Origin: Methanococcus vannielii SB
GTDB taxonomy: Archaea; AGJL01; Methanococci; Methanococcales; Methanococcaceae
Direction of reading: 5' to 3'
Assembly (NCBI RefSeq): GCF_000017165.1
Contig: NC_009634.1
Span: 510,249 to 574,248, forward strand
Length of the DNA: 64,000 nt
Shown here: in pieces, positions 1 through 64,000 of the stretch
Layout: each line of letters opens with the position of its first letter
Numbering within the stretch: the first letter of the stretch is position 1
Made by a program: the position numbers and the translations under genes
Notes under the pieces: model-generated
The model's database searches: none
Told to the model about the DNA's origin: nothing
What the model saw: only the letters and a program-made list of their open reading frames with translations

Positions 1-334
1 TTTCTGCATATCAAGATTTTGCAACTGGAAAATGTAAAAATAAAGCCACAATTGTTTATGATACAATGCACTATTCGACTCAAAAAATGGCTCACGCATT
101 TGCTGAAGGACTTTTATCTGAGGGAATTGATGTTGTAATTTATAATTTACATAACGATGAAAGAAGTGAAATTGTAAAAGATATTCTTGACAGTAAGGCA
201 GTTTTATTTGGAATCCCTACAATTAATGACCAGCCATATCCAAGTATTGGAGATTTAATGTATTACTTAAGAGGTTTAAGGTTTGATAGAACGGGACTTA
301 AGAAGTTGGCAATTACATTTGGATCAATGGGTGG
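1..334. repeat. Direct repeat copy 1, 334 bp, identical to 1434-1767
   Basis: Read base by base, positions 1-334 match 1434-1767 without a mismatch (offset 1433). The identity stops abruptly at 335/1768, where the proteins also diverge. It probably continues left of the window, so 334 bp is a minimum. The abrupt border inside coding sequence suggests a recent gene-conversion tract between tandem fprA genes. Confidence 0.95.
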
Positions 335-491
335 AAGGGGAGGGGCAGTTGAAAAAATTGCATCTGAACTTAATTCTTACGGATTTAATGTATTAGATAA
401 TTACGAATTATATTATATTCCTGATGAAAAAGAACTTGAAAACTGTTATAATCTTGGAAAAGACCTTGGAAATAAAATTAAAGATATTTAA
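1..491 (+). CDS. fprA: F420H2 oxidase (flavodiiron protein FprA), 3' part only
   Basis: This is the C-terminal part of a flavodiiron protein cut by the left window edge; the frame is already open at base 3. What remains is the flavodoxin-like FMN domain, which opens with VYDTMHYST, the FMN phosphate loop. The family reduces O2 to water with electrons from F420H2 in the methanogen cytoplasm. The first 334 bases are identical to the equivalent part of the next gene (1434-1767), after which the two diverge, so this is the first of two tandem paralogues. The metal-binding lactamase-like half lies outside the window. Poly-T tracts follow the stop. Confidence 0.93.
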
Positions 492-648
492 ATTATTATT
501 TTTTAGAATATCTCCGTATATATCCTTTATTATCTTTTTTTTCTTTTAATATAGAACTTTTAAATAAATCATTTAAAATTCGTTTAAAAATTTCTTCGAA
601 CATCGTCACTTTTTAAGATTTTAAAGCGGATTTCGTAAGGTTAAACTA

Positions 649-700
649 ATATTTAAGCCCGATTATATGAATATCTATGAATAAATCGAAGGTGAAGGAT
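649..700 (+). promoter_or_regulatory. Probable promoter region and RBS of the second fprA
   Basis: An AT-rich TATA-like stretch (TAATATTTAA, about 647-656) precedes the gene by roughly 50 nt. The ribosome binding site GGTGA at 691-695 lies 5 nt before ATG 701. This spacing selects 701 over the upstream in-frame ATG at 677, which has no ribosome binding site. Confidence 0.5.
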
Positions 701-1921
701 ATGAAGGCAGATGCAGTAAAAATAAGCGATGGCGTATACTGGGTTGGAACATATGACTGGGATATAAGGTCATACCACGGTTACACATTAAAGGGAACTA
801 CTTATAATGCATATTTAGTATTTGGAACTGAAAAAGTAGCTTTAATTGATAACGTTTACCCCGGAACCTCTGCCCAGATGTGGGGAAGAATTAAAGATGC
901 TTTTGAAAAAGAAGGGCGAAAATATAATATTGATGTAATCGTTCAAAATCACGTTGAAAAAGACCATAGTGGGGCACTCGTTGAAATTACAAAAAAATTT
1001 CCAGAATCCAATATTTACTGTACGGAAGTTGCTGTTGAAGGGCTTAAAAAACACTATACTGGCTTAAAAGATGCTCCATTTAAAGTTGTAAAATCCCTTG
1101 AAAGTGTGGATTTAGGTGGAAAAACCTTAACATTTTTAGAAGCTCCACTTTTACACTGGCCTGATAGTATGTTTACACTTTATGGTGAAGAAGGAATATT
1201 ATTTTCAAATGATGCATTTGGTCAGCACCTATGCTACACTAAAAGATTTGATAATGAAATTCCAGAAAATGTTCTTATGGATGCAAACCAGAAATTTTAT
1301 GCAAATTTGATTACCCCATTGTCAAAACTTGTTTTAAAGAAGTTTGAGCAGGTTATTTCTTTAGGGCTACTTGAAAATATAAAAATGATTGCTCCATCTC
1401 ATGGGCAGATTTGGACTGACCCTATGAAAGTAATTTCTGCATATCAAGATTTTGCAACTGGAAAATGTAAAAATAAAGCCACAATTGTTTATGATACAAT
1501 GCACTATTCGACTCAAAAAATGGCTCACGCATTTGCTGAAGGACTTTTATCTGAGGGAATTGATGTTGTAATTTATAATTTACATAACGATGAAAGAAGT
1601 GAAATTGTAAAAGATATTCTTGACAGTAAGGCAGTTTTATTTGGAATCCCTACAATTAATGACCAGCCATATCCAAGTATTGGAGATTTAATGTATTACT
1701 TAAGAGGTTTAAGGTTTGATAGAACGGGACTTAAGAAGTTGGCAATTACATTTGGATCAATGGGTGGTAAAGGGGGCGCTGCAAAACTTATTGGAAAAGA
1801 CTTAAAAGAATGTGGTTTTGAAGTCCTTGATGATTCCTATGAAGTAATTTATGTTCCAAAAGAAGAAGAGCTTGAAAAATGCTACAATGCTGGAAAAAGG
1901 CTAGGTATAAAATTAAATTAA
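701..1921 (+). CDS. fprA: F420H2 oxidase (flavodiiron protein FprA)
   Basis: A 406-aa flavodiiron protein that reduces O2 to water using F420H2, a cytoplasmic oxygen-defence enzyme of methanogens. The N-terminal beta-lactamase-like domain carries the diiron ligands: NHVEKDHSG (His84, Glu86, Asp88, His89), LLHWPDS and APSHG. The C-terminal flavodoxin domain begins at VYDTMHYST. Length is normal for FprA (about 400). ATG 701 is chosen for its GGTGA at 691-695; it also gives the N-terminus [16 protein letters not shown] expected for the family. The gene is in tandem with an fprA copy upstream and shares a 334-bp identical stretch (1434-1767) with it. Rubrerythrin follows, consistent with an oxidative-stress cluster. 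Confidence 0.96.
1434..1767. repeat. Direct repeat copy 2, 334 bp, identical to 1-334
   Basis: This is the partner of the repeat at 1-334, lying inside the flavodoxin-domain half of fprA. Both copies are coding and in the same frame. Downstream of 1767 the paralogues drift apart (GGKGG here, GGRGG in copy 1). Confidence 0.95.
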
Positions 1922-2033
1922 AATATATATTAATTTAATTGAAAATTTAACGCCCATTTTTTAAATTGGCTAAAAATAGAATATATTTTAAAAACTTTTT
2001 CTTTTTTAAAGTAATAAAATTTAGGTGAGTATC

Positions 2034-2453
2034 ATGGATTTATTAAACGAGCATAAAATAGGCATTTCAAAAGATACGGTTCTTGAAAAGGAAGTTTCTG
2101 CAAATGTTAACGGTGAATGTTTAGAAGTTGGAATTTACCTTGCAATGGCAAGACAAGCACAAAGAGAAGGATTTCCCGAAATTGCAGAAGTTTTAAAGAC
2201 AATTGCATTTGAAGAAGCCGAACATGCATCAAAATTCGTTGAGATGAATGGTGTAATAAACCATACTTTAAAAGAAAACCTTGAAATGATGCTTAAAGGC
2301 GAAATGATGGCAAATAAAGAAAAAAAATCTGCAGCAGATTTAGCTGAAAAAGAGGGAATTGAACATGCCCATGATTTCTTTGAAGAAAGTTCAAGAGATG
2401 AAGCACGACATGCTAAAATGTTAAAAGGGATTTTAGAAAGGTATTTTAAATAG
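2034..2453 (+). CDS. Rubrerythrin-family diiron protein
   Basis: A 139-aa four-helix diiron protein of the rubrerythrin/erythrin type, which reduces hydrogen peroxide in anaerobes. Paired iron-ligand motifs are visible: [16 protein letters not shown] in helix 1, [10 protein letters not shown] (E-x-x-H) in helix 2 and [11 protein letters not shown] (E-x-x-H) near the C-terminus. There is no C-terminal rubredoxin domain, so electrons must come from a separate donor. ATG 2034 lies 5 nt after GGTGA (2024-2028); an in-frame GTG at 2025 overlaps that site and is rejected. It follows the two F420H2 oxidases, as part of an oxygen-defence neighbourhood. Confidence 0.9.
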
Positions 2454-2509
2454 TATTTAAATAAAATAATACTTTTCAACCTTTGATAAAAGTTGATGGA
2501 AGTAATTTG

Positions 2510-2932
2510 TTATTTTAATTGTTCAAGTATTATTGCGGGGCATACTTTTTTAATTCCCTTAATTTTTCCTAATTTATTAAATATAATTTCAGAGAGCTCT
2601 TTTCCATTTTTTGCCCATATTTCAGTCATTATCATGTGATCCCCTGTTGATGTGAAAACTTTTTTTACCTCTTCAAATGTGCATAGCTCCTGTGCAACCG
2701 ATAAAAAGTCTTCAGGATTTGTATCAAACCCAGTCTGTGCAACAACCGTATATCCCATTTTTGGAGTATCAACCATTACAGAATATCCTTTTATTACGCC
2801 ATCCTCTTCCATCTTTTTTACCCTCTTTCTAACTGAACTTTCACTAGTGTTTAATTCTTTTGCAATCTCAGTAAATGGTTTTCTACCATCTTGAATTAAA
2901 AAATCTAGTATTTTCATATCTTTTTCATCCAT
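2510..2932 (-). CDS. Lrp/AsnC-family transcriptional regulator
   Basis: A 140-aa Lrp/AsnC regulator. The N-terminal winged helix-turn-helix includes [20 protein letters not shown] (about residues 20-39). The C-terminal part (about 60-140) is the ligand-binding, oligomerising RAM domain. The rightmost ATG at 2932 is preceded by GGTGA with 5 nt spacing; a longer frame to 2989 lacks such a site. It is transcribed away from thiM across a shared intergenic region, so it may regulate itself and possibly its neighbour, which is inference. The effector cannot be told from the sequence. Confidence 0.9.
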
Positions 2933-3047
2933 TAAAATCACCGCACGTTTTAAATATTCCTTAATTCGTATTTTATCATTAAAAAACATTTAATATATAT
3001 ACGTTATTCATCAGTTTTGTACCTAATATGAATATATATCATACACT

Positions 3048-3079
3048 TTTCGGAAAGAACTTTGCAGAAATTACCGAAA
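3048..3079. promoter_or_regulatory. Inverted repeat TTTCGG-N20-CCGAAA between lrp-like gene and thiM
   Basis: Two perfect 6-bp arms (3048-3053 and 3074-3079) lie in the divergent intergenic region. Their location fits an operator for the adjacent Lrp-type regulator or for thiM, but the arms are short and chance is possible. No TPP riboswitch hallmark (CTGAGA) is seen upstream of thiM. Confidence 0.25.
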
Positions 3080-3141
3080 TGTTTTTAAATAACTTTAAGG
3101 ATTGTATTATTTAGAAGGGGGAATATTAAACGGTGAAAAGA

Positions 3142-3942
3142 ATGAAATTTATTGCAGAAAACCTGACTAAACTTAGAACAATAAGTCCTCTTGTCCAAAA
3201 CATTACAAATTACGTTGTAATGAATTCTACCGCAAATACACTTTTAGCACTGGGGGCATCGCCCGTAATGGCGCATGCAAAGGAAGAATTAGAAGAAATG
3301 ATTGCAATTTCAAGTGCCTTAGTGGTCAATATCGGTACACTTGACGAATACTGGATTCCATCAATGGAAAAAGCAGTGAAAATTGCAAGCGATTTAAAAA
3401 AACCAATAATTTTAGACCCTGTTGGAGCAGGAGCTACAAAGTTAAGAACAAATACTGCTTTAAAATTATTAGACATTGGAAACGTTTCTGTTTTAAGGGG
3501 AAATTTTGGAGAAATTTCTGCACTTTTAGGGGAGCATGGAAAAACCAAAGGTGTTGACAGTGCAGTTTACGATAATAATGAAGCTTTAAATATTTCAAAA
3601 AATGCTTCAAAGGAGTTTAACACTGTTTCAACAGTAACTGGGCCCATAGATTATGTAAGCAATGGAAAAGAAATTTATTCTATTTCAAATGGTCACGAAA
3701 TGCTTTCAAAGGTAACTGGAACAGGTTGCGCAAGTACTTCAATAATAGGTGCATTTTTAGCAGTTGAAGAACCATTGAAAGCATCTGTTAGTGGACTTGT
3801 AACTTACGGAATTTCTGCCGAAATGGCGTTTGAAGAATCATTTTATCCTGGAACTTTTCAAGCAAAATTGTACGACTGGCTTTATAGAATTGATGAAAAG
3901 TTGATTTTAGAAAAAGCTAAGGTGAATAGAATTGACATTTAA
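3142..3942 (+). CDS. thiM: Hydroxyethylthiazole kinase
   Basis: A 266-aa ThiM. It phosphorylates 4-methyl-5-(2-hydroxyethyl)thiazole with ATP in thiamine salvage. Family motifs are present: SPLVQNITNYVVMNSTAN near the N-terminus, DPVGAGAT (about residue 95), and the conserved TGTGCASTS in the C-terminal third, with its catalytic-region cysteine. ATG 3142 is chosen because GGTGA (3132-3136) lies 5 nt upstream. The 3' end overlaps thiE by 11 bp, so the two are co-transcribed and probably translationally coupled. No thiD or other thiamine gene is nearby. Confidence 0.95.
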   Translation: MKFIAENLTKLRTISPLVQNITNYVVMNSTANTLLALGASPVMAHAKEELEEMIAISSALVVNIGTLDEYWIPSMEKAVKIASDLKKPIILDPVGAGATKLRTNTALKLLDIGNVSVLRGNFGEISALLGEHGKTKGVDSAVYDNNEALNISKNASKEFNTVSTVTGPIDYVSNGKEIYSISNGHEMLSKVTGTGCASTSIIGAFLAVEEPLKASVSGLVTYGISAEMAFEESFYPGTFQAKLYDWLYRIDEKLILEKAKVNRIDI

Positions 3943-4552
3943 AAATAAATTAAAATTTTACGTAATAACTGACAGAAAATACTCCTGTGAAGTTTATTCA
4001 GTTGAACAGGCTTTAAAAGGAGGAGCTACTGCAGTACAACTTAGAATGAAGTCGTCAAACACTCGTGAAATGGTAGAGGTAGGGCAAAAAATCAGAAAAC
4101 TAACATTGGAATACGATGCATTGTTTTTTGTAAATGACAGGCTAGATATAGCACAAGCCGTAAAATCAGACGGTATTCATGTTGGAATTGATGACATTTC
4201 GATTTCAAAAATTAAAGAAATTGCACCCGAATTAATAATTGGTGCATCTGCATACAATATAAATGAAATGAAGATTGCAGAAAGTGAAGGGGCCGACTAT
4301 TTAGGTGTTGGCTCAGTTTACCCCACAAATACGAAGTTGGATGCACGATACCTCGGACTAAATGGATTAAAAGAATTATCAAACTGTTCAAATCTTCCTG
4401 TTGTTGCGATAGGAGGTATAAACCATGAAAACGTGAAAGAAGTATTGATGTGCGGTGTTTCAGGGGTTGCGGTAGTTTCTGCCATTGTAGGGGCTAATGA
4501 CATTATTTTTTCAGCTAAAAAAATGAATGAGATAATTAAAAAATATATTTAA
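3932..4552 (+). CDS. thiE: Thiamine-phosphate synthase
   Basis: A 206-aa TIM-barrel ThiE that joins HMP-PP and thiazole phosphate to give thiamine phosphate. Recognisable features are AVQLRMK, the FVNDRLDIA metal/pyrophosphate segment, DGIHVGIDD, GVGSVYPT and the phosphate-binding VAIGGINHENV. Translation starts at TTG 3932, 6 nt after GGTGA (3921-3925), inside the end of thiM. It is the product-forming partner of the thiM salvage kinase in a two-gene operon. Length is typical. Confidence 0.95.
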   Translation: MTFKNKLKFYVITDRKYSCEVYSVEQALKGGATAVQLRMKSSNTREMVEVGQKIRKLTLEYDALFFVNDRLDIAQAVKSDGIHVGIDDISISKIKEIAPELIIGASAYNINEMKIAESEGADYLGVGSVYPTNTKLDARYLGLNGLKELSNCSNLPVVAIGGINHENVKEVLMCGVSGVAVVSAIVGANDIIFSAKKMNEIIKKYI

Positions 4553-4664
4553 CTTTTTTTAGAATATATTTAATATTTAATATTTAAAAAATAAATCCTG
4601 ACGTTTTAGGTGTTATTTTTACATATTTTGACGAATATAGTATGGTTAAAATTAAATATATTTC

Positions 4665-4679
4665 AATACTACTAGTATT
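4665..4679. promoter_or_regulatory. 15-bp palindrome upstream of the ferredoxin gene
   Basis: AATACTACTAGTATT has two perfect 7-bp arms around a central C. It sits just downstream of an AT-rich TATA-like segment (about 4646-4660) and 41 nt before the ferredoxin ATG, close to where transcription should start. That is a typical archaeal repressor position. The cognate regulator is unknown. Confidence 0.45.
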
Positions 4680-4720
4680 TAGAACTAAAAGTGCCAAAGT
4701 ATAAAATCAGACGTGGTAAA

Positions 4721-4954
4721 ATGACGGTAGAAATCATCGTTAATAGGGAAAAATGTATTGGATGCCAGAAATGTTATGATAAGTGCCCAAAAGGCCCAAG
4801 AATATGGAAAGCTGATGCAGAAGGCAAGTATTACGTATTTGACCTTTCAGATTGCCATAATTGCAAAATATGTGTTGGAGTATGTCCAAAAAATGCAATA
4901 AAAGTAAATTTAATAAAAAATCCTAAAAAACCGTCCGAGTTAATAGACGGTTAG
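4721..4954 (+). CDS. Ferredoxin, 2x[4Fe-4S]
   Basis: A 77-aa polyferredoxin-type electron carrier with two complete cluster motifs: CIGCQKCYDKCP and CHNCKICVGVCP (each C-x2-C-x2-C-x3-C-P). An insert of about 28 residues separates the motifs, longer than in clostridial ferredoxins. ATG 4721 is preceded by the G-rich GTGGT; an upstream in-frame GTG (4691) lacks a site and would add a basic tail. The gene stands alone, with its own palindromic element, and donates electrons to partners that cannot be identified here. Confidence 0.9.
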   Translation: MTVEIIVNREKCIGCQKCYDKCPKGPRIWKADAEGKYYVFDLSDCHNCKICVGVCPKNAIKVNLIKNPKKPSELIDG

Positions 4955-5032
4955 TAAACTATTTTTTTAATGATTTTTATATAATATATAATTACGTTTT
5001 TTACAAGATAAATAACATAATTTGGTGATACC

Positions 5033-7711
5033 ATCAATCTAACTGCCTTAGGGCCTTTAAACTCTTCAGAAGATCAAAAATATCCATTTGGAATTAATTC
5101 CGACAGCGAAATTCTCGATTTATTTGAACCCGCAGTTAAAAAATGGTGGTTAAATAAGTTTGAAAAGTATAAATATATTAATGAAGGTTATTTTACGCCC
5201 CCTCAAAGACAGGCAATCCCAAGAGTCCATTTTGGAAGAAATACGCTGATTTGTAGTCCGACAGGTAGTGGAAAAACATTAAGCAGTTTTATTGGAATTA
5301 TTAACGAACTTTTTAGAATTGAAAAGACACAAGGGCTAAAAAATAGCATATATTGTTTATATATAAGCCCATTAAAGAGCCTTGCAAATGATATTCACTT
5401 AAATTTAGAAGAACCGTTAACAGAAATTCAAAAAATTTTAAAAGACGAAGGAAAAGAAATAGGGCGAATAAGGCATTCAATAAGGCATGGCGACACTTCA
5501 AATTATGAAAAATCAAGAATGCTTGATAAAACCCCCCATATACTAAATACAACACCTGAAACCCTTGCAATTATTCTAAATTCGCCGAAATTTCGTGAGA
5601 AACTAAAAACTATTCAATGGGTAATTATTGATGAAATACACGCACTTTCCGATAGTAAGAGGGGTTCACATTTAAGTTTAAGCCTTGAACGATTGAGGGA
5701 GATTACAGAAACTGAATTCTTAAGAATAGGTTGTAGTGCAACCGTAGAACCACTTGAAGAAGTTGCAGATTATCTTGGAGGATATTACGATGATGGAAAC
5801 AAGCGCCCCGTTGAAATAGTAGACACCAGATTTGTAAGGGGTTACGATTTAAAATTAATGTGTCCTGTTGATGATTTAATAGATAAAAATCCCAATGAAA
5901 TTTCAGAAAAGCTTTATGGAGCACTTGACAACCTAATTCAAACGCATGAAAGTACATTGATATTTACAAATACTAGAGGAGGGGCTGAAAAAGTATTATA
6001 TAACCTTAGAAAGCGATACCCTTCAAAATATAATGATGAAAATAGCGGATGTCATCATGGAAGTCTTTCAAAAGAAAAAAGGGTTGAATTGGAAGATAAG
6101 TTAAAAACTGGAAGGGTAAAATTTGCAACTACAAGTAGCAGTCTCGAATTAGGAATTGATATGCCCTATATCGACATTGTAATCCAGATTGGGAGTCCAA
6201 AAAGTGTCAGAACCATGCTCCAAAGAATCGGGCGTTCAGGACATGGAATAGGTAGGATTGCAAAGGGTAGAATTATTGCACTTGATCGTGATGAGCTTTT
6301 AGAGTGTGCCGTAATGTTAAAAAAGGCTACAGAAGGGTTTATTGATAAAATACATATCCCTAAATGCCCAATTGACGTTTTAACCCAGCATGTTTACGGA
6401 ATTGCGATAAACCAGTATATTGAATTAGAGCAAGTCAAAAAAATTATTAGACGAAGTTACACGTATCACGAAATTAAAGATGGTGATTTTGACGTTCTTT
6501 TAAATTATATGACTGCTTCTCACGTTGGAATGGACGAAAGAAAAATATATTCAAAAATATGGTACGACCCAGTAACAAAAATCATAGGAAAGTCGGGACG
6601 AACTGCAAGAATAATTTATTACATGAATATAGGAACAATACCTGATGATTTTAGTTGTGACGTTTATTTAAGGGGCACTACCATTTGGATTGGAAAATTA
6701 GATGAACAATATCTTGATAGGCTCGAAAAAGGCGATGTTTTTACCCTTGGGGGCGAACATTTAAAGTTCCAATACCGCCGTGGAAGTAAAGTCTATGTTG
6801 ATAAAACTAGTGAAAAGCCAAATATTCCAAGTTGGTACTCCGAAAGGCTCCCCTTAAGTTATGAACTTGGAAGAAATATCTTATTATTTAAAAAACAGGC
6901 CGTATCAAAATATAATGCCGGATTGCTTATGGAGTATTTATCGACTTATCCGCTAGATACCAGTGCATTAAAAAGTCTTTATGGATTATTTGAACAGCAA
7001 ATTCAGTATAAAGGAAATGAAAGCGTCAGTACATTAAACAAAATGGTTATTGAAGGCCATATATACGATAAAAAAATGCACTACTATTTCCACAGTAACT
7101 ATGGTAGAAAATTTAATGATGGACTAAGTAGGGCCATTGCATATACTCTAAGTAAAAAATATCGAATAGGTGTCTTAGTAAGTATTTCTGATACTGGATT
7201 TTCTTTAGAATTTTCAAAAAATCAGAAAATCGATATTTTAGATGTTGTTAACTCTTTGAATCCTGAAAATATTAGTTATGTCTTAAAACAGGCCCTTAAT
7301 GGAACAAATCTTTTAAAAAGAATGTTTAGAATAAATGCAACTAGGAGTCTCATGATTTTAAGAAATTACATTGGAAAGAAAAAGTCTGCAAAAAAACAGC
7401 AAGTAAATGCCGACCTTTTAATTAATTACGCTAAAAATCTGGATAAGTTTGCACCCCTTGAAGAAACATACCGTGAAATAATTGAAGATAGCCTTGAAAT
7501 TGACAACTTAAAAGAAGTTTTAAACGAAATTCAAACCGGAAAACTAAAGCTTTCAATAATAAATGTACCAATCCCAACACCAATGAGTTTTGGGATTGCA
7601 ACTCTTAATGCAAGCGATTCTATTCTAGCGGAAAATAAAAATCAGCTTTTAAAAGATTTTCACCAGATGGTTTTAAAAATGATTGAATATGAAAAAACGG
7701 TAAAAAAGTGA
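5033..7711 (+). CDS. lhr: Lhr-family superfamily 2 DNA helicase, apparent ATC start
   Basis: An 892-aa ATP-dependent Lhr-core helicase implicated in DNA repair. Motifs in order: TPPQRQAIP, Walker A SPTGSGKT (75-82), DEIH box (200-203), GCSATV, STLIFTNTR and QRIGRSGH, followed by the winged-helix and Lhr C-terminal region. The frame is open from just after a TAA at 5018-5020, but no ATG, GTG or TTG occurs in it before ATG 5519, which lies beyond Walker A. GGTGA at 5024-5028 is followed after 4 nt by ATC at 5033, the local spacing for a start codon. I therefore take ATC as the start; a point mutation or sequencing error of an ATG is the alternative. A phosphoesterase gene follows 6 nt downstream. 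Confidence 0.88.
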   Translation: MNLTALGPLNSSEDQKYPFGINSDSEILDLFEPAVKKWWLNKFEKYKYINEGYFTPPQRQAIPRVHFGRNTLICSPTGSGKTLSSFIGIINELFRIEKTQGLKNSIYCLYISPLKSLANDIHLNLEEPLTEIQKILKDEGKEIGRIRHSIRHGDTSNYEKSRMLDKTPHILNTTPETLAIILNSPKFREKLKTIQWVIIDEIHALSDSKRGSHLSLSLERLREITETEFLRIGCSATVEPLEEVADYLGGYYDDGNKRPVEIVDTRFVRGYDLKLMCPVDDLIDKNPNEISEKLYGALDNLIQTHESTLIFTNTRGGAEKVLYNLRKRYPSKYNDENSGCHHGSLSKEKRVELEDKLKTGRVKFATTSSSLELGIDMPYIDIVIQIGSPKSVRTMLQRIGRSGHGIGRIAKGRIIALDRDELLECAVMLKKATEGFIDKIHIPKCPIDVLTQHVYGIAINQYIELEQVKKIIRRSYTYHEIKDGDFDVLLNYMTASHVGMDERKIYSKIWYDPVTKIIGKSGRTARIIYYMNIGTIPDDFSCDVYLRGTTIWIGKLDEQYLDRLEKGDVFTLGGEHLKFQYRRGSKVYVDKTSEKPNIPSWYSERLPLSYELGRNILLFKKQAVSKYNAGLLMEYLSTYPLDTSALKSLYGLFEQQIQYKGNESVSTLNKMVIEGHIYDKKMHYYFHSNYGRKFNDGLSRAIAYTLSKKYRIGVLVSISDTGFSLEFSKNQKIDILDVVNSLNPENISYVLKQALNGTNLLKRMFRINATRSLMILRNYIGKKKSAKKQQVNADLLINYAKNLDKFAPLEETYREIIEDSLEIDNLKEVLNEIQTGKLKLSIINVPIPTPMSFGIATLNASDSILAENKNQLLKDFHQMVLKMIEYEKTVKK

Positions 7712-7717
7712 GCGATT

Positions 7718-8431
7718 ATGGAAATAAATAACCATTCAATTCAGTTTATGGATAATGCAGTATTTTTAGATGAAACAAAATCTATTGTAATTTCAGATAT
7801 ACATATTGGTATTGAAGAACATTTCAGAAAAAATGGCATATTATTTCCGCTAAATGAAAAAGAAGAGCTATTAAATCGGTTAAAAATTTTAATAAAAACA
7901 TTTAATCCAAAAAAACTTATAATTTTGGGAGATTTCTTGCACCACTTTCAAAAAGTTCCAACTAAAGTTTATGAAATAGTCAATGAAATGGATAACCTTT
8001 TAAAAGGTATTGAAGTTATTTTGATATTGGGAAATCATGATATAATGGCAAAATACGTGTTAAAGGAAAATACAAGATTTAAAATTGTAGAATATTTTTT
8101 TGAAAATGGAATTTTATTTGTTCACGGTGACAAAAAATTTCAAAATTCTTTTGAAAACGTTAACCTTTTACTTATGGGTCATGAACATCCGGTTTTAGAA
8201 ATAAATAAACAACGATTTTCTGCATACCTTGAAATTTCAAAAAAAGACTTTAAAATATTATTAATTCCCGCATTTTCAAATATCGTATCAGGAGTTAAAA
8301 TTAATGAAATTGAGGGCAATTTCATGTCCCCTTACTTAAAAGATGTTAAAAAAGAAGAAATTTTCCCAATAATTATTGGTGAAGATGTTTTAAAGTTCCC
8401 AAATCTCTTTGAAATTGAAAAATACATTTAA
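7718..8431 (+). CDS. Metallophosphoesterase, Lhr-associated
   Basis: A 237-aa calcineurin-like metallophosphoesterase. The metal-binding motifs occur in the expected order: SDIHIG, GDFLHH, GNHD, VHGD and GHEHP. The ATG lies 6 nt after the lhr stop, so the two genes form an operon. Lhr helicases are often neighbours of a metallophosphoesterase in bacteria and archaea, and the pair is thought to act in DNA repair. Nuclease or 2',3'-phosphoesterase activity is possible, but the substrate is not visible. It resembles the M. jannaschii MJ0037-type family as I remember it. Confidence 0.85.
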   Translation: MEINNHSIQFMDNAVFLDETKSIVISDIHIGIEEHFRKNGILFPLNEKEELLNRLKILIKTFNPKKLIILGDFLHHFQKVPTKVYEIVNEMDNLLKGIEVILILGNHDIMAKYVLKENTRFKIVEYFFENGILFVHGDKKFQNSFENVNLLLMGHEHPVLEINKQRFSAYLEISKKDFKILLIPAFSNIVSGVKINEIEGNFMSPYLKDVKKEEIFPIIIGEDVLKFPNLFEIEKYI

Positions 8432-8454
8432 AAGTAATATTTTATTATTTAAAA

Positions 8455-8829
8455 TTATTTTGCCCTTGCTCTAGCATTTTCTGCGGCAGATTCTTTTCCT
8501 TCGATATTATCAAGTGATTTTGCAAGTTCTGCCCAGACATCTTTATTATATTCGTCCTTGATTACGGTTAGTATATAGCCATAACAGTCAGCAGATTCTT
8601 CGTATCGTTGAAGACCATAAAGGGATTTTCCTTTCATAAGCCAGTATTTTGTTTCTTCAGGATTTAATTGAATTGCGCTGTCAAATGCAAAAATTGCTCC
8701 ATTATAATCTCCAGAATTGTATTTTTCAACTCCGTTAATATAATATGATTCAGGGTCTTTATTTCCCAAACATCCTGCAAAAACGATAAATAGCGAAATT
8801 AAAGTGATTATTATCCTCTTTTTTTCCAT
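8455..8829 (-). CDS. TPR-repeat lipoprotein
   Basis: A 124-aa exported protein. A short basic N-terminus and hydrophobic stretch end in a lipobox-like FAGC with Cys20 as the likely lipidated residue. Two tetratricopeptide-like helices pairs follow (YYINGVEKYNSGDYNGAIFAF and YWLMKGKSLYGLQRYEESADC, each broken here for reading), so it probably binds a partner protein outside the membrane. G-rich GTGGGG precedes the ATG. The C-terminus is a charged helix rich in Ala and Lys. No specific function can be assigned. Confidence 0.78.
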   Translation of the reverse strand: MEKKRIIITLISLFIVFAGCLGNKDPESYYINGVEKYNSGDYNGAIFAFDSAIQLNPEETKYWLMKGKSLYGLQRYEESADCYGYILTVIKDEYNKDVWAELAKSLDNIEGKESAAENARARAK

Positions 8830-8886
8830 AATAATGTCCCCACTAAATAATTTAATAGTAAATTAATATTTAAAAATTTAAGTGTA

Positions 8887-9636
8887 TTATATATAAAAAA
8901 TAACAAATAACGAGGCTAAAAAGCAGTAATATCCAAAAAATTTTAGCTTTCCAGCAATTACCATTTTTTTAAGAAGATGAAGCCCTAAAATACCCGTTAA
9001 AAATGCAACTATAAATCCGTAAACATATTCTTTTGTAATTACTGTTTTTTGCATTTCTAAAACTCCTGCCCCAAAAATTACCGGTAAACTCATTAAAAAT
9101 GAATATTTAACGGCATCTTCCTTTTTAACACCCAAAAGTAGTGCTGCAAATAGTGTTGATCCACTTCTAGAAATTCCCGGAAGTACTGAAAAAGCCTGAA
9201 AAATTCCAATTATAAATGCATCTAAATACGGAATTTTTGTTATTGTTTTTAAATTTTTATCCATTTTATCCGATAAAAGCATAAAAACACCAGTTATTGC
9301 AAGAAAGACGCCTATAAAAAATGTTTCAGAAAAAATAGACTTTATAAAGTCTTCAAAAAATATGCCTACAATTGCAGCTGGAATCATTGATACAAAGAGC
9401 TTTAATGAAAGTGTAATATATTTTTCATCTTTTTTAAAAACCCCATTAATTATTTCAAATATTTCCTTTTTAACAAATATAACAACGGCTAAAAATGTTG
9501 CAAGGTGCAAAAATGCAAAGTAGCCAACATCCGGCGTTTTATTAAATATCGCAGTAAAAATTGCAAGGTGTCCAGAACTTGAAACTGGTAAAAATTCTGT
9601 AAGACCTTGAACAATTCCTAAAAGTATATTTTCCAT
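8887..9636 (-). CDS. uppP: Undecaprenyl/polyprenyl-diphosphatase, UppP family
   Basis: A 249-aa integral membrane phosphatase with roughly eight hydrophobic segments. The N-terminal signature [14 protein letters not shown] and the central PGISRSGST are the two conserved UppP/BacA motifs. In archaea the likely substrate is a polyprenyl or dolichyl diphosphate released during glycan transfer, so the role would be lipid-carrier recycling at the outer membrane face. The ATG has only a weak upstream AGGT. It is preceded by a 170-bp AT-rich region shared with minD on the other strand. Confidence 0.93.
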
Positions 9637-9806
9637 AGTTATACCTTTTAATAAATTGTTTAATTTAATTTAATTAAAATATAAGAATACTATTTGTTAG
9701 TAAATTATATAGTTTTTTAAATTTCAAATGATGGCTAAATACAAATACTTAAAAATTAAATAATCATAGTTGTTTTAAGAATTATTTTGTTATCTGCGGT
9801 GATTTA

Positions 9807-10595
9807 ATGATTATTACAGTAGCTTCTGGAAAAGGGGGCGTTGGAAAAACTACTTCTTCTGCAAATTTAGCTGTTGCATTATCTAAACTTGGTAAAAAGA
9901 CTTTAGTAATTGATGGGGATGTTTCAATGGCTAATTTGGGCCTAATATTCGATTTTGAAAAAAATAACCCCTCACTTCATGAAGTTCTTGCAGAAGAATG
10001 CGATGTAAAGGATGCAATTTATAAACATAAAACTGGAGCTTACATTCTTCCAGCAAGTCTTTCAATCTCAGGCTATAAAAAATCAGACCTTGATTTATTC
10101 CCTGAAGTTGTTAACGAAATTTCTGATGATTACGATTATGTAATTATCGATGCCCCCGCAGGATTAAATAAGGATATGGCAATTCACCTTGCAATTGCTG
10201 ATAAAATCCTTTTAGTAGTAACCCCTGAACTCTTTTCAATTGCAGATGCGATGAAAATAAAAGAAAGTGGGGAAATGGCAGGAACTAATATTTTAGGAAT
10301 TGTATTAAATAGGACCGGAAAAGATTTTGGTGAAATGGGGCCTGACGAAATAGAGATGATTTTAGAAGAAAAAATAATAGGCGTAATTCCAGAAGACCCA
10401 AATATTCGTAGTGCAACTTTGAAAAAAATGGACGTAATTCAGTACAGTCCAAAAAGTCCTGCTTCAAAAGCATATACTGAACTTGCATTAAAAGTAACTG
10501 GTTCTTACGTGGATTTAGAAAAAATTGAAGAGATATATAATGAAAGTTTTTTTGAAAAATTAAAAAGAAGCATTTTTTCAAAATTTAAAAAATAA
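9807..10595 (+). CDS. minD: MinD/ParA-type ATPase
   Basis: A 262-aa deviant Walker ATPase. GKGGVGKTT at residues 8-16 carries the signature lysine Lys9; DGDVSMANLG and the YVIIDAPAG Walker B follow. The C-terminus (FFEKLKRSIFSKFKK) is an amphipathic, Lys/Phe-rich helix like the membrane-targeting sequence of MinD. It could therefore cycle on the membrane and position another structure. Archaeal MinD homologues act in placing surface machinery rather than in a MinCE system; no minC or minE is seen here. GGTGA lies 4 nt before ATG. Confidence 0.9.
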   Translation: MIITVASGKGGVGKTTSSANLAVALSKLGKKTLVIDGDVSMANLGLIFDFEKNNPSLHEVLAEECDVKDAIYKHKTGAYILPASLSISGYKKSDLDLFPEVVNEISDDYDYVIIDAPAGLNKDMAIHLAIADKILLVVTPELFSIADAMKIKESGEMAGTNILGIVLNRTGKDFGEMGPDEIEMILEEKIIGVIPEDPNIRSATLKKMDVIQYSPKSPASKAYTELALKVTGSYVDLEKIEEIYNESFFEKLKRSIFSKFKK

Positions 10596-10621
10596 TTATT
10601 TTTTAAATTTTAAAATATATA

Positions 10622-11992
10622 TTATTTTTCGCAGTTAAACTTACATGAAACGTCTGTCGGGTATTTCCCAGTTAAACAAGCTAAACAAAGGTCATTTCGT
10701 CCAATCGCTTCTACTAATCCATTAATACTTAAATACGCAACAGAATCTGCACCAATACATTCTGAAATTTCTTCATCTGTTTTTGAACTTGCAATTAATT
10801 CCTTTGTCGTTGCCATGTCTATTCCGTAAAAACATGGTGAAACTATTCTTGGAGAGCCTATTCTTAAATGTACTTCTTTTGCACCTGCTTTTCTTGCCAT
10901 TTTTATAATTTTTCCAGAGGTAGTACCTCGTACTATACTGTCATCAATTAATGTTACTTTTTTATCCCTTAAAAGGTGTTTCACAGGATTTAATTTAAGT
11001 CTTACCGCTAAATCTCGTTCTTCTTGGGTTGGAAGAATAAATGTTCTTCCAATATATCTATTTTTAATTAAAGCTTCGTAGTATGGAACACTTGCTTCTT
11101 CAGTATATCCTTGTGAAAATATAATTCCCGAGTCAGGTACTGGGGAAACCACGTCAGAATTATTTGGATTTTCCCTTGCAAGAATCCGCCCAATATTTCT
11201 CCTAACGGCATAAACACTTATTCCATCAATTACTGAATCAGGTCTTGCAAAATAAACATATTCAAACATGCATGTTGATGCATTGCCATTTGAATTTGGA
11301 AGTTTGTAAGTTTTCATTTCATTATTTTTAATAACAACCATTTCCCCGGGGGAAACATCTTTTTCAAAATCAACGTTTACTATATCAAGCGCGCAACTTT
11401 CTGAGCTAAAATAGTATGCACCCTCATCTTTTCCAATACAAAGTGGTTTAAAACCTTTCGGATCCCTTAGTGCAATTAGGGTATCATCGTAAATTATTAA
11501 AAGAGAATATGCACCATTTAGTTTTTCTGTAACTTTCATAATTGCGGATATTATATCGTCATCTTTTAAAAGTTCCCTTACTAAAAGTTGCGCAATTACT
11601 TCCGAATCGGTTGATGAAACAAATATATGCCCATTTTTTTCGAGTTCTCGCTTTAATTCTGAGGAATTTACAATATCGCCATTATGGGCAATTGCAATTT
11701 TTCCAAAAGAGCTATTTACAACAAAAGGCTGACAATTTTCAATTATGTTTCCGCCAGTTGTAGAGTATCTAACGTGGCCAATTCCAATATGTCCATACAA
11801 ATTTTGAAGATTTTTATTTGAAAAAACTTCTGGAACAAGCCCTAGTCCTTTATAATACCCTATTTCTTTACCATTACCTACTGCAATACCTGCACCTTCT
11901 TGACCTCGGTGTTGGAGTGCATAAAGCCCGTAATAAACTTTTTTGACGATATTACTTTTCTCATGAGAATAAATACCAAAGATTCCACACAT
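10622..11992 (-). CDS. purF: Amidophosphoribosyltransferase
   Basis: A 456-aa first enzyme of purine synthesis, converting PRPP and glutamine to phosphoribosylamine. The protein begins MCGIFGIYS, so Cys2 becomes the N-terminal nucleophile after Met removal, with no propeptide. The class II glutaminase domain is followed by the phosphoribosyltransferase domain with VTLIDDSIVRGTT. Cysteines at CMFEYVYF, VSPCFYGIDM and the C-terminal CLAC match the [4Fe-4S] ligands known from the Bacillus enzyme, suggesting an oxygen-sensitive cluster. It lies downstream of lsm and rpl37e on the same strand. Confidence 0.96.
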   Translation of the reverse strand: MCGIFGIYSHEKSNIVKKVYYGLYALQHRGQEGAGIAVGNGKEIGYYKGLGLVPEVFSNKNLQNLYGHIGIGHVRYSTTGGNIIENCQPFVVNSSFGKIAIAHNGDIVNSSELKRELEKNGHIFVSSTDSEVIAQLLVRELLKDDDIISAIMKVTEKLNGAYSLLIIYDDTLIALRDPKGFKPLCIGKDEGAYYFSSESCALDIVNVDFEKDVSPGEMVVIKNNEMKTYKLPNSNGNASTCMFEYVYFARPDSVIDGISVYAVRRNIGRILARENPNNSDVVSPVPDSGIIFSQGYTEEASVPYYEALIKNRYIGRTFILPTQEERDLAVRLKLNPVKHLLRDKKVTLIDDSIVRGTTSGKIIKMARKAGAKEVHLRIGSPRIVSPCFYGIDMATTKELIASSKTDEEISECIGADSVAYLSINGLVEAIGRNDLCLACLTGKYPTDVSCKFNCEK

Positions 11993-12093
11993 GATATCAC
12001 GAATAAAATTGATAGAATAACTAACTTAAACTAATATTTAAGCGTTTCAAAAAAGGTAGTCAGGATTTAATTTTAAGTAAAAAAGAAATGGTA

Positions 12094-12288
12094 TTATTTT
12101 AATCTATTTCCTTTTCCTGTTACTTTTTTCCATTTCCATGCAAATCTTTTGATTTTGGTGCTTTTACCAAATCCACATGCTGCACATGCTTTTTTTCTAA
12201 CATGGTATGCTCTTCTACCGCATCTTCTGCATACTATGTGGTTTGAACCTTTATTATGTCTTCCTTGGGAGGGTGTTCCTTTTGTCAT
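12094..12288 (-). CDS. rpl37e: Ribosomal protein L37e (eL37)
   Basis: A 64-aa basic large-subunit protein with a zinc ribbon: CRRC (20-23) and CAAC (35-38). The N-terminus [14 protein letters not shown] is characteristic of the family. GGTGA lies 5 nt before the ATG. The gene follows the Lsm gene on the same strand, a pairing conserved in many euryarchaea, and precedes purF. Length is typical. Confidence 0.97.
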
Positions 12289-12421
12289 TTATTTCACCGT
12301 GTTTATCTTCTTCCTCTTTTGATATGTCGAAATCACATAAAAAACTAACTATTGATTTCACGATATATTCATAGGGTACTAAAAATAATGCTTTTAATAC
12401 ATTATTTATTAAAATAATGTA

Positions 12422-12640
12422 TTATAGTGATACGTAAAGTACGTTGTCGCCCCTTACGACCAACATTGGGAATTCTTTTTCTTCATCACTTTCAATTTTT
12501 GCATTTTCTAATGCAACATTCATGTGTAAGTCATAAGCTTTTAGTCTTCCCTTAACAAGTTTACCGTCTTTTAAGTACACAGTAACATTTGTGTTAATTG
12601 ACTTACCTAAAGCATCTAATGGTCTTTGTGTGTCCATCAT
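12422..12640 (-). CDS. lsm: Archaeal Sm-like protein (Lsm)
   Basis: A 72-aa Sm fold protein that would form a heptameric ring binding U-rich RNA. The Sm1 segment (VTVYLKDGKLVKGRLKAYD, with the family Gly and Asp positions) and Sm2 segment (LVVRGDNVLYVSL) are both clear. The start is the ATG at 12640, since AGGTG lies just upstream; a longer frame to 12667 includes that site. The rpl37e gene follows after 133 bp. Its likely role is RNA chaperoning or RNA processing. Confidence 0.95.
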   Translation of the reverse strand: MMDTQRPLDALGKSINTNVTVYLKDGKLVKGRLKAYDLHMNVALENAKIESDEEKEFPMLVVRGDNVLYVSL

Positions 12641-12769
12641 ATTCGCACCTCGCATAATAAAAAACAACTGCTAAATCTGGTTTGTAGAAATAAATAAATA
12701 GTTCTGATATATAATACTTTCCAAATATTTACTTTTTATTTATTTTATGGTTCTATATGGAGGTATATC

Positions 12770-14044
12770 ATGGTAATGACACTAGCTGAGAAAATTTTGG
12801 CAAAAGCTTCAGGAAATAGTCAGGTTTCACCTGGAGATATCGTAATGGCAAAAGTAGAAACTGCAATGGTTCATGACATCACTGGCCCGCTTTCAGTAAA
12901 TACGCTGAAAAAAGAAGGTATTGAAAAAGTATGGGATAATGAAAAAATAGTTATTCCATTTGACCACCAAATCCCCGCAGACAGTATCAATGCTGCAGAA
13001 AACCATATATTAATGAGAAACTTTGTAAAAGAGCAGGGCATTAAGCATTTTTATGACATAAGGGAAGGAGTATGCCATCAAGTACTACCTGAAAAAGGTC
13101 ATGTTGTTCCAGGAACCGTAATTGTTGGTGCAGACAGCCATACGTGTACTTATGGTGCATTTGGTTCATTTGCAACAGGCATTGGAAGTACAGACATGGC
13201 AGCAGTATTTGCAACAGGAGAATTATGGTTCAAAGTTCCAGAAACAATGTATTTTAATATTTCTGGACATTTAAAGCCGGAAGTAATGTCTAAGGACATA
13301 ATTTTAAGTATAATTGGAATGGTTGGTGCAGACGGTGCTACATATAAAGCTGCACAGTTTGCTGGTGAAACCGTAAAAGAAATGACAATTGCATCAAGAA
13401 TGACGATGTCAAACATGGCAATTGAAATGGGCGGAAAAGCAGGCTTAATTGAACCGGATAGAAAAACAGTAGAGTATGTTAAAACTGCAATGGAAAAAAA
13501 TAACACAGCAAGGCCTTTTGATATAATCATTGGGGACAAAAATGCAGAGTATGAAGAAAAGTTTGAAATTGAAGTAAATGACTTAGAACCCGTAATGGCG
13601 TGCCCACATAATGTTGATAATGTAAAAACCGTTAGAGAAGTTTCAGGAACCCCTATTGACCAAGTATTTATTGGTTCATGTACAAACGGAAGAATAGAAG
13701 ATTTAAGGGCAGCTTTAAACGTAATTGAAAAACACGGGGGAATTTCAAAAGATATCCGGGTTATAGTAACGCCTGCTTCAAGAAGTGTAATGCTAAAAGC
13801 ACTTGATGAAGGATTAATTCAGAAATTCTATAAGTACGGCTGTGTTGTAACAAACCCTTCATGTTCTGCATGTATGGGTGCATTGTACGGTCTTTTAGGG
13901 CCTAAAGAAGTTGGTATTGCAACATCAAACAGGAACTTTAGGGGGAGAGAAGGTTCGCTTGAATCAGACGTTTATCTTGCATCGCCAATTACTGCGGCTG
14001 CATGTGCAGTTAAGGGGGAAATTATCGACCCAAGAGACCTTTAA
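12770..14044 (+). CDS. leuC: 3-isopropylmalate dehydratase large subunit
   Basis: A 424-aa aconitase-superfamily subunit that isomerises 2- and 3-isopropylmalate in leucine synthesis, or a related 2-oxosuberate/homoaconitate step. The [4Fe-4S] ligands are in IGSCTNGR and PSCSACMG (C-x2-C). Methanogens have two paralogues, LeuC and the homoaconitase subunit HacA. The text here ([27 protein letters not shown]) matches my memory of the LeuC-type M. jannaschii protein rather than HacA, so I favour leuC. GGAGGT lies 5 nt before the ATG. The small subunit is not in the window. Confidence 0.9.
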
Positions 14045-14133
14045 GATAATTAAAATAAATAACTTATAAAATAACTTATAAAAATAGTATTAAATTCTTC
14101 TTTTTTAAAATTTTAAAAAGTATGAAAAATATT

Positions 14134-14496
14134 TTAATATTTTAATATTTTTAAAATGTCAAAAACACTCAATGTGCCAATAATCTTATCATTTTCGCCT
14201 ACAACAGGATAAGCAAAAACTTCGTTTTCAATCATTTTAAGAATTAATTCGTCAGTTAATTCATCGTTTGGACTTAAAATCTTAATTTCATCTAAAAATA
14301 ACATTGCTTCCTCAATTTTTACATGCTTACAACCAGTAAGTAAGTCTAATGATGTAATCCAACCTACAATCTTTCCATCCTCGACCACTGCTGCATAGCT
14401 TTTTTTACTTTTGTAAAGCTTTTGAATTACTTCTCCAGCTATATCATTAAGTAAAAACGTTAAAAAGTCTTCGTTCATGACGTCTTTTATAAGCAA
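14134..14496 (-). CDS. CBS-domain pair protein
   Basis: A 120-aa protein made of two tandem CBS motifs, one over about residues 1-55 (IKDVMNEDF, VVEDGKIVGWIT) and one over 60-120 (YPVVGENDKIIGTLSVFDIL). CBS pairs bind adenine nucleotides or related ligands and regulate partners. The start is TTG 14496, 4 nt after GGTGG. The gene lies 25 bp downstream of ehbN on the same strand, so it may be co-transcribed with it; a link to hydrogenase regulation would be inference only. Confidence 0.85.
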   Translation of the reverse strand: MLIKDVMNEDFLTFLLNDIAGEVIQKLYKSKKSYAAVVEDGKIVGWITSLDLLTGCKHVKIEEAMLFLDEIKILSPNDELTDELILKMIENEVFAYPVVGENDKIIGTLSVFDILKILKY

Positions 14497-14521
14497 AAAA
14501 CCACCTTAAAACGTAAAAAAA

Positions 14522-15649
14522 TTATTTTTTAAATGGCTCTTTTAAAACCATTAATCTATCAGTACAAGTAAAACATGGGTCGCAACTTGCGATAATTAAT
14601 TCTGCATCGCTTACATGGTAACCTTTTACAATTTCTTCCATTGCTCCAAGGTTTGTTGCAGTTGGAGTCCTTACTTTTGCCTGTCTTACTTGCCCCTCAT
14701 CATCAAGCCCATAGGAGTAGTATTGTTCCCCCCTCTGTGCTTCAGTATAACAATCAATTGGCTTAAATTTGTGGAGTTCATAGTTTGGATTGTAAATTCT
14801 ATTGTCTTTACAGTCTTTTAGCATATTTATTGCCTGCTTGATGATTTTTATACTTTCAAAACACTCGTAAAATCTAACAGCAACTCTTGAAAGTACATCT
14901 CCGCCATCAAGCAATATTTCATCAAATTCATAAGGGTCGTATTCAGGAACATAGCCCATTTTTCTTACGTCTGATTTTATGTTACTCCCCCTTGCGGTCG
15001 GGCCCACTGCATGAAATTTTGCAGCGGTTTTTCTATCCAAAATACCAATATTTTTAACCCTTGAAACAATCATCGGGTCATTTAATGTCCGGTTTATCAA
15101 TTTAGTAAGTCCTTCTTCATATTTTTCAATTCGATCAAGTATAACTGGAATTTGGCTATCCGAAATATTGCATCTTGGCCGTACACCCCCAATAATGGGG
15201 CATGAATAATGAACTCGGTTTCCGGATATTTCAAAAAATAACTGCATTATGGGCTCCCTTAACATGAAACTTCTCATTGACATTGTTTCATGACCCAAAA
15301 TTTCAAAAGCATGTCCAAAAAGTAGTGTGTGGGAATGTAGCCTCTCTAATTCTTCTACAATAAGCCGTATATGGTTTGCACGTTCTGGCACTTCAATTTT
15401 GCACCCGATTTCAACAACCCTTGCAGCACTCCAAAGGTGAATGTGTGAACAAATTCCGCATATTTTTTCGCACAATATACATGCTTTTTCAACGGGAAGT
15501 CCCTCCATTAACCTCTCTACACCCCTATGGTTTACACCAATTGTAAGTTCAGCATCTTTTACTATTTCATCTTCAATAAAAAGTCTTAAACGATGCGGTT
15601 CAAGCATTGTTGCGTGAACAGGCCCAATTGCGATTTCTCCTTCGTACAT
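14522..15649 (-). CDS. ehbN: Energy-converting hydrogenase large (NiFe) subunit, EhbN type
   Basis: A 375-aa [NiFe] large subunit of a membrane-bound energy-converting hydrogenase. The nickel ligands are in [10 protein letters not shown] (Cys64, Cys67) and in the C-terminal [10 protein letters not shown]. Ehb uses the ion gradient to reduce ferredoxin with H2 for carbon fixation. I choose EhbN over EhaO because this gene is isolated from other hydrogenase subunits, as I recall for ehbN in M. maripaludis; the assignment between the two is less certain than the family. ATG 15649 follows GTGAG by 4 nt; an in-frame GTG at 15658 overlaps that site. Divergent to hdrCB. Confidence 0.88.
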
Positions 15650-15810
15650 GATTCTCACTTTTAAAGTAATTTATAATAATCTAACTCGATTGAAATTATA
15701 CGTAAGTATATAGAAAACTAATATTTATCGTTATTAATTAATCATCATTATTGATTATGATAATTATAGATTAGTAATCCCCTTTTATATTATTAATTAT
15801 TATCCAATAC

Positions 15811-15834
15811 CCTATTATATACCTATATAATAGG
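15811..15834. promoter_or_regulatory. Perfect 10-bp inverted repeat in the ehbN-hdrC intergenic region
   Basis: Arms CCTATTATAT (15811-15820) and ATATAATAGG (15825-15834) are exact complements around ACCT. The element lies 67 nt upstream of the hdrC ATG and overlaps TATA-like sequence, so it may be an operator covering the promoter of the hdrC-led gene run. The rest of the 251-bp divergent region is very AT-rich (for example ATTATTGATTATGATAATTA from about 15750) and would hold the ehbN promoter on the minus strand. Confidence 0.5.
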
Positions 15835-15900
15835 TGAATAAATTAGTCAAATATATATCCAGTTTCAAAGAAAAATTAAACTATAAGGGAGGTGAAGCGA

Positions 15901-16482
15901 ATGGTTTTTAAATCTAGTGAATTTAATCCTAATTTTCCAAAAAAAATAGTTGACGCTGGAAAAGAAGTATTTGGCGCCAATAATGCATCTTCTTTTCAAA
16001 AATGCTACCAGTGCGGAACCTGTACTGGAGCGTGCCCAAGTGGTAGAATTACTGCCCTTAGAACAAGGAAATTGATAAGGAGTGCACTTTCTGGAATGGA
16101 TAACCTGCTTAAAAGTGATGACCTTTGGATGTGTACAACTTGCTATGAATGTTATGAAAAATGTCCAAGGGAGGTAAAAATAACCGATATTATCAAAACA
16201 ATCAGAAATATTGCTGCAGAAGAAGGATATATTGCTGAACCACATAGAAAAACCAGTTTATTAGTATTTAAAACTGGCCACGCAGTTCCAGTAAATGATG
16301 AAATAAAAAAAGCAAGACTTGCAATTGGTTTAACTGAAATTCCGCCTACTACTCATAAATATCCTGAAGCACTCGAAATGGTAAGAGATATAATGGATGA
16401 CCTGAAATTTTGTAAAAAAGTAGGAATTTGTAGGGAAACTATGGATTTAGAACCTTTGAAAGTTAAAAAATCAAAATATTAG
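15901..16482 (+). CDS. hdrC: CoB-CoM heterodisulfide reductase subunit C
   Basis: A 193-aa iron-sulfur subunit that passes electrons from HdrA to HdrB, the site of CoM-S-S-CoB reduction. Two [4Fe-4S] motifs are complete: [12 protein letters not shown] and [13 protein letters not shown] strong GGAGGTGA (15889-15895 region) precedes ATG 15901; the in-frame GTG at 15892 lies inside that site and is rejected. hdrB follows 15 bp later. hdrA is not in the window and must be supplied from elsewhere. This gene heads a run of ten closely spaced genes extending into oxidative-stress functions. Confidence 0.95.
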
Positions 16483-16497
16483 GAAGGGGGTGAACTT

Positions 16498-17400
16498 ATG
16501 GCTAAAGCAGATTTTGAATACATGTTTTTTTTAGGATGTATTGCACCAAATAGGTATCCCGGAATAGAAAGTGCAACGTACAAAGCCCTTGATAAGCTTG
16601 GAATAAAACTTCATCCATTTGAAAAAGCATCTTGCTGCCCTGCTCCGGGAGTATTTGGTTCATTTGACCTTATGACATGGCTTACAATTGCTGCAAGAAA
16701 TATTGTAATGGCAGAAGAAGCAGATTTGGATATTTTAACAGTTTGTAACGGGTGCTACGGCTCATTATTTGAAGCAAACCATATATTACACGAAAATGAA
16801 AGTGCACGTGAAAAAGTAAATGAAGTTCTTTCAAAATATGGATTGGAGTTTAAAGGAAAATCTAATGTAAAACACCTTACAGAAGTCCTTTATTTTGATT
16901 ACGGGCCTGAAAAAATTGCTGAAAAAGTTGAAAAACCGCTTGATATAAACGTTGCAGTCCACTACGGGTGCCACTATTTAAAGCCGACTGATGTAAAACA
17001 TATTGAAAGTTCAGAAAATCCAAAGTCTCTTGATGAACTTGTCAAAGCAATTGGGGCAAAGTCAATATACTATAAAGACAAAAATATGTGTTGTGGAGCA
17101 GGTGGTGGAGTGAGGGCGAGAAACCCTGAAGTTGCACTTGAAATGGCTGAAACCAAAATTAAAAGTATGATTGAAGCTGGGGCAGATTGTGTAACGGAAG
17201 TATGCCCATTTTGTCACCTACAGTTTGATAGGGGTCAGATTGAAATAAAAGAAACTTTTGGAAGAGAATATAACCTTCCAGTTGTGCATTATGCGCAGTT
17301 ACTAGGTATGGCAATGGGCATGAGTCCAAAAGAAGTTGCACTTGACTTACACTTTATTCCTGCAAATCCACTAATAGAAAAGCTTGGATTACAAATTTAG
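16498..17400 (+). CDS. hdrB: CoB-CoM heterodisulfide reductase subunit B
   Basis: A 300-aa catalytic subunit with two CCG domains, which bind the noncubane [4Fe-4S] clusters that cleave CoM-S-S-CoB. First domain: [28 protein letters not shown]. Second: [28 protein letters not shown]. The ATG is preceded by GGGGGTGA. It is translated with hdrC and couples the last step of methanogenesis to ferredoxin reduction through HdrA and hydrogenase or formate dehydrogenase. The following gene begins 22 bp after the stop. Confidence 0.96.
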
Positions 17401-17422
17401 AGTTTCAAAGGAGGGGACTTAC

Positions 17423-17737
17423 ATGAAAGAAGGAATTTTTTTTGGAGAAGGAATGAAATTCGTAAAAGAAAGTTATCCCGATATTTACGGAGCAGTTGTT
17501 GAATTAAACAAAGTTGCGTATACGGGAAAAGTTTTAGACTATAAAACTCAAAAATTAATTGCCATAGGAATTATTGCTGCAACTGGGGACGATTTAGCAA
17601 CTGAAAAACAGATGCGAAGCGGAATGAATGAACTTAACATTACAAAAGAAGAAATTGTAGATTCATTAAGGGTTGTATTACTAACATCTGGAATGCCTGC
17701 ATTTACAAAAGCAATGAAAGTTCTTAACAAGTTATAA
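17423..17737 (+). CDS. Carboxymuconolactone decarboxylase (CMD/AhpD-like) family protein
   Basis: A 104-aa all-helical protein resembling the CMD/AhpD fold (YGAVVELNKVAYTGKVLDYKTQ, given here as the region around residues 17-38, then LIAIGIIAATGDD). AhpD-type members use a C-x-x-C redox pair, but this protein contains no cysteine, so it is unlikely to be a classical peroxidase partner. GGAGGGG precedes ATG 17423; a longer frame overlapping hdrB is not needed. Position between hdrB and superoxide reductase suggests a stress-related role, which is inference. Confidence 0.75.
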   Translation: MKEGIFFGEGMKFVKESYPDIYGAVVELNKVAYTGKVLDYKTQKLIAIGIIAATGDDLATEKQMRSGMNELNITKEEIVDSLRVVLLTSGMPAFTKAMKVLNKL

Positions 17738-17754
17738 TATATTTGAGGGATATT

Positions 17755-18111
17755 GTGAGCCACGTAACTGCTAAAACACTTAAAGAAGGAACTGATTTTG
17801 AAAAAAAACATGTTCCAATGATTGAATGTAAAGATACAGTTAAACCAAACGAAATTTATGAAGTAAAAATCCATACTGCCGGAGTAGAACATCCAATGGA
17901 AGACGGGCACTTCATACAATTTATAGAGCTAAATGTTGAAGAATACCCTCTTTTAAGGGTTCAATTAACACAGTATGCTAAACCAGATGTGGTAGTAAAC
18001 GTAAAAGCTCCAAACGAAGAACATGTTGGAAGAACCCTAAAACTAGTTGCATACATGTTCTGTAACTTACATGGGCCATGGAAGTATGAAAAAGAAGTAA
18101 AAATTCAATAG
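17755..18111 (+). CDS. Superoxide reductase (neelaredoxin-type, 1Fe)
   Basis: A 118-aa superoxide reductase lacking the N-terminal desulforedoxin domain. It reduces superoxide to peroxide at a mononuclear iron. Likely ligands are His19, His40, His46, Cys103 (in CNLHGPW) and His106. The family motif E-K-H-V-P near the active site reads E-K-K-H-V-P here, so the glutamate is shifted one place and a lysine stands in its usual position. GTG 17755 follows GAGGG; the in-frame TTG at 17743 overlaps that site. Ferritin and a rubredoxin-like protein, the plausible electron donor, are two and three genes downstream. Confidence 0.92.
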   Translation: MSHVTAKTLKEGTDFEKKHVPMIECKDTVKPNEIYEVKIHTAGVEHPMEDGHFIQFIELNVEEYPLLRVQLTQYAKPDVVVNVKAPNEEHVGRTLKLVAYMFCNLHGPWKYEKEVKIQ

Positions 18112-18132
18112 ATGTTAAAAATTGGTGATTTA

Positions 18133-18399
18133 ATGATAACTACAAACCATCCACTCAGCAGTGCTTTAAAGGACATAGAACAGTTTAAATTAATTTTAGC
18201 AGATTATTTCAAGGATAAAAAAGTCTTTCCGATAAGTAATAGGATTGAACTTGGAAATGCACTTCCTTGTGGTATTTCAATGCCTTGTGGAGACGTAGAA
18301 GCAAGTGAACTCGTTAAGTTTTTAAATGAAAGTGATTTTCCAATAAAAAACGCTGAAGACCTTGCAATGAAACTTTCAAAAAGCTGTAGTATTAAATAA
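18133..18399 (+). CDS. Uncharacterised 88-aa protein with two PCG motifs
   Basis: I do not recognise a family. It is an 88-aa soluble protein with cysteines at two similar sites, LPCGIS and MPCGD (six residues apart), and one near the C-terminus (SKSCS). The spacing could allow a disulfide or metal site. ATG 18133 lies 4 nt after GGTGA (18124-18128), preferred to the ATG at 18112 that directly follows the previous stop. It sits between superoxide reductase and ferritin in a tight gene run, so a redox or metal role is a guess. Confidence 0.75.
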   Translation: MITTNHPLSSALKDIEQFKLILADYFKDKKVFPISNRIELGNALPCGISMPCGDVEASELVKFLNESDFPIKNAEDLAMKLSKSCSIK

Positions 18400-18422
18400 A
18401 CTCATATTTTGAGGGGAAATAT

Positions 18423-18929
18423 ATGGATTCAAAATTAAGGTATGAAATAGAAGAGCAGATCAATAAAGAACTTTATTCTGCGTACCTTTACCTTGCAATG
18501 TCTAATTACATGAATTCAAAAGGTTTTAAAGGTATTTCTAACTGGCTGACAATTCAAGCACAAGAAGAAGTAGATCATGCAATGAAATTCTACAATTTTT
18601 TGCATGATAGGGGGGAAACTTTAGAATTAAAAGCAATTGATAAACCAGAAATTAAATGGAAAACGGTAAAAGATGTCTTTGAAAAGGGATTAAACCATGA
18701 AAAATACGTAACTGGAAGAATCCATAAATTAATGGATATCGCACTTGAAGTAAAAGACCATAGTGCTTCAGTAATGTTACAGTGGTTTGTAACGGAACAA
18801 GTTGAAGAAGAAGCATCTTTTAGAGACATTCTTGATAAATTATCCATTTTTGAAGAGGATAAAAAATACTTGATGATTCTTGATTCAGAACTTGGAAAAA
18901 GAACCAGAAGCGCCCCGTTAGAACAGTAA
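18423..18929 (+). CDS. Ferritin
   Basis: A 168-aa ferritin, forming an iron-storing cage with a ferroxidase centre. The helix-1 glutamate is in [13 protein letters not shown] (Glu16) and the helix-2 pair in EEVDHAMKF (Glu49, His52); later ligands lie around [12 protein letters not shown] and [10 protein letters not shown]. It is the bacterial/archaeal non-haem type rather than bacterioferritin. GAGGGG precedes the ATG. Storing iron next to superoxide reductase and the flavodiiron protein limits Fenton chemistry. Confidence 0.94.
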
Positions 18930-18958
18930 TTAAGTTAAATGTAAAAATGGTGATTGAA

Positions 18959-19141
18959 ATGGTATGGTGGAAATGCTCAAACTGTGGATACCTATTTGAA
19001 GCGGATACAGTTCCAGAAAAATGTCCAAATTGTGGGGAAGCATGTACATTTTACGATGTAAGTTGCTATACTCCAGAATGTGGTTTTAAAGGATTCGATC
19101 CAAAAATTGCTGGAAAAAGACCTGAAGAAAGTAAATTTTAA
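18959..19141 (+). CDS. Rubredoxin-like small zinc/iron protein
   Basis: A 60-aa protein with rubredoxin knuckles CSNCGY (Cys6, Cys9) and CPNCGE (Cys22, Cys25), plus three further cysteines (29, 36, 41) in [15 protein letters not shown]. The first two pairs fit an Fe(Cys)4 or Zn ribbon site, and the extra cysteines may form a second site. ATG 18959 follows GGTGA with 5 nt; the ATG at 18947 overlaps it. A likely electron donor for the neighbouring superoxide reductase or flavodiiron protein, by context. Confidence 0.85.
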
Positions 19142-19186
19142 ATTTAATAATTTGTCTATTTATTATTTTGAGGGAGGGTAAAAATT

Positions 19187-19537
19187 ATGAAAGAGTGTTT
19201 TTTAGTATTTACTTATGAAAAAGATGGAAAACCATATATTCCAGTAATGTTTCACGTATTACTTTTTGCAAGCGAAATGAAGAAAAAAGGGGATTTAGTA
19301 AAAATTGTTTTTGAAGGTGAAGGTGTTAAATGGCTTAATGAACTATTTAACCCTGAACATCCTTTAAAATCACACGTTGAAGGGCTAAAAGATACATTTG
19401 TAGCTTGTGAAGCTTGTTCAAGCATGTTTTCAGTACTTGAAAAAATAAAGGGAAAAGTAGAGCTTGAAAACAGGCTTCATGGGCATGTGAGCCTTAAAAA
19501 CTATTTAGATAGCGGATATACAGTAATTGAATTTTAA
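19187..19537 (+). CDS. DsrE-like family protein
   Basis: A 116-aa alpha/beta protein resembling the DsrE/DsrF-like fold (FLVFTYEKDG start, VKIVFEGEGVKWL, VACEACSSMF). The C-x-x-C at VACEACSS is in the region where sulfur-relay members keep their active cysteine. GAGGGAGGG precedes the ATG. It may bind sulfur or a cofactor within the hdr/oxidative-stress gene run. The precise function is unknown. Confidence 0.72.
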   Translation: MKECFLVFTYEKDGKPYIPVMFHVLLFASEMKKKGDLVKIVFEGEGVKWLNELFNPEHPLKSHVEGLKDTFVACEACSSMFSVLEKIKGKVELENRLHGHVSLKNYLDSGYTVIEF

Positions 19538-19592
19538 ATTTTTTTCAAACAGTATAATTTTTAAAATATTTCATTTTTTTAGAGGTGATTTA

Positions 19593-20756
19593 ATGCCTGA
19601 AAAATTAAAAGAAAATATTTACTGGGTAGGGGCCATTGACTGGAACATTCGGGATTTTCATGGTTATGAAACAAAAAACGGTTCAACGTATAATTCATAC
19701 CTAATAACTGATGAAAAAGTCGTTTTAATCGATACTGTGAAACATTATTTATTTGATGAATTTTTGGATAGAATAAAAAAAATAATAGATCCTAAAAAAA
19801 TTGATTATATTGTTGTAAACCATGTTGAGATGGATCACAGTAGTTCTTTGGAAAAAATAATTAAAATTTCAAATGCAAAAATTATAACAAACGAAAAGGC
19901 AAAAGAACATTTGAATTTACATTATGATACAACAAATTGGGAATTTATAATTGTTGATTCTAATGATTCATTAAATATAGGCAAAAAGAATCTTAAATTT
20001 ATAAAAACTCCAATGCTGCACTGGCCTGATAATATGGTCACATACGCTATTGAAGATAAAATATTATTTTCAAATGATGCATTTGGTCAGCACATTGCTT
20101 CTTTTGAAAGGTATGATTTTGAAGTTGACGGCTGTATTGAATCTGCAAAAGAGTATTTTGCAAATATTTTATTACCCTATAAGTCATTAATTCCAAATGC
20201 CATAAAAACAGTAGATTCACTAAATATTGACCTCGTATGTCCTTCACATGGAGTTATTTGGAAAAAGGATGTTCAAAAAATTAAGGAATGTTACTTAAAA
20301 TGGGCTTCAAACGAAGTTTTAGAAAAAGCAGTTATTGTATATGATTCAATGTATGGTTCGACTGAAAAAATAGGCTGTTCAATTGCAGAAGGACTTGTTG
20401 AAGGCGGAATTTCCGTTAAAATATTCAAATTATCCCGTTCAGATATAAGTGCGATTATGAACGAAATTATTGATGCAAAATATGTACTTATTGGTTCACC
20501 TACTTTAAATATCAATATTTACCCTGAAGTTGCCAAATTTTTAAAATACATGGAAGGATTAAAGCCTAGTAAAAAAATAGCTGTTGCATTTGGTTCATAC
20601 GGTTGGGCAGAAAGTGCAACACTGCATATTAAAAATATATTTAATAATATTTCGTTTGAAAACGTTGATGATGAATGTTTAACAGTAAGATTTGTTCCAA
20701 AAGAAGAAGACTTAAAAAAATGTTATGAATTTGGTAAAAAACTTTCAAAAATGTAA
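19593..20756 (+). CDS. Flavodiiron protein (FprA-like), third copy
   Basis: A 387-aa flavodiiron protein paralogous to, but clearly diverged from, the two fprA genes at the left end. Diiron ligands are retained: NHVEMDHSS, MLHWPDN and CPSHG. The flavodoxin domain starts at VYDSMYGST and includes GSYGWAES. AGGTGA at 19582-19587 selects ATG 19593 over an upstream in-frame ATG at 19527, which lies within the previous gene. It may reduce O2 or NO; the electron donor (F420H2 or rubredoxin) cannot be told. It is ninth in the hdrC-led run, followed by cutA. Confidence 0.93.
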   Translation: MPEKLKENIYWVGAIDWNIRDFHGYETKNGSTYNSYLITDEKVVLIDTVKHYLFDEFLDRIKKIIDPKKIDYIVVNHVEMDHSSSLEKIIKISNAKIITNEKAKEHLNLHYDTTNWEFIIVDSNDSLNIGKKNLKFIKTPMLHWPDNMVTYAIEDKILFSNDAFGQHIASFERYDFEVDGCIESAKEYFANILLPYKSLIPNAIKTVDSLNIDLVCPSHGVIWKKDVQKIKECYLKWASNEVLEKAVIVYDSMYGSTEKIGCSIAEGLVEGGISVKIFKLSRSDISAIMNEIIDAKYVLIGSPTLNINIYPEVAKFLKYMEGLKPSKKIAVAFGSYGWAESATLHIKNIFNNISFENVDDECLTVRFVPKEEDLKKCYEFGKKLSKM

Positions 20757-20770
20757 TTTGGGGGATTTTA

Positions 20771-21094
20771 ATGGGGAAACCACTAATGGTATACACAACA
20801 TTTCCTACAATTGAAAATGCACGTTCTATCGTCAAATATCTTTTAGAGAAGAAAATGATTGTTTGTGCAAATTTAAATAAACACGAGTCACACTACCTTG
20901 AAAACGGTACTATTGAAGTTAAAATGGAAGTTGGAGCATTTTTAAAAACTGTGCAAAGTAAATGGGATTCGTTAAAAGAATTAATTGATGAAATACACCC
21001 ATATGAAACTCCGGTAATTTTAAAAATAGCTGTTGATGATTCAAATGAGGAATTTCAAACATGGGTTCGTGAAAACCTTTTAAATTCAAAATAA
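20771..21094 (+). CDS. cutA: CutA1-family protein
   Basis: A 107-aa trimeric ferredoxin-like fold protein of the CutA1 family. Signature elements are VYTTFPTIENA, KMIVCANLN, EVGAFLKT and HPYETPVI. GGGGG precedes the ATG. CutA was named for divalent cation tolerance in bacteria, but its biochemical role remains unsettled. Its location between the flavodiiron gene and the copper chaperone/ATPase genes is consistent with metal handling. Confidence 0.92.
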   Translation: MGKPLMVYTTFPTIENARSIVKYLLEKKMIVCANLNKHESHYLENGTIEVKMEVGAFLKTVQSKWDSLKELIDEIHPYETPVILKIAVDDSNEEFQTWVRENLLNSK

Positions 21095-21217
21095 CCTTTT
21101 TCAGTAGTATCAATTGTTAAGTTTCACGATATTGTGGGGCTTTATATATTAAAAATTTTTTCAGAAGTAATATATACACACAATATCAAACTATCTAAAA
21201 ATAACTTTGGTGAAACT

Positions 21218-21430
21218 TTGAAAGAATTAAACCTTAAACTATCAAACATGAGCTGCCAAATGTGCATAAAAACAATTAAGAATTTGTTAAGCGACCTTAA
21301 TGGAATAATTAATGTAGATATTAATCTTAAAGATAATACTGGAATAATAACTTATGATGAAAATATATTAAATGAAAAAGATATCTTAAAAAATGAAGCT
21401 TTTGAATTATATCCTGCTAAAAAAGTGTAA
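21218..21430 (+). CDS. Heavy-metal-associated domain protein (copper chaperone-like)
   Basis: A 70-aa single HMA domain, like CopZ. The metal site is MSCQMC (M-x-C-x2-C). TTG 21218 is chosen because GGTGA (21209-21213) lies 4 nt upstream; the frame is open to 21134 but without a ribosome binding site there. It directly precedes the copper ATPase by 23 bp, so it probably delivers Cu(I) to that pump. An AT-rich promoter-like stretch with TATATATT lies at about 21141-21175. Confidence 0.87.
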   Translation: MKELNLKLSNMSCQMCIKTIKNLLSDLNGIINVDINLKDNTGIITYDENILNEKDILKNEAFELYPAKKV

Positions 21431-21453
21431 ATTATTAAAATCGGGAGAAATTT

Positions 21454-23628
21454 ATGGAAACTAAACTAAAAGTTTCGGGAATGACATGTGCCGTTTGTGC
21501 AAACACAATTGAAAGGTCAGTATCTAAAATGGAAGGAATATCTAAAATTAGTGTAAACCTTCTTGAAGAGAGCGTTAGCATTATTTTTGACGATAAAGTT
21601 TTAAGTATTGCCGACATTACTTTAAAAATTGAAAAATTAGGATATAATGTACTTGGAAACTTTGAAGAAGTAGTTGATGATGAAAAAAAACGTGAAATGG
21701 ACTTAAAAGAAAAATTTAATCGGACAATTTTTGGTTCCTTGTTTTCAATTGTACTATTCTCTTTGATGTATATCTCAATTCCGTATAAAATATACGTTGC
21801 ATTTTTAATTTCGCTACCTCCTTTATTTTACGTTGCAATGCCAATTTTTAAATCAGGCTACAATTCTTTTTTAAACAAAACATTGAACATGGATGTAATG
21901 TATTCTCTTGGAATGGGGGTTTCTTACCTCTCTGCAATTTTAGTAACCCTAAAACTACTTCCAATGAACTTCATGTTTTACGATACTACAATAATGCTTG
22001 CAACCCTTTTAACCCTTGGAAGATATTTAGAAGAGCGTGCAAAAGGAAAAACCTCAAAAGCCATTAAAAAATTAATAAAGCTTCAAGTAAAAACTGCAAA
22101 AGTTATTAGGGATGAAATTGAAGTAGAAATACCAATAGAAGAAGTTATAGTTGGAGACCTTGTAGTTATACGTCCAGGAGAGAAAATTCCTGTTGATGGA
22201 CGTGTTTTTGAAGGTTTTTCATATGTTGATGAATCCATGATTACTGGTGAACCGGTACCAAATTCAAAAAGTATTGGAAATACGGTGATATCTGGGACAA
22301 TCAACAAAAACGGAGTTTTAAAAGTAACTACTGAAAAAATTGGAAAAGATACATTGTTATCCCAAATAATCCAACTTGTTAAAAATGCCCAAAGTTCAAA
22401 GCCAAAAATTCAAAATCTAGCAGATAAAGTCGTTTCATACTTTATTCCAGTTGTATTTATAATTGCAATTGCATCTGCAAGTTACTGGTATTTTGTAGAT
22501 AGTATACTTCTTTCAGTAACTACTTTTATATCCGTAATGGTAATTGCATGCCCTTGTGCCCTTGGACTTGCAACTCCAACTGCAATTACTGTTGGTATTG
22601 GAAGGGGGGCAGAATTAGGAATTTTAATTAAAGATAGTAAGGTTTTTGATGTATCTGAAAACTTAAAATGCATGATTTTTGACAAAACTGGAACGATTAC
22701 AAAAGGAAAACCTGAAGTAGATGAAATAGTTTCTAAAATGCCGGTAAATGACCTATTAATGATTGCAGGGTCGATGGAAAAGGATTCTGAACATCCAATT
22801 GGTCGAGCAATTGTTAAACGAGCTCAGGAATTAAATATTTCATTTAAAAATCCAAAGGAATTTGAAGTAATTTCTGGAATGGGCTTAAAGGGAACAGTTG
22901 ATGAAAAAACTGTCGTAATTGGGAATCCAAGCTTAATTGAATTAAATGATATTAAAATTGATGAATATTATTTAAAAAACATTTCTAGATTACAAGAAAA
23001 CGCAAAAACTGTCGTAGTTTTAGCAATTGATAACCGCGTAGAAGGATTAATTGCAATATCAGATCAAATAAAAGAAAACGCAAGAAACACAATTGATGAA
23101 CTTAGAGAATTAGGTATTGAATCTTACATGATAACAGGCGATAATGAAAAAACTGCAAAAGTAATTGGTAAAAGCGTTGGAATTTCGGAAAAAAATATAT
23201 ATTCTGATGTTCTTCCCGAAAAGAAAGCTGAAATCGTTAAAAAAATAAAAGAAAGCGTTGAAGGATACGTTGAATTTATTGGTGATGGTATAAATGATGC
23301 ACCGGCACTTTCAACAGCTGATGTTGGAATAGCAGTTGGCAGTGGAACAGATATCGCAATTGAAAGCGGTGACGTTGTTTTAATGAAAGATGACTTAAAA
23401 TACGTTACAGGATTTGTAAAACTAAGTAAGAGAGTGTTAAAACAGATTAAATTAAACTTGTTTTGGGCTTTTGCATATAACTCTATATTAATACCTGTTG
23501 CAGCAGGTGCACTTTATTCTTACAACATAAAATTTCAACCCGAACTTGCAGCTATTGCAATGACTTTAAGTTCCCTTACAATTATTGGATTATCCCTTCT
23601 CCTAAGAAGATATAACCCGATAAAATAA
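21454..23628 (+). CDS. copA: Copper-translocating P1B-type ATPase
   Basis: A 724-aa membrane pump for Cu(I). In order: one N-terminal HMA domain with GMTCAVC (Cys12, Cys15), eight expected membrane helices, the transmembrane CPC motif in IACPCALGLATP (Cys366, Cys368), phosphorylation site DKTGT (Asp410), the SEHPIG nucleotide-domain motif and GDGINDAPA. CPC plus the chaperone-like neighbour indicate copper (or silver) efflux rather than zinc. It lies 23 bp after the HMA gene. Confidence 0.95.
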   Translation: METKLKVSGMTCAVCANTIERSVSKMEGISKISVNLLEESVSIIFDDKVLSIADITLKIEKLGYNVLGNFEEVVDDEKKREMDLKEKFNRTIFGSLFSIVLFSLMYISIPYKIYVAFLISLPPLFYVAMPIFKSGYNSFLNKTLNMDVMYSLGMGVSYLSAILVTLKLLPMNFMFYDTTIMLATLLTLGRYLEERAKGKTSKAIKKLIKLQVKTAKVIRDEIEVEIPIEEVIVGDLVVIRPGEKIPVDGRVFEGFSYVDESMITGEPVPNSKSIGNTVISGTINKNGVLKVTTEKIGKDTLLSQIIQLVKNAQSSKPKIQNLADKVVSYFIPVVFIIAIASASYWYFVDSILLSVTTFISVMVIACPCALGLATPTAITVGIGRGAELGILIKDSKVFDVSENLKCMIFDKTGTITKGKPEVDEIVSKMPVNDLLMIAGSMEKDSEHPIGRAIVKRAQELNISFKNPKEFEVISGMGLKGTVDEKTVVIGNPSLIELNDIKIDEYYLKNISRLQENAKTVVVLAIDNRVEGLIAISDQIKENARNTIDELRELGIESYMITGDNEKTAKVIGKSVGISEKNIYSDVLPEKKAEIVKKIKESVEGYVEFIGDGINDAPALSTADVGIAVGSGTDIAIESGDVVLMKDDLKYVTGFVKLSKRVLKQIKLNLFWAFAYNSILIPVAAGALYSYNIKFQPELAAIAMTLSSLTIIGLSLLLRRYNPIK

Positions 23629-23771
23629 ACTTAATTTAAAAATTTGAAAAATTATTTTAAAGAATAATCAAAAATGATAAATGTGAGTATAAAAATAAAA
23701 TAATTATGTATAATTATCTGTTTATTAGGTAACTAACTTTAAATATAATTTTTTGGGAAGGTGCGTATGTT

Positions 23772-24365
23772 ATGAAGGTTCTTGGAGTATCGGGAAGCCC
23801 TAGGAAAGAAGGAACAGATTTTGCAGTAAACTATGCTCTTGACTACTTAAAAGAAAGAGGTTTTGAAACTAGATACGTTTCAGTTTCCCAGAAAAAAATA
23901 TCTTTTTGTATTCATTGTGATTACTGCATTCGTAAAAAAGAAGGTTGCGTATATAACGACGATATGAAAGAATTCTATGATGGGCTTGAATGGGCTGACG
24001 GGATTATTTTTGCAAGTCCTTGTTACAATGGAAATATCTCAGGGCAGTTAAAAACAGTATTTGATAGGTGCAGGGCAATTTTTGCTAAAAATCCAGATAT
24101 TTTGAAAAAAAAGTATGGAATGGGCATTTCTATTGGAGGAGATAGAAATGGCGGGCAGGAAGTATCCTTAAAAACGATTCATGATTTTTATATTCTAAAT
24201 GGAATTATTCCAATAAGTGGCGGTTCTTTTGGTTCAAACTTAGGGGCCACATTTTGGTCACAAGATCGGGGAAAAAACGGTGTTTTAGAGGATTTAGAAG
24301 GGATAAGAACGCTTAAAAGAACACTCAAGAAATTTTACACGATTTTAAGTGAAAAGGGTGATTAA
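23772..24365 (+). CDS. isf: Iron-sulfur flavoprotein (Isf)
   Basis: A 197-aa flavodoxin-fold protein with an N-terminal FMN loop (GVSGSPRKEGTD) and a compact cysteine motif CIHCDYCIRKKEGC (Cys46, 49, 52, 59), as in the [4Fe-4S] site of Isf. Isf of methanogens takes electrons from ferredoxin and can reduce O2 and peroxide. GGTG lies upstream of ATG 23772. It starts a four-gene run with an archaeoflavoprotein and sufCB, with 2 bp to the next gene. Confidence 0.88.
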   Translation: MKVLGVSGSPRKEGTDFAVNYALDYLKERGFETRYVSVSQKKISFCIHCDYCIRKKEGCVYNDDMKEFYDGLEWADGIIFASPCYNGNISGQLKTVFDRCRAIFAKNPDILKKKYGMGISIGGDRNGGQEVSLKTIHDFYILNGIIPISGGSFGSNLGATFWSQDRGKNGVLEDLEGIRTLKRTLKKFYTILSEKGD

Positions 24366-24367
24366 AA

Positions 24368-24922
24368 ATGGTTAAAATTGCATGGGGTATTACGGGCTGT
24401 GGTGACAAAATCGGGGAAATTGTAGAATTACTTGTAACACTAAAAAATGAGTATCCTGAAGTTGATGTCGATATTTATTACTCCCAAAGTGCTGAAATGG
24501 TGTTAAACTGGTATAAATTAATGGGAAAACTAAAAGATACGTTTTACAGTATTAGAAAAGAAGTAAACCCAAATGCACCGTTTTTACCGGGAATGCTACA
24601 GACAGGAAAATACGATTTATTTTTAGTAGCTCCCTTAACTGCAAATAGTGTTGCAAAAATAGCTCACGGGATTGCAGATACGTTAATTACAAATTCAGTT
24701 GCCCAAGGAACAAAAGCAATGGTTCCAACATACATTTATCCTCCCGACAATAAAAAAGAAGAAATTGAAACTATTCTTCCAGGAGGTAAAACGCTAAAAC
24801 TATATATCAGAGACACCGATGTAAAAAACGTTGAAATTCTTAAAAAAATGCAGAGTATCACGGTATTAGAAAACGTATCTGAAATAAAGCAAGCCCTGTT
24901 AAAACATGTTAAAGGTGAATAA
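24368..24922 (+). CDS. afpA: Archaeoflavoprotein (AfpA-like)
   Basis: A 184-aa flavoprotein of the flavin-dependent decarboxylase-like fold. Features are the N-terminal VKIAWGITGCGDK, the YDLFLVAPLTANSVAKIAHGIADTL segment (about 85-110) and the YIYPPDN region. AfpA proteins bind FMN and exchange electrons with Isf and ferredoxin; the related DmrX reduces dihydromethanopterin. Immediate adjacency to isf supports AfpA. The stop codon TAA is directly followed by the sufC ATG. Confidence 0.8.
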   Translation: MVKIAWGITGCGDKIGEIVELLVTLKNEYPEVDVDIYYSQSAEMVLNWYKLMGKLKDTFYSIRKEVNPNAPFLPGMLQTGKYDLFLVAPLTANSVAKIAHGIADTLITNSVAQGTKAMVPTYIYPPDNKKEEIETILPGGKTLKLYIRDTDVKNVEILKKMQSITVLENVSEIKQALLKHVKGE

Positions 24923-25669
24923 ATGCTAAGAATCGAAGACCTGTCAGTTAAAGTTGGGGATAGGGAAATTTTAAAAGATATACATCTTTATATCGCTAAA
25001 GGGGAAACTCACGTACTATTTGGTCCAAATGGAGCAGGAAAATCTACACTTTTAAATACTATTCTTGGAAACCCAAGGTACGAAGTTGTAAGGGGAAATA
25101 TCTACTTTAAAGGAAAAGATATAACTGACATGCCAATGCACGAAAGAGCAAAATTAGGAATAGGAATTTCCTACCAGTCACCACCTGCAATTTCAGGAGT
25201 AAGACTTGAAACACTTGTTGAAACTATTTCAAAGCGAAGCGATGAAGAACTTGAGGAAATGGCTAAAAAATTAAATATACGGCACTTCTACCCAAGAGAT
25301 GTAAATGTAGGATTTTCAGGAGGCGAAGTGAAACGTTCTGAATTACTACAAATTTTTGCACAAAATCCTGACCTTGTAATGTTTGATGAACCTGATAGCG
25401 GGGTAGACGTGGAAAACGTGGAACTTTTAGGGGGAATTATAAATCACTTGCTTGACAAAGATAAAAAACCAAGTGAAAGAAATAAATCAGGGCTTATAAT
25501 CACGCACCTTGGATATATTTTAAATTTCATGGACGTTGATAAAGCACACGTGTTGTTAAATGGGGTAATCGCTTGTTCAGGTACTCCTGATGAAATTTTA
25601 AACGAAATCATTAAAAACGGATACGAGAGGTGCGTTTCATGCTGTCAGAGAAAAAGTTGCAACAAGTAA
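24923..25669 (+). CDS. sufC: Fe-S cluster assembly ATPase SufC
   Basis: A 248-aa ABC-type ATPase. Walker A is GPNGAGKST, the signature is [10 protein letters not shown] and Walker B is [11 protein letters not shown]. The GGEVKRSE form is typical of SufC rather than a transporter. With SufB it forms the minimal scaffold for Fe-S cluster assembly common in methanogens. The C-terminus ends in a cysteine-rich tail ([11 protein letters not shown]) overlapping the sufB start by 31 bp. Confidence 0.95.
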
Positions 25670-26865
25670 AAGAATTGGCTGAAAAATATAAGGACGTTCC
25701 TGCACCATTTGGAGAGGATATCGACCTTTCAAAATACCCAATACCAAGAGAAAATCTTAAAACACTTGATTCCCTTTCTGAATTAAGCGATGACCATAAA
25801 ACTGCACTTTCAAAAGTTGGTGTAGACGTATCTGAAAAAGATACTTTAGGTTCATATATCCAAATAAATAATGATCCAGTTTACACTAAAATGTATTCGG
25901 ATATAGAAATAATGCCGATTACGGAAACCCTAAAAAAGTACGACATTGAAGAATATTACTGGAATGTTGTAGAAATAAAGGATAAGTACAGTGCAAGGGT
26001 TGCAGATGAAATTACCGAAGGATATTTCATTAGGGCGCCAAAAGGAGTTAAAAAAACTATACCTCTTCAAACCTGTCTATTAATTGGAACTGAAGAAGTT
26101 TCACAAAACGTTCATAACATTATAGTGGTTGAAGAAGGTGCCGAATTAAACGTAATTACTGGATGTACTACATCACCCCATGTAAAATCAGGTTTACACT
26201 TAGGTGTTTCAGAATTTTACCTTAAAAAAGATTCTAAATTAACATTTACAATGATACATAACTGGGGGGAAAACGTACACGTAAGGCCCAGGACAGGAAT
26301 AAAAATGGATGATAATTCAATATTTATAAATAACTACGTTACAATGATGCCTGTAAAATCAATCCAAAGCTACCCAACAGCATATTGTGAAGGAGATAAC
26401 TGTAAAGCAACATTCCAAACAATTGCTTATGGCAAAGGAAAGTCAAAAATGGATATGGGTTCAAGAGTAATTCTTTCAGGGAAAAATGCAGCTTCAGACA
26501 TAATTTCAAGAGTTATTGTTGTAGATGATGCAGAAATTATTTCAAGAGGCCACTTAATAGGTGCCGAAGAAAATGTTAAGGGACACCTTGAGTGTAGGGG
26601 TTTAATTTTATCAAATAATGCACATATTCACGCAATTCCAGAACTTGAAGCTAAAAAAACTGATTTAGAATTATCACACGAAGCTGCGGTCGGAAAAATT
26701 GCAGAAAACCAGATAATGTACCTTATGTCACGAGGGCTTAGTGAAGACGAAGCATCTTCCTTGATAATTAAAGGGTTTTTAAGTGTAGATATTTCTGGAC
26801 TTCCACCCGAGCTTGCAAAATCGGTTAAAGAAATGATGGATATGACTCTTGAAAATGCACTGTAA
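25639..26865 (+). CDS. sufB: Fe-S cluster assembly scaffold SufB
   Basis: A 408-aa SufB/SufD-family scaffold, with the beta-helix core and C-terminal segment ([20 protein letters not shown] region, [11 protein letters not shown]). It binds nascent clusters with SufC. ATG 25639 follows GAGGTG with 6 nt; an in-frame start at 25630 overlaps that site. sufC and sufB overlap by 31 bp, so translation is likely coupled. There is no SufD, SufE or SufS here; methanogens commonly use SufBC alone. Confidence 0.94.
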
Positions 26866-26937
26866 AATTTTATTCTTTTTTTTGTGATTTTCATTCAAGA
26901 ATAAAAACTACTATTTTTAAAGATTTTTCTTAATTTA

Positions 26938-26978
26938 TTTAAAAAATAAATTTAATAAAATTTAAAAAATAAATTTAA
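26938..26978. repeat. Two 18-bp direct repeats, 23-bp spacing
   Basis: TTTAAAAAATAAATTTAA occurs at 26938-26955 and again at 26961-26978 in the intergenic region after sufB. It is pure A/T, so it may be simple slippage rather than a regulatory element. The rest of 26866-27091 holds poly-T after sufB and an AT-rich promoter for the glycosyltransferase gene, with nothing else visible. Confidence 0.6.
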
Positions 26979-27091
26979 ATCCAAAACACAAAAAATCCAA
27001 AAAATTTATAAGGGTTATGATTAATGGTTATTTATGAATAATAGTTATATTACCATACTTGAAGGAAATTTTTAAACATTTACGGGATAAT

Positions 27092-27784
27092 ATGGAAAAT
27101 GATGATGTATTTATTGTAATTCCGGCATACAATGAAGAAAAAATGATTAAAAACACGATTCAAAATTTAAAAAGCAAGGGCTATTGGAATATTATCGTGG
27201 TTGATGATGGAAGTCAGGATAAAACTTCAGAGTTTGCAATTTCTGAAAATGTAATTGTTTGTAGACACATTATTAATAGGGGGCTGGGAGGGGCCTTAAA
27301 AACAGGATTAAATTGTGCATTAAAGTACAACCCAAGAGTAATTGTAACTTTTGATGCAGATGGACAGCATGCGCCAGAAGATATTTTAAAGGTATCTAAA
27401 CCGATATTATCAGGTAATTTTGATGTAGTTATTGGAAGTAGGCTTATCGATGAAAATGAACTAAAAAATATGCCCTTGATAAAAAAAGTAGGTAATTTTG
27501 GATTGAACTTTATAACATTTCTAATGGGCGGAAAAATGGTAACGGATAGCCAAGGAGGAATGCGTGCATTTTCATTTAAAGCTGCAGAAATCGTTTCAAG
27601 ACAGATTAAAAGTAATAGATATGAAATATCTTCAGAATTTATTGTTTTATTCAGTAGAAACAAGCTAAAATTTAAAGAGGTTCCAATAAAAACAATTTAC
27701 ACCGAATATTCGATGGCAAGGGGAACTAATGTAATTACCGGATTTAAAATTCTATTTAAGTTAATCATTCAAAAACTAATTTAA
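27092..27784 (+). CDS. Family 2 glycosyltransferase, polyprenyl-phosphate type
   Basis: A 230-aa GT-A enzyme. Motifs are IPAYNEEKMI, VVDDGSQDKT, FDADGQHAPED (the D-x-D metal site) and DSQGGMRAF. It resembles dolichyl-phosphate sugar transferases and has no clear membrane helix. The likely substrate is a nucleotide sugar and a polyprenyl phosphate, for surface glycans. ATG 27092 is favoured over TTG 27059 because GGGATAAT precedes it, matching the pattern used by the next gene. A lipid synthesis gene follows 10 bp later. Confidence 0.87.
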   Translation: MENDDVFIVIPAYNEEKMIKNTIQNLKSKGYWNIIVVDDGSQDKTSEFAISENVIVCRHIINRGLGGALKTGLNCALKYNPRVIVTFDADGQHAPEDILKVSKPILSGNFDVVIGSRLIDENELKNMPLIKKVGNFGLNFITFLMGGKMVTDSQGGMRAFSFKAAEIVSRQIKSNRYEISSEFIVLFSRNKLKFKEVPIKTIYTEYSMARGTNVITGFKILFKLIIQKLI

Positions 27785-27794
27785 CGGCGATAAT

Positions 27795-28409
27795 ATGTTC
27801 AAAATTAGAAACATAATCACCATTTCAGATTATGTAACAATTATAAACATTATATTTGGAATGCTTGCAATACTACTACACGATTTTCGATTTATTTATA
27901 TTTCAATAGTGTTTGACGCACTTGATGGAGTAGTTGCAAGAAAAACAAATACTGTATCTGATTTTGGAGCGGAACTCGATAGTATTTGTGATGTAGTAAG
28001 TTTTGGAGTTGCGCCTGCATATTTAATTTACCATTACTTTGATTCAACGGTTGTACTTATTGCTTCAATGGTTTTTTTAATAGCTGGAGCATTAAGACTT
28101 GCAAGATTTGGAATACTCGATGTTAAAAATTTTATCGGGCTTCCAATCCCTGCTGCAGCGCTATTTTTATGTGTAGTGACTGAAACATTTTTAAAATATG
28201 GTATTGCTTCAAACTACTCTGTTTCATTTTTTGCAATTTTTTCAGGCATACTAATGATAAGCGATATTGACTACATAAAATACCCTAAAAAGCCATTTTT
28301 AGCAATATTTGGACTTTCAATAGTTTTATCTTTAATTAATATTACAGAACCGCTCTTTTTATGTGCCATTTTATATGTACTTTACGGGATATTTAATTTC
28401 AAAAAATAA
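27795..28409 (+). CDS. pssA: CDP-alcohol phosphatidyltransferase (archaetidylserine synthase-like)
   Basis: A 204-aa integral membrane enzyme with about six hydrophobic segments. The class motif D-x2-D-G-x2-A-R-x8-G-x3-D-x3-D is complete (DALDGVVARK ... GAELDSICD). It transfers an alcohol such as serine to a CDP-activated lipid; archaetidylserine synthase is my best guess, from similarity to PssA-type members. GGCGATAAT precedes the ATG. It is probably co-transcribed with the glycosyltransferase gene. Confidence 0.83.
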   Translation: MFKIRNIITISDYVTIINIIFGMLAILLHDFRFIYISIVFDALDGVVARKTNTVSDFGAELDSICDVVSFGVAPAYLIYHYFDSTVVLIASMVFLIAGALRLARFGILDVKNFIGLPIPAAALFLCVVTETFLKYGIASNYSVSFFAIFSGILMISDIDYIKYPKKPFLAIFGLSIVLSLINITEPLFLCAILYVLYGIFNFKK

Positions 28410-28601
28410 ATTAATTAAAAAAACTAATTAATTATCCTGAATATTTATTTTAAAATTTTAATTAGATTTTTCGTCATTTAAATTTATTTGGAACATTATC
28501 GTTAAAAATATGGTATATTCTACCGAATTTAGTATCCAAAAATATATATCAAATGTCTTTTATATTGTTATTTCGAATAAACCAAAATTAGGGGGGTAAA
28601 A

Positions 28602-29255
28602 ATGGCAGTAATTGGAGAAAAATTTCCAGACGTTGAATTACTAACTACACACGGCAAGTTAAAACTACCTGAACATTTTATTGAAGCGGGAAAGTGGTTT
28701 GTATTATTTAGTCATCCGGGGGACTTTACACCAGTTTGTACCACAGAATTTGTCGCATTTCAAAAACGATACGACCAATTTAGGGAATTAAATACTGAAT
28801 TAATAGGTTTAAGTATTGACCAAGTATTCAGCCATATAAAATGGGTTGAATGGATAAAAGAAAAACTCGATGTAGATATAGAATTCCCAATAATCGCTGA
28901 TGAAAGAGGGGATTTAGCAGTAAAACTTGGAATGATAAGTCCATTTAAAGGAAGTAATACTGTTAGAGCAGTATTTGTAGTGGATGCAACAGGAACAATT
29001 CGAGCAATAATTTACTACCCTCAAGAAGTTGGAAGGAATATGGATGAAGTCGTTAGACTTGTAAAGGCCCTTCAAACTGCAGATAAAGGATATGCAACGC
29101 CTGCTGATTGGCCAAACAATGAACTACTAAAAGAAAAAGTAATAATCCCTCCTGCAAAAGATATGAAAACTAGGGCAGAAAGACTTGAAGCCTGTAAACG
29201 GGGAGATATTTCTGGATACGACTGGTGGTTCTGTTACACTAACTTAAAAGAATAA
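28602..29255 (+). CDS. Peroxiredoxin (Prx6/1-Cys-like)
   Basis: A 217-aa thiol peroxidase. The peroxidatic cysteine is Cys46 in [13 protein letters not shown], with further cysteines at 198 and 211 near the C-terminus, as in archaeal peroxiredoxins that resolve through C-terminal cysteines. The long C-terminal domain ([12 protein letters not shown] onward) is typical of the Prx6 group. GGGGGGT precedes the ATG. A TATA-like TTTTATATTG at about 28557 lies upstream. It detoxifies peroxide, extending the oxygen-defence set of the window. Confidence 0.94.
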
Positions 29256-29295
29256 TTTTATTTTATTTTATTTTACTTTATTTTATTTTATTTTA
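29256..29295 (+). terminator. TTTTA-repeat tract after peroxiredoxin, likely transcription end
   Basis: About eight near-perfect TTTTA units follow the peroxiredoxin stop at once. Archaeal RNA polymerase terminates in T-rich tracts, so this is a plausible terminator. Similar short TTTTA/TTTTTA runs follow the methyltransferase gene (about 30500-30517) and the second binding-protein gene (33188-33212). Confidence 0.5.
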
Positions 29296-29408
29296 AAAAC
29301 ATTCATATATTAATATATATCGGTTAGTATTATTTTTATGTGTTTCGTATGAATAATTATAAATATAGGGGGCATCTATTTTTAAATACTCTTAAAACGG
29401 TGGTTTAA

Positions 29409-30488
29409 ATGAACAGTAAATTGTTTGTAGATACTTTCCCATTACCTTTAGAAAGTCCGGAAAATATCGATAAAATTGTATTGGATGCCTATTTTGGTGC
29501 CCAGAAATTCTATTTTTTAAAGGCTGCAATTGAGTTAAAAATATTTGATGAATTGTTAGAAAAGAAAACAGTTGAAGAAATTTCTTCAAAACTAAAAATA
29601 GATTATGTATTAACCGAATTAATATTAAAAGCCCTTTATAAAATGAATTTGTTAATTTTTGATGAAGGTACCAATTCATACAAAAATACAATAGCTAGTG
29701 AAAATTATTTAAAAACCGATACTGATTACTCAAAAGTCTATTCAATTATTGCTTCACTTAAAAATATAGAACGGTGGACTAATTTATCGGAAACTCTAAA
29801 AAATGAATGTAAAAATGAATTAGTGGAAGGTTCATTCTTTCCAGAAATTATTAAAAGAATGGCAAATGATTGCAAGTGTTGGGAACTTCAAAAAACGGTC
29901 GAATATATATCAAAATTACCAGAATTTAAATCTGCTAAAAAATTACTTGATGTTGCAGGAGGCCATGGCCTATATGCAATCGGATTAAGTTTAATAAACG
30001 AAAATTTAAACGCCCATGTTTTTGATTTACCTGATGTAACGGTTGAAACTAATAAATTCATTGAAAAATACGGTGCAAAAAACGTTGAAACCATTTCTGG
30101 AAATTTCTTTAAAGATGAGTTTAATAAAGATTACGATGTAATATTTAGTTCATATAATCCCGGTGGAAAAAATCCTGAAATTGCTAAAAAAATATACGAT
30201 TCATTAAAAACGGGCGGAATATTTGTAACAAAACAAGCATTTCCAAACGAATCAACTAAGTTAAGTGATATTTTAAACAATATCGAGTGGAATTTCAATA
30301 ATTTTAGCAATGTCAAAAAAGGAGTGTCACGATATACGTTTAAAGGAGACCTTAGTTTTGAAAACTATATCTTGTATTTAAAAGAACTAGGATTTGAAAT
30401 AATTGACGTAAAAAATTTATCGGAAGTAACGGAATTTTCAGAAGATATTTACCCAAATAATATAATAATTGCTAAAAAAATTAATTAA
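29409..30488 (+). CDS. SAM-dependent O-methyltransferase-like protein
   Basis: A 359-aa protein with an N-terminal winged-helix/dimerisation region (AYFGAQKFYFLKAAIEL, then VEEISSKLKID) and a C-terminal Rossmann methyltransferase domain, SAM loop LLDVAGGHGLYAIG at about residues 179-192. This layout is shared by plant- and bacteria-type O-methyltransferases of small molecules. The substrate is unknown. It lies directly upstream, same strand, of four iron/cobalamin-type binding proteins, so it might act on a metal ligand or corrinoid. That link is only positional, and it has its own promoter region. Confidence 0.82.
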   Translation: MNSKLFVDTFPLPLESPENIDKIVLDAYFGAQKFYFLKAAIELKIFDELLEKKTVEEISSKLKIDYVLTELILKALYKMNLLIFDEGTNSYKNTIASENYLKTDTDYSKVYSIIASLKNIERWTNLSETLKNECKNELVEGSFFPEIIKRMANDCKCWELQKTVEYISKLPEFKSAKKLLDVAGGHGLYAIGLSLINENLNAHVFDLPDVTVETNKFIEKYGAKNVETISGNFFKDEFNKDYDVIFSSYNPGGKNPEIAKKIYDSLKTGGIFVTKQAFPNESTKLSDILNNIEWNFNNFSNVKKGVSRYTFKGDLSFENYILYLKELGFEIIDVKNLSEVTEFSEDIYPNNIIIAKKIN

Positions 30489-30614
30489 ATGCTCATTATT
30501 ATTTTATTTTATTTTATTTTCTTAATTTTTAAATTCAGGTTTTGACCATGAAATTGTGATAGTTAACATAATACTACTTTTTTTAAATAAATAATGATAT
30601 GATAATATTAATAA

Positions 30615-30629
30615 AAACTTTTATGTACT
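30615..30629 (+). promoter_or_regulatory. Shared promoter element, copy 1 (AAACTTTTATGTACT)
   Basis: This 15-mer occurs identically at 30615-30629 and 31998-32012, 81 and 68 nt upstream of the first two binding-protein genes. CTTTTATG may be the TATA box, with the flanks a regulatory site. The preceding gap 30489-30695 otherwise holds only T-rich and AT-rich sequence. Confidence 0.5.
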
Positions 30630-30695
30630 AAGTGTTATTTATTTAGATAATGTATTACTAACTTGTATTACTAACTTAAATGATATGGTGAAAAA

Positions 30696-31868
30696 GTGTA
30701 TAAAAAGGGAATTTTTGCAGTTATTCTTTCAATAATGATTGCAATTGGTTTTTCAGGATGCATTGATGCCTTTGGAAATTCTGAAAACAGAGGAATTAAT
30801 AAAAATATAGGTGTTGAAAACAATCCCGTAACGTTTATAGATTTAGCGGGGCGTGAGGTTACAATAAATGGCAAGGTTAACAAAATAGTAACTTATGGCG
30901 CAGCACTACGTCTTGTGACGTATTTAGATGCTTCAGATAGGGTAGTTGCAATATCAGAATCTGAAAAAACACAAAGTGCCAAATCTGCACCATATGTACT
31001 TTCAAACATTGAAAAATTTGAAAAATTGCCTGCTGTTGGAACGCATGGAAACCTAAACCACGAAGCAATAATAAATCTCAATCCAGATGTAATTATTATT
31101 ACTGGAAGCAGTACTACTGCAAGCGATGCAGATAACCTTCAAGAAAAAACAGGCATTCCAGTAGTTGTTTTAAATTATTACGGTTCTGGAAATATTGATC
31201 CAATATTAAACGATGGAGATCTTATAACGTCCCTTCAAATTTTAGGATTAATTCTTGAAAAGGAAAAAAGAGCAGATGAATTAATAAAATATATGGGCGA
31301 TATGAAAAAAGATCTTAATGAAAGAACAAAGGATGTTCCAGATAGTGATAAAAAAACAGTTTACATGGGCGGCCTTGCATGGAATGGTGCACGAGGTATT
31401 GAAAGTACCTATGCAAATGGCGGCGTAATGAAGATGATACATGCTAAAAACGTTGCTGATTCTATGGGAACTGTTGGACATATAACATCACTAGATAAAG
31501 AAAGAATTCTTGATTGGGATCCTGATATATTATTTATAGACGGTTGGGGCCTTAGTGCAGTTGTTTTAGATGACTATAAAAAGACTCCTGAATATTATAA
31601 CACCCTTTCAGCAGTCCAAAATAATGAAGTATATGTAACTTTACCATACATCTGGTGGGGCAATAATATTGAAACAATATATGCAGATGCTTATTTTATA
31701 GGGAAAGTGTTATACCCGGAACAGTTTAAGGACATAAACCCTGAAGAGAAAGCCGATGAAATATTTGAGTTTTTCGTTAAAAAGCCAGTATATAATGAAT
31801 TTCCAAGACCGGGAGGCTTTGGAAAAATTGATTTAAAAACAGGAACAATATCACCATTAGATAACTAA
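30696..31868 (+). CDS. ABC transporter substrate-binding lipoprotein 1 (iron/cobalamin type)
   Basis: A 390-aa periplasmic-binding protein of the type that carries iron complexes, haem or cobalamin. The leader ends at FSGC with Cys22 as the lipidated residue. The two-lobed Peripla_BP_2 fold shows at VTFIDLAGREVTING, NLNPDVIIITG and WDPDILFIDGWG. It starts at GTG after GGTGA. The leader is almost identical in DNA and protein to that of the next gene, so the two arose by duplication. It is the first of four consecutive binding proteins serving one permease/ATPase set (35871-37693). Confidence 0.92.
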   Translation: MYKKGIFAVILSIMIAIGFSGCIDAFGNSENRGINKNIGVENNPVTFIDLAGREVTINGKVNKIVTYGAALRLVTYLDASDRVVAISESEKTQSAKSAPYVLSNIEKFEKLPAVGTHGNLNHEAIINLNPDVIIITGSSTTASDADNLQEKTGIPVVVLNYYGSGNIDPILNDGDLITSLQILGLILEKEKRADELIKYMGDMKKDLNERTKDVPDSDKKTVYMGGLAWNGARGIESTYANGGVMKMIHAKNVADSMGTVGHITSLDKERILDWDPDILFIDGWGLSAVVLDDYKKTPEYYNTLSAVQNNEVYVTLPYIWWGNNIETIYADAYFIGKVLYPEQFKDINPEEKADEIFEFFVKKPVYNEFPRPGGFGKIDLKTGTISPLDN

Positions 31869-31993
31869 CATAATTCTAATATTATCCTTTTTTTAAAACC
31901 GTTATTATTCTTTTAAATTTATATTTAACGGTTTTAAACATTTATTTACTCCATTAATACTTTTTTTTCTAGTATGTGTATCATTTAATACAT

Positions 31994-32016
31994 ATCGAAA
32001 CTTTTATGTACTCGAT
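31994..32016 (+). promoter_or_regulatory. Shared promoter element, copy 2, flanked by ATCGA/TCGAT
   Basis: AAACTTTTATGTACT recurs at 31998-32012, here within a short inverted repeat ATCGA (31994-31998) and TCGAT (32012-32016). CGAAA followed by CTTTTATG reads as BRE plus TATA. The third and fourth binding-protein genes have comparable CGATAAACTTATA and CGAAAGTTATAT elements. Confidence 0.45.
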
Positions 32017-32065
32017 ATTCCATTTATTTTGATTATATTAATTATATCTTTAAAAGGGTGAAAAA

Positions 32066-33184
32066 GTGTATAAAAAGGGAATTTTTGCAGTTATTATTTC
32101 AATAATGATTGCAGTTAGCTTTTCAGGTTGTGTTGATAATAATGCTGGAAATTCAAACGATGTTTCTAAAACAATAACTATTCAAGATATGGCTGGAAGA
32201 ACAGTTGAAATTCCGGAAAATGTTGAAAAAATTGTTTGTAGCGGTTCTGGAACTTTGAGACTTGTTACATACATTCAAGCATTAGATATGTTAGCAGGTG
32301 TTGAATCTTGTGAACATGCGGAAATAAAGGGTTCGGGAAAACCGTACCATATTGCAAATATTGAATACTTTAAAACGTTACCTGTAATTGGTACTCAGCA
32401 CGTTGAAAATTTAAATCATGAAAACGTAATCAAGGTAAACCCTGATGTTATAATAATTTCATATTCAGAAGCAAGTGTTGCTGATGGAATTCAGGAAAAA
32501 ACAGGAATTCCAGTTATAATTATTAACTACGGTGAATTTGAATCATTCTGTGATAAAGACCTTGTTGGTTCACTTACGCTACTTGGTAAAGTATTAAATA
32601 GAGAAAAAAGAGCAGCAGAAGTTATAAAATTCTTTAGTGATTCTGAAAAAGACATTCAAAATAGAGTTAAAGGTGTTTCTGATAGCGAAAAACCTACCGT
32701 ATATATTGGAGGACTAAGTGCAAGAGGAGCACATGGAATACACAGTACTTCAAGTCAGTATGCGCCATTTGAAGCTTTAAAAGCTAAAAACGTTGCTTCA
32801 AGTCTTGAACTAAAAAAGCAGATTTTTGTTGACAAAGAAAAAATTATAGAATGGAATCCTGAAATTATTTTTATTGATGCAGGCGGATACAATTTAATAA
32901 GTGAAGATTACAATAAAAATCCCGATTATTACAACACATTAAGTGCATTTACAAACGGTAAGATTTACACAACGTACCCTTACAACTATTATACAACAAA
33001 TTTCGGTACTGCATTAGCAAGTACGTACTATATTGGAACAGTATTATACCCTGAACAGTTTAAAGATATTAATCCAGACGAAAAAGCTGATGAAATATAC
33101 GAATTTTTAGTTGGAAAACCAGTATATACTGTACTTTCAGAAAATTACCCTGGTTTTCAAAATGTTAACTTTTCAAAACAGTAA
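32066..33184 (+). CDS. ABC transporter substrate-binding lipoprotein 2
   Basis: A 372-aa Peripla_BP_2 protein, lipobox FSGC with Cys22. GTG start after GGTGA. Domain landmarks: ITIQDMAGRTVEIPENVEK, KVNPDVIIISYSEA, WNPEIIFIDAGGYN, LYPEQFKDINPDEKADEIYEF (conserved near the C-terminus of all four paralogues). The first 60 nt of the gene are almost identical to the previous one, whereas the binding-pocket regions differ. Different iron chelates or corrinoids may therefore be captured by each paralogue. Confidence 0.92.
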   Translation: MYKKGIFAVIISIMIAVSFSGCVDNNAGNSNDVSKTITIQDMAGRTVEIPENVEKIVCSGSGTLRLVTYIQALDMLAGVESCEHAEIKGSGKPYHIANIEYFKTLPVIGTQHVENLNHENVIKVNPDVIIISYSEASVADGIQEKTGIPVIIINYGEFESFCDKDLVGSLTLLGKVLNREKRAAEVIKFFSDSEKDIQNRVKGVSDSEKPTVYIGGLSARGAHGIHSTSSQYAPFEALKAKNVASSLELKKQIFVDKEKIIEWNPEIIFIDAGGYNLISEDYNKNPDYYNTLSAFTNGKIYTTYPYNYYTTNFGTALASTYYIGTVLYPEQFKDINPDEKADEIYEFLVGKPVYTVLSENYPGFQNVNFSKQ

Positions 33185-33254
33185 ATAATTTTTATTTTTA
33201 TTTTTATTTTTTTCGAATTTTAAACCAGTTCAATTTTTCTTTAATTGAATTAAT

Positions 33255-33267
33255 CGATAAACTTATA
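33255..33267 (+). promoter_or_regulatory. BRE/TATA-like element before binding protein 3
   Basis: CGATAAACTTATA lies 63 nt before the TTG start of the third binding-protein gene and matches the layout of elements before genes 2 and 4. It suggests an independent promoter within the cluster. Confidence 0.4.
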
Positions 33268-33323
33268 CGCTTGGCTACCGCAAATAATACTGTATTTTTT
33301 TTAATCGTAATTAAGGTGAGATA

Positions 33324-34442
33324 TTGGTTAATAAAATAATATCCATTTTAACCCTTTGCATCATAACTTTTGTACTGGGGTTTTCAGGATGTATTGAAGG
33401 TATTGAAGAAGATATAGAAAATAATGTTGAAAAAATTCAAATTATAGATATGGTTGGAAGAACTGTTGAAGTTCCAAAAAATGTTGAAAAAATTGTATGT
33501 AGTGGTCCAGGATGCCTAAGACTCATTTGCTATATGGATTCAGTGGATAAAGTTATAGGAATTGAATCTTTTGAAAGTAATGACTATATGGGAAGACCAT
33601 ATAGAATTGCAAACCCCCAATTTTCAAGTCTCCCCATAATTGGAAATGGCGGTCCAAGAGATATTAATGTTGGGCCCGACCCTGAAAAAGTAATGACCAT
33701 AATGCCTGATGTTATATTCATAACATATATGGAAGCAGGTAAAGCTGATGAATTACAGAGAAAAACGGGAATTCCGGTTGTAGTTTTAACATATGGAACG
33801 TTTGGAACATTTGAAAATGAAAAAGTATTTGAATCATTTAATATACTTGGAAAAATCCTTGAAAAAGATAAAAGGGCAGTTGAAGTATCTTCTTTTATAG
33901 AAGAAGTTCAAAAAGACCTCGATGAAAGAACTAAAGATATTCCAGAAAGTGAACGGCCTAGTGTTTATGTTGGGGCTATTGGATACCAAGGAACGCAAGG
34001 AATTGATAGTACTGAAGGGTCATACCCTCCACTTGAAGCCGTAAATACTAAAAACATTGCAAAAAATGCATCAACAGCTCATATTTTCATAAGCAAAGAA
34101 AAATTAATAGAATGGAACCCCGAATACATATTTATTGATGGCGGAGGAAGTTTTAAAGTAAAGGAAGATTATAATATCAATCCAGATTACTATAATTCGC
34201 TTGATGCATTTAAAAACGGTAATGTATACCTTCTTTTGCCATTTAATCATTATATGACAAATATTGGAACTGCACTTGCTGATTCATACTATATTGGAAA
34301 AGTACTTTATCCAGAAGAATTTTCAGATATCGATCCTGAAGAGAAAGCTGATGAAATATACAAATTTTTAGTTGGAAAAGAAGTGTATAATGTTATGAAA
34401 GAAGAATACGGCGGCTTTAAAAGAGTCGATTTTTTAAACTGA
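33324..34442 (+). CDS. ABC transporter substrate-binding lipoprotein 3
   Basis: A 372-aa Peripla_BP_2 lipoprotein, lipobox FSGC with Cys23. TTG start 4 nt after GGTGA (33315-33319). Landmarks: IQIIDMVGRTVEVPKN, TIMPDVIFITYMEAG, WNPEYIFIDGGG and the C-terminal EEKADEIYKFLVGKEVYN. It is closer to paralogue 2 than to paralogue 1 over most of its length, judged by eye. Same likely function of delivering a metal complex to the shared permease. Confidence 0.92.
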   Translation: MVNKIISILTLCIITFVLGFSGCIEGIEEDIENNVEKIQIIDMVGRTVEVPKNVEKIVCSGPGCLRLICYMDSVDKVIGIESFESNDYMGRPYRIANPQFSSLPIIGNGGPRDINVGPDPEKVMTIMPDVIFITYMEAGKADELQRKTGIPVVVLTYGTFGTFENEKVFESFNILGKILEKDKRAVEVSSFIEEVQKDLDERTKDIPESERPSVYVGAIGYQGTQGIDSTEGSYPPLEAVNTKNIAKNASTAHIFISKEKLIEWNPEYIFIDGGGSFKVKEDYNINPDYYNSLDAFKNGNVYLLLPFNHYMTNIGTALADSYYIGKVLYPEEFSDIDPEEKADEIYKFLVGKEVYNVMKEEYGGFKRVDFLN

Positions 34443-34556
34443 AATAAAATATAAATTTCTTTTTTTATGACGTTTTTTAATTTAATTTAAATATTCACTT
34501 TTTTGATATTTAGTATTACTAAATTTTTATTTTTATCTAAATTATACTAATTAAAT

Positions 34557-34568
34557 CGAAAGTTATAT
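34557..34568 (+). promoter_or_regulatory. BRE/TATA-like element before binding protein 4
   Basis: CGAAAGTTATAT lies about 58 nt before the GTG start. Its position and form parallel the elements before the other binding-protein genes. Confidence 0.4.
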
Positions 34569-34619
34569 CTATTATTATTACTTATTTTTTAAAAGTATTA
34601 TTAAAAAATAGGTGGTGCA

Positions 34620-35753
34620 GTGTATAAAAAAATAGCCAGTGTAGTTTTAATGTCGCTTTTAATAGCAACACTCGGAATTTCAGGCTGTATTGATAGTTCA
34701 GAGCCTCATTCTGATTTAAAAATAGATTCTAATAAAATTATCGTAATAGATGATGCTAAGCGAACTGTTGAAGTTCCAAAAAATATTGAAAAAATAGCAA
34801 CGTTAAATGGAGCACTTCGTGAGGTAGTTTATTTTGGTGAACAAGAAAAGGTAATAGGCCTTGAATTTAGGGAGTCTTCTCAAAAAACTACTGGAGCATT
34901 TCCTTCAAGTTTTGACCTTCCATATATTATTGCATACCCAGAACTTAGAAATTTACCTCCGATAAGAACTGGTTCAGATATAAACTTTGAAGGAATTTTA
35001 AAAGCTCAGCCCGATGTAATAATAATTGGAAGCTTTTCAAAAGCTGATGCAGATTCCCTTCAAGAAAAAGTAGGAATTCCAGTTGTAGTCATATATGTTG
35101 ATTCAATTGGAACCGATGCTCAAAACCAAAGGTACTTTGAATCAGTGGAAACCCTTGGAAAAGTACTTAGAAAGGAAAATAGGGCTAAAGAACTAATTTC
35201 ACTTTTTAAAGGTTACGAAGATGACCTTAAAAATAGGGTAAAAAATATTCCAGAAAGTGAAAGGCCAACCGTTTATGTTGGTGGAAGAGCATATAATGGG
35301 GCCCATGGAATTTTAGGTACTGACCCAAAGTGGCCACCATTTACATTAATTAATGCAAATAATATCGCATCAGGTCTTTCAGACGAAAGTATGGGAATTT
35401 ACATAAGTAAAGAAGAATTGCTAAATAAAAATCCCGATTACATTTTCTTAAGTGCTGCTTCAAAACATAAAATTTCAGAGGATTTAAAAGAACCCACATA
35501 TAAAGAACTCTCCGCATTTTCAAATGAAAACGTTTACATGGTTCCACCATATTGCTGGTATTTCTTTAACAAAGAACATGCACTTATAAACGCTTACTTT
35601 ATAGGTTCAATAGTATATCCTGAAGAGTTTAAAGATATTGTAATTGAAGAAAAAGCTGACGAAATATATAAAAATTTCCTTGGAAAACCAATATATGATG
35701 AAATAATGACCCACGCCTTTTTTGTAGGTCATAAAAAAATGGAAATTGATTAA
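34620..35753 (+). CDS. ABC transporter substrate-binding lipoprotein 4
   Basis: A 377-aa Peripla_BP_2 lipoprotein, lipobox ISGC with Cys23. GTG start after GGTGG. Landmarks: IVIDDAKRTVEVPKNIEK, LKAQPDVIIIGSFSKAD, KNPDYIFLSAASKH and EEKADEIYKNFLGKPIYDE. It is the most diverged of the four paralogues: the final lobe lacks the FIDGG segment. A distinct ligand is therefore likely. The permease gene follows 117 bp downstream. Confidence 0.92.
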   Translation: MYKKIASVVLMSLLIATLGISGCIDSSEPHSDLKIDSNKIIVIDDAKRTVEVPKNIEKIATLNGALREVVYFGEQEKVIGLEFRESSQKTTGAFPSSFDLPYIIAYPELRNLPPIRTGSDINFEGILKAQPDVIIIGSFSKADADSLQEKVGIPVVVIYVDSIGTDAQNQRYFESVETLGKVLRKENRAKELISLFKGYEDDLKNRVKNIPESERPTVYVGGRAYNGAHGILGTDPKWPPFTLINANNIASGLSDESMGIYISKEELLNKNPDYIFLSAASKHKISEDLKEPTYKELSAFSNENVYMVPPYCWYFFNKEHALINAYFIGSIVYPEEFKDIVIEEKADEIYKNFLGKPIYDEIMTHAFFVGHKKMEID

Positions 35754-35870
35754 TAATCAATCTTACTTTTTAATACTTTTTTAATGGTTTATATATATGT
35801 AATATTAACTAATTATTTATATGCAAGAATAATAACTATTTATTAATTTTACTATCGATTATGTGATAAT

Positions 35871-36920
35871 ATGGAAAATGTTACTAATAACTACAAAAAA
35901 TTCACTGCTAAAAAAATTTTATTTGGAATTATACTTTCTATTGTATTGATTTTACTAATCATATACGCACTTTGTAGCGGAGATTACCCGTTAACAATAT
36001 CCCAAATTATAAGTGCCCTTTTAGGAAATGAAAGTGGCCCTGTAAACCTTGTTATATGGAATATAAGGATTCCAAGAATACTAGCTGCAATAATTTGTGG
36101 AATTGCACTTTCAACTGCTGGTGCAGTTATGCAGTGTACTTTAAAAAACCCGCTTGCGTCACCATTTACACTTGGAGTTTCACAAGGCGCAATGTTTGGT
36201 GCTTGTCTTGCAATAGTGTTTTTTGGAGTTGGAAGTTCAACAAGTGCCGGTAAAATATCCGTAATAAGCCACTATCCGATAACAGTATTTGCATTTTTAG
36301 GTTCATTACTTGGAGTAGCTGCAATATTACTCATTTCAAGGTTAAAAAATCTTGCTCCTGAAGCCCTTGTACTTGCAGGGGTTGCAGTAAGTTCACTATT
36401 TACGGCTGGAACAACACTTCTACAATACTTTGCAGACTCCATACAACTTGCAGCAATGGTTTACTGGTCTTTTGGAGACCTTGGAAGGCCCCTTTGGCCA
36501 GAAGTAAAGATTATGGCGGTTGTAACTACGATTTCATTAATCTACTTTATATATAAAAGGTGGGATTACAATGCCCTTGAAAGTGGGGAAGAAACTGCTA
36601 AGTCATTAGGCGTACATACTGACAGAGTAAGAATCATGGGGATGTTATTTTCCTCCCTTGTAACATCAGTTTGTGTTGCATTCTTAGGTATAATAGGATT
36701 TGTAGGCCTCATATGTCCACATATTGTAAGAATAACTGTTGGCGGGGATTATAGACATTTAATTCCACTTTGTGCACTATTTGGTGCAATACTCGTACTT
36801 GCCGCAGATACTTTTGCTAGAACCATTATTTCGCCGATAGTACTTCCAGTAGGTATTTTAACCTCGTTTTTAGGGGCCCCAATGTTTTTGTACTTACTTA
36901 TGAAGATGTATAAAAAATAA
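35871..36920 (+). CDS. FecCD-family ABC transporter permease
   Basis: A 349-aa integral membrane protein with about ten hydrophobic helices, typical of BtuC/FhuB/FecCD permeases for iron complexes or cobalamin. Diagnostic segments are [33 protein letters not shown] and the C-terminal [29 protein letters not shown] precedes the ATG, and a TATA-like TTTATATATATG lies near 35785. The ATPase gene begins 14 bp after the stop, so permease and ATPase are co-transcribed. Confidence 0.95.
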
Positions 36921-36934
36921 TTAAGGTGGTAAAA

Positions 36935-37693
36935 ATGATAGTTTCAGTAGATGACGTTGAATTTAAATATAAAAGTATCCAAATACTAAAAGACGTCAAA
37001 TTTGAAGTAAAAAGTGGTGAAATTGTATCCATTTTAGGAATAAACGGGGCAGGAAAGACTACATTAATGAAGTGTATAAATAAAATACTTGCTCCAAAAA
37101 AAGGAACAATCCTAATTGAAAATAGCGATTTAAGCAAAATAAATAGACATGATCTGGCAAAAAAAGTAGGATATGTCCCTCAAAGGTCAAATGGAAACTT
37201 TATGACCGTATTTGATTCTCTTCTTTTAGGTAGACGACCGCATATAAAATGGGAAGTTTCAAAAAAAGACATTGAAATTACTGAAAACGTACTTAAACTT
37301 CTTGACCTTGAAAAATACGCACTTAGAAATACCAATGAATTAAGCGGTGGAGAACTTCAAAAAGTAATAATCGGGCGAGCCCTTGTACAGGAGCCACAAA
37401 TAATATTACTTGATGAACCTACAAACAATCTCGACTTGAAAAACCAGCTTGAAGTCATGAAAATATTAAAAGAAGTTTCTAAAAAGAATAACATTACATC
37501 AATAATAGTAATGCATGACATTAATTTATCTTTACGATATTGCGATAAATTTTTAATGCTAAAAGATGGAAGCGTATTTGCAGAAGGCGGAAAAGAAATA
37601 ATAACTTCGAAAAATATCATGGAAGTATATGGCGTAAATACGCAAGTTCATGAGTTTAATGGCCATCTTACGATAATTCCTGAAGAAAGTTAA
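36935..37693 (+). CDS. ABC transporter ATPase, iron/cobalamin type
   Basis: A 252-aa ABC ATPase. Walker A is GINGAGKTT, the signature LSGGELQKV and Walker [12 protein letters not shown], followed by the switch histidine in VMHDINLS. This subgroup energises FecCD permeases. ATG 36935 follows GGTGGT by 4 nt; the in-frame GTG at 36926 is inside that site. It is the only ATPase available in the cluster for four binding proteins. Confidence 0.95.
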
Positions 37694-37746
37694 TAAAAAT
37701 GTATTTACTTAAAATTACGCATAAATAACTAAAAATACCTAGCTAC

Positions 37747-38283
37747 TCATAAATATTTCCTCATTACAATGCCATCAGAATTATTTTCATCTTCAAAAAA
37801 TTCTTTTATTCTAAATACTTCTTTAAATCCGTTTTTTTCATAAAGATTTATTGCAGCAGCCCAGTTTACTGAAACTGTAAGTATCATTGATTTTAATAGA
37901 TATTTTTTCGTAATCTGTTCAATTAATTCTAAGAATAATAATTTTCCATAGCCTTTTCCACGATATTTTTTTAAAACGCCGATTGATGAAATATATAATT
38001 CATTTCCTGAGTTTTTATGTAATGAGGTAATATCATGATCTAAATCAAACATTTTTTCATCTATTTTTTTAGAGTATTCCCATAATTCAGAAGAAATATA
38101 TCCAAAAATTTCATTACCATATTCTAAAACTAAAAAACCGTCTGGAAAAACTAAAAGTCTATTTAATATCACGCTTTCACTTTCAAAAACATTTTTGCTA
38201 AATGAGTCGTGTTCGATATCCATGATTTTTTTAATATCTTCTTTTTTTGCCGTTCTTATGACTATTTTTTCCAGAAAAAACAC
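37747..38283 (-). CDS. GNAT-family N-acetyltransferase (RimI-like)
   Basis: A GNAT acetyltransferase of up to 178 aa. The acetyl-CoA loop is KKYRGKGYGKLLFLELIEQ and the C-terminal VNWAAAINLYEKNGFKEV is typical of RimI-like protein N-terminal acetylases. The start is ambiguous: the sequence reads GGGGTG then TTTTTT then CTG. Either the GTG at 38283 starts the protein with almost no ribosome binding site, or translation begins at CTG 38274, correctly spaced behind GGGTG. Substrate unknown; N-terminal protein acetylation is likely. Confidence 0.85.
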   Translation of the reverse strand: MFFLEKIVIRTAKKEDIKKIMDIEHDSFSKNVFESESVILNRLLVFPDGFLVLEYGNEIFGYISSELWEYSKKIDEKMFDLDHDITSLHKNSGNELYISSIGVLKKYRGKGYGKLLFLELIEQITKKYLLKSMILTVSVNWAAAINLYEKNGFKEVFRIKEFFEDENNSDGIVMRKYL

Positions 38284-38397
38284 CCCGATTATATTTTAAA
38301 AAATAACACAGTTTATATATAGTATTGTAATCAAGTATCTAATATATATAAAAGAGGCTACTTTTGCATAATTTAGCTACTTTAATTGGTGAGATTT

Positions 38398-38943
38398 TTG
38401 GAAGATATAATATCAAAAATTAGCTCGTTTATAAAACAATCTAACAAACTTGTTATCCTTGGAATTGGAAATTATTTAAAAAGTGATGATGGATTTGGAA
38501 TATATGTTATTGAATCGCTTGTAAAAAACTATGAAAAATCGTTTAAAGATGTAAACTTAGAAAAAGAAGTGAATATAATAACGGATAGATTAACTTTGAT
38601 AAATTCTGGAGTAGTTCCAGAAAATTTTACCGATGTTTTAAAACGTGAAAATCCAGATAAAATAATAATGATTGATGCCGCATTAATGAAACAAAAGCCC
38701 GGAACTTTAAGGATTGTTGAAAGTGAAGAAATTTCTGAAACCGGATTTTCAACACATGCACTTCCACTTACAATAATCATTAAATATATAAAGTCATACA
38801 TAAATACCGAAATATTAATAATAGGTATAGAACCTACTGACCTCACATTTGGGGAGCCTTTATCGGGAATTATAAAGGAAGAAGCTGATAAATTTTCAGA
38901 AATATTTATTAAAGAACTTGATTCTTTTTTATTAAACTCTTAA
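38398..38943 (+). CDS. hycI: Hydrogenase maturation endopeptidase (HycI/HyaD family)
   Basis: A 181-aa protease that trims the C-terminus of [NiFe] hydrogenase large subunits after nickel insertion. The family motif GIGNYLKSDDGFG is present near residue 23, followed by DAALMKQKPGTL and STHALPLT with the metal-binding His. TTG 38398 lies 5 nt after GGTGA (38388-38392); the frame runs to 38386 without a site. It precedes lonB by 8 bp, so a co-transcribed pair of proteases. Confidence 0.9.
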   Translation: MEDIISKISSFIKQSNKLVILGIGNYLKSDDGFGIYVIESLVKNYEKSFKDVNLEKEVNIITDRLTLINSGVVPENFTDVLKRENPDKIIMIDAALMKQKPGTLRIVESEEISETGFSTHALPLTIIIKYIKSYINTEILIIGIEPTDLTFGEPLSGIIKEEADKFSEIFIKELDSFLLNS

Positions 38944-38951
38944 GGTGAATT

Positions 38952-41009
38952 ATGTTTTCCATAAAATTTAACACGACAGAAGATTTACCTGAACCTTCAC
39001 CGGACTTAATAACCCAAGTAATTGGGCAGGACGAAGCCGTTAAGGTAGTATTAAGTGCTGTAAAAAACAAAAGACATGCATTACTACTTGGAGACCCCGG
39101 AGTAGGTAAATCAATGATGGTAAAAGCATTTGGACAGCTTTTAGAACATTCTGGCGAGTTTAGGCCATATTCAATAATTGCAAGGCCGAATATGAAAAAC
39201 TCGGAAAAACCGCTAGTTGACATGATTGAAGGACATTTGATTGAAGAAACTTCTGAAATAGAGCGCCCTAAAATGATGAAACAACCGCCAAGCATATTTA
39301 CATTGCTTTTTGGAATAATAGCTTCATCACTTATATTAAGTTACATTCTAAATAATCTTTCAGACCCGTCATCTAAATTTGCAGTAATTGCAGCAATTTC
39401 AGTAATAGGTTCCCTTTTAGTATTCTTAATATTATTCCTAAATATTTTTGGAGCAACAAAAGCTTCAATGCCAAATTCAATAAGCCCTGCTGACATTAAA
39501 CCCGTAATACTTTATGAATGTAAAAAAAGACCGCTTGTTAGAGCAAGTGCATACAACACTACAAAATTACTTGGAGATATTAAACACTGCCCTTTAGGCG
39601 GAAAACCACCTATTGGAACTCCCCCGCATAAGAGGGTAATTTTAGGTGCAATTCATGAAGCGCATAAGGGTATTTTGTACGTTGATGAAATTAAAACAAT
39701 GCCTGTTGATGTTCAGGACTACATTTTAACCGCACTTCAAGATAAACAGCTTGCAGTTAGTGGACGAAATCCTAATTCAAGTGGAGCTTCAGTTGAAACT
39801 AATCCAATACCATGTGACTTTACTTTAATAATGTCTGGAAACATGGACGATGTCAGTAATTTAAGGGCGCCACTACTTGATAGAATCGACTATAAGGTCG
39901 TTTTAAGAAACAAAATGGAAAACAATCAAGAAAATAGGGATAAATTACTCCAATTTATAGTTCAAGAAATTAAAAATAATAATTTAAGACCAATGACATA
40001 TGACGCATGTTGTGAAATAGTAAAACTGGCACAATTACTTTCTGGTTCAAAAAATAAGCTTACATTAAGGTTAAGGCAAGTTTCAAACATTATAAAAATG
40101 GCAAATGATATTGCAGTTGGAAAGGAACTTTCCGAAAGTATTGCAGAACTTTCTGAACAGGCAGTAATTATTGAAACGTCAGTTGCTCAAACTACTGAAA
40201 AGAAAAGCAATAAAAGGATAATGAATGTTGTTGAAAAATTCAAACCTTCTAAAAAAGCAGAACCAAAGGACGAAACACATGAAATGAAAGTTGTAAAAAA
40301 AGCTGTTCCAAAGAAAGAAACTGCAATAATTGAATTAAAGCATATAAACGAAATTATAGATTCTGGAATATACAGTATGTCAAAGCAAGTTGGAATAGAC
40401 TATTTAAAAAATTTCAAAAGATATAAAAACATCGTTTCAAATGACGTTCCAAAAGTTGGAGTAATACATGGGCTTGCAGTTTTAGGTTCTGATGGGCTTG
40501 GAGACGTTACAAAAATAATTACAAAAATTGTAAAATCAAAAAATCCAAGGACAAATCTATTAAATATCAGCGGTGACCTTGCAAAGCATAGTATTACTTT
40601 AGCCTCCGCACTATCTAAAAAATTAGTATCCGATAAAACATTAAACATTACAAAAACTAAGGAAGACCTAGATTTAGCCGAACATGAAATATACATACAA
40701 TTTAGCCAATCCTATTCAAAAATTGACGGGGATTCTGCAACCGCAGCTGCATGCTTAAGTATTATATCCTCACTCCTAAATATTCCGTTAAAACAGGATT
40801 TCTGTATTACTGGAAGCCTTGACTTAAACGGCGACATTCTTGCAATTGGAGGAGTAAATGAAAAAATAAATGCTGCAAAAGAATACGGATTTAAAAGGGT
40901 AATAATTCCAAAATCAAACCTTGAAGACGTGATTGACACTGAAAGTATTAGGGTAATTGCAGTTGAAAAACTCGAAGAAATTATTCCACTGGTTTTTGAA
41001 TTAAACTAG
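38952..41009 (+). CDS. lonB: Membrane-anchored archaeal Lon protease (LonB)
   Basis: A 685-aa ATP-dependent protease. The AAA+ domain has Walker A GDPGVGKS (47-54) and Walker B ILYVDEIK. Two hydrophobic segments inserted within it (about residues 117-135 and 140-160) anchor the enzyme in the membrane, as in archaeal LonB. The C-terminal protease domain carries the Ser-Lys dyad, Ser595 in GDSATAAA and Lys638 in NEKINAAKEYG, 43 residues apart as in other archaeal Lon proteins. It clears damaged membrane and soluble proteins. GGTGAA precedes the ATG. Confidence 0.95.
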   Translation: MFSIKFNTTEDLPEPSPDLITQVIGQDEAVKVVLSAVKNKRHALLLGDPGVGKSMMVKAFGQLLEHSGEFRPYSIIARPNMKNSEKPLVDMIEGHLIEETSEIERPKMMKQPPSIFTLLFGIIASSLILSYILNNLSDPSSKFAVIAAISVIGSLLVFLILFLNIFGATKASMPNSISPADIKPVILYECKKRPLVRASAYNTTKLLGDIKHCPLGGKPPIGTPPHKRVILGAIHEAHKGILYVDEIKTMPVDVQDYILTALQDKQLAVSGRNPNSSGASVETNPIPCDFTLIMSGNMDDVSNLRAPLLDRIDYKVVLRNKMENNQENRDKLLQFIVQEIKNNNLRPMTYDACCEIVKLAQLLSGSKNKLTLRLRQVSNIIKMANDIAVGKELSESIAELSEQAVIIETSVAQTTEKKSNKRIMNVVEKFKPSKKAEPKDETHEMKVVKKAVPKKETAIIELKHINEIIDSGIYSMSKQVGIDYLKNFKRYKNIVSNDVPKVGVIHGLAVLGSDGLGDVTKIITKIVKSKNPRTNLLNISGDLAKHSITLASALSKKLVSDKTLNITKTKEDLDLAEHEIYIQFSQSYSKIDGDSATAAACLSIISSLLNIPLKQDFCITGSLDLNGDILAIGGVNEKINAAKEYGFKRVIIPKSNLEDVIDTESIRVIAVEKLEEIIPLVFELN

Positions 41010-41062
41010 TTAAATCTATTGAAAACTAATTAATATATTACAACTTTTTTTGGTGATTTTTC

Positions 41063-41608
41063 TTGGATTTAAAAGAATTTATAAAAATATGCCATTTATT
41101 ATATGATAGAAAATATGTAGTTGGCTCAGGCGGAAACGTTAGTTTAAAAAAAGATAATTTAGTATACATAACGCCAACAGGGTCTATTTTAGGTTTTTTA
41201 AATGAGGAAGATATTTGTGTTGTTGATATTGCTGGAAAAATTATAAAAGGAAAGCCTACTTCAGAATTAAACATGCATTTAGAGATTTATAGAAATAAAC
41301 CGCACGTAAATGCAGTCGTTCATACGCATTCAATGTACTGTACTGCATTTTCAGTTTTAGATAAGAAATTAGAACTTTATACGCCTGAAGCTGAAATTTT
41401 CCTTAAAAAAATAGGTTACGTTGACTACTGCCCTTGCGGAACGTTAGAACTTGCAGAGTGCGTCTCTTCGTGTAATGAAGACGTTTTAATATTGAAAAAA
41501 CACGGCATAGTTACGCTTGGAAGTACTTTAACTGAAGCATATATTAAAACAGAAGTTTTGGAAGAAATTGCCAAGTTAAATCATATAGTAATGTCTTTTG
41601 ATAAATAA
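41063..41608 (+). CDS. fucA: Class II aldolase (fuculose-phosphate aldolase type)
   Basis: A 181-aa class II aldolase/adducin-family enzyme. [17 protein letters not shown], the zinc-binding HTHSMYC and HGIVTLG are all present. The M. jannaschii homologue I recall cleaves L-fuculose-1-phosphate, providing lactaldehyde that can lead to the lactate unit of coenzyme F420. TTG 41063 lies 6 nt after GGTGA. It is shorter than bacterial FucA by about 30 residues, as is usual in methanogens. Confidence 0.87.
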
Positions 41609-41678
41609 TCGTTCTAAAAATTTAAATCTTTTTTTAAGAATTTAAATCTAAATTTAAAATAAACTAAAAATTGAAAAT

Positions 41679-41954
41679 TTAATTTTTAATTGTTTCAAGT
41701 TCACTTACAATACTCCATATCTGAGTTCTCGTGTGAATTGGCATATTAGGGTCATCGCTAATGTCGTCTAAATATTGGATTGCAGTAGCACTTCTTACAA
41801 TTAATTCCTGTTCTTCATTATTTAGTGCGGCTTTTGCATTGTCTGCTGCAGCCCTGATGTTTCTAGGAACCGTTGTATCTTCAATAATTTCTTCAAGCAT
41901 TCCTGAAATATTTTTAAACTTGTCTGCTGAGGATAATTTTTTTGGGCTAAACAT
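41679..41954 (-). CDS. UPF0147 family protein
   Basis: A 91-aa helical protein of the archaeal UPF0147 family, recognisable by MLEEIIEDTTVPRNIR, AAADNAKAAL and LDDISDDPNMPIHTRTQIW. The function is unknown; it is broadly conserved in archaea. GAGGTGA precedes the ATG. No operon partner: flanked by 70 bp and 139 bp AT-rich gaps. Confidence 0.88.
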   Translation of the reverse strand: MFSPKKLSSADKFKNISGMLEEIIEDTTVPRNIRAAADNAKAALNNEEQELIVRSATAIQYLDDISDDPNMPIHTRTQIWSIVSELETIKN

Positions 41955-42093
41955 GGTTTCACCTCTTTTGGCCCGTGTTTAATTAAAAAAACTGTAAATT
42001 CAACTAATTGCATAATATGATTAATGCATGTCATATTTAAAGATTGAGGTTAAATGAAAAATAAAGAGTTTTTTAATGAAAAAAAGTCTTAAA

Positions 42094-42813
42094 TTATTTC
42101 TTTAAAACTTCAACTTTTTTGGAAGTTCCAATAAGTACTTTATCGCACTTTGTAAATATCCCGTTTTCCAAAACTCCCGGAATACTGTTTAGCATTGTTT
42201 CGGTTTCTTCTGCATCTTCAATGTTTATAAATACATCTATTATCATGTTTCCATTGTCAGTAATTACGGGGCCCATCTTTCCAGAACCTGACCTTATTGC
42301 AGGTGCCGCATTAATTTTTAAAAGTTTACTTAAAACAGTTGAATACGAAAAAGGGATTACTTCTAAAGGAACAGGGGTGTTTTCACCAAGTGAATCAACC
42401 ATTTTACTTTCATCCGCCAAAACTACAAACTCTTTTGCATAATAATCAACAATTTTTTCCATTGTATGGCATCCACCCCCGCCCTTTATTAATGAAAAAG
42501 TCTTTTTATCAATTTCGTCTGCCCCATCTATTGCTATATCAATTTCACCACATTGATCCAGTGAAATTAATGGAATTCCAGACTGATTTGCCATCATTCT
42601 TGAGTCAAATGACGTTGGAACGCCATAAATATAAAGTTCTTCTTCAATAACTCGTTTTCCAAGTTCTTGAATGAATAAATTTGCAGTTGAACCAGAACCA
42701 AGTCCTACAACCATCTCATCTTTTATAAGTTTTGCAGCTTCTTTTGCAACTTTTATCTTTAGTGAATCGGAATCTATTGATACCTCTTCGTCAGATTTTT
42801 TAGGTTTTGCCAT
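42094..42813 (-). CDS. rpiA: Ribose-5-phosphate isomerase A
   Basis: A 239-aa enzyme interconverting ribose-5-phosphate and ribulose-5-phosphate. The motifs GLGSGSTA, GVPTSFDS, DGADEID and KGGGGCHTMEK are conserved. It has an acidic N-terminal extension (MAKPKKSDEEVSIDSD) relative to most RpiA, but the GGTGA-type site (GGTGAT) before the ATG supports it. In methanogens lacking the oxidative pentose pathway this enzyme feeds nucleotide synthesis from the RuMP or non-oxidative routes. Confidence 0.95.
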   Translation of the reverse strand: MAKPKKSDEEVSIDSDSLKIKVAKEAAKLIKDEMVVGLGSGSTANLFIQELGKRVIEEELYIYGVPTSFDSRMMANQSGIPLISLDQCGEIDIAIDGADEIDKKTFSLIKGGGGCHTMEKIVDYYAKEFVVLADESKMVDSLGENTPVPLEVIPFSYSTVLSKLLKINAAPAIRSGSGKMGPVITDNGNMIIDVFINIEDAEETETMLNSIPGVLENGIFTKCDKVLIGTSKKVEVLKK

Positions 42814-42958
42814 AAAATCACCAGAAATTTCTAAAAAACAGTTTTAATGAAAAAATAGTTTATTAAATAGTATATGATTATAATTTCTATTATGACTTTT
42901 ATTAAATCTTATAGGTTTTATTCAGTTCAAGTTTTAGAAATATTAGACTTAAACTAAA

Positions 42959-43411
42959 TTAAAATTTTTTTACAATTTTAATTGTAAATTTTAATGTTTC
43001 CCCAGCTAATTCGTGGTTAAAGTCAAGTGCTACATCTTCATCAGTTACTTCTAAAATTACTGCTGGTTCATCACCTGCAACAATTACCATTCCTTCTTCA
43101 GGTTCAAAATCTGCTTCGTCAAATGCATCAATTGGAACTCTTTCAATTAACGATTCATCCCTAAATCCGTATCCTTTTTCAGGAGAGATTGTAACTGTTA
43201 CTTCTTCCCCTACATTAAGACCTAAAACTGCTTCTTCAAATCCTTGGATTAATTGCCCCTCACCAACAACAAATTCTAACGGCTGGTATGGTCTTTCTTC
43301 CTCATAAATCCCTTCTTCTTTTGCTACTGCTTCAATTGACGTATCAAAAACTTCTCCTTCATCAAATCTGCCCGTATAATCGACCAATATTCTATCTCCT
43401 TTTGTAATCAA
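42959..43411 (-). CDS. FKBP-type peptidyl-prolyl isomerase (SlyD-like)
   Basis: A 150-aa FKBP with an inserted-in-flap chaperone domain, as in archaeal short FKBP26/SlyD proteins. FKBP segments: [21 protein letters not shown], split by the insert, then [20 protein letters not shown]. The insert (about 75-130) is acidic. No metal-binding His-rich tail is present. TTG 43411 is chosen, since GTTGA lies 5 nt upstream in the place of GGTGA; an upstream TTG at 43420 overlaps the site. It assists folding of proline-containing proteins. Confidence 0.9.
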
Positions 43412-43605
43412 AAAAATCAACTCCTAGCTCAATATGTGACTATCTATCAAATAAACAATATAATATATATAGCTTATTATGGCGCTATTTTCTACACTAA
43501 CTCTGTAAATTACTCTTTTTAATACCACTTTTTTAAATCAAATCAAAAGTTATAAAAATTAAAAACGGTGTTTAAAAATTAGAATTAAAAAAAGGTGGAA
43601 CAAAT

Positions 43606-44577
43606 ATGGTCAGCGTAAATCTATCATCTTTACCAATTGTACTTGACATGATTAATAGAAATGATGATTTAAATATTCAAGTTATTAAATTAGAAAACGG
43701 TGCAACTGTTTTAGATTGTGGCGTAAATGTTACGGGAAGCTTTGAAGCTGGAAAATTGTTCACTAAAATATGTCTTGGTGGACTTGCCCATGTTGGAATA
43801 AGCATTTCAGGAACACTCGATAATAAAATGGTTTTACCATGCGTAAAAGTAAAAACATCACACCCTGCTGTTGCAACACTCGGTGCACAAAAAGCAGGAT
43901 GGAGCGTGAGTGTTGGAAAATACTTTGCAATGGGTTCTGGCCCTGCAAGAGCATTGGCAATGATGCCTAAAGTCACATATGAGGAAATTGAATATCGGGA
44001 TGACGCTGATGTTGCAATCCTATGTTTAGAAGCTTCAAAACTTCCTGACGAAAAAGTTGCAGATTACGTTGCTCAAAAATGTGGTGTAGATGTTTCAAAA
44101 GTATACTTACTCGTTGCACCTACTGCTTCAATTGTTGGGGCAGTTCAAATTAGTGGTAGAGTTGTTGAAAATGGAACTTACAAAATGTTAGAAGCACTTC
44201 ACTTTGATGTAAGAAAAGTTAAACTTGCAGCCGGTATTGCACCAATTGCACCAATAATTGGCGATGATTTAAAAATGATGGGTGCTACAAACGACATGGT
44301 TCTCTATGGTGGAAGAACATTCTATTACATTAAAAGTGATGAAGGAGATGATATTGAAGCATTATGTAAATCATTGCCATCATGTTCCGCCCAAACGTAC
44401 GGAAAACCATTCTTGGAAGTATTTAAAGAAGCAAACTACGATTTCTACAAAATTGACAAAGGAATGTTTGCTCCAGCAGTAGTTACAATTAATGACCTTA
44501 GAACTGGTAAATTAGTTACACACGGTAATACGAACATTGACGTACTTAAAAAATCATTAAAGTATACGGAAATCTAA
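43606..44577 (+). CDS. mch: Methenyl-H4MPT cyclohydrolase
   Basis: A 323-aa methanogenesis enzyme that interconverts formyl- and methenyl-tetrahydromethanopterin. The text [17 protein letters not shown] (about residues 84-100), [10 protein letters not shown] and [10 protein letters not shown] are characteristic. Length matches Mch (about 320). AGGTGG precedes the ATG by 8 nt, with AAAGTTATAAAAATT upstream (about 43548) as the likely promoter. Cytoplasmic; a core C1-pathway step, isolated here as a single gene. Confidence 0.97.
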
Positions 44578-44746
44578 TTGCTCTAATGTAGATTATGAAT
44601 TAATGTAAATTATAAATATAACTTTTAATATCTTTTTTAAAATATTTCAATTTAGTAAAATTTCAGTTTATTAAAAATTCCAATTGTTAAACAATTATTA
44701 AAATTTACGAAAAATATCTATTTTTGATCATTTGGGTGTTACTTTT

Positions 44747-45868
44747 ATGATATTAAATTTAAACGAAAAAAACATGGCTCTTGGATGTAAGTACTGTATT
44801 AAGGGGGAAAAACTCGTATTATATATCACTGGTTTATGCGAAGAATCTTGTTATTATTGTCCCCTTTCAGAAAATAGGAAAGGAAAAGATGTAATTTATG
44901 CAAATGAAAGAAAAATAAACTCCGTTGAAGAAGCTATTTTAGAATCAAAATTATGTGGGAGTAAAGGCGTAGGAATTACAGGTGGAAATCCGCTTTTAAG
45001 AATTGAAAGAACTGCAAAATATTTAAAAGCACTGAAAAACGAATTCGGTAGTAATTTTCATGCACATTTATACACCACTCCAACATTTATAAATGAAAAT
45101 AACCTAAAAATTTTAAAAGATGCAAATTTAGATGAAATAAGGCTTCACCCATCAAAATTATTTGAAAATTGTAAAGAATTTAAAGAGTTTAATACGAAAG
45201 AATTCTTAGAAAAGTTAATATTGTGTAAAAAATACATTAACGATGTTGGAATAGAAATTCCTGGAATTCCAAAATTTGAAGAAGAAATCCTTAAATTAGC
45301 GAGTGATGTTGAAAAAATAGGTGTCAATTTTTTAAATATAAATGAATTAGAGTATTCCGAAACAAATTATTTACTATTAAAAGAAAGAAAGTTTAAAGAA
45401 AAAGATGATGTATCTTCCGGAATACTTGGAAGTGAAAAAACTGCTTTAAATGTTTTAAAAAAGTTTAAAGGAAATTTAAAAATTCACTACTGCCCTTCTT
45501 CATTAAAAGATGGAGTTCAGATGAAAAACCGACTTATAAACCGGGCTAAAAATGTTGCAAAGCCTTATGAAATAATTACAGAAGAAGGACTTTTAATAAA
45601 AGGAATAATCTTATTTAAAAAAATTGAGGATATTTCAAATATCATAGAAACACTGGAAAAAAATAATGAAAATTTTGAAATTCTAGATGAAAAGATATAT
45701 TTAAACTCAAAAGCCCTTGAAAATTTAATTGAGAACCTTAAAAAAGAAAATTTCAAATTCAATTTCAGTGCATATATTTCAGAGTACTACCCGACATCCG
45801 ACAAACTAGAAGTTGAAAGAATCCCTCTTGTTACAAAAAAACCAAACATAAAACTAAAAAAGAAATAA
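44747..45868 (+). CDS. Radical SAM domain protein
   Basis: A 373-aa radical SAM enzyme. The [4Fe-4S] site is CEESCYYC (Cys31, 35, 38), followed by GITGGNPLL, the SAM-contacting GGE-like motif. An additional Cys pair (GCKYC, Cys14 and Cys17) lies just upstream. The C-terminal 120 residues are lysine-rich and do not resemble a known accessory domain to me. GGGTG precedes ATG 44747; the TTG at 44732 is upstream of that. The substrate and pathway are unknown. Flanking gaps of 169 and 420 bp isolate the gene. Confidence 0.85.
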   Translation: MILNLNEKNMALGCKYCIKGEKLVLYITGLCEESCYYCPLSENRKGKDVIYANERKINSVEEAILESKLCGSKGVGITGGNPLLRIERTAKYLKALKNEFGSNFHAHLYTTPTFINENNLKILKDANLDEIRLHPSKLFENCKEFKEFNTKEFLEKLILCKKYINDVGIEIPGIPKFEEEILKLASDVEKIGVNFLNINELEYSETNYLLLKERKFKEKDDVSSGILGSEKTALNVLKKFKGNLKIHYCPSSLKDGVQMKNRLINRAKNVAKPYEIITEEGLLIKGIILFKKIEDISNIIETLEKNNENFEILDEKIYLNSKALENLIENLKKENFKFNFSAYISEYYPTSDKLEVERIPLVTKKPNIKLKKK

Positions 45869-46039
45869 TACGGCTACTTTTTTAAATTTTGATTAAAGTA
45901 AATTAATATTAAACGTACTAAAATACATTTAATTTTTAAAATTAAGTTTTATAACATTTTAAATAGATAATAATCCACAATTTTAAGATATATCTTTTAA
46001 TTATCATTTTTTATGCCTTTATTTTAAATTCGGGAATTT

Positions 46040-46055
46040 CGAAAGGTTTAAAAAG
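46040..46055 (+). promoter_or_regulatory. Strong BRE/TATA promoter before the large surface-protein gene
   Basis: CGAAAGGTTTAAAAAG resembles a full archaeal promoter, with the purine-rich BRE CGAAAG followed by TTTAAAAA. Transcription would start near 46080, leaving a leader of about 210 nt. The upstream part of the gap (45869-46035) is featureless AT-rich sequence. Confidence 0.55.
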
Positions 46056-46149
46056 TCTATTTACCATAGATTTGATTGGGGAAATTAGAAGGGGAGAGTT
46101 TAATGCCGTAAATACTTCATCTTAATGGTCTTAATTAATGGGGAATATT

Positions 46150-46182
46150 ATGAGGCATTTCAAAACCATTGGTGCAAAATAA
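46150..46182 (+). other. Ten-codon leader mini-ORF
   Basis: GGGGAATATT is followed by ATG and ten sense codons (MRHFKTIGAK) before TAA, inside the putative leader of the large surface-protein gene. A two-codon ATG-CCG-TAA preceded by GGGGAGAG lies at about 46102. They could act as upstream ORFs, or be chance. Confidence 0.25.
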
Positions 46183-46237
46183 AAGTTAAATTGCCAAATT
46201 AACATGTAATATCCAATTATTCTTTAAAATGCACCAA
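46169..46237 (+). other. Long-range inverted repeat TTGGTGCA / TGCACCAA in the leader
   Basis: TTGGTGCA (46169-46176) and TGCACCAA (46230-46237) are exact 8-bp complements separated by 53 nt within the putative leader RNA. They could close a large stem-loop upstream of the ribosome binding site hairpin. Confidence 0.35.
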
Positions 46238-46270
46238 AATAACGATTAAATGAATTAGGATACTTGCTAT

Positions 46271-46288
46271 AAAACCAGGGGTGGTTTT
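46271..46288 (+). promoter_or_regulatory. Hairpin enclosing the ribosome binding site
   Basis: AAAACCA (46271-46277) and TGGTTTT (46282-46288) form a perfect 7-bp stem with loop GGGG, directly abutting the GTG start at 46289. The Shine-Dalgarno-like GGGGTGG lies in the loop and 3' arm, so folding would hide part of it. A translational switch, for instance temperature- or protein-dependent, is possible. Confidence 0.5.
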
Positions 46289-49200
46289 GTGAATAAAAAA
46301 TCAGCGAGAGCGCTGTTTTTAGTATTAGTTATGGTGCTCTCGAATATGGGGGGAGTCATGGCTCTCAACCCTACAACCAGTGGCTGTGTTGATTGCGGCA
46401 CTTCAAACGGGAATAGCGGTTCGGGAACCATTATAATTGATTGTGATCAGTGCAATACTGACGGAAGATGTTTTAATGTAGCTATTACCTCACCAGCAGA
46501 TATGTCTGAATGGTGCGACCTTGTTCCAATTAGTGGAACAATAGTACCTTGTGCTCATGACACTATTGGCTGTGCTGACTATATAGTAGTTTATTCAAAA
46601 TACTTGGGAGACTATGAATGCCTTCCGGGAAATGCAAGTTCAATTGCAAATACGGGTTCAGGATGGGACTACGTAGGTAGCGACACAACTTTAGAAGGAG
46701 AATGTCCTACACTATGGGGATTAGACTGGCCAATTTGCTGCGAAATTGATGGATGGTATGTATTAAGAGCAATACTCTATAATGGATGCGATGTTCAAGT
46801 CGGATGTCCATCAGATCCAGTATATGTATACTTCGATAAAGGGGTTATGGTAAGCCTTGCATTACCTGATACATTATACTGTGGAGGAGTTATTGAAGGA
46901 TGTTTAAATCAAACCTGTGACTGCGTTGATTACATATTAATCACTGCAGAATACATGGGAGATATGCCAAAATGCGAACCATGTATGCCTACAAGAACAT
47001 ATGTTATAGACAGAGCAGAGTTTAAAAGCGCAATGTGCTGTGACTACACGTTTGACGTATTTTTCAATGATTTATACTGCGAAGGAGAATATAAAATAAC
47101 TGCTACGCCATATGCGGACTGTACTGATAACTGCATTTACGATGGCGTTCAAATTGGGGAAAGTTACGTAGGATACCTCGAAATTATAAGAGGAGATGTA
47201 TGCTTTGAAATACTTTGTCCTGCACCAGTTTCACCTGAATGTGGAATGACGCTTTGTGGGCCGATTAATTTTAAAGGTATATTAAACGACCCTTGTAGCG
47301 GGGCAAAATATATCGAGTTTTACGCTGAAAAAACAGGCGAATATAATTGGTGCTCTGGAGCATGTTATGAATCATGTAATGCATGTGATGGAGAAGAAAT
47401 TATAAGCTTTGACATTAAACCTACAAACTTACCTGAAAATATCTGTCCAAAGTGTGGAACTACAATGAATCCTATAATTTGTGGCCCATGTGGTGGAACA
47501 ATTCAAGGATACAAATGTCCAAACTGCCCTTCAAACCCGGGTAATCCTAACGGTGGAACGGGAGTTTCAGAGTGTATTTGTCAAAATCCTGCTGACCATG
47601 GCAAGTATATTTCTAAATCAGCATTAGAAAATATGATTTACCTTGGAAGCACGTATGCTACAATGCCAAACTGGTCATTTGTTACAAATGAAATGTGTAA
47701 TCTTGATTCAGGATGCTATAAAGTATATGCTGTAGTAATTGACAGTTGTGAATGCGATGAAGAATATAGATATGATGACATTTCATTTGCATACTGTAAT
47801 GAGAGAGAGTTAACAATAGAACTTGATGACTGCATAGTAACTGAATGCATAGATGGAGAAGAATGTACTAAAATATACAAAGTAAAAAGTGGAACGGTAA
47901 CTGCGAGAGGAAATATTACAGTTCCAACATGCTGGATAAACTATCCTGAATACGTAGGTCTTGAATACAGCCTTGGACAAATGCAAATATGTGGCCCAAT
48001 TATTTGGGGCGATTGGATACCTGCAAGCTGTATTGACGGGTCAATTACGTGGAATAACGATGGAGAATGCCTTAAATCAGGTGTTTGGGAAACTACATGG
48101 TGTACTCCAGAAGATATTGAAAGCAAATATTTTGTAAAAGTAAGAGGAGTTGCAAAAGAAGGATGTGGGGAATTCTATTCTGGAGACATTAAAACAAGTA
48201 TTTACAACAAGTTTGACGTTAACATATTTGACCCATGCGAAGGAAATACAATATACAACGGTAAAGTTATAAGAGGATTTGTATGGGCGGAATACGATGG
48301 ATATGGTGGAATGTTAAGTAAAAACGTATGTTTACCTGACCACGTAGATTTATACTGGAGACCATACGGAGCCCAACACTGGGCCCCAATGGATAGCGCA
48401 TTTTTACACTGGAAAAATTCTGAACAGTATATCGACTTTATGGATTACGGAATAGACCCTGGAATGCCAAAATTACCTAAACTTAACTACAAGTGGGGTA
48501 ACTGGGCATACTGGGACGTTACATGGACATCATGCATGGTAAACTGCGTAGATAATGGGCACTACGAGATAAAAGCAGTTGTAGAACCCTGTATAGATGA
48601 TGAATGTGGAACATTTGAACGTGCAGAATACATTATTGATGTATGGGTAGACGATACATCCGGTGTCATGATATCCAAACCATTTGACGGACAAACTGTA
48701 TGCGATAACTTATGGGTATACGGTACTGCAGTTGGTGCAGGAGTTACAAATGTAGACTTCTACGTGTCAACCGACAACGTTACGTGGACACTCTATAAAG
48801 AAGACATCGATGTAAACGTAAATGATGGAAGATGGAAAGCACCACTTAACACTTGCTGCTTTGAAGATGGGCCACTCTACTTAAAGGCTGTTGTAGTTGG
48901 GCCGTGTGACATTAGCGAAAGTACAATTATGGTAAACGTGCTAAACGCTATAGAAATGGATCTTACATGCCCTAACGATTGCGTATGCTACGTAAACGGC
49001 GACAAAATGCCAATAAGGGGGACATTAACTGGTTGTGATGTAGATAATAGGGTAGAAAATGTAAAAGTATACATGGGTGCAGGTAACGGCCAACTTATTG
49101 GAATAATTCCTGCTAAAGACTTTAGATACGTTGGAGATGGAGTATGGGAATGGGGAATGTGTTTTAACCCATGTGTTTTAAACGGCGGTTCAACACAGCT

Positions 49201-50773
49201 TATCGCTAGAGCAACATACAGGTGTGGAAATAACTACTTTAACATCGATACTGGCCCACAAAGACCAGTTATACAGCATGATCCAAACCTTAAAATAATT
49301 GATATTACTGGGCCTGGAAGCAGTCCATCAGTTGGCGGAACTGTTTCAATAGAGGGTACTTTAGAAGGAACATGTATTGACTACCTAACATTTGAATACA
49401 GGAAAATATGTGAACCAAATGGGCAACCACTAAGCGATTGGATGCCATTCCCTGGAGTTAGCGTATTAACTGTTCCGGAAATGTGCATGTGTGAAATTTG
49501 CATGTGGACTTTTGACATAGATACGTGTGGAATGGATGGACTATACGAAATAAGGGTCAAAGCATTTGGCTGGCCATGTGGTGAAATAGCCTCAGATACT
49601 GACTTTATACGGATAAATAATAAAATTGGAATTACGCTAGATGTTCCTGCAATAAATTCAGGAATAAAAAGTGGAACTATTGAAGTTTCAGGTACAGTTG
49701 AAAACTGCCCTGTAATTGACAGAATAGAACTTTATTACGTATTAAATGGAGATTTCTTCTTAATTAGTGATGAAATTACATGTAGTAATGAAACTTGGAG
49801 TTACATGTGGGACACCACAACTGTAGCAAACGGAGGATACTGCCTTATTGCTTACGCATACGATGATGATTGCGACAGTATGGCGTCATCAAAAACGAGA
49901 GCCATTTGTATTGAAAATAATGGAGTACCTCCAGTAATAAACGAAACAAACGACACGATATTTAGAGAATGTGTAAAAATAGAAACAGTGTGTTATGTAC
50001 CATGCACAATGCTTAGAGTAACATTCAACGATACAGTATCAATTAATGATTCATATAACCCTGCAAGTCCATTAGATGGATTTGAAATTAATTACGGAAA
50101 CTTCGGGCCAAATCCAACAATGGAAGAGGATGCAACAGATGACCATGTAATAATAATTAACTTGGGAACTGGTTACGTTATCACGCCAGGAGTTACCGAA
50201 ATAAAACTCAAGCCAAATCAAACTGCAATACTCGGTCCAAATGGAATTCCTATTGTAGACTGTAGTGCTGAATTAAAAACAATTCCTCAAGCTCAGAACA
50301 GTGGTAATTCTGAAAATTCCGGTGTAATAACACTTGGAAACATGAAAATGTTTTCAGTACCTTGTAAAGTAAATACTGGGCAGATGGTTGGAGATGCAGG
50401 CGTTAATAACGGTGCATTTGTAAAATTCACCAATGGAAAATGGGAAGCTGTTAGTGAATTCAAACCATTAGAAGGCTACGTATACATTGGTACCTTTGAA
50501 GGAGATATGCCAATATATATAGAACCATTATTACCAACTGACACACCACCTGAAATACAATTAGCTTCAGGATGGAACCTTGTCGGGGTAAATACTTACG
50601 GAGGATCTTTCGATCCAGTACCATGTAATGAATTCCTTGGAACTGCACCCATTAGTAAATTATTAGAATTCAGTTCCAGCGGATGGTTAAAACTCAATGG
50701 TGGAAGTAACCTTGTACCAACTAATGCATATTGGGCATATGCTGATTCAGGATGCAGTTTTGCCGGACAATAA
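46289..50773 (+). CDS. Large secreted cysteine-rich Ig-like surface protein
   Basis: A 1494-aa exported protein with a signal peptide (hydrophobic LFLVLVMVLSNMGGVMA). By my count it contains about 92 cysteines (6%), far above any neighbour. The body is a series of about nine or ten modules of 100-120 residues resembling bacterial Ig-like domains (repeating pattern: isolated strand, G-T-x-x-G/C, W-x, DG-x-Y-x-hydrophobic). A zinc-ribbon-like stretch with CPKC, CGPC and CPNC lies at about residues 386-415. The C-terminus holds a SGWNLVGV domain seen in archaeal surface proteins, and no membrane anchor. Likely cell-surface or S-layer-associated. Starts at GTG inside a hairpin. Confidence 0.85.
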   Translation: MNKKSARALFLVLVMVLSNMGGVMALNPTTSGCVDCGTSNGNSGSGTIIIDCDQCNTDGRCFNVAITSPADMSEWCDLVPISGTIVPCAHDTIGCADYIVVYSKYLGDYECLPGNASSIANTGSGWDYVGSDTTLEGECPTLWGLDWPICCEIDGWYVLRAILYNGCDVQVGCPSDPVYVYFDKGVMVSLALPDTLYCGGVIEGCLNQTCDCVDYILITAEYMGDMPKCEPCMPTRTYVIDRAEFKSAMCCDYTFDVFFNDLYCEGEYKITATPYADCTDNCIYDGVQIGESYVGYLEIIRGDVCFEILCPAPVSPECGMTLCGPINFKGILNDPCSGAKYIEFYAEKTGEYNWCSGACYESCNACDGEEIISFDIKPTNLPENICPKCGTTMNPIICGPCGGTIQGYKCPNCPSNPGNPNGGTGVSECICQNPADHGKYISKSALENMIYLGSTYATMPNWSFVTNEMCNLDSGCYKVYAVVIDSCECDEEYRYDDISFAYCNERELTIELDDCIVTECIDGEECTKIYKVKSGTVTARGNITVPTCWINYPEYVGLEYSLGQMQICGPIIWGDWIPASCIDGSITWNNDGECLKSGVWETTWCTPEDIESKYFVKVRGVAKEGCGEFYSGDIKTSIYNKFDVNIFDPCEGNTIYNGKVIRGFVWAEYDGYGGMLSKNVCLPDHVDLYWRPYGAQHWAPMDSAFLHWKNSEQYIDFMDYGIDPGMPKLPKLNYKWGNWAYWDVTWTSCMVNCVDNGHYEIKAVVEPCIDDECGTFERAEYIIDVWVDDTSGVMISKPFDGQTVCDNLWVYGTAVGAGVTNVDFYVSTDNVTWTLYKEDIDVNVNDGRWKAPLNTCCFEDGPLYLKAVVVGPCDISESTIMVNVLNAIEMDLTCPNDCVCYVNGDKMPIRGTLTGCDVDNRVENVKVYMGAGNGQLIGIIPAKDFRYVGDGVWEWGMCFNPCVLNGGSTQLIARATYRCGNNYFNIDTGPQRPVIQHDPNLKIIDITGPGSSPSVGGTVSIEGTLEGTCIDYLTFEYRKICEPNGQPLSDWMPFPGVSVLTVPEMCMCEICMWTFDIDTCGMDGLYEIRVKAFGWPCGEIASDTDFIRINNKIGITLDVPAINSGIKSGTIEVSGTVENCPVIDRIELYYVLNGDFFLISDEITCSNETWSYMWDTTTVANGGYCLIAYAYDDDCDSMASSKTRAICIENNGVPPVINETNDTIFRECVKIETVCYVPCTMLRVTFNDTVSINDSYNPASPLDGFEINYGNFGPNPTMEEDATDDHVIIINLGTGYVITPGVTEIKLKPNQTAILGPNGIPIVDCSAELKTIPQAQNSGNSENSGVITLGNMKMFSVPCKVNTGQMVGDAGVNNGAFVKFTNGKWEAVSEFKPLEGYVYIGTFEGDMPIYIEPLLPTDTPPEIQLASGWNLVGVNTYGGSFDPVPCNEFLGTAPISKLLEFSSSGWLKLNGGSNLVPTNAYWAYADSGCSFAGQ

Positions 50774-50834
50774 TTAACAACAATGGCTGAAAATTAAATT
50801 CAGCCATTCCTCTTTATTAGGGGGTGTGATTTAC

Positions 50835-52802
50835 ATGAAAAAGCTATTTACTTTATTATTGGTAGTTGCACTTGTTTCCAGCATGAGTATGGCATCCGCC
50901 ACAGGAGGAATTCCACAATTGCCTCAAAATTTTTACGGTGGAGTATATTTAAATGATCTTCCTGCATCTGGAACGTTAAAACTACTCATAAATGGTGTAG
51001 AAGAAGACCATGTTGTAGTTACTAATGGTGTATTTGGTAAAGGAATATTAGATAAAAAATTAACTGCTAGTGGAAAATCAGGAGATAAAATCACTTTTTC
51101 ATTTCAATCTAGCGGATATACAATAAATTCAGCTTACACGATATATCTTGTAAGTTCTAGTAAATATGTTTCGGATATTGACTTTCAGTCCGGAGTAAAC
51201 ACCGAAATCGTATTAAAATTTAATGGTACGGGAAGTAGTGATCCAGGAAGTAGTGATCCAGGAAGTAGTGATCCAGGAAGTAGTGAACAATCAATGCCAT
51301 TAAATCCTGAATTATTCTACGGTACTGCTAAATTAGGAGACTCAAATGCTTTTGGAACACTAAAAGTTTATGTTGATGGGGTGCTTCAAGACTCAATCGT
51401 AGTCCAAAATGGGGCATTTGGAGGCCCTGGGCCACTCAATACTAAATTAATTGCAACGGGATACGTTGGAAAAACTAATGAAGTTAAATTCTCGCTTGAA
51501 TCAGATGGTAAAACATATAATGGCTTTACTGCAAAAGTAGGGGATAATACATATACAAATAAACTTCCATACGTTGAAGCAACAGTATGCCTTATCGAAT
51601 TAAAATTCTCAAATTCGGAAAATACTGGAAATGGCGATAATTCAGGAACTAATCCAATAAATGGGACTAATAATTCTGGAATGCCACTTAATCCAAATAT
51701 ATTCTACGGTACTGCTAAATTAGGAGACTCAAATGCTTTTGGAACACTAAAAGTTTATGTTGATGGGGTGCTTCAAGACTCAATCGTAGTCCAAAATGGG
51801 GCATTTGGAAATTCTTGCGTACTCGCAGATAAATTAATTGCAACGGGATACGTTGGAAAAACTAATGAAGTTAAATTCTCGCTTGAATCAGATGGTAAAA
51901 CATATAATGGCTTTACTGCAAAAGTAGGGGATAATACATATACAAATAAACTTCCATACGTTGAAGCAACAGTATGCCTTATCGAATTAAAATTCTCAAA
52001 TTCGGAAAATACTGGAAATGGCGATAATTCAGGAACTAATCCAATAAATGGGACTAATAATTCTGGAATGCCACTTAATCCAAATATATTCTACGGTATA
52101 GCATATTTAGGCACATCGTTACCGTCAAGTACATTAAACGTTTACGTTGATGGGGTGCTTCAAGACTCAATTGAACTTAAAACTGGAGCATTTGGAGGCC
52201 CTGGCCCACTTGATGATAAATTAATTGCAACGGGATACGTTGGAAAAACTAATGAAGTTAAATTCTCGCTTGAATCAGATGGTAAAACATATAATGGCTT
52301 TACTGCAAAAGTAGGGGATAATACATATACAAATAAACTTCCATACGTTGAAGGGCAACATTACATAATTATTACATTCACGACATCAACAGAATCGTCA
52401 GATACTGGAAATGGCGGTTCTAGCGGAGGAAATACCGGCGGTGGCTCTAGCGGAGGAAATACTGGTGGAGGAAATACTGGCAGTTCTACTGTATCTGGAA
52501 CTACATCAACAGTTAGTACATCTAGCACTAAAACCGGCTCAAATATGGAAACTTCAACAAAAACCAGCACATCAGGTAGTGCAGTTGAACCTTCAGACTC
52601 AGAAACCACGCCTAAAACAAGTGTTTCGGAAATCTCAACAGCTGATGATGGATCAGGCGAACAGTCTGCATTACTTCAACAGGAAAGTTCATTGACTGGG
52701 CTTAATTTGTCACTTACGGTTGCTGCAATACTCTTGATATCCATTGCATTAATTGCTGGATGGTACCATTCAAAAGCCAAACCTGAAGTTGTACATAATT
52801 AA
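50835..52802 (+). CDS. Membrane-anchored surface protein with tandem repeats
   Basis: A 655-aa exported protein. A signal peptide is followed by four beta-rich modules (FYG start, VYVDGVLQDSI, then GGPGPL and KLIATGYVGKTNEVKFSLES). The first is diverged and the last three are nearly identical with a 387-bp (129-aa) period. Then comes a Gly/Ser/Thr-rich linker of about 120 residues, likely glycosylated, and one C-terminal membrane helix ([18 protein letters not shown]) with a short basic tail. ATG 50835 follows GGGGTGTGA. It starts 61 bp after the cysteine-rich protein and is probably co-expressed, perhaps anchoring it; that is inference. Confidence 0.87.
   Translation: MKKLFTLLLVVALVSSMSMASATGGIPQLPQNFYGGVYLNDLPASGTLKLLINGVEEDHVVVTNGVFGKGILDKKLTASGKSGDKITFSFQSSGYTINSAYTIYLVSSSKYVSDIDFQSGVNTEIVLKFNGTGSSDPGSSDPGSSDPGSSEQSMPLNPELFYGTAKLGDSNAFGTLKVYVDGVLQDSIVVQNGAFGGPGPLNTKLIATGYVGKTNEVKFSLESDGKTYNGFTAKVGDNTYTNKLPYVEATVCLIELKFSNSENTGNGDNSGTNPINGTNNSGMPLNPNIFYGTAKLGDSNAFGTLKVYVDGVLQDSIVVQNGAFGNSCVLADKLIATGYVGKTNEVKFSLESDGKTYNGFTAKVGDNTYTNKLPYVEATVCLIELKFSNSENTGNGDNSGTNPINGTNNSGMPLNPNIFYGIAYLGTSLPSSTLNVYVDGVLQDSIELKTGAFGGPGPLDDKLIATGYVGKTNEVKFSLESDGKTYNGFTAKVGDNTYTNKLPYVEGQHYIIITFTTSTESSDTGNGGSSGGNTGGGSSGGNTGGGNTGSSTVSGTTSTVSTSSTKTGSNMETSTKTSTSGSAVEPSDSETTPKTSVSEISTADDGSGEQSALLQQESSLTGLNLSLTVAAILLISIALIAGWYHSKAKPEVVHN
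51231..51285. repeat. 15-bp in-frame microrepeat (PGSSD linker), 3.7 copies
   Basis: GGAAGTAGTGATCCA repeats perfectly at 51231, 51246 and 51261, with a partial fourth copy at 51276. It encodes a Gly-Ser-Ser-Asp-Pro linker between the first and second surface modules. A likely slippage site for length variation between strains. Confidence 0.95.
51314..52353. repeat. 387-bp tandem repeats within the surface-protein gene
   Basis: Three units begin at 51314, 51701 and 52088 (exact 387-bp offsets). Units 1 and 2 are near-identical in full, including the linker, except for a block around the GGPGPL segment. Unit 3 differs in its first 120 bp but is identical over the last 130 bp or so to both others. 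The patchwork is what recombination or gene conversion among repeats would leave. Confidence 0.95.
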
Positions 52803-52998
52803 CATATATTCTTTTTTTAACATTTTAAAAATATATTGGGGTTATTTTTTATATTAAAAGCATTTTTAAAGAGTTATAAAAATTTTAATTTCAGCTTTTT
52901 TTAAATATTAAAAACATGTTGCACTTTTTTTCCGAACAAATTCGATATATATAATAATAAAAACTTATTTAAAATAGTATTATTTATTTGGTGAAAAC

Positions 52999-53607
52999 AT
53001 GAAAAAAATAAGTTTAATTCTTTCAATTATTCTATTGAGTAGTTTTTGCCTTTGTACTGAAAAAAATAGTAACGATTTATTTGAGTACAGCGACAGTACT
53101 GTATTTATGGTAACTGTTGGCGAAAACAAGGTTCCAATAGAATTAAGAGCAAAAATTAACGATTCATTTACTACATTATTTAAAAATACGGATAAAAATG
53201 AAATAAAAAGTACGTATTATAGTGAAAATCATGAAATAATATATATTGAATACGATAGGTCGCTCCCTGCGGCAGAAGGAGGCGTTAGCGTTGCAGATTT
53301 AAAATTGAAATTAATATGGGCAAACAGTTACTTTAACCCTCATGTTATAATTGTTCCTGGAGATTTAACTGAAAATGGAACTTATGCGGATATATTTTAT
53401 AAAGATGGAAGTATTGAATCTACCTTTTTGAATAACGAACATGTGGATAAAGTTAAAAATAGCAATAAAACAATTGTAATTGATTTTCAAAGAACTGAAA
53501 ATCCTGCAACAATTGAAAAATATAATAATACATATATTATCGAAGGAAATTCGCTAATAGAACTTGATAAAGCAGAATCAATGTTTATAATTGCACTTCT
53601 TTCATAA
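52999..53607 (+). CDS. Exported lipoprotein of unknown function
   Basis: A 202-aa protein with a signal sequence (KKISLILSIILLSSFCLC), in which Cys17 or Cys19 could be lipidated. The mature part, about 180 residues, has alternating beta-strand-like stretches and two N-glycosylation sequons (for example NDS, NKT). I recognise no family. GGTGAAAAC precedes the ATG. The 196-bp gap upstream is AT-rich with TATATATAATAATAA at about 52945 as a possible promoter. Confidence 0.75.
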   Translation: MKKISLILSIILLSSFCLCTEKNSNDLFEYSDSTVFMVTVGENKVPIELRAKINDSFTTLFKNTDKNEIKSTYYSENHEIIYIEYDRSLPAAEGGVSVADLKLKLIWANSYFNPHVIIVPGDLTENGTYADIFYKDGSIESTFLNNEHVDKVKNSNKTIVIDFQRTENPATIEKYNNTYIIEGNSLIELDKAESMFIIALLS

Positions 53608-53918
53608 TTCATAGTTACCATACTTCATAACTATTTCTTTTTCTTTTTATACAATTAAAATTAAATTATAATTTTTAAGTTTTTTTCGTAATCGAAAATG
53701 AAGTACTAATTTTATTCGAATAAGTAAACATTTTTTGCGTTAAATGTTTTAGTTTTAAATACTTAAAAGATAGGTATATTTTTAAAAGAGTTTATTGGGC
53801 TAAATCGTATTAAAATGTTTAAATGCTGCAAGCTTTTCAAGCATTTTTATTTATTCCCCATAATATATGCACTACATAAATTTGCGGTTGAAATACCGGA
53901 TTTCATTTGGTGAATTTA
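53608..53918. other. Intergenic region with an imperfect-terminator hairpin
   Basis: This 311-bp gap is mostly AT-rich. At 53821-53827 and 53840-53846 AAATGCT and AGCATTT form a 7-bp stem followed by TTTATTTATT, resembling a terminator, although it lies far from the preceding stop (53607). It could instead be a leader structure for the permease gene. No gene with a ribosome binding site was found. Confidence 0.4.
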
Positions 53919-54680
53919 ATGAAAATATTAAAAAACCTTGCAATACCACTTTTAGGAATTTTGGCATGGGAATTTCTTGCAATTTACTTAAATAATCAAG
54001 TAATACTGCCCAAAGTTGAAAGTGTTGTAAATATATTATTAAACCCTGGCGTTGGGCTACTTGGAACTGGAAATTTAGTTGAAAATACGATTATAAGTAT
54101 TAAAAGAGTTTTAATCGGGTTTTTTATTGCAGCAATGGTTGCAATTCCTCTTGGAATTTTAATGGGGTATTATTCAATTGTAAATGAATTAATTGACACC
54201 CCAATAGAACTTTTAAGGCCAATTCCCCCACTAGCATGGGTTCCATTGGCACTAGCATGGTTTGGAATAGGCGAATCTTCAATGCACTTTATAATTTTTA
54301 TAGGCGCATTTTTTCCAATTCTATTAAATACCATTTCTGGCGTTAGAAGCGTTCCATTAATAATGATTGAAGCTGCAAAAACGCTTGGAGGAACCACTAA
54401 ACATATTTTAAAAAGTGTGGTAATTCCAGCGTCTTCTCCGGATATTTTAACTGGTTTACGAGTTGGAGTAGGTATTGCATGGATGTGTGTCGTTGCAGCA
54501 GAAATGCTTCCTGGAAGTGATGCTGGACTTGGATATTTAATAATGTATGCATATTTACTAAGTAGAATGGATGTTGTAGTAGCATCAATGATTGTAATTG
54601 GAATAATTGGAATATTATTTGATAAAGGATTAAGATTTATCGAAAAAAGATACTTTAGCTGGAAAAAAATGATAAAATGA
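53919..54680 (+). CDS. ABC transporter permease, TauC/SsuC/NrtB family
   Basis: A 253-aa permease with about six membrane helices. The EAA loop (EAAKTLGGTTKHILKSVVIP) and the RPIPPLAWVPLALAWFG segment mark the nitrate/sulfonate/taurine group. ATG 53919 follows GGTGA (53909-53913) by 5 nt; the TTG at 53907 is upstream of that site. The ATPase gene is 18 bp downstream. No substrate-binding protein of this family is in the window, so the ligand is unknown. Confidence 0.93.
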   Translation: MKILKNLAIPLLGILAWEFLAIYLNNQVILPKVESVVNILLNPGVGLLGTGNLVENTIISIKRVLIGFFIAAMVAIPLGILMGYYSIVNELIDTPIELLRPIPPLAWVPLALAWFGIGESSMHFIIFIGAFFPILLNTISGVRSVPLIMIEAAKTLGGTTKHILKSVVIPASSPDILTGLRVGVGIAWMCVVAAEMLPGSDAGLGYLIMYAYLLSRMDVVVASMIVIGIIGILFDKGLRFIEKRYFSWKKMIK

Positions 54681-54698
54681 TTATTGGACGGATAAATC

Positions 54699-55463
54699 AT
54701 GTCAGTTTTAGAATTAAAAAATGTAGTTAAAAAGTTTGGAAATGATAAAAAAGAGATTCTTGCAGTTGATAACGTAAATTTAACGGTAAAAAAGAACGAA
54801 TTTATATCACTAGTTGGCCCAAGTGGTTGCGGCAAATCAACAGTTTTAAGAATGATTGCAGGGCTTGAAGCCCCCAGTTCTGGCGGGATTTACCTTGATG
54901 GGGAAAAAGTTTTGGGTCCCGATGCAGATAGGGGTATGGTATTTCAGCAATACACCCTCCTCCCTTGGAAAACCGTTCTTCAAAATGTAACGTTCGGGCT
55001 TGAAATTAAACAAATCTCTAAAAAAGAAAGAACTGAAATTGCGAAAAAATTTCTAAAAATGGTAGGATTAGATGAATTTTCCGAGTCTTACCCTTATGAA
55101 TTAAGTGGCGGAATGCAGCAACGTGTTGCAATTGCAAGAACCATTGCAAACGATCCTAAGGTTGTATTGATGGATGAACCTTTTGGAGCATTAGATACGC
55201 AGACAAGAACTATGCTTCAAGATCATCTTTTGAAAATATGGGAAAACGAAAAAAAGACGATTATTTTTGTAACTCATAGTGTCGATGAAGCGGTTTATTT
55301 ATCGGATAAGGTTATTATAATGACTGCAAGACCTGGGAAAATAAAAAAAATTATTGACATAGAGTTAGATAGGCCAAGAAAAAGGACTAGCGGAGAATTT
55401 ATAAAATACCGGAAAATGATAATTGAAGAACTAAAGGCAGAAGTTTTAAAAACTTACGTATAA
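54699..55463 (+). CDS. ABC transporter ATPase, TauB/SsuB family
   Basis: A 254-aa ABC ATPase: Walker A GPSGCGKST, signature LSGGMQQRV, Walker B VVLMDEPFGALD and the switch motif FVTHSVDEAVYLSD, characteristic of the nitrate/sulfonate group. It pairs with the preceding permease in a two-gene operon. The substrate could be a sulfonate, a thiamine precursor or another small anion. Confidence 0.94.
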   Translation: MSVLELKNVVKKFGNDKKEILAVDNVNLTVKKNEFISLVGPSGCGKSTVLRMIAGLEAPSSGGIYLDGEKVLGPDADRGMVFQQYTLLPWKTVLQNVTFGLEIKQISKKERTEIAKKFLKMVGLDEFSESYPYELSGGMQQRVAIARTIANDPKVVLMDEPFGALDTQTRTMLQDHLLKIWENEKKTIIFVTHSVDEAVYLSDKVIIMTARPGKIKKIIDIELDRPRKRTSGEFIKYRKMIIEELKAEVLKTYV

Positions 55464-55465
55464 AA

Positions 55466-55495
55466 TATAGTTTAAGTAAAGTATAGTTTAAGTAA
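55466..55495. repeat. 14-bp direct repeat, 16-bp period
   Basis: TATAGTTTAAGTAA occurs at 55466-55479 and 55482-55495 immediately after the ATPase stop. The rest of the gap to 55649 is AT-rich and includes a TATA-like GTTTATATAC (about 55567) probably serving the phoU gene. Confidence 0.6.
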
Positions 55496-55649
55496 TTTTT
55501 AAATCTAATTAAGTTTTAAAATATGCTAAATTCAAGTTTTAAATTAATAAATCGTGTTTTAAAATTGTTTATATACTTGGAGAAATATATTCTTTTTTAA
55601 CGAACTATTATTCTAATAATATGATATTTAATATACAAAATGTGATATG

Positions 55650-56504
55650 ATGCTAAGGGGAAAAGAAGCAACTCTCGCTGCAATAATTACAATAATTATG
55701 GAAGAAGAACCCGAAACTCAGGACGATATTGCAGAAAAGCTAAACGTTAGTAGAAGATACGTTGCAAAGCTTTTAAAACCTCTTGTAGATGAAGGGGCAA
55801 TAAGACATCCTTATGTAGTAAATCTTGAAAAGCTTAAAAATTTTGAAGAATATTTAGAGACCGATAAATTTTTTAAAGAAATTTCAGATACTTTCGATAA
55901 AATGGGTACAAACGTTATATATAATGCCGAAAAAGTATTTGAAGCTTTAAAAAAGCAGGATATCGATTCTGCAAAGAACGTAATTCTTGAAGATTATGCA
56001 CTAAATCGAATGGAAGATGAGGTAAATATCGTTTTAAGAATGAATGCTTCAAAACATCTTGATATGGATAGCTTAATGCAAGTGTCAAATATTGCTGCAA
56101 ATATTGAACGTTGTGGGGATTATCTTTCAAATATCGCAGAAGAAGTAGTAAACGGGCTTTTAGTGGAGCCTTTAATATATTTAGAAATTTTTGAACTTCA
56201 TGAAATTATAGTTAAAATGTTTAATTATGCAATGGATATGGTAAAACATCAAAAAATAAATACTGAAATTTATGAATTGGAATTAAAATTACATGAAAAG
56301 CTCGACATAATTCTTGAAAAGCTTAAATCAGAACGTGTTAAAAAATCAGAAAATATTAACCAATTTATCCAATTTGGAATGTTTTTAAAGGATGTTGAAA
56401 GATTTGGTGATAGATGCCTTAAAATATTTGAATTAGGGCGTGAATTCCATCATAAAATCCCGCAAAATAAGAAAATTCCGGAATCTTTTAGAAATATAAA
56501 ATAA
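55650..56504 (+). CDS. PhoU-domain protein with N-terminal helix-turn-helix
   Basis: A 284-aa protein. The N-terminal winged helix is clear (TQDDIAEKLNVSRRYVAKLL, about residues 22-41), followed by two PhoU-type helical bundles with ERCGDYLSNIAEEV and ERFGDRCLKIFELG, the E-R-x-G-D metal-binding signature. PhoU proteins restrain phosphate uptake; the fused DNA-binding domain suggests direct transcriptional control. No pst genes are nearby. Start chosen at the second ATG (55650), 4 nt after GTGA. Confidence 0.9.
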   Translation: MLRGKEATLAAIITIIMEEEPETQDDIAEKLNVSRRYVAKLLKPLVDEGAIRHPYVVNLEKLKNFEEYLETDKFFKEISDTFDKMGTNVIYNAEKVFEALKKQDIDSAKNVILEDYALNRMEDEVNIVLRMNASKHLDMDSLMQVSNIAANIERCGDYLSNIAEEVVNGLLVEPLIYLEIFELHEIIVKMFNYAMDMVKHQKINTEIYELELKLHEKLDIILEKLKSERVKKSENINQFIQFGMFLKDVERFGDRCLKIFELGREFHHKIPQNKKIPESFRNIK

Positions 56505-56582
56505 GTTTAACGTATCCATAACTTAATAATTAAATTTATCCAAGTAATATTCATTCATCAATAAATTTAAATAATATTAGTG

Positions 56583-56612
56583 CTTATGGTGAAAAAACTA
56601 CTTATGGTGAAA
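56583..56612. repeat. Duplicated ribosome binding site before lysA
   Basis: CTTATGGTGAAA occurs at 56583-56594 and 56601-56612, an 18-bp tandem duplication. The second copy supplies the GGTGA of lysA. The first places another ATG/GGTGA upstream, opening an 18-codon out-of-frame ORF (56586-56642) overlapping the lysA start. Confidence 0.7.
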
Positions 56613-56614
56613 CT

Positions 56615-57925
56615 ATGGAATTTTTGGGGAACGAAATGTTAACCGTTAAGGACGGAAAATTAAAAATTGATGGGCATGATGCAGGCGAACTTGCCAAAAT
56701 GTATGAAACTCCGCTTTATGTGATGAGTGAAACCCAGACTGTTAAAAACTTCGAAAGATACGTTGAATCATTTAAGGAATACTCTGAAAAAACCGGAAAA
56801 GAAACCATATTTTCATTCGCATACAAAGCAAACACAAACCTTGCTTTAACAAAACTTCTTTCAAAACTTGGATGCGGTGCAGACATTGTAAGTGCTGGGG
56901 AATTATATATTGCAAAAATTTCAAATGTTCCTTCTGAAAAAATTGTATTTAACGGAAACTGTAAATTAAAAGAAGAAATTAAAATGGGAATTGAGACAAA
57001 AATAAGGGCATTTAATGTTGATAGTATAAGCGACCTTATTTTAATCAACGAAACTGCAAAAGAAATGGGAAAAATTGCAAACGTTGCTTTTAGAGTAAAT
57101 CCAAATGTTGACCCAAAAACACATCCTAAAATTTCAACTGGAATGAAAAAGAACAAGTTTGGACTGGATATTGAAAGCGGGATTGCACTTCAAACAATTA
57201 AAATGGCAGAAAAAATGGAAAACGTTAAAATTGTAGGTATTCACTGCCATATAGGCTCCCAATTAACTGAAATTAGCCCATTTGTTGAAGAAACAAGGAA
57301 AATAATGGATTTTGTAGTTTTGCTTAAAAATGAAGGAATTAACATTAACGATGTAAATCTTGGTGGAGGACTTGGAATTCCATACGACAAACAAAAAGTA
57401 ATTCCTGTCCAAAAAGACCTTGCAAAAGCAATTCTTAGTGTAATTTACGAGTACGAAAGTAAAATTGAACTTCCAAACCTTATTTTAGAACCTGGAAGAA
57501 GCATAGTTGCAACTTCAGGAGTTTTACTTGGAACGGTAAAACATATAAAAGATACCCCTGTTGCAAAATGGATAATGATTGATGCAGGAATGAATGACAT
57601 GATGAGGCCTGCAATTTATGAGGCATACCACGAAATTACTTCCTGTACATTAAGAAGTGAAAAGGAAGTTGTAAGTATTGCAGGAGGATTATGTGAAAGT
57701 TCAGATGTATTTGGAAAAGATAGGGAACTTTCAAAAATTGAAGTAAATGACACCATTGCAATTTTAGACGTTGGAGCTTACGGAATTAGTATGGCGAATA
57801 ATTATAACTCAAGAGGAAAACCCGCAATGGTTTTAACAAGTGAAAAGGAAGTTTCAATAATTAGGGAAAGGGAAACTCTTGCTGACTTAATATCAAAAGA
57901 TATAGTGCCAAATCATTTACTTTAA
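56615..57925 (+). CDS. lysA: Diaminopimelate decarboxylase
   Basis: A 436-aa PLP enzyme of the alanine racemase-like fold, performing the last step of lysine synthesis. The Schiff-base lysine is in FAYKANTN, GGGLGIPY binds the PLP phosphate, and EPGRSIVA and CESSDVF are conserved. The start ATG lies 4 nt after GGTGA in a duplicated region. It has an N-terminal MTVKDGKLKIDG-type segment usual for archaeal LysA. Monocistronic. Confidence 0.97.
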   Translation: MEFLGNEMLTVKDGKLKIDGHDAGELAKMYETPLYVMSETQTVKNFERYVESFKEYSEKTGKETIFSFAYKANTNLALTKLLSKLGCGADIVSAGELYIAKISNVPSEKIVFNGNCKLKEEIKMGIETKIRAFNVDSISDLILINETAKEMGKIANVAFRVNPNVDPKTHPKISTGMKKNKFGLDIESGIALQTIKMAEKMENVKIVGIHCHIGSQLTEISPFVEETRKIMDFVVLLKNEGININDVNLGGGLGIPYDKQKVIPVQKDLAKAILSVIYEYESKIELPNLILEPGRSIVATSGVLLGTVKHIKDTPVAKWIMIDAGMNDMMRPAIYEAYHEITSCTLRSEKEVVSIAGGLCESSDVFGKDRELSKIEVNDTIAILDVGAYGISMANNYNSRGKPAMVLTSEKEVSIIRERETLADLISKDIVPNHLL

Positions 57926-57990
57926 TTTTTTATTTTAAATTTTTTGAATTCTTTAAATTATCTCAGAAGATAGGGGGAAATTAAATTAAG

Positions 57991-58083
57991 TTACCGAATA
58001 ATAAATAAAATACTACAAAAAGCAGTTGAAAGAATAATTAGTGGCAGTATTTTTCTTTTTGAATTAATGTCATATTTTAGCAT
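57991..58083 (-). CDS. Small single-pass membrane peptide (30 aa)
   Basis: A short frame on the minus strand starting at ATG 58083 with GGTGA (58089-58093) exactly 5 nt upstream, the spacing used by genuine genes here. The 30-aa product has a basic N-terminal third (MLKYDINSKRK) and then one hydrophobic stretch (ILPLIILSTAFCSILFIIR, position about 12-30), so it would insert as a single helix. It lies 75 bp downstream of nuc on the same strand. The function is unknown; too short to name a family. Confidence 0.5.
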   Translation of the reverse strand: MLKYDINSKRKILPLIILSTAFCSILFIIR

Positions 58084-58157
58084 TTTTTTCACCAGAATTT
58101 TTTTCTTTTTATTTTATTTTTAAATCGATACAGTTTAAAAATTAACTTTAAAGGGAT

Positions 58158-58727
58158 TTAGTTGTTTTTATATGCCCATAATCCTATCCGCTTATTTTTT
58201 GCATTTTTTTCGTCTTCTAAAAATTTTTCTTTTAATTCAAAATCACTAACATAAACCCTTGCAAATCCATGTTTTATAAGATTTTGATTAAAGTTTTCAT
58301 TGTCAACATATATGTATGCAAGGTGCCGCCCGTACCTATCTATTTTGGGGCTGTTTCTATCAAATACCACTATTACATTCTTATTTTCAATATTATCCCT
58401 AGTATAATTTGTTACTTTATATCCCCACAGTTTTAAATAATCCAAATCAGATATTGGCGAATTATAATCAATATAATATTCTTTAGGATTATTTTTCTGG
58501 TACGTTTCAGGAGTATCTACTCCTAAAAGCCTTATATTGTAATCTACATTATCTGACCGCACATAAACGGTATCCCCATCAACAACCCTTATAACGACCC
58601 CTGAAAAGTGTTCTCTTGAATTTATAAATTCTTTTGAACTTACTTCATTGTTAAAAGAAATACAGCTCGCAAAAATTAAAGTTAAAATTATTAAGATATT
58701 AATCGCAATTTTTCCAATCGATTTCAT
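58158..58727 (-). CDS. nuc: Thermonuclease-like exported nuclease
   Basis: A 189-aa staphylococcal-nuclease-fold protein. A signal peptide precedes a lipobox-like IFASC. Catalytic segments are VVDGDTVYV, RLLGVDTPET (Arg and Asp), and the second active-site arginine region RYGRHLAYIYVD. It probably degrades extracellular DNA or RNA at the cell surface. ATG 58727 follows GGGATATT; the upstream in-frame start at 58745 would overlap trmO. It begins 7 bp after trmO stops, in a polycistronic set. Confidence 0.9.
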   Translation of the reverse strand: MKSIGKIAINILIILTLIFASCISFNNEVSSKEFINSREHFSGVVIRVVDGDTVYVRSDNVDYNIRLLGVDTPETYQKNNPKEYYIDYNSPISDLDYLKLWGYKVTNYTRDNIENKNVIVVFDRNSPKIDRYGRHLAYIYVDNENFNQNLIKHGFARVYVSDFELKEKFLEDEKNAKNKRIGLWAYKNN

Positions 58728-58734
58728 AATATCC

Positions 58735-59118
58735 CTATAAATCAAGTTCTTTTGAATAGATTTTTATATCAATTAACGGCGTTTCTGAAAATGCGTCAAT
58801 TTCTTCAATATAGATCCTATTTTCCACGATTTTATTGATATTTACAGTATATAGTGCAATAGGGTTAGGCCTAACTGGTGATCTTGTTGAAAAAACCCCT
58901 CTAACAGGATTTTTTAGGTTTCCTTTTGGGTGTACGCGTAATGTACGCCTTTTATCTTCATTATCTGACCCATTAAACCACAAAAAAATTAAAATTTTTG
59001 AATTATTAGTTAGTCCTTCAGTTCCGTCAAAAAACTCTGGAAAAATCTCCAAGTAAGATTCAGTTTCTTCTTTTTTAAAAATACCTATCTCAAAAATAGT
59101 ATACTCTTTCCTAATCAA
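58735..59118 (-). CDS. trmO: tRNA (N6-threonylcarbamoyladenosine-37-N6)-methyltransferase-like (TrmO/TsaA)
   Basis: A 127-aa YaeB/TsaA-like fold with the signature STRSPVRPNPIAL. Bacterial TrmO methylates t6A37 of threonine tRNA; archaeal members are shorter and their activity is less certain. TTG 59118 lies 5 nt after GGTGA; a frame continuing to GTG 59127 overlaps that site. The start overlaps the cbiD end by 8 bp, and nuc starts just after, so this is an operon with cbiD first. Confidence 0.82.
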   Translation of the reverse strand: MIRKEYTIFEIGIFKKEETESYLEIFPEFFDGTEGLTNNSKILIFLWFNGSDNEDKRRTLRVHPKGNLKNPVRGVFSTRSPVRPNPIALYTVNINKIVENRIYIEEIDAFSETPLIDIKIYSKELDL

Positions 59119-60220
59119 ATCGATCACCTAAAAAGCATTTTCCAAGGATTTTTCCGTTTATATCCACAATAATACAAGAAAATTTAATATTTGGAAATCT
59201 TAAACAAAGTCTTTCAACAACTCTTTTTGAAATAAGGTTAAAGACTTCATTTAAAATATCCTTCTCAGCCAAAATCTCTATTATTTCTTCAGTAGTATTT
59301 GATTGAAGTATTTTTTTCATTAATTCTTGATTATTGCATAGAGTTGACGTATACGCACATAAAATTTCATTTCTTGCATCGGATACCTTTGAGTGAGTAT
59401 CAAAAATACCTCCTGCAAGTTTTACTATTTTCCCAGCGTGTCCAAAAACAGTTATATCTTTAACGCCTTTTTCTCCTGCTTTTTCAAGCATAAAACCCCA
59501 AAAATTTGAAACTTCTATAATTTGGTCTTCTTCAATATTTAAAACCGATTTAGCGTATTTTGTACCTATGTTTCCCGGAACAAACACTAAATTTTCAAAG
59601 CCATTTTGTATTGCTATATCAATTTGAGGTAAAAGGGATTCTTTATATGCATCATTAGACATTGGCCTTACAATTCCTGTTGTACCAAGAATTGAAATTC
59701 CCCCAATTATTCCTAATTTCGGGTTTAACGTTTTTTTAGAAATTTCATCCCCATTTGGAATAGATATTCTTACAACGGCCTTTTCACCATCATTTAAAAG
59801 TGAAATTAAGTTTTTCTCAATCATTTCTCTTGGTTTTGGATTTATTGCATAATCGCCCACATCAATTTGCAGACCTCGTTTTGTAACGATGCCAACGCCA
59901 TTTCCGCCAAATATTTCGATTAACTTTAAATTAGAATTATTATCCAATTTTTGAAGCGTAACTTCAACATTAATTGTCATGTTGTTTGTAATATCGATGT
60001 CTTTTCCGGAAAATTTTTTAACTGTTGCAAAAGCAGTATTTTCGCTTCTTTCGATATTTTGTATTGGAATTATTAAAGTTTCATTTTTCAAATTTAAAAT
60101 TTCTACAAAATCCAACTTTTTATTATTTTTTAAAAAATAGAGTGCAGAATATGCACCCGAAACCGCACATGCACCAGTTGTATATCCAAAAGTCGTTTCT
60201 GTTCGAAAATCGATAGTCAT
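59111..60220 (-). CDS. cbiD: Cobalt-precorrin-5B (C1)-methyltransferase
   Basis: A 369-aa CbiD of anaerobic cobalamin synthesis, which methylates C1 of cobalt-precorrin-5B with SAM. Landmarks are the N-terminal TFGYTTGACA, GNGVGIVTKRGL, GTTGIVRPMS and GHAGKIVKLAGG. ATG 60220 follows TGTGA by 5 nt; the GTG at 60229 overlaps the site. Corrinoids are needed for methyl-transfer in methanogenesis. Its end overlaps trmO. Confidence 0.94.
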   Translation of the reverse strand: MTIDFRTETTFGYTTGACAVSGAYSALYFLKNNKKLDFVEILNLKNETLIIPIQNIERSENTAFATVKKFSGKDIDITNNMTINVEVTLQKLDNNSNLKLIEIFGGNGVGIVTKRGLQIDVGDYAINPKPREMIEKNLISLLNDGEKAVVRISIPNGDEISKKTLNPKLGIIGGISILGTTGIVRPMSNDAYKESLLPQIDIAIQNGFENLVFVPGNIGTKYAKSVLNIEEDQIIEVSNFWGFMLEKAGEKGVKDITVFGHAGKIVKLAGGIFDTHSKVSDARNEILCAYTSTLCNNQELMKKILQSNTTEEIIEILAEKDILNEVFNLISKRVVERLCLRFPNIKFSCIIVDINGKILGKCFLGDRFD

Positions 60221-60300
60221 GGTTTTCACAAGTTTTAAATTAAATATTATTATATAATTGAGAACAAGATATAAATAATTACTTTTTAAGAGGTCATAAC

Positions 60301-60434
60301 TTGTATACTGAATCAGAAGTGTTTAAGAAGCTTATTTCAAAAGCTAAAAATGAACCACTTGATTTAGAAAAGATAAAATAATTTACAACTTCGAAGAAAA
60401 AGAAGTAGTATTAAAAAAATTAAAAACGGATTAA
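60301..60434 (+). pseudogene. Small gene, apparently frameshifted
   Basis: GGTCA (60292-60296) precedes TTG 60301, which opens 26 codons (MYTESEVFKKLISKAK then NEPLDLEKIK) ending at TAA 60379-60381. A different frame then continues without a break (60378-60434), reading IIYNFEEKEVVLKKLKTD. The joined product would be a 44-aa charged helical protein, so a one-base indel near 60376 has probably split it. It could also be two unrelated frames; the low-GC sequence makes chance readings common. Confidence 0.4.
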
Positions 60435-61450
60435 TATTTTAAAATTTTTGCATTGCTCAATTTTTCAAAGCCGTTCTTTTTTACGAGATATAAATCCTCA
60501 ATTCTAACTCCAAAATCATCCGTATAAATTCCAGGTTCTATCGTAATAACCATTCCCTCTTTTAAAATAATATCCTCCTTTATTTTTGAAGAGATTGTCG
60601 GACTCTCGTGAACTTCAACCCCTACGCCGTGGCCGAGAGAATGTATAAAATACTCCTTAAATTCGCCCATATGGTCCCTTGCAACTAAATCAAGCTCTTT
60701 TACAGAAATTCCTGCTTTTAAATTTTTTTCGGCCTCTAACTTTGCACTCTTTACAACATCATATACTTCAGAATATTTTTGAATATTTTCATTTAAAATT
60801 ACGGTTCTAGTGATATCTGAACAGTAGCCTTCGTAAAGTGCTCCGATATCCATTAGGAGAATGTTTTTTACAATATCTTTTGACGGCATTCCGTGTGGAA
60901 GCCTCGTTTTTTTATTAGATATAGCAATTGTATCAAATGATGGTCGAATGCTTCCCTTTTCTTTCATAAAATACTCTATTTCTGCAGCAACTTGATTTTC
61001 TGTTACGCAGTCATTTTCAAACGCATAATTGGTCCCAAATTCAATTGCTTCGTCGCTTATTTTCGCTGCAGTTTTTATATTTTGAATTTCTGCTTTTGAT
61101 TTTATTTCACGCATTTCATCAATTTTTTTAGAAATTATCGTATATTTTTCAACAAATTTTAAAAACTTAATCGGTAAAGTATCTTCTAAACCGATACAGC
61201 CTTTAAATGTATTTTCAAAGTTTTCGTAAAGTTCAATATCGAGATTTTTATTTTTATAGTCTTTTGACATTTCAAAATCGAGTTTTGACACCTGTAAAGT
61301 CACTTTATCATGGTTGCTATCAAAAATAAGTATAGAGAAATTAGGTGGATATCTTTCTAAAAAATAAGTTATATTCTCTTTTCTTGTAATTACTGCTTTT
61401 TTAATATCATTTTCTTTTAAATATTCTAAAAATTCCCCAAATTTATCCAT
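60431..61450 (-). CDS. pepQ: Xaa-Pro aminopeptidase/dipeptidase (M24B)
   Basis: A 339-aa pita-bread metallopeptidase. N-terminal creatinase-like domain, then the catalytic domain with metal ligands MDIGALYEGYCSDITRT (two Asp), HSLGHGVG (His), EPGIYT (Glu) and VRIEDLYLV (Glu). It cleaves X-Pro peptides in the cytoplasm. GGTGG precedes the ATG by 4 nt. The closely related neighbour on the right, aroA, is on the same strand with 69 bp between. Confidence 0.92.
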   Translation of the reverse strand: MDKFGEFLEYLKENDIKKAVITRKENITYFLERYPPNFSILIFDSNHDKVTLQVSKLDFEMSKDYKNKNLDIELYENFENTFKGCIGLEDTLPIKFLKFVEKYTIISKKIDEMREIKSKAEIQNIKTAAKISDEAIEFGTNYAFENDCVTENQVAAEIEYFMKEKGSIRPSFDTIAISNKKTRLPHGMPSKDIVKNILLMDIGALYEGYCSDITRTVILNENIQKYSEVYDVVKSAKLEAEKNLKAGISVKELDLVARDHMGEFKEYFIHSLGHGVGVEVHESPTISSKIKEDIILKEGMVITIEPGIYTDDFGVRIEDLYLVKKNGFEKLSNAKILKY

Positions 61451-61519
61451 AAAACCACCTTTAGAAGTTAATTAATATTTTAAATAGTTAAAAATCTAAA
61501 AATTTAATTAATTCATACC

Positions 61520-62809
61520 CTAAATTACTTCGATATTGCATCCAATTGATTTCATTTTATCTACAAAATCGGGAAACGATATTTTAACCGATTCTTCACC
61601 TTCAATTACAGTTTCTCCATCTGCAAGCATTCCTGCAATAGTAAATGCCATTACAAGCCTGTGATCATCATGAGTTTTAAGTTTTGAACCGGTTAGTTTA
61701 TGTGTGCCAGTAATTATAAGCCCATCGGGTTTTTCTTCGATGTCTGCACCCATTTTTGAAAGTTCAACTGCACATGCGTTTAATCTATCGCATTCTTTAA
61801 GTCTTACGTGTTCACCGTTGTAAACTACCGTTTTTCCTTCGGCAAAACACCCTAAAACTGCAATTGTGGGGACTAAATCGGGAATATTGGTTACATCTAT
61901 TTCAATCCCTTTCAAATTATAAGGGCCTTTTATTTTAACGTTATTTTCGTTTATTTCTACGTCTGCACCCATTTTCTTAACTATTTCTATTATTTCTCGG
62001 TCGCCTTGCTTTGAATTCTTAAATACATTCTTTACTTCAATATCGGAATTTAATAAAACCCCTGTTGCAATTAAATATGACGCAGAAGAATAATCACCTT
62101 CAATAGTATATTCACAAGGACGGTAACTTTGTTTTCCTTTAATTTTATATCCGGTTTTATTTTCTTCCACTATTTTTTCAATTTTTACCCCAAATTTATC
62201 TAAAACGTCTATTGTAATGTTTAAATACGGTTCAGATTTTAAAGGGGTCGTCAAAATAATTTCCGAATCCGTTTCACTAAATGGTAATGTCATCATGAGC
62301 GAGGTTATAAATTGAGAACTCATGTCACCCCGTATTTTAACAGAATTGCTTGTAATTTTTCCTGCTTTCACAATAATTGGTGCAATTCCGTTGTTTCTTG
62401 TTGAAAAACTTTCTATTCCAAGCTGTTTTAATGCATCAAGTAGCGGTTGCATTGGCCTTTTCCTAATTGAATCATCCCCTGTAATTACGGCATATCCATC
62501 AGGAATTTGGGAAGAAATTCCAGTTATAATCCGTAAAGTAGTTCCACTGTTCCCGATATCAATAATATTATCTGGAACTTTTAATTTAGACCCGATTATT
62601 GTCCATTTTTCGACCTCATTTGTAATTTCTGCACCAAGCATTCTACATGCATGTGCTGAAGATAAACAGTCTGCACCGTTTAATGGATTTTTTAAAATAG
62701 ATAGCCCATTTGCAAGGGATGCAGAAATTACTGCTCTATGTGTGTACGACTTTGATGGAGGGGCATTTATAATACCTTTTACTTCCGATGTCCTTTTAAC
62801 GATAAGCAC
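61520..62809 (-). CDS. aroA: 3-phosphoshikimate 1-carboxyvinyltransferase (EPSP synthase)
   Basis: A 429-aa shikimate-pathway enzyme that joins PEP and shikimate-3-phosphate. Conserved segments: PPSKSYTHRAVISASLA, GNSGTTLRIITG, RGDMSSQFITSLMM, EGDYSSASYLIA, and HDDHRLVMAF. GTG 62809 lies 4 nt after GGTGA. The intergenic region with glnA (168 bp) carries the NrpR operator on the other side. Confidence 0.96.
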   Translation of the reverse strand: MLIVKRTSEVKGIINAPPSKSYTHRAVISASLANGLSILKNPLNGADCLSSAHACRMLGAEITNEVEKWTIIGSKLKVPDNIIDIGNSGTTLRIITGISSQIPDGYAVITGDDSIRKRPMQPLLDALKQLGIESFSTRNNGIAPIIVKAGKITSNSVKIRGDMSSQFITSLMMTLPFSETDSEIILTTPLKSEPYLNITIDVLDKFGVKIEKIVEENKTGYKIKGKQSYRPCEYTIEGDYSSASYLIATGVLLNSDIEVKNVFKNSKQGDREIIEIVKKMGADVEINENNVKIKGPYNLKGIEIDVTNIPDLVPTIAVLGCFAEGKTVVYNGEHVRLKECDRLNACAVELSKMGADIEEKPDGLIITGTHKLTGSKLKTHDDHRLVMAFTIAGMLADGETVIEGEESVKISFPDFVDKMKSIGCNIEVI

Positions 62810-62917
62810 TAAATCACCGTGAATTTGCGAATAATTTCATAATTATCTGAAAAGTATATCAAACTATCCAAATATTAAAAATTACCGCCATTTAAAATAT
62901 ATTGAATGTACCGTAAA

Positions 62918-62928
62918 CTATATATATT
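62918..62928 (+). promoter_or_regulatory. TATA box of glnA
   Basis: ACTATATATAT lies about 50-60 nt before the glnA start and about 10 bp upstream of the NrpR operator, the normal arrangement for a TATA box with an overlapping or downstream repressor site. Confidence 0.6.
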
Positions 62929-62936
62929 GAAAAAGC

Positions 62937-62950
62937 GGAAAGCTATTTCC
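62937..62950. promoter_or_regulatory. NrpR operator (GGAA-N6-TTCC) controlling glnA
   Basis: GGAA (62937-62940), six bases AGCTAT, then TTCC (62947-62950) is an exact match to the nitrogen operator recognised by the repressor NrpR in M. maripaludis. The established rule: NrpR represses nitrogen-assimilation genes when nitrogen is sufficient and is released by 2-oxoglutarate. The element sits between TATA and the glnA start, where repression of glnA is known. Confidence 0.9.
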
Positions 62951-62977
62951 TATAAAGATGATTTTGGAGGAATATAT

Positions 62978-64000
62978 ATGTGCAACGTTGAGCAGGCAGT
63001 GGAGTATATCAAAAAGAAAAACGTTAAATTTATCAGATTCCAATTTGTAGACATTCACGGAACCCCAAAAAACATTGCATTTCCAGTAAAAGAGGGAAAT
63101 TCAGGCGATGAAGAATTATACGATGTATTGAGTAAAGGATTATACTTTGACGGTTCTTCAATTGACGGTTTTGTATCAATTGAAGGATCAGACATGATGT
63201 TAAAACCTGATCTTTCAACATTGTTTGTTTTGCCGTGGAGATCTGCTGAAAAACCCGCTGCAAGAATTATCTGCGACGTATGTTATCCAAATGGAAAGCC
63301 CTTTGAAGGAGACCCTAGAGGATGCCTAAAAAAAATGCTTGATAAATTCGATGAACAGTTAAACGGCCAATATTTCGTAGGCCCCGAACCAGAATTTTTT
63401 GTTTTAAAGCAAGACGCATGTGGTTCGTGGGTTCCAGCAGATAATGCGGGATATTTCGATTTAGAGCCGGTCGATACCGGATGTGATATTAGAAAAAAAA
63501 TAGTTTGTGCTCTTGAAGATTTGGGTCTACACGTAGAAGCAAGCCACCACGAAGTAGCAGCTGGACAGCACGAAGTTGATTTTAGATTTGCAGATGCAGT
63601 TAAAACAGCAGATAATGTTATAACATTTAAAACTGCGATTAAAACTATTGCATCACAAAACGGATTGATGGCTACATTCATGCCAAAACCATTCTTTGGG
63701 GTTAACGGAAGCGGTATGCACTGCCACCAAAGTATCTGGTTAAATAATGAACCTTCATTCTATGATGAAAATGCAAAGTACCAGTTAAGTGGTATCTGTA
63801 TGGATTACATTGGAGGTATATTGGAACATGCAAAGTCAATAGTTGCCGTAACAAATCCGACAGTAAACTCATATAAAAGAATGGTTCCAGGATACGAAGC
63901 TCCTGCAAACATTGCATGGGCAAATTCAAACAGGAGTGCAATTATAAGGGTTCCTGCACCAAGAGGAAAGGGAACACGAATTGAATTTAGAGCACCAGAC
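62978..64000 (+). CDS. glnA: Glutamine synthetase type I (5' part)
   Basis: The first 341 codons of an ATP-dependent glutamine synthetase run off the right edge; the full protein is expected to be about 445-450 aa. Motifs visible: FDGSSIDGF, GPEPEFFVL, NGSGMHCHQS and the NSYKRMVPGYEAP loop, all in frame from ATG 62978. GGAGG (62966-62970) is the ribosome binding site. It assimilates ammonium. The NrpR operator and TATA box upstream make it nitrogen-regulated. Confidence 0.95.
   Translation, partial: MCNVEQAVEYIKKKNVKFIRFQFVDIHGTPKNIAFPVKEGNSGDEELYDVLSKGLYFDGSSIDGFVSIEGSDMMLKPDLSTLFVLPWRSAEKPAARIICDVCYPNGKPFEGDPRGCLKKMLDKFDEQLNGQYFVGPEPEFFVLKQDACGSWVPADNAGYFDLEPVDTGCDIRKKIVCALEDLGLHVEASHHEVAAGQHEVDFRFADAVKTADNVITFKTAIKTIASQNGLMATFMPKPFFGVNGSGMHCHQSIWLNNEPSFYDENAKYQLSGICMDYIGGILEHAKSIVAVTNPTVNSYKRMVPGYEAPANIAWANSNRSAIIRVPAPRGKGTRIEFRAPD

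Follow-up and report, generated by a model that had tools for sequence, protein, structure and literature searches.

An open reading frame on the forward strand of the window (the whole 64,000-nucleotide stretch of the Methanococcus vannielii genome that was analysed; the genome is one contig of 1,720,048 bases) starts with GTG at 46289, ends at 50773 and encodes 1,494 amino acids with exactly 92 cysteines, including eight CxxC motifs and three CC pairs. Its signal peptide is near-invariant in an alignment of orthologs, in agreement with the original prediction of a secreted protein of about 92 cysteines, and the cysteine content is as exceptional as that prediction held: 6.16% of residues versus an average of 1.25% in other, hand-picked genes of the window, a rate at which at least 92 cysteines in 1,494 residues would arise with a binomial chance of ~1e-34. 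The protein is strongly acidic, its orthologs most of all (about 250 Asp plus Glu versus 55 Lys plus Arg). The antisense reading of 46289-50773 is closed by many stops in the frame read, and searches with the protein found no match among plasmid sequences or, with the whole sequence, in the PDB. The gene and the one that follows it contain the following features.

46289-50773, + strand: cysteine-rich exported protein, 1,494 aa, 92 Cys (ORF reading, orthologs)
46289-46363, + strand: signal peptide, about residues 1-25, with a putative cleavage site (ortholog alignment, sequence reading)
46469-46846, + strand: Ig-like module 1, residues 61-186, 10 Cys (module alignment)
46847-47197, + strand: Ig-like module 2, residues 187-303, 11 Cys (module alignment)
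47198-47803, + strand: Ig-like module 3, residues 304-505, 22 Cys, bearing the zinc-ribbon-like insert (module alignment)
47375-47527, + strand: four-knuckle zinc-ribbon-like insert, C363xxC366 / C386xxC389 / C398xxC401 / C410xxC413 (Cys pattern, profile)
47804-48208, + strand: Ig-like module 4, residues 506-640, 9 Cys (module alignment)
48209-48658, + strand: Ig-like module 5, residues 641-790, 6 Cys, 9-11 in orthologs (module alignment)
48659-48949, + strand: Ig-like module 6, residues 791-887, 4 Cys (module alignment)
48950-49282, + strand: Ig-like module 7, residues 888-998, 7 Cys (module alignment)
49283-49624, + strand: Ig-like module 8, residues 999-1112, 7 Cys (module alignment)
49625-49924, + strand: Ig-like module 9, residues 1113-1212, Pfam Big_7 (Pfam match, AlphaFold, Foldseek)
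49925-50308, + strand: domain 10 or linker, residues 1213-1340, 4 Cys (ortholog alignment)
50309-50770, + strand: putative C-terminal display domain, residues 1341-1494, two GWN-type half-repeats (common to other cargos)
50826-52802, + strand: partner, the putative anchor protein, 658 aa, starting 52 bp downstream of the cysteine-rich gene
50910-51221, + strand: partner LPxxFYG domain 1
51297-51599, + strand: partner LPxxFYG domain 2
51681-51986, + strand: partner LPxxFYG domain 3
52068-52379, + strand: partner LPxxFYG domain 4
52707-52763, + strand: predicted C-terminal membrane helix of the partner, 19 residues (sequence reading)

The chain was split by hand into nine Ig-like modules spanning residues 61-1212. 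Module 9 matched Big_7 (PF17957) with 34.5 bits, above the Pfam gathering cut-off of 24.1, with its best stretch at residues 1115-1184; most of the other modules score below Pfam detection. An AlphaFold model of module 9, for which eight of the protein's own modules served as the input alignment, reached a pLDDT of 87.8 and a pTM of 0.79 and contains six strands of at least three residues plus a short first strand; Foldseek matched it to Ig domains in the PDB at TM 0.6-0.74. The Ig-like modules that had been read from the sequence are thereby supported, with the fold modelled for module 9; for the other beads of the nine-bead row we infer it by alignment.

Cysteines had been expected to recur at equivalent places of these modules, and they do. 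With loops assigned from the module 9 model, a cysteine occupies the F-G loop of every module in each of the four species (36/36 module copies); the B-C loop, on that same side of the bead, contains one in seven of nine, and the E-F loop in five of nine. When cysteines were masked before alignment, the F-G cysteine still coincided in 5-7 of the nine modules, so the agreement is not solely the work of the aligner; it also formed an invariant column when eight window modules were aligned separately. The cysteines of the module 9 model lie in the B-C, D-E and F-G loops, and strands F and G may share a further pair. The B-C, D-E and F-G loops share one end of the Ig sandwich. In a row of beads arranged head to tail, two cysteine-bearing ends would probably meet at each joint.

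Of six further genomes in the genus, three encode full-length orthologs, with 67-69% identity and 110-113 cysteines. Across the four species, 84 of the 92 cysteines (91%) are invariant versus 60% of all residues (hypergeometric P ~5e-12), making cysteine the most conserved residue type, followed by tryptophan at 83%; this reflects selection on the cysteines and not drift in composition. The cysteines are therefore conserved both between modules and between strains, the point on which the original prediction stood to fail. At two pairs of alignment columns, 156 with 181 (module 1) and 994 (end of module 7) with 1027 (B-C loop of module 8), all three orthologs have cysteine and the window protein does not; Ig topology would be expected to bring the members of both pairs close together. 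Such paired changes, although few events, suggest disulfides, whereas several other cysteine changes between species have no obvious pairing. Two orthologs have an odd total of 113, meaning that at least one cysteine is unpaired or metal-bound. Cysteine parity per module, tried as a test for disulfides, gave no clear pattern.

The analysis confirmed the CxxC cluster that had been noticed at residues 386-415 and adds to it a fourth knuckle at C363/C366. All eight of its cysteines are invariant in the four species. A profile of this region matched a 58-amino-acid HVO_2753-type protein in one archaeal genome with 22.3 bits, which none of 2,000 shuffles with cysteines kept in place attained (best 18.1), though against the PDB it matched zinc-ribbon proteins only weakly (E-value 0.054); a single-sequence AlphaFold model of the ribbon region (residues 354-504) had a pLDDT of 37. 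The cluster looks like a zinc-ribbon-like insert resembling HVO_2753-type proteins, and metal binding is predicted. It shares with the C(P)XCG zinc ribbons of this type (PDB 9fny, 6sw9; the Haloferax HVO_2753 structure is 6YDH, PMC11241148) the four CxxC knuckles, their order and a similar spacing; those proteins, however, are small, free-standing and named as RNA-binding and involved in translation, whereas the ribbon described here lies inside an exported Ig module. HVO_2753 fills one of two predicted zinc sites with its four motifs (PMC11241148), so the insert may equally well hold one zinc or two.

The C-terminal ~150 amino acids are common to otherwise unrelated, low-cysteine exported proteins of other Methanococcales, in which the cargo is phytase-like plus metallophosphatase, CARDB or a NosD beta-helix. 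The partner encoded downstream consists of a signal peptide, the four LPxxFYG domains, a Gly/Ser/Thr-rich linker and the C-terminal membrane helix; partner anchors vary: those in sister genera have S_layer_C, those of the window protein and its orthologs a membrane helix. Among 36 genomes, 12 have both domains, one has the C-terminal domain alone, on a contig that stops just past it, and none has the LPxxYYG partner domain alone (Fisher P ~1e-8, uncorrected for genome relatedness). At 15 of 20 loci with the C-terminal domain a partner domain lies 85-204 bp further downstream in the same orientation, and in two distant archaea the two genes stand in the same order as in the window. A search for the C-terminal domain in 115 genomes from another archaeal phylum gave nothing, though isolated cases exist elsewhere. 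No Pfam name or PDB relative was found for either domain, and the partner's weak Pfam matches below threshold (DUF4183, a connectase C-terminal domain and a lectin) were taken as chance.

Because the C-terminal domain is common to low-cysteine cargos and the partner is adjacent, the cysteine-rich protein is most likely one cargo among those of a two-gene module for surface display; conservation of the gene pair suggests docking of the C-terminal domain on the LPxxFYG partner. A cargo domain with a separately encoded, anchored receptor would resemble cohesin-dockerin and other two-part attachment systems, but neither domain of the pair matches cohesin or dockerin in Pfam or the PDB. The gene-pair evidence points to a general, unnamed archaeal mode of fixing varied cargos on the cell surface. 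Three main points go beyond what had originally been predicted: this display pair, the recognition of the CxxC cluster as zinc-ribbon-like, and the probable placing of cysteines at bead joints.

Gene order is kept in the three ortholog genomes, with a radical-SAM gene upstream and the partner gene, a small lipoprotein gene and ssuC/ssuB-type ABC genes downstream. Presence in other methanococci, as looked for in the original prediction, extends to four of the seven genomes of the genus and to none elsewhere among the genomes searched: in the remaining three, neither half of the gene pair was found and the neighbourhood of the upstream gene differs, and beyond the three orthologs a search of 394 genomes gave no match over the full length; what else matched covered no more than the C-terminal domain, the ribbon or the region of modules 8-9. 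The cysteine-rich protein is not general to methanococci. None of the papers searched names MMP1192-MMP1195; they mention only MMP1197 (ssuC) and MMP1196. About 9 kb upstream of the cysteine-rich gene, outside its operon, lie genes for an ABC transporter of the siderophore/cobalamin type together with four binding proteins.

We propose that the protein is a surface-displayed stalk of Ig beads, cross-linked by cysteines at the joints and anchored through its partner, an explanation to which, taken whole, we give an even chance. The protein would be exported by its signal peptide, as read from the sequence, and fold into a row of nine Ig-like beads; docking of its GWN domain on the LPxxFYG domains of the membrane-anchored partner would then keep it on the cell. 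The conserved bead cysteines belong mainly to loops at the two ends of a bead, B-C, D-E and F-G on one side and A-B and E-F on the opposite side, which would place them at the joints. Here they would most likely tie loops to one another and bead to bead, for the most part through disulfides and in part through metal thiolates, and so produce an acidic rod that is stiff and resists proteases. Zinc (or iron) would be bound by the four-knuckle insert of module 3, and the protein would probably serve for adhesion or for capturing metal on the cell surface. Multi-Ig surface stalks with Big_7 domains are similar in that module 9 scores above the Pfam cut-off and is modelled as an Ig sandwich, the beads are in tandem and the protein is exported; they differ from the window protein in its 6.2% cysteine, the F-G-loop cysteine in every bead and the zinc-ribbon-like insert.

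The chemical state of the cysteines separates this proposal from its closest competitor, in which they are mainly reduced metal thiolates and the protein is an extracellular scaffold that captures or buffers Zn, Fe, Ni or Co, with the acidic surface and the ribbon adding sites. The organism is a strict anaerobe, and a search of its genome for the three families VKOR, DsbD_TM and Thioredoxin_4 (DsbA-like) gave no match, so that none of the three supplies a route to dozens of disulfides, which counts against the disulfide-linked stalk; one ortholog-bearing genome has a DsbD-type gene. The zinc-ribbon-like insert, the strong acidity and the CC pairs and eight CxxC motifs also fit such a scaffold, as would the upstream transporter, but this lies outside the operon and its proximity may be chance. 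Against it, the cysteines outside the ribbon mostly stand apart from CxxC or standard metal motifs, singly in the loops of Ig beads, and some pairs of cysteines were seemingly gained or lost jointly. We consider a mainly metal-thiolate scaffold rather unlikely as the full account; disulfide hardening and metal binding, both raised in the original prediction, each likely hold for some of the cysteines, and with moderate confidence we favour mainly disulfides with a metal-filled ribbon.

Two further readings concern what the protein builds. In other genera the partners have the S-layer outer domain PF05124 / TIGR01564 at their C-terminus, so the pair is probably linked to the S-layer there, and the cysteine-rich protein might itself be an S-layer or cell-wall component whose cysteines link subunits. 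The likeness to S_layer_MJ / S_layer_C anchored proteins of Methanococcales, however, lies in the anchor domain borne by sister-genus partners; the partner in the window gave no match to an S-layer domain and carries a membrane helix instead, the cysteine-rich protein matches neither TIGR01564 nor PF05124, and it is absent from three of seven genomes of the genus, all of which makes this reading improbable. The conductive structure that had originally been suggested, here taken as a conductive or redox-active surface fibre, draws only on the high cysteine density and the CxxC motifs; the CxxCH haem motif does not occur in any of the four orthologs and no cytochrome or ferredoxin family was matched, and we dropped this reading as very hard to credit.

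The stalk cross-linked at its joints, mainly by disulfides, would have a partial precedent in another strictly anaerobic methanogen: for the extracellular sheath of Methanospirillum hungatei, disulfide links have been proposed from cryo-ET (PMC10593813). The sheath protein SH, however, has two cysteines per subunit and assembles in an amyloid-like manner, and we saw no sequence relation to it. Obligate anaerobes tend to keep cysteine out of their exported proteins (PMC12453122), and 84 invariant cysteines in one exported protein are a clear exception to this avoidance. We tentatively suggest, with rather less than even confidence, that some Methanococcus species possess a dedicated extracellular thiol scaffold, a rod of Ig beads with 90-110 conserved cysteines that are cross-linked by a route other than the known Dsb/VKOR enzymes or hold metal at each joint, and that it is displayed by an undescribed archaeal cargo-anchor system of GWN and LPxxYYG domains. 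Since a close relative, Methanococcus maripaludis, is genetically tractable (PMC9430280), extracellular thiol chemistry in methanogens is open to direct test.

Because a GWN-domain gene and an LPxxYYG-domain gene also occur as a pair in two archaea from outside Methanococcales (L061 and L062), the pairing suggests a surface-attachment system, as yet without a name, that extends more widely than the order. In the partner genes of the full-length orthologs of the Cys-rich protein (L013, L014 and L015), long (DTG)n linkers separate the LPxxFYG domains; in the L013 partner gene, at about 12970-15097, the sequence carries a run of N at the linker.

Between the M. vannielii pair and the ssuC/ssuB-type ABC genes lies a lipoprotein gene:

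window 52999-53607, 202-aa lipoprotein

The DOMON similarity of this protein is weak. In M. maripaludis it seems to correspond to MMP1196, which is listed in a Tn-seq reanalysis (PMC4418687).

Upstream of the pair, four tandem, paralogous genes for siderophore/cobalamin-type ABC binding lipoproteins are followed by one permease gene and one ATPase gene (window 30696-37693). At the edge of the window, an ORF (66-491) matches the flavodoxin C-terminal part of the next gene (677-1921) nearly letter for letter; the two are a partial tandem duplication.
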